The notes under the pieces are model-generated. The model was not told where the DNA came from. It saw nothing but the letters and a program-made list of their open reading frames with translations, and ran no database searches. From Bacteroidales bacterium (lineage in GTDB: Bacteria; Bacteroidota; Bacteroidia; Bacteroidales; P3), in NCBI GenBank assembly GCA_016281475.1, contig JAEEIS010000248.1:1-17156 (forward strand): DNA of 17,156 bases, read 5' to 3'. Shown piece after piece: positions 1-17,156 of the stretch. The translations under genes were made by a program, and so were the position numbers. Positions within the stretch are counted from its first letter, which is position 1. Every line of letters begins with the position of its first letter.

Positions 1-359
1 AGACCGTCGGAGAAAGGCTCTACATCGGTGATAGTATCGGCAAGGGTGACAAGTGTGTGGCCTTGTTTGTCGATGATATGGTGTTTCCCATCAACGAATA
101 CGATGGCAACGCCCTCGGTAAAGCTGTTGGCATATTCGAATTGGGGGGCTATGACGAATGTGCCGTTCTTGTCGATATAGCCGTACTTCTCGTTTTTCTC
201 AACCACAGCCAGACCTTCGGAGAAGCCTTCGGCATCAGTGAATTTGGGGGGTATGACAAAGTAGCCTTCACGGTCGATATATCCCCACTTGTCTTTTTGT
301 CTTACAGCTGCAAGACCTTCGGAGAAGGTCCAACAAGCACCAGCTAGAAATGGCTTCAT
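1..359 (-). CDS. WG-repeat protein, N-terminal part (3' end beyond window)
   Basis: Reading leftwards from the ATG at 359-357, the frame stays open to the window edge (119 codons). It encodes about three and a half WG-type repeats of roughly 35 residues. Each repeat has a turn such as FSEGLAAV, then KWGYIDREG, KYGYIDKNG or the diverged KHHIIDKQG, then FVIPPKF or FVIAPQF. WG repeats form beta-rich scaffolds of mostly unknown function, so no specific role can be assigned. No signal peptide is visible (it starts MKPFLAGACW), which suggests a cytoplasmic protein or a start that falls inside an older, longer repeat array. The ATG overlaps the manA stop as ATGA, so translation is probably coupled to manA. 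The C-terminus lies outside the window. Family assignment is confident; function is unknown. Confidence 0.85.
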   Translation of the reverse strand, partial: MKPFLAGACWTFSEGLAAVRQKDKWGYIDREGYFVIPPKFTDAEGFSEGLAVVEKNEKYGYIDKNGTFVIAPQFEYANSFTEGVAIVFVDGKHHIIDKQGHTLVTLADTITDVEPFSDG

Positions 360-1450
360 GTCTTGATGATTAAAGAATTGTCAATAGGTTGATAATGAAT
401 ATTCTCGGCGTTTCCGACAAACTGGGCCAACCAGTCATTGTCGGTGGCGTGGTTGATGTCGCCGCCTTGCCAACGGGCGGGGTCTATGTAGACCTCGAGG
501 AGTTTGGCGGGGCCTTCGGAGAAGAGTTCCACCTGTTCTGCTGTGGCGGGCACCAGCACGCACTCGCCTGCGTGGATGGGCTCGATGCTGCTCATCGCCT
601 TTACGGCAGCGATGCCGTCGACGCATAGGTATACCACAAAGCTGTCCAGCTTGGAGAAGTCTTTGCGCATTGGCTTGGTCAGCGGGATGAGGTTGGTGGT
701 GAAGTAGGGGCATTCCGCCAGCGGGGTGGTGCTGTTCTCGCGGTAGCTGTAGTGCGTCTTGCCGTCGCGGGTGGCACCAAAGTCTATGGCATCCAGAGCC
801 TCGGCGGTGTGCAACTCGCGCAACTTGCCGTCGCTGTCGGGGCGGTTGTAGTCGTAGATGCGGTAGGTGCAGTCGCTGCTCTGCTGTATCTCCGCCAGCA
901 GCAGCCCTTTGCCCAGCGCGTGTATCCGTCCCGCAGGGATGAAGAAAGTGTCGCCCGCCTCGGGGTGTTCGATATGGAGCAGTTTTTCGAGGTGTCCGGT
1001 TTCGAGAAACAGTTGGTATTCCTCGCGCGTTACCTCCTCGTCGAAGCCGTCCACAATCTCGGCTCCCTCGTCGGCCTCCATGATATACCACATCTCGGTC
1101 TTGCCGTTTTCCATGCCGCGCTGCTGCGCCAGCTGGTCGTCGGGGTGCACCTGTATCGACAGTTTGTCGTTGGCATCGATAATCTTGAACAGCAGGGGGA
1201 ACGTGGTGCCGAAATGCTCGAAATTCTTCTCGCCAATCAGCTCGCCCATATATATCTCCAGCACCTCGCTGAGGGTATTCTCGGCCAGAAAGCCGTTGGT
1301 GATGACCGACTCGTTGCCTTCCATCCCCGACAATGCCCACAGCTCGCCGCAGTTGGGCAGCGGGTCGTAGTCGAAGCCGAGAGTCTTTATCTTATTGCCG
1401 CCCCATACTTTGTTTTTGAACAGGGGCATGAATTTCATCGGATAGAGCAT
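356..1450 (-). CDS. manA: mannose-6-phosphate isomerase, class I (cupin type)
   Basis: This enzyme interconverts mannose-6-phosphate and fructose-6-phosphate, feeding GDP-mannose and fucose synthesis or mannose use in the cytoplasm. The zinc-site signature of type I phosphomannose isomerases is present: Q100 and H102 in IQVHPDD, E119 in KTEMWY and H177 in PAGRIHALGKG. The N-terminus (MLYPMKFMPLFKNKVWGG) matches the family start, so the ATG at 1450 is chosen over the internal Met codons at residues 5 and 8. At 364 residues it is about 40 longer than the roughly 320 I expect for Bacteroidetes homologues. The extra part is a C-terminal tail after LLEVYI (about residues 323-364) of unknown role. 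It lies 141 bp downstream of the thioredoxin-like gene and overlaps the WG-repeat gene by four bases (ATGA). No promoter of its own is evident in the repeat-filled upstream gap. Confidence 0.94.
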   Translation of the reverse strand: MLYPMKFMPLFKNKVWGGNKIKTLGFDYDPLPNCGELWALSGMEGNESVITNGFLAENTLSEVLEIYMGELIGEKNFEHFGTTFPLLFKIIDANDKLSIQVHPDDQLAQQRGMENGKTEMWYIMEADEGAEIVDGFDEEVTREEYQLFLETGHLEKLLHIEHPEAGDTFFIPAGRIHALGKGLLLAEIQQSSDCTYRIYDYNRPDSDGKLRELHTAEALDAIDFGATRDGKTHYSYRENSTTPLAECPYFTTNLIPLTKPMRKDFSKLDSFVVYLCVDGIAAVKAMSSIEPIHAGECVLVPATAEQVELFSEGPAKLLEVYIDPARWQGGDINHATDNDWLAQFVGNAENIHYQPIDNSLIIKT

Positions 1451-1460
1451 GAGCTTTTTT

Positions 1461-1566
1461 AATTGAAAGTTGAAAATTGAAAATTGAAACCTCGCGGGGG
1501 CGGGAATGGGGCTTATTATTTATAGTTGAAAGTTGAAAGTTGAAAGTTGAAACCTCGTGGGGGTGG
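1461..1566. repeat. two 43-bp direct repeats built from 7-bp units
   Basis: The spacer between manA and the thioredoxin-like gene contains 1461-1503 and 1524-1566, two 43-bp copies on the same strand. Each has four GAAAnTT-type heptamers followed by a CCTCGyGGGGGyGG tail. I count five differences, all transitions (A/G or C/T). A further loose set of the same AT-rich motif on the other strand runs over 1592-1620, at the end of the upstream gene. This is part of the heptamer family seen throughout the window. Confidence 0.8.
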
Positions 1567-1591
1567 AAAGTCGCCTCGATAATTTCATTTT

Positions 1592-2542
1592 TCACCTCTC
1601 AATTTTCACTTTTTTCAATTCCCATGCCTGGATGTCGCGGGCCACCACCACGCCTTGCGCGTCCACCAATATCAAGTAGGGGATATGGTTGACCGACAGC
1701 TGCTGGAGGTAGTGCGCGTCCCAGCCGTTGGGGTTGTCGTCGATGTTGATGACCAGTGTCTGCACCTCCTTGCCGGCCAGTGCCTTCTCGGCCTTCTCGC
1801 GCTGCTGCTGGCAGCGGTCGCACCAGGTGGCGCTGAACTGCAACAGCGTGTAGCCTTCTTGGTTGCGGCTTTCGGCGAAGGTACGGCGCACCTTGTTGCC
1901 GTCGAGATAGGCAAAGTCGGGCATCTCGCTGCCTTCGCTCACGGCGGGAGTCTCCCTCAGCCAGCGGCGCAGCAGGGTATAGTGATAGGTGTGCCGACCC
2001 TCCTCGCCAATTTGGCCAATCAGCTGGCGCACCGTACCCTCGTCGATGTTGGTCATCTGGCGGTAGAGCACAAAGGGCGTGAATATAGACCCTGCGTTCT
2101 CCTTCACATACTGGCGTAGGAATGCGCCGGGCTCGGCCGAGCCGTAGTAGCGTTCCATCAGGTAGCGGTACTCGCTGTTGGTGCGCGAGCCTTTGATGAT
2201 GGATGCCTCGGGCCGAGTGGCGTTTACGTTGATGCTGATTTCCGACCCCTCGAGGTAGAAAAATAGCGGCTGCGTCATCGTGGGGTGCTGGATGGAGGCC
2301 AGCACGGGCTTCTCCACTCCCCCCGAGAAGAAGAACATTCCTTTGTTAGCCTTGTCGGTGAAAGTGTGTGTGGTCGAGTCGCCGTCATAGATGGTGAGCG
2401 TGAACACCCCCGTAAGGCTGCTCTGTCCGCTAATCTCGTAGTGCTGCCCCCAACAAAGGGCAGGCAGCAACAGTAGGGTCAAACACAATAACCGCACAAG
2501 GCCTGTTGCCCCATGCCTTTGGCACTTCCATTCAAACCGCAT
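1592..2542 (-). CDS. exported thioredoxin-fold protein (TlpA/DUF4369-like)
   Basis: This is a predicted periplasmic or membrane-associated thiol-disulfide protein of 316 residues. An N-terminal hydrophobic segment (LLCLTLLLLPALCWG, about 18-32) looks like a signal peptide cleaved before Q33. Residues about 35-120 resemble the beta-rich DUF4369 domain common at the N-terminus of Bacteroidetes thioredoxin-like proteins. Residues about 207-305 form the thioredoxin domain: the active site is WCDRC (W240, C241, C244) and the cis-proline loop is HIP288. The CxxC dipeptide Asp-Arg is not diagnostic of direction, so reductase versus oxidase cannot be told. The start lies 12 nt after the stop of the small lipoprotein gene, consistent with one transcript. 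The 3' end overlaps the AT-rich heptamer repeats, so the last residues (ELKKVKIER) may derive from repeat sequence. Confidence 0.88.
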   Translation of the reverse strand: MRFEWKCQRHGATGLVRLLCLTLLLLPALCWGQHYEISGQSSLTGVFTLTIYDGDSTTHTFTDKANKGMFFFSGGVEKPVLASIQHPTMTQPLFFYLEGSEISINVNATRPEASIIKGSRTNSEYRYLMERYYGSAEPGAFLRQYVKENAGSIFTPFVLYRQMTNIDEGTVRQLIGQIGEEGRHTYHYTLLRRWLRETPAVSEGSEMPDFAYLDGNKVRRTFAESRNQEGYTLLQFSATWCDRCQQQREKAEKALAGKEVQTLVINIDDNPNGWDAHYLQQLSVNHIPYLILVDAQGVVVARDIQAWELKKVKIER

Positions 2543-2554
2543 GTCGCACTGTGT

Positions 2555-2767
2555 TTAGTAGGAGCGGTAGGTCGATCCGTTCTTTGCGTTAGTGCCACGA
2601 ACCGAGATGTTGCTCTTCACGGTCTTGCTGCTTTTATACTTCTTTGGTGGGTTCATGGTAGCACTCTTCGACGAGCCGCATGCGCCCAGTCCGCAGCTGG
2701 CAACCATCAATCCTGCCACCAAAAGGAGCGACATAACGAACTTTGAGCCTTTTTTCATATCTTTCAT
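2555..2767 (-). CDS. small lipoprotein of unknown function (70 aa)
   Basis: The protein begins MKDMKKGSKFVMSLLLVAGL and then reads MVASCGLGACGSS. This is a lipoprotein signal peptide with Cys25 as the likely lipidated residue; a second Cys follows five residues later. The mature part of about 45 residues is Ser/Lys/Thr/Asn rich and without recognisable domains. It is a Bacteroidetes-style small surface or periplasmic lipoprotein, and I do not recognise a specific family. The ATG at 2767 is preceded by an A-rich stretch rather than a clear Shine-Dalgarno; an alternative start at Met4 would change little. It is the first gene after the promoter at 2842-2873, with a leader of about 68 nt, and is followed 12 nt later by the thioredoxin-like gene. 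Confidence 0.8.
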   Translation of the reverse strand: MKDMKKGSKFVMSLLLVAGLMVASCGLGACGSSKSATMNPPKKYKSSKTVKSNISVRGTNAKNGSTYRSY

Positions 2768-2841
2768 AGTATATCTTTTCTTTTAGTAATCAATGCTGTG
2801 CGCTTGGTTTTCCATGTCTTGCGACATACTTTTCAGCGTTA

Positions 2842-2873
2842 CAAAATAACAAAAATTTCTTCAGATAGCCAAA
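2842..2873 (-). promoter_or_regulatory. Bacteroidetes-type promoter for the minus-strand lipoprotein operon
   Basis: Read on the minus strand: TTTG (2873-2870), a 20-nt spacer, then TTATTTTG (2849-2842). The latter is one mismatch from the TAnnTTTG -7 consensus of the Bacteroidetes primary sigma factor. Transcription would start near 2835 and read into the small lipoprotein gene. Confidence 0.6.
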
Positions 2874-2910
2874 CTTTTTCAGAATTTTTGTGACTTTTCG
2901 CTTCACTTTA

Positions 2911-2986
2911 CCCCTCCTGCCTCCCGACATTCGCTAATTTTGCTTTGAATCATTAGGGGCTGTTTATCGCTCTCAGTGCGAGAAAC
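2911..2986. repeat. structured intergenic repeat, copy A
   Basis: It aligns without gaps to 11522-11595 (copy B). Shared blocks are CCCCTCCT, TCCCGACA, TTTTG, GGGCTGTTT, TCGCT and GCGA. In this copy, CCCCT (2911-2915) can pair with AGGGG (2955-2959). GTTTATCGC (2962-2970) pairs with GCGAGAAAC (2978-2986) with one mismatch around a 7-nt loop. No open frame makes sense through it. It may be a mobile palindromic element, a terminator-like unit or a small RNA; the sequence does not decide. Confidence 0.65.
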
Positions 2987-3009
2987 AGACTCCGGATTAG
3001 TAAAAATGA

Positions 3010-3059
3010 GTACGAATCGGTAGGAAGCCGTACGAAGCGGTAGGAATCGGTAACGGAGC
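3010..3059. repeat. five degenerate 10-bp tandem repeats
   Basis: Successive decamers start at 3010, 3020, 3030, 3040 and 3050: gtacgaatcg, gtaggaagcc, gtacgaagcg, gtaggaatcg and gtaacggagc. They can also be read as two 20-bp units. The 10-bp period is about one helical turn. The array ends 43 bp before the plus-strand -7 element at 3103. Confidence 0.75.
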
Positions 3060-3102
3060 CAATTTTTTTTGCATGGAGTGTGCGTAATCAAATTTTTTTG
3101 TG

Positions 3103-3110
3103 TACATTTG
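3103..3110 (+). promoter_or_regulatory. -7 promoter element upstream of the membrane protein-efp genes
   Basis: TACATTTG is a perfect match to TAnnTTTG. No good TTTG lies 19-21 bp upstream: the nearest TTTG at 3068-3071 is 31 bp away, so the -33 region is weak or relies on an activator. The start would be near 3117, giving a leader of about 80 nt to the ATG at 3196. Confidence 0.5.
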
Positions 3111-3195
3111 CAAAGCAAAAAATGTTAAACAGCACGTGTTGCGGTATGCGTAGTCGATAGATTATTAGCATATTGCCGTGCTAAATAGAGAGTAT

Positions 3196-3465
3196 ATGAA
3201 TTATCAAAAAACGTTACGAATCTACGAATGGGTTTCCTATATCCTCATCATTGGGGCCACGGTGGCATACTTTATGCTGCGCGGACAGGGACCATGGGCA
3301 TTGAACCTGACGCTGTGCATTCTGGTGGTGGCGGTGTTCTGCCGCCTGATGATGGAGCGCACGCGCCGACAGGCCGCCGACGCGGAGAACGACGAGCTGA
3401 AAGAGGACCTGCGCAAGCTGACGCAGCTCTACGCTCAGGAGAAGAAAAAGAATCAAAACAATTAA
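3196..3465 (+). CDS. small two-helix membrane protein with C-terminal coiled coil
   Basis: The 89-residue protein begins MNYQKTLRIYEWVSYIL. It has two predicted transmembrane helices (about residues 11-29 and 35-54) separated by the short turn RGQGPW. A charged heptad-like tail follows (ERTRRQAADAENDELKEDLRKLTQLYAQEKKK) that should form a cytoplasmic coiled coil. I do not recognise a named family. The frame is open back to a GTG at 3178, but the ATG at 3196 gives the more natural N-terminus. The gene ends 18 nt before efp, on the same strand, and probably shares its transcript. Function is unknown; a link to EF-P is only positional. Confidence 0.78.
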   Translation: MNYQKTLRIYEWVSYILIIGATVAYFMLRGQGPWALNLTLCILVVAVFCRLMMERTRRQAADAENDELKEDLRKLTQLYAQEKKKNQNN

Positions 3466-3483
3466 ATAATCAAACTTATCTTT

Positions 3484-4047
3484 ATGGCAACAACAGCTGA
3501 TATTAAGAATGGACTTTGCATTAATTTTAACAACGACATCTACACCATCGTAGAGTTCCTGCACGTGAAACCCGGCAAGGGTGCCGCCTTCGTGCGCACC
3601 AAGATGCGCAACGTGAAGACGGGCCGCATGTTGGAGAACACCTTCCCCAGCGGCGCGAAGATCGACATCGTGCGCGTGGAGCGTCGCCCCTACACCTATC
3701 TGTATAAGGAGGGCGACATGCATGTGTTCATGCACACCGAAACCTACGAGCAGATTTATATTCCCGAGGCTATCATCAATGCCCCGCAGTTCCTGAAGGA
3801 CGGACAGTATGTGGAAATCACCGTGGAGGCCGACACCGAGACCCCGCTGATTTGCGAGCTGCCTCCGTTTATCGAGACCGTTGTCACCTACACCGAGCCC
3901 GGTTTTGCAGGCAACACCGCAACCAACGCCATGAAGGACGCTACGGTTGAGCCTGGTGTGCAGATTCGCGTGCCCCTCTTCATCAAGGAAGGCGAGCGCA
4001 TCAAGGTGGACACCCGCACCAGCGAGTACGCCGAGCGTATCAAGTAA
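3484..4047 (+). CDS. efp: translation elongation factor P
   Basis: EF-P binds the ribosome between the P and E sites and relieves stalling at polyproline stretches. The 187-residue length is the family norm. The N-terminal KOW-like domain carries the tip loop [11 protein letters not shown] with K32, the position of the modifiable lysine in other bacteria. The two OB domains follow, with the typical segments [12 protein letters not shown] and [25 protein letters not shown] lysine may be modified by EpmA/EpmB-type enzymes or left bare; no modification gene is in the window. It follows the small membrane-protein gene by 18 nt and is followed by a long inverted repeat (4061-4131). Confidence 0.97.
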
Positions 4048-4060
4048 ATTGATAATTGAT

Positions 4061-4131
4061 AATTGAGAATTGAAAATTGGCTGACGCGGTTAGTCTCTAA
4101 CCTCTAATCTTTCAATTTTCAATTCTCAATT
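4061..4131. repeat. 19-bp inverted repeat of heptamer units with nested hairpin, after efp
   Basis: The arm 4061-4079 (AATTGAGAATTGAAAATTG) is perfectly complementary to 4113-4131, leaving a 33-nt loop. Inside the loop, GGTTAG TCT CTAACC (4089-4103) forms a second hairpin. The arms belong to the heptamer repeat family in opposite orientations. It may act as a transcription terminator or processing site between efp and the cyclase gene, but there is no classical GC stem plus T tract. Confidence 0.6.
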
Positions 4132-4149
4132 TCCATAAATATTGTCCAA

Positions 4150-5190
4150 ATGAGGATACAGTTATCTAAGCTCAGTGTCGTAGTTATGGCACTGAGTATT
4201 GTTCTTGCCGCAGGCTGCAACCGCAGTGGCAAGAAAGTTCCCACGGCCGCACAGGGTATCGACTATAGTGCCGTAGTGGTGCCGGTGTTCGATGCCGACA
4301 GTGCGTACCAGTATGTTGCCGACCAGGTGGCTTGCGGCTACCGCACACCGGGCAGTGAGGGACAGCGACGCTGTGCTGATTATTTGGCCGCGCAAATGCG
4401 CCGTTGGTGCGACACGGTTATTATTCAGAATTTTACTACAACCCTCTGGGATGGGCGCGAGGTGCCGGGCAAGAATATTATTGCCTCGATTGAAGGACGG
4501 CCGGGGGCAACCAAGCGAGTGCTGCTGGGAGCCCATTGGGACAGCCGCCTCTGGGCCGACCACGACTCGGATAAGGCGAACCATCGCAAGCCTTTCGACG
4601 GTGCCAACGACGGTGCCAGCGGTGTGGGCGTGCTGATGGAGCTGGCACGTGCCATCGCCACACAGCCACTGGATGTGGCGGTGGACTTTATCTTCTTCGA
4701 CGTGGAAGACCAGGGTGTTCCCGACTGGGCGGATACCTATAAGGAGGACAGCTGGTGCTTGGGGTCGCAGTATTGGAGCCGCCATCCGCACACACCATAC
4801 TACACAGCAGTGTATGGGGTATTGCTCGACATGGTGGGTACGGAGCAGCCGCGTTACACCAAGGAGGAGGTCAGCCGCCAGTATGCGGCGGGCATCATGA
4901 ACAAGATGTGGACGGTGGCGGATGCTATCGGCTATGGCAGCATCTTTGTCAACAGCGAGACCGACCCGATTCTTGACGACCACTACTATGTCAACCGTTT
5001 GGCAGGTGTGCCGATGATCGACGTGGTGCAGAACAGCCGTGGCGTCAGTTTCTTCAAGCATTGGCATACGATGGGCGACAATATGGAGCACGTGGACCGC
5101 AACAGCCTCAAGGTTATTGGCGAGGTGTTGCTGAAGATGCTGTATGGCGACTATGCTGGCGTGTCGCCTAAGACTAACAACGAAAACTGA
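4150..5190 (+). CDS. glutaminyl-peptide cyclotransferase-like lipoprotein (M28 fold)
   Basis: The likely reaction is cyclisation of N-terminal Gln to pyroglutamate on exported proteins. The signal peptide ends in a lipobox (VLAAGC, Cys23). The M28/zinc-hydrolase core is evident: GAHWDSR (H129, D131), DGANDGASG (D154), FFDVEDQG (E186/D187) and KHWHTMGDN (H306). DSWCLGSQYW, LLDMVG and DDHYYVNRLAGVPMID are patterns shared with animal-type (type II) glutaminyl cyclases. Bacteroidetes such as Porphyromonas are known to have such enzymes in the periplasm. An M28 aminopeptidase is the alternative, but the DDH...GVP...WHTMxDN order favours the cyclase. The start at 4150 is set by the lipoprotein signal. 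The 3' end overlaps the next open frame if that starts at 5144. Confidence 0.85.
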   Translation: MRIQLSKLSVVVMALSIVLAAGCNRSGKKVPTAAQGIDYSAVVVPVFDADSAYQYVADQVACGYRTPGSEGQRRCADYLAAQMRRWCDTVIIQNFTTTLWDGREVPGKNIIASIEGRPGATKRVLLGAHWDSRLWADHDSDKANHRKPFDGANDGASGVGVLMELARAIATQPLDVAVDFIFFDVEDQGVPDWADTYKEDSWCLGSQYWSRHPHTPYYTAVYGVLLDMVGTEQPRYTKEEVSRQYAAGIMNKMWTVADAIGYGSIFVNSETDPILDDHYYVNRLAGVPMIDVVQNSRGVSFFKHWHTMGDNMEHVDRNSLKVIGEVLLKMLYGDYAGVSPKTNNEN

Positions 5191-5644
5191 TAATTGGAAA
5201 TTGAAAAAGGCTATAGTCAATAGTATATTAAGGCTGGCGTTCTGCCTTGCAGTGTTTGTCGTTCTTGTGTCGTGCGGCAAAGAGAATATGTGCCGTGTGC
5301 CGTTTGGCGAAGCCACTTGTCAGCTGGACCCCAATTCCCCTCTCTACCCAGGCATCAACAATTGCGACGGCTACGAGTATCTGGTGGGCGGCTATCAGGG
5401 TATTGTGGTGGTGCGCACGGGATGGAACGACTTTGCTGCCTACGAGCGCACATGCCCTGCCGACAGCGGTAGGCTGGAGATGGCATCGAACTATGGCAAC
5501 ATCGTTCTCGAATGTCCCCGCTGCCACTCGCAGTTCAACACCTTCGACGACGGCGCGCCGTTGTCTACCAGTAAGACACCGTGTTACCTCTACCAATACG
5601 GCACCCATTACGATGGTCGTACGCTCTATATCAGCAACTATTGA
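5144..5644 (+). CDS. Rieske-fold-like lipoprotein lacking one canonical His
   Basis: Residue numbers count from the ATG at 5144. A hydrophobic stretch ends in a lipobox (VVLVSC, Cys44), followed by GKENMC and a Cys-containing domain. FAAYERTCPAD (C104) and later VLECPRCHSQFNTFDDGAP (C124, C127, H128) sit where a Rieske [2Fe-2S] protein has CxH and CxxH. The first His is replaced by Asp, and the second motif is CxxCH. Similar lipoproteins occur in Bacteroidetes, and I infer a structural relative rather than a standard iron-sulfur protein. The start is uncertain: ATG 5144 overlaps the cyclase gene by 47 nt and gives a long n-region. TTG 5201 would give a normal signal peptide (LKKAIVNSILRLAF) just after the cyclase stop. 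The two are about equally likely. Confidence 0.78.
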   Translation: MATMLACRLRLTTKTDNWKLKKAIVNSILRLAFCLAVFVVLVSCGKENMCRVPFGEATCQLDPNSPLYPGINNCDGYEYLVGGYQGIVVVRTGWNDFAAYERTCPADSGRLEMASNYGNIVLECPRCHSQFNTFDDGAPLSTSKTPCYLYQYGTHYDGRTLYISNY

Positions 5645-5662
5645 TATTGAAAGACATACCTC

Positions 5663-5691
5663 GGCCTTACGGCCACCCCTCTAGAGAGGGG
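5663..5691. terminator. paired hairpins between convergent genes
   Basis: GGCC-ttac-GGCC (5663-5674) is followed at once by CCCCTCT-ag-AGAGGGG (5676-5691). They lie in the 68-bp gap between two converging transcripts (ending 5644 plus, 5713 minus). There is no T tract, so termination is inferred from position and symmetry only. Confidence 0.45.
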
Positions 5692-5712
5692 ACGGCTGGC
5701 GCATCTTAATTC

Positions 5713-6150
5713 TCACAAGATGAGTTCGGCGCAGGATGATTCGGTTTCGTACAGTTTGAGGGAGTGGAGGCGTGTGCCTTCGGGGAAGGAGTGCTCGAGA
5801 AGGTGGGCGAAGTGCATGAGGAGGTTCTCGGTGGTGGGGGTGAAGTCGGCCCAGATGATTTTGGCTGCGAAGCCTCCCAGCTCTTGCTCGGAGGGTGTGG
5901 CTTGGGCTGCCTGCCGTGGGAGCACCAGCGCGTGGTCGAAACGGTCAACGATGCGTTGCTGTACGATTTCCTTGATGCTACCGAAGTCAATGACCATGCC
6001 GTCGGGAGAGCCATCTGTTGTAGAAGGCTCTCCTTCGACGGTGACGTATAGCTTATAGGAATGGCCGTGGATGTTATGGCACTTGCCCTGGTAGGAGGGC
6101 AGTGCGTGTGCCATTTCGAATGTGAAACGTTTGGTGAGTCGCAGCAGCAT
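5713..6150 (-). CDS. queD: 6-carboxy-tetrahydropterin synthase / PTPS family
   Basis: This enzyme is likely the second step of queuosine/7-deazaguanine synthesis, converting dihydroneopterin triphosphate to 6-carboxytetrahydropterin. The 145-residue protein shows the family layout. The zinc ligands are H15 (FEMAHAL) plus H28 and H30 (CHNIHGHSY), the catalytic Cys is C24, and there is an Asp-His pair at D72-H73 (RFDHALVL). Substrate-side glutamates sit in PTTENLL (E108) and LYETESSCAE. The CHNIHGH pattern with Cys suits QueD, but folate- or pterin-related PTPS roles cannot be excluded from sequence alone. The start at 6150 lies 3 nt after the nitroreductase stop, so it is the last gene of the clpX-nitroreductase-queD set. 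No other queuosine genes are in view. Confidence 0.92.
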   Translation of the reverse strand: MLLRLTKRFTFEMAHALPSYQGKCHNIHGHSYKLYVTVEGEPSTTDGSPDGMVIDFGSIKEIVQQRIVDRFDHALVLPRQAAQATPSEQELGGFAAKIIWADFTPTTENLLMHFAHLLEHSFPEGTRLHSLKLYETESSCAELIL

Positions 6151-6153
6151 GGC

Positions 6154-6885
6154 TTATTGCATTCCGACGGGGTGTGCGAGGATGGCACGACCGTTTTTGA
6201 TTTGGAGCAGTTTGTGGATGGTGTCGCGGTCGATGCCGCCACATGCCACGGTGCCGAGTTTGGCGGAGGAGCAGAAGAGGTAGATGTTTTGGCTGATGTA
6301 GCCGGCATCGACGGCGGCGTAGAAGTCGCGGTCCTCAACTTTCTTGAACACGCCCATGCGGTCGTAGTTGGCGACCATGACGATGGAGACGGGGGCGATG
6401 GCAAAGTGCTTCTGCTGACTGATTTCCTTGCGGTGGTCGCCTTTGACGACGAGGTGGATGGCGTTCTTTTCAGCGTCGTAGAGATAGATGCCTTCGCGGG
6501 TGAAGAGGTAGATGTCGAATTCCTGCACGTTCACAGCGGAAGGGACTACGCGTTTTTGCTCGTCGGGGCGGTTGTAGCCGTAGGCACTCCAAAGGAGGCA
6601 GGAGATGAGCTCCATTGGGAGGTCTTCCTCTTTTAGGTTACGGATGGTGCGGCGCTCTTTCATTGCCTCGATAAGCGGGGTATGAAGGCCTTCGAACGAC
6701 ATGGGCAGTTCGATGGTCTCCAATGTTTCGAGCGATATGGCTTTGTCGTCGAAGGTGCCATCGTCCGAGGGCAGGCGGTTGGTGACGGTGTTTTTAGCGG
6801 TGTTCTTACCGGTGTTCTTTTTCTGTGCCTGTGCTCCACAGAAGGAGAAGGCCACCACGAGGGTGAGGATGAGGATCTTTTTCAT
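6154..6885 (-). CDS. exported nitroreductase-family flavoprotein
   Basis: This is a 243-residue, probably FMN-dependent, nitroreductase-fold protein carried to the periplasm. The signal peptide ([20 protein letters not shown]) is cleaved before Q21. A Lys/Asn/Thr-rich linker follows ([16 protein letters not shown]), and the domain occupies about 70-243. Family marks are ERRTIRNL (R78, R79, R82, phosphate side of FMN), PSAVNVQ (115-121), [23 protein letters not shown] (195-217) and HPVG near the end. The spacing resembles the SagB-type subfamily. An exported nitroreductase needs a periplasmic electron donor, which is not visible here, so the substrate is unknown. The start overlaps the clpX stop as ATGA, implying coupled translation, and queD begins 3 nt after its stop. 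Confidence 0.87.
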
Positions 6886-8138
6886 TTTAATGAGGGATTT
6901 ATGTTTGACTTGTTGATTTTTTCCTGTACCAGTTCCTTGGTGATGCGCACCTTGCTGCCTTTGGCAAGGGTGGGGAGGTCGAACATGAGGTCGGTCATCA
7001 CGTTTTCCATGATGGAACGCAGCCCGCGGGCTCCCAGTTTGTAGGCCACAGCGGTGTCGACAATGGTGTCGAGGGCACTGCTGTCGTAGACCAGTTCCAC
7101 GTCGTCCATCTTGAAGAGCTCCTGATACTGCTTGGTGAGGGCGTTCTTAGGTTCGGAGAGGATGCGGCGCAGCGCGTCGTGGTCGAGGGGGTTGAGATAG
7201 GTGAGGCGTGGGAAGCGGCCCACCAGCTCGGGAATGAGGCCGAAGTGCTTAAGGTCCATCGGAAGGACATAGCGCAGCATGTTATCGCGGTCGAGATTCT
7301 CGCGGGTGCGGGTGCCGTTGTAGCCGATGGCGTTGCTCTTGAGACGCGAGGCGATGTTGCGGTCGATGCCGTCGAAGGCACCTCCGGCGATGAAGAGGAT
7401 GTTGCGGGTGTCGACCTGTATCATCTTCTGCTCGGGGTGCTTGCGGCCTCCGTTGGGCGGCACGTTGACCACTGCGCCTTCCAACAGCTTGAGCAGGGCC
7501 TGCTGCACGCCTTCGCCCGACACGTCGCGGGTGATGGAGGGGTTGTCGCCCTTGCGGGCTATCTTGTCAATCTCGTCGATGAAGACGATGCCCCGCTCGG
7601 CGGCGGCCACATCGTAGTCGGCGGCCTGCAGCAGGCGCACGAGCACGTTCTCCACGTCGTCGCCCACATATCCCGCCTCGGTGAGGGTGGTGGCATCGGC
7701 TATGCAGAAGGGCACGTCGAGCAGGCGTGCGATGGTGCGCGCCAGCAGGGTCTTGCCGGTACCAGTCTCGCCGACGATGATGATGTTGGACTTCTCAATT
7801 TCCACATCGTTAGTGTCGTTGTGCTCGGCACTGTAGCGCAGGCGTTTATAGTGGTTGTAGACGGCTACGGCAAGGACGCGTTTGGCATCTTCCTGCCCGA
7901 TGACGTATTGGTCGAGGTAGTCCTTTATCTCTTGCGGCTGGGGAATGCGGCTCGAGTCCTTCATGTTCCAGTTGGGGGGCACTGGGCTGTTGCCAAGATG
8001 TTCGGCGACTATCTGTGAGGCCTGTTCCACGCAGGCATCGCAGATAAATCCGTTCATACCCGTCAGCAGCAGCCGGGTTTCGGATTCGCGCCGACCGCAG
8101 AAACTGCAATGGTTTTCGGTAGTGGTTTTTTTAGCCAT
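6882..8138 (-). CDS. clpX: ATP-dependent unfoldase ClpX
   Basis: ClpX is the AAA+ unfoldase that recognises substrates and feeds them to the ClpP protease. The N-terminal zinc-binding domain has C11, C14, C33 and C36. The AAA+ core shows Walker A GETGTGKT (123-130), pore loop GYVGD (156-160), Walker B IVFIDEID (184-191) and the RKHPEQK segment (232-238). The ClpP-docking loop reads IGY rather than the IGF of E. coli. The 418-residue length and the C-terminal [22 protein letters not shown] block are normal. Contrary to the common clpP-clpX order, no clpP is adjacent: rodA lies upstream across a 67-bp gap with heptamer repeats, and an exported nitroreductase gene overlaps its end by four bases. 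Confidence 0.97.
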
Positions 8139-8145
8139 TTTGGGT

Positions 8146-8181
8146 GAATTGAGAATTGAATATCGAGAAATTGGAAATTGG
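8146..8181. repeat. heptamer-family repeat upstream of clpX
   Basis: The motif GAATTGAGAATTGAA is followed by diverged units (GAAATTGGAAATTGGC). It fills most of the rodA-clpX gap, 8-43 bp upstream of the clpX ATG. No TAnnTTTG promoter is seen here, so clpX may be read from the mrdA promoter. Confidence 0.6.
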
Positions 8182-8205
8182 CTACAGCCAACGTATCATC
8201 ATTTT

Positions 8206-9474
8206 TTAAATTAGTGCATTACGGTCGGCATCTTGCCGGATAAAGATAAACAATAGCAGAGTGAAGGCTATGAGCGACGACCCTCCGTAGCTGAAGAAGG
8301 GCAGGGGGATGCCGATGACGGGCACCAGCCCCAGCACCATGCCTACATTGACGAAGAAGTGGAAGAACAATATCGATGCCACCGAGTAGCCGTAGAACCG
8401 CGCAAAGGTGGAACGCTGCCGTTCGGCCATGGTGACGAGGTGTATCAGCAATATCACATATGCCGCCAACAGGGCAATGCAGCCCACGAAGCCCCATTCC
8501 TCGCCGACGGTGCAGAAGATGAAGTCGGTCTCCTGTTCGGGCACAAAGTCGGCCTTGGTGATGGTGCCGTTCAAGAATCCCTTTCCCACCAGTCCGCCCG
8601 ACCCGATGGCTATCTTGGCCTGATCCACATTGTAGCCCACTCCCTGCGGGTCTTCCACCTTGCCCAGCAGCACGTAGATGCGGTCGCGCTGGTGCGACTC
8701 CAGCACGTGGTTGAAGGCAAAGTCTACCAACGAGATGAAGAAACAGCACGCCAAAAAGAACCATAGCGTGTGCCAGTAGTTTTTCGACGACCGTTTCGAC
8801 AGCCACACAAACAGGTATAGCAGGCACACCGCCAGCACGATGCCCATTAGCAGATAGGGGTTTACCAGCAGTGCCGCTACAAACAGGGCTATGGCCAGCA
8901 CCCCGATGAGCAAAAAATATTGTGACAGTCCCTCGCGGTAGAACGCCAGCAGGAAGGCGAGGAACACCAGTGCCGATCCCGTGTCGTGTTGCAGCAATAT
9001 CAGCCCGGCGGGCACCGCTGTCAGCAGCAGCAGGGTCATCTTGGTGCGCCACAGTGTGATGTCGAGGTCGATGGCACTGATATACTTGGCTAGCACCAGC
9101 GCAGTGGCAAACTTGGCAAACTCAGACGGTTGCAGCTTGAATGCACCAAAGTCTATCCACGACTGCCCTCCGTTGGTCACGGTGCCGATAAACAGCGTCG
9201 CCACCAATAGCAGCAACACCACGCCGTATATGATATACGACGCATTGGAGAAGAACCTCGGCTGTATGAACAGCACGCACACCGCCACCACGACGGCGAT
9301 GCCGATCCACAGCAGCTGCTTGCCGTGCTGGGCGGCAAAGTCGAAGATGGAGGCGTGCATCTCGTTGTAGCAGGCGGCATAGATGTTCACCCATCCAAAT
9401 ACCACCAGCCCGATATACAGCCCTATGGCCAGCCAGTCGAAACGTTTCTTCTCAGTAGTTGCTATCGTTGCCAC
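8206..9474 (-). CDS. mrdB: rod-shape-determining SEDS peptidoglycan polymerase RodA
   Basis: RodA polymerises lipid II into glycan strands during cell elongation, working with PBP2. The 422-residue protein is highly hydrophobic, with about ten membrane segments. It carries SEDS signatures QPSEFAK (115-121), LLQHDTGSALVF (160-171), VPEQETDFIF (311-320) and PVIGIPLPFFSYGGSS (385-400). The VPEQETDFIF form and the mrdA neighbour point to RodA rather than FtsW. The only reasonable start is GTG at 9474: upstream in-frame codons run into TGA before any ATG. It begins 35 nt after the end of mrdA and shares its transcript. The last codons abut a short gap with repeats before clpX. Confidence 0.95.
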   Translation of the reverse strand: MATIATTEKKRFDWLAIGLYIGLVVFGWVNIYAACYNEMHASIFDFAAQHGKQLLWIGIAVVVAVCVLFIQPRFFSNASYIIYGVVLLLLVATLFIGTVTNGGQSWIDFGAFKLQPSEFAKFATALVLAKYISAIDLDITLWRTKMTLLLLTAVPAGLILLQHDTGSALVFLAFLLAFYREGLSQYFLLIGVLAIALFVAALLVNPYLLMGIVLAVCLLYLFVWLSKRSSKNYWHTLWFFLACCFFISLVDFAFNHVLESHQRDRIYVLLGKVEDPQGVGYNVDQAKIAIGSGGLVGKGFLNGTITKADFVPEQETDFIFCTVGEEWGFVGCIALLAAYVILLIHLVTMAERQRSTFARFYGYSVASILFFHFFVNVGMVLGLVPVIGIPLPFFSYGGSSLIAFTLLLFIFIRQDADRNALI

Positions 9475-9509
9475 AATATTAGTGTTTAGAGTAAATCATG
9501 TGTTCTTTA

Positions 9510-11363
9510 TCATCTTTTTTTTCTTGGCTTCTTCACGCGGTGGGTGAGGGGGAGTTTCTGGCAGGGGTTCACTTCCATGTAGTACTTCTCGAACTCTTTG
9601 CGTTTCACCTCGCCGTTGATATATTTCTCTATTATCAGGCTGGCGATGGGGGCGGCCCATGTGCCGCCGCCGCCTTGCGCGTTTTCGACATAGACGGCCA
9701 CCGCTATCTTCGGGTTGTCGCGTGGGGCGAAGGCAATAAACACGGAGTGGTCGTTGCCGTAGTTCTCGGCGGTGCCGGTCTTGCCGCACACGTCGAGTCC
9801 CGGCACGTCGGCCTTATGGGCGGTGCCGCCGGCTCCGTGCACCACGTCGTACATCCCTCGCGCAGCAATGTCGAAATACTGTCGTTCTATACCCGTTTCG
9901 TGCTTTTCGTAGAAGTCGGGGTTTTTCGTAGAGTCGGGACCGTAGTACCGCACCAAGTGGGGCGTGTAGTAATAGCCCCGGTTGGCCACGATGCAGGCGA
10001 GGTTGGCCATCTGCAGCGGCACCACTTCCACCTCGCCCTGCCCGATGCTATTGGAATAGATGGTGATGAACGACCAGCGGTTTTTGCCGTACCACTTGTT
10101 GTAGAACGAGGTGTCGGGAATGTTGCCACCTTTGACGTCGGGCAGGTCTATGGCCAGCCGCTGCCCGAAACCGAATCGCATCATGTAGTCGTGCCACACG
10201 GTGAGGCCGTACTGGCTGTCTTTGGCGGCGTTTTTGTATTTGCCTTGCTGTATGACGCGTCGGTAGGTGTAGTAGAAATAGGGATTGCACGACATTTTGA
10301 TGGCTTCCTGCACACTGCGCGCGCTGGGATGGCCGTGGCAGCCGATTATCTTGTCGCACACGAAGCCCGTGGTGGGGGTTATCACGCCCAGGTGCAGGGC
10401 TATCATAGCCTGCGCCACCTTGAAGATGGAGCCGGGCGGGTATTGCGCCTGCAGGGCACGGTTGAATAGGGGTTTGGCGATGTCGTCGTTGAGGCGTTTG
10501 AAGTTCTCGCCGCGGATGCGGCCCACAAGCAGGTTGGGGTCATAGCAGGGGGCGGAGAGGAGGGTGAGCACCTCGCCCGTGGAGGGCTCGATGGCGACGA
10601 TGCAGCCGCGCTTGTTGGCCATCACCTGTTCTGCGTATTCCTGAAGGTTGGCGTCGATGGTGGTGTAGAGGTTCATGCCTTCGAGCGGCATGGTGTCCAT
10701 CTGTCCGTGCATGTAGGGGCCTATCTCGCGGTTGTGCACGTCGACGTGCATAATCTTCTTGCCCTTGAGGCCGCGCAGCTCTTGCTCGTAGCTTTTCTCC
10801 AGCCCGCTCTTGCCGATATAGTCGCCACGCTTGTAGTAGGGGTCCGACTCGAGGTCCTTCTCGTTCACCTCGCCCACGTATCCCAGCACATGGGCGGCGA
10901 TGGGTTTGCCGTAGAGGCGCAGCGTGCGCTTGGACACGTAGAAGCCTTTGAACTTGTAGAGCAGGTTTTCCCACCGTCCGAAGTCTTCTTTCGATATCTG
11001 TTTCATGAATATCGATGCCGAGTAGGGGGAGTACTTGTAGGCTTTTTCCATCCGCTCGTCGAACGACTCGCGCGTGATGCCCACCGCGCGGCAGAAATAG
11101 GCGGTGTCGAGGTCCTTCACCATGCGGGGTATGACCATGAGGTCGTAGACGGCCTCGTTGTATACGAGCAGCTCGCCGTTGCGGTCGTACATCAGTCCGC
11201 GTGCGGGGTACTGGGTGACGTTGCGTAGCGACTGGTTTTTCGCCTTTTCCTTATATTCTTTGTCAAACAGCTGCAGCATCGACAGTCGGAGCACAAAGAG
11301 CACTCCGATGGCGAGAAAGATAACCTTCACTATTCCACTGCGATTGCTGTACTGATTGGACAT
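9510..11363 (-). CDS. mrdA: penicillin-binding protein 2 (elongation transpeptidase)
   Basis: PBP2 is the peptidoglycan cross-linking transpeptidase of the elongation complex, partner of RodA. It has 617 residues: a short cytoplasmic N-terminus, one membrane helix (about 11-31), and a pedestal with the ARGLMYDRNGELLVYN block (54-69). The transpeptidase domain has all three motifs: SIFK (S312 nucleophile, K315), SCN (358-360) and KTG (528-530). The Cys-His cluster FVCDKIIGCHGH (335-346) resembles the metal site described in some PBP2 proteins. A strong -7 element lies 24 bp upstream. No mreB, mreC or mreD precedes it, unlike the usual order, at least within this window. Confidence 0.96.
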   Translation of the reverse strand: MSNQYSNRSGIVKVIFLAIGVLFVLRLSMLQLFDKEYKEKAKNQSLRNVTQYPARGLMYDRNGELLVYNEAVYDLMVIPRMVKDLDTAYFCRAVGITRESFDERMEKAYKYSPYSASIFMKQISKEDFGRWENLLYKFKGFYVSKRTLRLYGKPIAAHVLGYVGEVNEKDLESDPYYKRGDYIGKSGLEKSYEQELRGLKGKKIMHVDVHNREIGPYMHGQMDTMPLEGMNLYTTIDANLQEYAEQVMANKRGCIVAIEPSTGEVLTLLSAPCYDPNLLVGRIRGENFKRLNDDIAKPLFNRALQAQYPPGSIFKVAQAMIALHLGVITPTTGFVCDKIIGCHGHPSARSVQEAIKMSCNPYFYYTYRRVIQQGKYKNAAKDSQYGLTVWHDYMMRFGFGQRLAIDLPDVKGGNIPDTSFYNKWYGKNRWSFITIYSNSIGQGEVEVVPLQMANLACIVANRGYYYTPHLVRYYGPDSTKNPDFYEKHETGIERQYFDIAARGMYDVVHGAGGTAHKADVPGLDVCGKTGTAENYGNDHSVFIAFAPRDNPKIAVAVYVENAQGGGGTWAAPIASLIIEKYINGEVKRKEFEKYYMEVNPCQKLPLTHRVKKPRKKR

Positions 11364-11386
11364 TACGGACCTATTTAATCAAACTG

Positions 11387-11394
11387 CAAAGATA
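11387..11394 (-). promoter_or_regulatory. -7 promoter element for mrdA-mrdB
   Basis: On the minus strand it reads TATCTTTG, a perfect TAnnTTTG. A convincing TTTG at -33 is not seen. The transcript would start near 11380, leaving an unusually short leader of about 17 nt before the mrdA ATG. Confidence 0.6.
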
Positions 11395-11521
11395 CAACTT
11401 TTTCTTGACATGTTAATGTTTGGTGTTTCTTTTGTGTTCGGGTTGGCGCTATTTGTCGTTTCCGTCTTGTGTGGTGTCGTGCGTATCATCTCTACTGAGC
11501 ATCCACTGCGACCCTGTTTCC

Positions 11522-11595
11522 CCCCTCCTTACTCCCGACAAACCGGGATTTTGGGCTGCTAAAAGGAGGGCTGTTTGTCGCTGCTATAGCGAAGA
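11522..11595. repeat. structured intergenic repeat, copy B
   Basis: Partner of the element at 2911-2986, same orientation, ungapped. Outer arms CCCTCCTT (11523-11530) and AAGGAGGG (11563-11570) pair perfectly. Inside, TCCCG (11533-11537) pairs with CGGGA (11544-11548). A second hairpin, TCGCT-gctat-AGCGA (11578-11592), lies where copy A also has one. It sits in the 295-bp gap between the mrdA start and the DUF2723 stop; the rest of that gap (11400-11520, 11596-11658) holds nothing else I recognise. Confidence 0.65.
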
Positions 11596-11658
11596 AGTAT
11601 CGATGATGAATCCTTGATGGAGGGTGGATAACTGAGAGTTAGTAGGGTGTGGAGGACG

Positions 11659-13944
11659 CTAAAACCTTAAACCAATTAGGTTTGCCAAATTCTCGCGGAG
11701 GCCCACGGTGTAGGGCATGACGGCTTGGAGGTGGGGCGGCAGGGTGTGGTAGTAGCGGAGTTGCTCCTGGAGTATGTGGCGCAGGTATGTCTCGGCTTCC
11801 TGTGCCTGCTGTCGGTTGCCCGCATGGTCGAGGGCTTGGACGACAGACATGACCAGCGTGGGATCTTGCAGGGCTGTGAGGGGTATCTCGGTGAGGGTCT
11901 TGTCGAGCAGGCTGTCGGCGCGGTCTGCCATGTCGTGGGCGCAGAGCCCCTCGGCGAGTAGCAGTATGTCGCGCCAGTATTGTTCGAGGAATTTGCAGCC
12001 TACCTCGTCGATGTATACGCCGTCTAACGGATGCCAGCGCAGTGACTGCATGGCGTGGCGGTAGAAGGGATCGAGTGCCACACTGTCGCATGGTTCGTCC
12101 GTGAGGCGGTAGGCGTTGCCTTCCAGCTGCAGGCGGTCGGGGAATAGGTGGCGGTAGTGGTCGTAGGCGTAGTGGGTGAAGTAGACGGGACGTCCGAGGT
12201 CGATGCTCTCGCTCAGGAGGCTGACAAAGTTTTGGGCACCCATGAGGTTGATGTTTTCGACGAGGATGTCGGTGCGTTCTTTTTCGACTGTCTGGATGTA
12301 CCAAAGGGGGAAGGTGTCGTTGTCGCCGTAGGTGAAGAGCACTGTGCCGCGTCGGTCGCGGTCGCACGAGTTGAGTATGTTGGCGGCTGTGTCGCGGGCA
12401 ATGTGGCGATGGCTACGGTCGTGGTCGTCCCAGTTTTGCCATGCCATGAGGAAGGGGATGGCGAGGAGTAAGAAAATGAGAATTGAGAATTGAGAATTGA
12501 GAATTGGCTGCCGCTTTCTTGGGCATACCAGAAGCTCCTCGATTTTTTCAACCCCGAAAGCGATGAAGATGCAGAAGGCGTAGAAGCTGAGGATATAGGC
12601 GTAGTCGCGCTCGCGGGGTTCGTAGCAGGGGTGGTTGAGGTAGAGGTTGAGCACAATGCCGCCCATGAGGAAGAGGGTGAGGACTGTCCAGAAGGCTTTT
12701 TTGCGACGGGTCAATGCCACCAATCCTATTATTCCCAGCAGTAGGGGCAGCAGGTAGTAGACATTGTGTCCGCGTGTGGGCAGGCTGGGGGGCAGTTTTG
12801 CCGAGGTGCCCACAAGCAGGCGGTCGACGGGGGGGATGCCGGTGAGGAACTGTCCGTTCTGTGGCGAGCCGTAACCTTGGCGGTCGTTGTAGCGGCCCGA
12901 GAAGTTCCACATCAGGTAGCGCAGGTACATATAACTGAGCTGATAGGAGAAGTAGTAGCGCATATTGCCCACCAACGTGGTGTCGCCGCCACACCAGCTG
13001 GCGGCGTATTCGGCATCGTGCGCGCGGTGCCGCCACATGCGGGGGTAGAGCGGAGCCTTCTCATATTGGTCGCGCGTAAGATAACTTTTGAAGTCGGCCG
13101 CTGTAGAGGGGTGTCCCTCGTTGATGGGGGTGTCGGCAGCGGCGCGGATGGGGATGAGGAGATAGGGGGTGAGTCCGACGAGGAAGAAAATCAGGAGGTG
13201 AAAACTAAGAACTAAGGTGTGGCTTCGCAGCTTTAGTCCATACTTCTTGCTTTTAAAAATGAAGAGTAGCAGCAGTGCGGGCAGGGTGAGCAGGGTGAGC
13301 AGGTGTGTGCATACGCCCAGCCCGAGCAGCAGGGCGATGAGCATGAGCCACCGCTGCGCCTGAGTGTGGTCGGGCTGGCGATACCAGCGCAGCATTGCCC
13401 AGAGGATGACGGAGGCGATGAGCATGGCAAGGCTGTACACCTCGCTCTCGACGGCGGAAAACCAGGCTGTGTCGCAGAAGAGGTAGCAGAGGCTGCCCAC
13501 CACGGCAGCGAGAATCTTGTTTAATTGAGAATTGAGAATTGAGAATTGAGAATTGGGAGTGTCCGCGCCTTTACTATCGTCCATTCTAACTCCCTCTTGA
13601 ACTCCCTTTTCTTGAAGCAGGCGTAAGGTCCAATAGAGGAACATGACGGTGAGTCCCCCGCTGACGGCGGAGAGGGCGTTGCTCCAACATGCCACCATGG
13701 CCGCATTGCCTCCGGACAAGAGTGTGAACAGGTGTGCCAGCAGTTGGTAGAAGGGGGCTCCGGGGGGGTGGCCGACCTGTAGATAGTATGATACCGCGAT
13801 AAATTCGCCACAGTCCCAGAAACTGGTTGTGGGTTCCAAGGTGAGCAGATAGACTGTGGTGCCAGCCACTGCCAGCAGCCAGCCAATCCAACGGTCGGCG
13901 TGGGTTACCAGTTGACGACGGATTTGTTGAAGATATCCTCGCAT
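11659..13944 (-). CDS. DUF2723 family membrane protein, probable GT-C glycosyltransferase
   Basis: The 761-residue protein has an N-terminal membrane domain of about ten or more helices (to about residue 505) and a soluble C-terminal half. The DUF2723 signature TTSFWDCGEFIA (D44, E47) lies in the first extracytoplasmic loop, where GT-C enzymes place the catalytic acid. HPPGAPFYQLL (59-69) and FSAVESEVYS follow, as in the family. Human TMEM260, which contains DUF2723, is a protein O-mannosyltransferase, so protein glycosylation in the periplasm is a reasonable inference, not a proof. The ATG at 13944 lies 40 nt inside lptE, implying coupled translation. Two heptamer-repeat inserts interrupt the frame without breaking it, at residues about 131-141 and 480-489; both fall in or beside loops between membrane segments. 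Confidence 0.88.
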   Translation of the reverse strand: MRGYLQQIRRQLVTHADRWIGWLLAVAGTTVYLLTLEPTTSFWDCGEFIAVSYYLQVGHPPGAPFYQLLAHLFTLLSGGNAAMVACWSNALSAVSGGLTVMFLYWTLRLLQEKGVQEGVRMDDSKGADTPNSQFSILNSQLNKILAAVVGSLCYLFCDTAWFSAVESEVYSLAMLIASVILWAMLRWYRQPDHTQAQRWLMLIALLLGLGVCTHLLTLLTLPALLLLFIFKSKKYGLKLRSHTLVLSFHLLIFFLVGLTPYLLIPIRAAADTPINEGHPSTAADFKSYLTRDQYEKAPLYPRMWRHRAHDAEYAASWCGGDTTLVGNMRYYFSYQLSYMYLRYLMWNFSGRYNDRQGYGSPQNGQFLTGIPPVDRLLVGTSAKLPPSLPTRGHNVYYLLPLLLGIIGLVALTRRKKAFWTVLTLFLMGGIVLNLYLNHPCYEPRERDYAYILSFYAFCIFIAFGVEKIEELLVCPRKRQPILNSQFSILIFLLLAIPFLMAWQNWDDHDRSHRHIARDTAANILNSCDRDRRGTVLFTYGDNDTFPLWYIQTVEKERTDILVENINLMGAQNFVSLLSESIDLGRPVYFTHYAYDHYRHLFPDRLQLEGNAYRLTDEPCDSVALDPFYRHAMQSLRWHPLDGVYIDEVGCKFLEQYWRDILLLAEGLCAHDMADRADSLLDKTLTEIPLTALQDPTLVMSVVQALDHAGNRQQAQEAETYLRHILQEQLRYYHTLPPHLQAVMPYTVGLRENLANLIGLRF
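12478..12505. repeat. four perfect GAGAATT heptamers inside the DUF2723 gene
   Basis: Exactly four tandem copies (28 bp), encoding ILNSQFSIL on the minus strand at about residues 480-489. Since 7 is not a multiple of 3, gain or loss of a unit would shift the frame and remove the C-terminal third of the protein. Confidence 0.9.
13523..13554. repeat. second GAGAATT heptamer tract inside the DUF2723 gene
   Basis: AATT followed by four perfect GAGAATT units (13527-13554). It encodes NSQFSILNSQ on the minus strand at residues 131-140, in a hydrophilic loop after the third or fourth membrane helix. Confidence 0.9.
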
Positions 13945-14402
13945 AGCTCGGTCACAATCTCGCTCACCAGTCCCTGCTCCACCGACGAGAAGTCGCGCTC
14001 GGCACTATAGTCCTTGAAACGCGAAAAACTCTGCTCGAAGTCGGTCTTGGGGTCGAAACGGTTGGTGAAACTCACCTTGATGGTGATAGTGAAACGGTTG
14101 GTAGCCACGTTGTCGTCGCTGCCGATGGATGAGGCGCGGGTGCTGTAGTCGGTTATTTCGCCAGTGATTTGTAGGTCGCCGTCGTCAGATATGACGTTGA
14201 GACTTGTCTGCGACGAGAACATCTTCTGCAGTTCGTCGTACAGGTTCTGGCTCAACTGTGGATTCACCGTGGAGGCATAGTTGGGAAACTGCTTGATGGA
14301 AATCGTCTTCGCCTCCGCCGGTATAGAGGCACCCGTGAAAGAATAGCCTCCCGTGCAGCCAGCCAGCAGCAACAACAGAGGTATGTATAACAGCCGTCGC
14401 AT
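13905..14402 (-). CDS. lptE: LptE-family LPS-assembly lipoprotein (Bacteroidetes type)
   Basis: LptE plugs and matures LptD, the outer-membrane LPS translocon. The protein of 165 residues starts MRRLLYIPLLLLLAGCTGGYSFTG, with lipobox LAGC (Cys16). It continues with the compact domain typical of Bacteroidetes LptE: TISIKQFPNYASTVNPQLSQ, LQITGEITDYS and FTITIKVSFTN, ending near VSEIVTELCEDIFNKSVVNW. The ATG at 14402 is preferred over an upstream in-frame ATG at 14426 because it places the signal peptide at the very N-terminus. The gene lies between a 56-aa gene (47 nt upstream) and the DUF2723 gene, which it overlaps by 40 nt. lptD is not in the window. Confidence 0.9.
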   Translation of the reverse strand: MRRLLYIPLLLLLAGCTGGYSFTGASIPAEAKTISIKQFPNYASTVNPQLSQNLYDELQKMFSSQTSLNVISDDGDLQITGEITDYSTRASSIGSDDNVATNRFTITIKVSFTNRFDPKTDFEQSFSRFKDYSAERDFSSVEQGLVSEIVTELCEDIFNKSVVNW

Positions 14403-14449
14403 ATTCAAAGATTCACGAATTAACACGTTTACACATTAACACGTTCATA

Positions 14450-14620
14450 TTACACATTCTGTGAGTCGTTGTCGATATGCAGCTCGTCTTCCAGCAGCCA
14501 CAGCATATAGGACGACTGCTGCTCCATATAGTTCAATATGTCGATGCGCTGGTGCAGGTCGTTGATTTTCGAAATCTCAGCAACTATCTCGTCAATCTTT
14601 ATTTTTATGTTGTTATCCAT
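14450..14620 (-). CDS. 56-residue predicted helical protein, unknown function
   Basis: From ATG (14620-14618) to TAA (14452-14450) the minus strand encodes MDNNIKIKIDEIVAEISKIN and continues to LLEDELHIDNDSQNV. It is acidic, with a heptad-like pattern (DEIVAEISKINDLHQRIDIL) suggesting a coiled coil or helical hairpin. It has one Trp and no signal peptide, so it is probably cytoplasmic. Support for coding is its codon use, a perfect -7 promoter element 48 bp upstream and its place as first gene before lptE. I do not recognise the family. Its role cannot be inferred beyond co-transcription with lptE and the DUF2723 gene. Confidence 0.72.
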   Translation of the reverse strand: MDNNIKIKIDEIVAEISKINDLHQRIDILNYMEQQSSYMLWLLEDELHIDNDSQNV

Positions 14621-14667
14621 TGGTTTATAGGTGTTATACGTATTATTGGTGTGTCTTTTTTCGCCTG

Positions 14668-14675
14668 CAAAAATA
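14668..14675 (-). promoter_or_regulatory. -7 promoter element for the 56-aa protein-lptE-DUF2723 operon
   Basis: The minus strand reads TATTTTTG, a perfect TAnnTTTG. ATTG at 14697-14694, 18 bp upstream and inside the heptamer repeat, may serve as a weak -33 box. The transcript would start near 14661, about 40 nt before the ATG at 14620. Confidence 0.55.
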
Positions 14676-14689
14676 CAAAAAAAAATAGA

Positions 14690-14719
14690 ATTTCAATTTT
14701 CAATTTTCAATTTTCAATT
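14690..14719. repeat. heptamer repeat (CAATTTT) between divergent promoters
   Basis: CAATTTT units begin at 14694, 14701, 14708 and 14715. The tract fills the space between the minus-strand -7 box (14668-14675) and the plus-strand -7 box (14729-14736). Confidence 0.8.
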
Positions 14720-14728
14720 TTTTTTATG

Positions 14729-14736
14729 TATCTTTG
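14729..14736 (+). promoter_or_regulatory. -7 promoter element for the leader-peptide-lipoprotein transcript
   Basis: TATCTTTG is a perfect TAnnTTTG. No TTTG is found about 20 bp upstream, where the heptamer tract lies. Transcription would start near 14743, leaving a leader of about 338 nt before the ATG at 15081. Confidence 0.6.
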
Positions 14737-14742
14737 CATCGT

Positions 14743-15080
14743 CAATCACCCGAACCCTTTGGCGGGTAAGCGGGTGGGCGACAGGACATAACAAAAAGAC
14801 GCTGAAACGGCGTTTTATCTGCGGCGTACGAATCTCGCAAATTCAAATCCAACCGCACGATAAGACAAAGTCGGCGCCTATTGGTGTGATATATACATTT
14901 CTTGTATATTGTCACAGCGTGGGCTCGGCATTGTTTATCCTCGGTTGGAAGGCATGCGAGAGCCTCGTACGCGGGATAAACGATGAGTTTAGATACCCGC
15001 GCTTCTTTTTTATATGCCCCTTGATTAACAAACTTTTTCTGGTGCAGGTATCCGCCAGCAACAAAAACTCTAACAAAACA
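14743..15080 (+). promoter_or_regulatory. long structured 5' leader RNA
   Basis: No convincing gene fills these 338 bases, but several helices can be drawn. AAGACGC (14796-14802) pairs with GCGTTTT (14810-14816), one G-U pair, followed by ATCT. A 10-bp hairpin with a small internal loop joins 14886-14896 to 14904-14915: GTGA with TCAC, ATATAC with GTATAT. The stretch 14933-15011 holds the alternative pairings described separately. The frame of the following peptide is open back to 14631, but it crosses the repeat tract and promoter, so I read the region as untranslated. Confidence 0.6.
14933..15011 (+). terminator. putative attenuator with competing antiterminator helix
   Basis: Terminator form: CGCGGG (14970-14975) with CCCGCG (14996-15001), plus inner AAAC (14978-14981) with GTTT (14987-14990), followed by the T-rich run 15003-15011. 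Competing form: GTTTATCC (14933-14940) with GGATAAAC (14974-14981), enclosing a small AGGC/GCCT hairpin (14950-14965). Both forms need 14974-14981, so they exclude each other. It lies 70 nt before the peptide start. Signal and in vivo function are not known. Confidence 0.55.
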
Positions 15081-15251
15081 ATGAAAGAGAATTTGAACCG
15101 CAAACGGGAGTACGACACTCCTATGGTAGAACTGATTGAGGCCCGTGTCGAAAAGGGGTTCCAACCGAGTGGCACCAGCCCCATCATTGGAGAAGGAACA
15201 GGTGAGGCAGTTACTGAGACTGGCTCTGCAGACAATGCATTATTCACTTAA
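15081..15251 (+). CDS. 56-residue YxxP-type small protein upstream of surface lipoprotein
   Basis: The protein starts MKENLNRKREYDTPMVELIE, continues ARVEKGFQPSGTSPIIGEG and ends in SADNALFT. The pattern basic N-terminus, Y-x-x-P-x-VE, E, then GFxxSG and a Gly/Ser/Thr/Glu-rich tail resembles short unnamed Bacteroidales proteins often placed before fimbrillin-like or secreted proteins. This comes from memory and was not searched. There is no signal peptide, no Cys and no double-Gly cleavage site. The ATG at 15081 follows an A-rich stretch (aactctaacaaaaca). The stop lies 16 nt before the lipoprotein start, so both are surely on one transcript behind the structured leader. A signalling, precursor or regulatory role is possible but not shown. 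Confidence 0.72.
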   Translation: MKENLNRKREYDTPMVELIEARVEKGFQPSGTSPIIGEGTGEAVTETGSADNALFT

Positions 15252-15267
15252 TCTAACAGCAAGCCCT

Positions 15268-16884
15268 ATGAAGAAGATTACACTTTTGGGAGTGGTTTTG
15301 GCCACGATTGTCTCGGTTGCGACTGTGTCGTGCCAGAAGGACAAAATAACCATCACGGAGTTCACCGCCACGATGGAGAACTGCAACGACGAGAACGGAA
15401 AGGTGATGCAGGATGGCAACGTGCTGCGCTGGACCGACGGCGACCAGATTGCTGTCTGGGGTACTGACGGGATGGGTATCTACACCACCCACAACACGGG
15501 GACGTATGTCACCACGTTCACCTTTACCGACGGCGAAGACCCCGGCGACCCCAACTACACCGCCATCTATCCCGCCAGTTGGGCACAACGGCAGGCAATA
15601 GTGTTCCTACCTCCTGTACAGACCAGCCATGACGGACAGCTGGAAACATTCCCAATGATGGCAAAGTCCAGTACCAGCGAACTGGTGTTCAAGAATCTGT
15701 GTGGAATTCTCCGGCTGCGGCTCCAAGCCAGCGGCAAGAGCATCACGGGTATTGAGGTAGTTGCCAATCAAAACCTTTGGGGCTCGTACCGCATCGACTA
15801 CAACAGTGGCAATCCCATATTGAGCCATTACACCAATGGTAGCAACCAGCTATTGCTCTCCATCGCTACACCGCAAAGCATCTCTATTCAGGCAAAGGAT
15901 TTCTACATTGCCCTGCCTCCCGCAACCTACGGCGAGGGCTTCACCATCAGAATCTATGCCAGCGACGGCAGCGTATGTACAAAGACAATCACCGAGGGAC
16001 ATAGCTTCACCATCGTGCGTAATGGTATCTTCACCATTACGCTGAACAACGACAATTTACAATTCGAACCCAATGCGGGATTGCTGAGCGGGGAGTTCTC
16101 AGTAAGTCCGACTCGGAAGGTGCGTTTCTCACAGGGCAATCTCATGTACACTGGTTTTGGCACTCATGCAGTAGCAACGGGCGGCACAGCCGAAGGCACG
16201 TGGATGTTTGGTGACGGGTGGAATAATAATGAAGGCGATGTCTATTCTTCGAGGTGGATAGGTGTGTTTGCTTGGGGAACGAGCGGCTGGAACAGTGGCG
16301 CGGCCAAGTATATGCCCTATCAAGCACATGCTGACGCTGATTCTTATAGCTATATACCTGGAGGAGATGTTAGTAACAGTCTGATAGGACCTTATGCGTA
16401 TGCCGACTGGGGCGTGTACAACGCCATTTTCAATGGTGGTAACCAACCTGGGCTGTGGCGCACATTGTCGGCAGAAGAATGGGACTATCTGCTCAACCAA
16501 CGACCAGGACATTCGGTGAAATGGGGTGTTGCTGAAGCTGGAGGATGGGATCTTAGTGGACTGGTAATCCTGCCTGATAGATTTAACCTTCCCGAAGGTC
16601 TTATTTTTAACGAAGGACTAGGACTTGAAGGTGAGTTTAGTTTAAACAGTTATAGCATTGAACAATGGGCTCAGATGGAAGCCGCAGGTGCTGTAATTTT
16701 ATTAGTAAGGTGGCAATATGGAGATGGAAGATATTGGACGACGACTGCTGCTAGCGATCTTAATGATTGGGGAGAACTAGGTTCGTATGTACTCTGTGTC
16801 GCAGGCGATTATGTAGGAATTACCAACACTGGCAATTCTAGACACTGGGGCGAAGCCGTCCGCTTGGTCAGAGACGTTCAATAA
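15268..16884 (+). CDS. fimbrillin-like surface lipoprotein with FISUMP-like C-terminal domain
   Basis: This 538-residue lipoprotein has signal peptide MKKITLLGVVLATIVSVATVSC (Cys22). Residues about 25-265 match the fimbrillin-like pattern of Bacteroidales: FTATMENCNDENGK, LRWTDGDQIAVWG, YTAIYPAS, the LPPVQ block and SELVFKNLCGILRLRLQ. Residues about 275-538 resemble the FISUMP-like repeats of outer-surface proteins: FSVSPTRKVRFSQGNL, WIGVFAWGTSGW, YADWGVYNAI, GLWRTLSAEEWDYLLNQR, WAQMEAAGAV and GEAVRLVRDV at the end. The frame is open upstream to 15136, but only ATG 15268 gives a proper lipoprotein signal. An adhesin or surface-structure role is inferred. Codon use shifts to A/T-rich in the C-terminal part from about 16200. 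Confidence 0.85.
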   Translation: MKKITLLGVVLATIVSVATVSCQKDKITITEFTATMENCNDENGKVMQDGNVLRWTDGDQIAVWGTDGMGIYTTHNTGTYVTTFTFTDGEDPGDPNYTAIYPASWAQRQAIVFLPPVQTSHDGQLETFPMMAKSSTSELVFKNLCGILRLRLQASGKSITGIEVVANQNLWGSYRIDYNSGNPILSHYTNGSNQLLLSIATPQSISIQAKDFYIALPPATYGEGFTIRIYASDGSVCTKTITEGHSFTIVRNGIFTITLNNDNLQFEPNAGLLSGEFSVSPTRKVRFSQGNLMYTGFGTHAVATGGTAEGTWMFGDGWNNNEGDVYSSRWIGVFAWGTSGWNSGAAKYMPYQAHADADSYSYIPGGDVSNSLIGPYAYADWGVYNAIFNGGNQPGLWRTLSAEEWDYLLNQRPGHSVKWGVAEAGGWDLSGLVILPDRFNLPEGLIFNEGLGLEGEFSLNSYSIEQWAQMEAAGAVILLVRWQYGDGRYWTTTAASDLNDWGELGSYVLCVAGDYVGITNTGNSRHWGEAVRLVRDVQ

Positions 16885-16914
16885 CTGTTAGGCAAAGTTA
16901 GATTGTCATACCCC

Positions 16915-16941
16915 GTTACAGGCAGCCCTATCGCCTGTAAC
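16915..16941 (+). terminator. 9-bp hairpin downstream of the lipoprotein gene
   Basis: GTTACAGGC (16915-16923) pairs perfectly with GCCTGTAAC (16933-16941) around a 9-nt loop. No T tract follows directly. It precedes the stronger terminator by 12 nt and may protect the 3' end of the mRNA. Confidence 0.55.
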
Positions 16942-16953
16942 TCTGACAAAAAG

Positions 16954-16985
16954 AGTCCCCGCCACCACGGCGGGGACTTCCTTTT
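16954..16985. terminator. bidirectional rho-independent terminator
   Basis: AGTCCCCGCC (16954-16963) pairs with GGCGGGGACT (16969-16978), a 5-nt loop between. It is followed on the plus strand by TCCTTTT and on the minus strand by CTTTTTG. It sits between the ends of the lipoprotein gene (plus) and the ATPase gene (minus), and serves both. Confidence 0.88.
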
Positions 16986-16987
16986 AT

Positions 16988-17156
16988 TCAAGAGCGAAAC
17001 ACCTCCCCGCAGACGTACAGCGGCACATTCTCCATCCACCCTTGGTCTACATACGGCTTCATTGAGAATCTCAGACCTTTGAGATTGGAGTACTTTTCGA
17101 CAAAGGTGCGTAACGACTTGGAACGGACGTTTTCTTCTGCCTTGACTTCAACGGGA
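16988..17156 (-). CDS. C-terminal end of a DUF4143-type AAA ATPase (5' part beyond window)
   Basis: The minus strand is open from the window edge to TGA at 16990-16988. It encodes 56 residues beginning PVEVKAEENVRSKSLRTFVE and ending NVPLYVCGEVFRS. The segment PVEVKAEENxRSKSLRxF, with RFSM and NVPLY further on, is the restriction-endonuclease-like end (DUF4143) of the large family of single AAA-type ATPases common in Bacteroidetes. These are sometimes discussed as toxin-antitoxin or defence-related, but their function is not settled. The ATPase domain with its Walker motifs would lie to the right of the window. Family call is good; completeness cannot be judged. Confidence 0.8.
   Translation of the reverse strand, partial: PVEVKAEENVRSKSLRTFVEKYSNLKGLRFSMKPYVDQGWMENVPLYVCGEVFRS

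What the first reader, a model, noticed from the sequence alone, without database searches (positions are those of the whole stretch)
14933..15011. Leader with mutually exclusive antiterminator and terminator helices ahead of a small peptide and surface lipoprotein
GTTTATCC (14933-14940) is a perfect complement of GGATAAAC (14974-14981). The same bases 14974-14981 are needed for the CGCGGG/CCCGCG terminator-like stem (14970-15001), which is followed by a T-rich run. This is the geometry of an attenuator or riboswitch. It lies in a 338-nt untranslated leader behind a perfect -7 promoter and controls genes for a 56-aa peptide and an adhesin-like lipoprotein. No riboswitch class I know fits.
Basis: partly seen in the sequence, partly recalled or inferred. 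Interest (0 to 1): 0.8.

Follow-up and report, generated by a model that had tools for sequence, protein, structure and literature searches.

The report
Bistable leader RNA of gut Bacteroidales
The stretch is one copy of a large, knotted, apparently undescribed RNA found at the start of many different messages in gut bacteria of the order Bacteroidales; it can fold in mutually exclusive ways, so it is probably a genetic switch for surface and exported proteins, but what flips it is unknown.

Summary
Alone, the 8-nt complement is no better than chance (P 0.21). But the leader is one copy of a ~240-nt RNA family: 86 of 190 genomes of one gut Bacteroidales family, 70 of 393 sampled over the order, 57 of 80 in the genus of a Bacteroides MAG. 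No Rfam family matches. Nearly all examined near copies have a promoter-like site upstream and a same-strand ORF downstream; the genes are diverse, with exported proteins over-represented.

Corrections: the near-universal partner of CCCGCG is GCGTGGG (helix E, 14917-14923), and T is missing in 35 of 128 distant-set rows. Which fold means ON is open: a U-run follows either stem, and in about a third of testable near copies the same strand could mask the start codon.

Best reading: a new class of riboswitch-like or protein-sensing leader; switching and signal are untested.

The parts
14729..14736 (+). promoter-like TATCTTTG (TAnnTTTG)
   Evidence: a TAnnTTTG within 260 nt upstream in 113 of 115 near copies
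14740..14783 (+). 5' hairpin (GTC..GAC, CACCCG/CGGGTG) before the core
   Evidence: by eye; not tested statistically
14787..14798 (+). P0, 5' strand (pairs with the U-run strand)
   Evidence: cognate duplex better than non-cognate in 90 of 116, but not for the window's own copy (-7.3 vs -8.4); paired in the window's MFE fold
14798..14804 (+). helix G, 5' strand (with 14872-14878)
   Evidence: 90.2% paired in the distant set; 18 both-sided changes vs at most 5 in slid controls
14815..14819 (+). helix K, 5' strand (with 14859-14863)
   Evidence: 78-81% paired; not better than one slid control (9 vs 9)
14824..14831 (+). helix A, 5' strand (with 14965-14972), hypervariable in sequence
14833..14839 (+). 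helix B, 5' strand (with 14955-14961), in the loop of a GAAT/ATTC hairpin
   Evidence: 98.6% and 99.3% paired
14848..14855 (+). helix C, 5' strand (with 14942-14949), hypervariable in sequence
   Evidence: 93.8% paired in near copies; 42% in the distant set, where it aligns poorly
14859..14868 (+). helix D', 5' strand: competes with D for 14931-14939
   Evidence: 98.0% and 86.2% paired
14872..14878 (+). helix G, 3' strand
14885..14916 (+). hairpin F
   Evidence: 74-90% paired per helix piece
14917..14923 (+). helix E, 5' strand GCGTGGG (with 14996-15002)
   Evidence: 99.8% and 98.7% paired
   Evidence: 99.9% and 93.7% paired
14942..14949 (+). helix C, 3' strand
14955..14961 (+). helix B, 3' strand
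14965..14972 (+). helix A, 3' strand
   Evidence: 88.1% vs 87.8% shuffled in near copies; 79.6% vs 74.8%, with covariation, in the distant set
14996..15002 (+). CCCGCGC: 3' strand of E and of T
15003..15016 (+). U-run and ATATG: terminator tail and 3' strand of P0
   Evidence: at least 6 T in the 10 nt after E in 116 of 116 near copies and 121 of 128 distant-set rows
15081..15251 (+). ORF, 56-aa peptide
   Evidence: similar peptides follow other copies
15268..16884 (+). ORF, 538 aa, lipoprotein-like N-terminus by eye

Best explanation
A cis-acting leader RNA of a new class. Core: closing helix P0; arm 1 (G, K), arm 2 (F) and arm 3 (E and D); the loop of arm 1 pairs with the loop of arm 3 through helices A, B and C, so the whole is a kissing-loop knot. 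During transcription the nested arm A>B>C>D' can form first, and GCGGG can fold into T before the U-run. Once 14973-14983 is made it can pair with 14931-14941, replacing D' and T by D and E (the knotted fold). A signal that stabilises or blocks the knotted fold sets expression of the next gene, by termination at the U-run and, in a subset of copies, by freeing or occupying the U-run strand that can pair with the start-codon region. Shown: the family, its place in leaders, the helices and their mutual exclusion. Inferred: folding order, switching in cells, readout. Unknown: the signal, and which fold is ON.
For: Family and distribution. Leader position: promoter-like site in 113 of 115 near copies and a same-strand ORF start within 350 nt in 112 of 115, median gap 69 nt; 112 and 130 of 136 distant copies. 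Structure: 52 pairs, 93.9% paired vs 80.1% shuffled, 34 pairs with both-sided changes, covariation 0.426 vs at most 0.096 slid; distant set, 58 pairs, 83.1% vs 74.6%, 49 pairs with both-sided changes, 0.355 vs at most 0.125 slid. Exclusive yet conserved: D, D', T. Both-sided changes on an element tree: T 18, D' 10, D 29, E 16, against at most 3, 3, 7 and 1 in slid controls. At 14939 a C-to-U change is kept in D as U-G (26 of 74) but matched by a change on the other side in D' (A-U, 14). In 15 rows the pair 14975/14996 is A-U, good for T and D (14939/14975 U-A), leaving only G-U in E. Nested folding makes A, B, C and D' before D. U-run kept. P0 cognate better in 90 of 116; start-region pairing over 3 kcal/mol better than non-cognate in 34 of 105.
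Against: T shows next to no covariation in the near family and is absent in 35 of 128 distant-set rows, so termination through T cannot be the general readout. For D' in near copies the number of pairs and pair types with both-sided changes does not exceed shuffles (494 and 484 of 500 reach it); only the cell counts and score do. D' is weaker in Butyricimonas and some Bacteroides copies. D', T and K share columns with A, D and E, so part of their signal may be inherited; K is no better than one slid control. E with D also puts a stem before the U-run. Start-region pairing beats non-cognate in only 61 of 105 copies; for the window's peptide start it is -9.0 against a mean of -7.3 for other starts, 27% at least as strong. 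The window's own P0 is not better than non-cognate. Downstream genes show no single pathway. No RNA or protein data.
Confidence: 0.66

Rival explanations
1. A static structured leader: the knot stabilises the mRNA or its 5' end, and D' and T are by-products of overlapping constraints. No switching.
For: D, E and B are nearly invariably paired while T is missing in 35 of 128 rows; D', T and K overlap columns of A, D and E; K is no better than a slid control.
Against: D' and T carry changes matched on their own partner where D or E keep only a wobble pair; both exceed slid controls; the U-run is kept.
Confidence: 0.2
2. A target of a NusG paralog or other elongation factor (UpxY or LoaP type), or an RNA-only antiterminator, acting on RNA polymerase rather than through a terminator switch.
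For: Three of 110 scanned distant copies directly precede NusG-domain genes; UpxY proteins prevent premature termination in untranslated capsule leaders (passages of PMC7315117).
Against: Most copies precede other genes; no partner tested; a fixed U-run after a stem is not needed for this.
Confidence: 0.2
3. A stand-alone non-coding RNA that ends at the U-run, with the gene downstream incidental or reached by readthrough.
For: Promoter-like site, compact fold, terminator-like end.
Against: A same-strand ORF starts a median of 69 nt further on in 112 of 115 near copies; in some copies the 3' strand is complementary to the start region.
Confidence: 0.08
4. A mobile-element RNA or a self-cleaving or self-splicing ribozyme spread over the genome.
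For: Several copies per genome in front of unrelated genes; complex knot.
Against: Constant place between promoter-like site and ORF; no hit in plasmid records with two queries, one partial match in phage records. Ends, empty sites and cleavage were not tested.
Confidence: 0.05

Closest known systems
Riboswitches with a closing helix and kissing hairpin loops (purine riboswitch type; recalled)
   Same: closing helix, arms whose loops pair, a 3' strand shared with an expression platform, mutually exclusive folds
   Different: much larger, loop-loop contact of about 20 bp instead of a few, no known ligand, genes of no single pathway, no Rfam match
Capsule-locus leaders of Bacteroides controlled by UpxY antiterminators (PMC7315117, passages)
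   Same: Bacteroidales, untranslated leaders with premature termination; three distant copies precede NusG-domain genes
   Different: found in front of many other genes; no UpxY link shown for this window
EAR and LoaP-type leader RNAs (recalled)
   Same: structured leader RNA acting on elongation is conceivable
   Different: other phylum, other fold, no partner tested
Bacteroidales-1, Bacteroides-1, Bacteroid-trp and 6S-flavo RNAs (Table 1 of PMC2864571, passages)
   Same: structured RNAs of Bacteroidetes found by comparative genomics
   Different: no Rfam model reaches its gathering score over the element; Bacteroides-2 of that table bears no Rfam number and was not compared

Membership tests
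Known Rfam RNA classes (release 15) | match at gathering score | tested here: not met
   window and 20 loci: no family over the element (the two hits, a tRNA and an abiF RNA, lie elsewhere); sub-threshold matches at E 0.65 or more, far below their cut-offs
Riboswitch | mutually exclusive conserved folds in a leader | tested here: met
   T only across clades (not)
Riboswitch | direct binding of a small ligand without protein | not testable with these tools
   needs in-line probing or calorimetry
Riboswitch | downstream genes related by one metabolite | tested here: inconclusive
   diverse genes; signal-peptide-like N-termini in 128 of 188 vs 259 of 996 background ORFs by a home-made rule
Transcription attenuator | terminator stem plus U-run excluded by an alternative helix | tested here: inconclusive
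   U-run kept; T is excluded by D but missing in 35 of 128 rows; E also precedes the U-run; no 3'-end data
Leader-peptide attenuator | conserved short ORF inside the leader ahead of the helices | tested here: inconclusive
   alignments show indels of all lengths and hypervariable helices, against a conserved frame through the core; the 5' part of the leader was not scanned systematically
UpxY-controlled capsule leader | located ahead of an upxY gene | tested here: not met
   not for this window; NusG domain in 3 of 110 downstream ORFs scanned in the distant set

The most novel reading that the evidence does not exclude
A very widespread, undescribed riboswitch class of the gut: a ~240-nt kissing-loop aptamer, often in several copies per genome across Bacteroidales, that senses a global signal (a nucleotide messenger, or envelope or phage stress) and switches adhesins, lipoproteins, capsule regulators and defence genes together by strand exchange among helices D', D, E and T.
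Probability: 0.42. Interest if true: 0.93.

Novelty: new variant of a known kind. Interest (0 to 1): 0.85.

Why it matters
A large, strongly covarying RNA carried by many Bacteroidales, among them Segatella copri, Butyricimonas synergistica and most sampled genomes of the genus of a Bacteroides MAG, has no Rfam match and was not described in the papers I searched. If it switches, it would be a shared post-initiation control over surface and exported proteins of dominant gut bacteria, and the search for its ligand or protein partner can start from defined sequences and point mutations.

Tried and rejected
Own genome of the window: not held. Exact 22- and 23-nt patterns of the near family in IMG/VR: none; a 17-nt core pattern gave 5 contigs, 3 confirmed by the model. 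Phage and plasmid records: no match with the window's element; none in plasmids with an S. copri copy; one unannotated faecal phage record, 69% covered at 76%, with a copy from the Bacteroides set.

Known riboswitch: rejected by Rfam. T as the main conserved stem: given up for E, although T regained support across clades. Nested folding cannot show D, because D needs the knot. A hairpin of GACGTTG with CAACGTTT competes with helix G and was left open. A ribozyme and a mobile element were judged from context only.

Literature: listings. Of PMC2864571, PMC7315117, PMC7366714 and PMC10994844 I saw passages; of PMC8040213 the abstract and section list. None of what I saw describes this element; no supplements were read, so a listing there is not excluded.

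Rows dropped: the 2 fragments of L201 among 122 profile hits, then 4 identical copies, leaving 116; one search counts 115 distinct matched stretches. 42 of 116 left out of A2 (87% identity or more to a chosen one). Of 136 distinct distant matches 9 weak or fragmentary ones were left out, 128 were aligned, and A5 holds 127 of these plus the window (L311 left out). 110 of 130 distant downstream ORFs were scanned. In one search the start used for the window was that of the longer ORF; one search tests the peptide start.

Full report
What is there. The leader lies between a TAnnTTTG promoter-like site (14729-14736) and the 56-aa ORF at 15081. The 8-nt complement alone is not remarkable (P 0.21 within 60 nt), but 14780-15020 folds 7.3 standard deviations below shuffles.

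A family of RNAs. No genome is held for the window, so I used genomes of its nearest ClpX relatives. A DNA search in four of them gave long matches, 70-82% identical, in front of unrelated genes in three; the fourth, G001, had only matches of under 30 nt. Of 190 genomes of one family, 86 matched at E 1e-3 or better. From 122 profile hits in 121 loci I kept 116 distinct copies. A covariance model of 74 of them (R1) matched 70 of 393 genomes drawn evenly over the order, 29 of 50 genomes reached through named loci (for example Segatella copri Indica 5 copies, Butyricimonas synergistica 7, a Prevotellaceae MAG 13), 37 of 60 in the genus of S. copri and 57 of 80 in the genus of a Bacteroides MAG. 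In one search the four Flavobacteriales genomes and, for instance, Prevotella falsenii and Alloprevotella tannerae had none. In 26 further genomes, Flavobacteriales, unplaced Bacteroidetes and some MAGs labelled Bacteroidales, 2 matched weakly: G357 (1.8e-5), which also belongs to the order set, and Aequorivita antarctica (1.3e-4, part of the model only). The genome sets overlap in part and the large searches scored only some candidates per genome, so these are lower bounds. Rfam has no match at gathering score over the element in the window or in 20 loci.

Structure. Mutual information on 116 copies and, separately, on 128 distant copies plus the window aligned afresh recovers the helices A, B, C, D, F and G and a D'-like pairing; E is nearly invariant and was taken from complementarity and then counted. 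On 74 near copies A-F (52 pairs) are 93.9% paired against 80.1% shuffled, 34 pairs change on both sides, covariation 0.426 against at most 0.096 slid. On 128 rows of the distant set A, B, C, D, E, G, K and P0 (58 pairs) are 83.1% against 74.6%, 49 pairs change on both sides, 0.355 against at most 0.125 slid. A and C are hypervariable in sequence yet paired; C aligns poorly between clades (42%). Read together: closing helix P0, arm G-K, arm F and arm E-D, the loop of G-K (5' strands of A, B, C) pairing with the loop of D (their 3' strands). The 5' strand of B sits in a small hairpin loop.

Exclusive folds. D' exceeds its shuffles in cells and score in both sets, but in the near set not in the number of pairs or pair types. 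T hardly differs from shuffles in the near set (88.1 vs 87.8; score 0.049 vs 0.045) but does in the distant set (0.214 vs 0.142; slides at most 0.12). On an element tree both-sided changes are T 18, D' 10, D 29, E 16, with at most 3, 3, 7 and 1 slid; K has 9, equalled by one slid control. In 35 of 128 rows, Butyricimonas and many copies of the Bacteroides set among them, fewer than 4 of 6 T pairs form while E stays at 6.8 of 7.

How it may work. In folding without knots, the arm A>B>C>D' forms once transcribed (mean probabilities 0.72-0.97) and T reaches 0.30-0.44. Helix energies favour E+D (-19.4) over T (-5.7), ignoring the cost of the knot. A U-run follows in 116 of 116 near copies and 121 of 128 distant-set rows. 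P0 pairs that strand with the start of the element: cognate better in 90 of 116, though not for the window's own copy. In 34 of 105 near copies the same strand pairs with the start-codon region over 3 kcal/mol better than with other copies' start regions, many of them BspA-type genes; overall 61 of 105 are better. The window's peptide start gives -9.0, within the range of other starts (27% at least as strong; P 0.04 against shuffles). I infer a switch between a knotted fold and a nested fold, read out by termination and, in some copies, by start-codon access. Which is ON is open.

What it controls. Of 112 near downstream ORFs, 22 match LRR_5 (BspA type), 15 an InlB-repeat domain, 2 each SPFH and D12 methyltransferase, 1 each DarT, PP2C and LytTR (25 of 45 families shown); one is SIR2-like. 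Of 110 distant ones, 8 match LRR_5, 3 NusG, 2 each protein kinase, MBOAT and glycosyltransferase, 1 each AbiH and C5 methylase (25 of 87 families shown). By a home-made signal-peptide rule 128 of 188 downstream proteins of 150 aa or more look exported, against 259 of 996 background ORFs. No single pathway emerges, which points to a global signal or a protein partner.

Verdict. A real, apparently new, widely distributed structured leader RNA (near certain), bistable (likely), switching in cells (probable, untested), signal unknown.

Noticed in passing
L083 613-760: A promoter and 5' hairpin like those of the element, without the core, directly precede a small gene pair that looks by eye like an antitoxin and a RelE-like protein; the full element follows about 830 nt downstream.
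   Followed up: no
window 15039-15058 and the stretch between U-run and start codon of a subset of copies: A further hairpin with a GGTATCC-, GGGAATC- or GGGGAGTC-like loop.
   Followed up: partly
window 15081-15251; L115, L119, L120, L151, L155, L172, L183: Peptides of about 45-60 aa that share a VERGF-like stretch follow the element in several genomes, in the window ahead of the lipoprotein.
   Followed up: no
window 14690-14745: The AT-rich promoter approach matches many places in the four related genomes, mostly without the element.
   Followed up: no
L366, L367, L370; L371 (MT835917.1): Copies on IMG/VR contigs and one partial match on an unannotated faecal phage record; whether these are truly viral was not tested.
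   Followed up: partly
L280 937-973: An abiF RNA (RF03085) lies about 260 nt from the element in S. copri, on the other strand.
   Followed up: no
L266, L284, L297: Elements directly ahead of NusG-domain (UpxY-like) genes, a possible link to capsule antitermination; the L284 match is weak (30.9 bits).
   Followed up: partly
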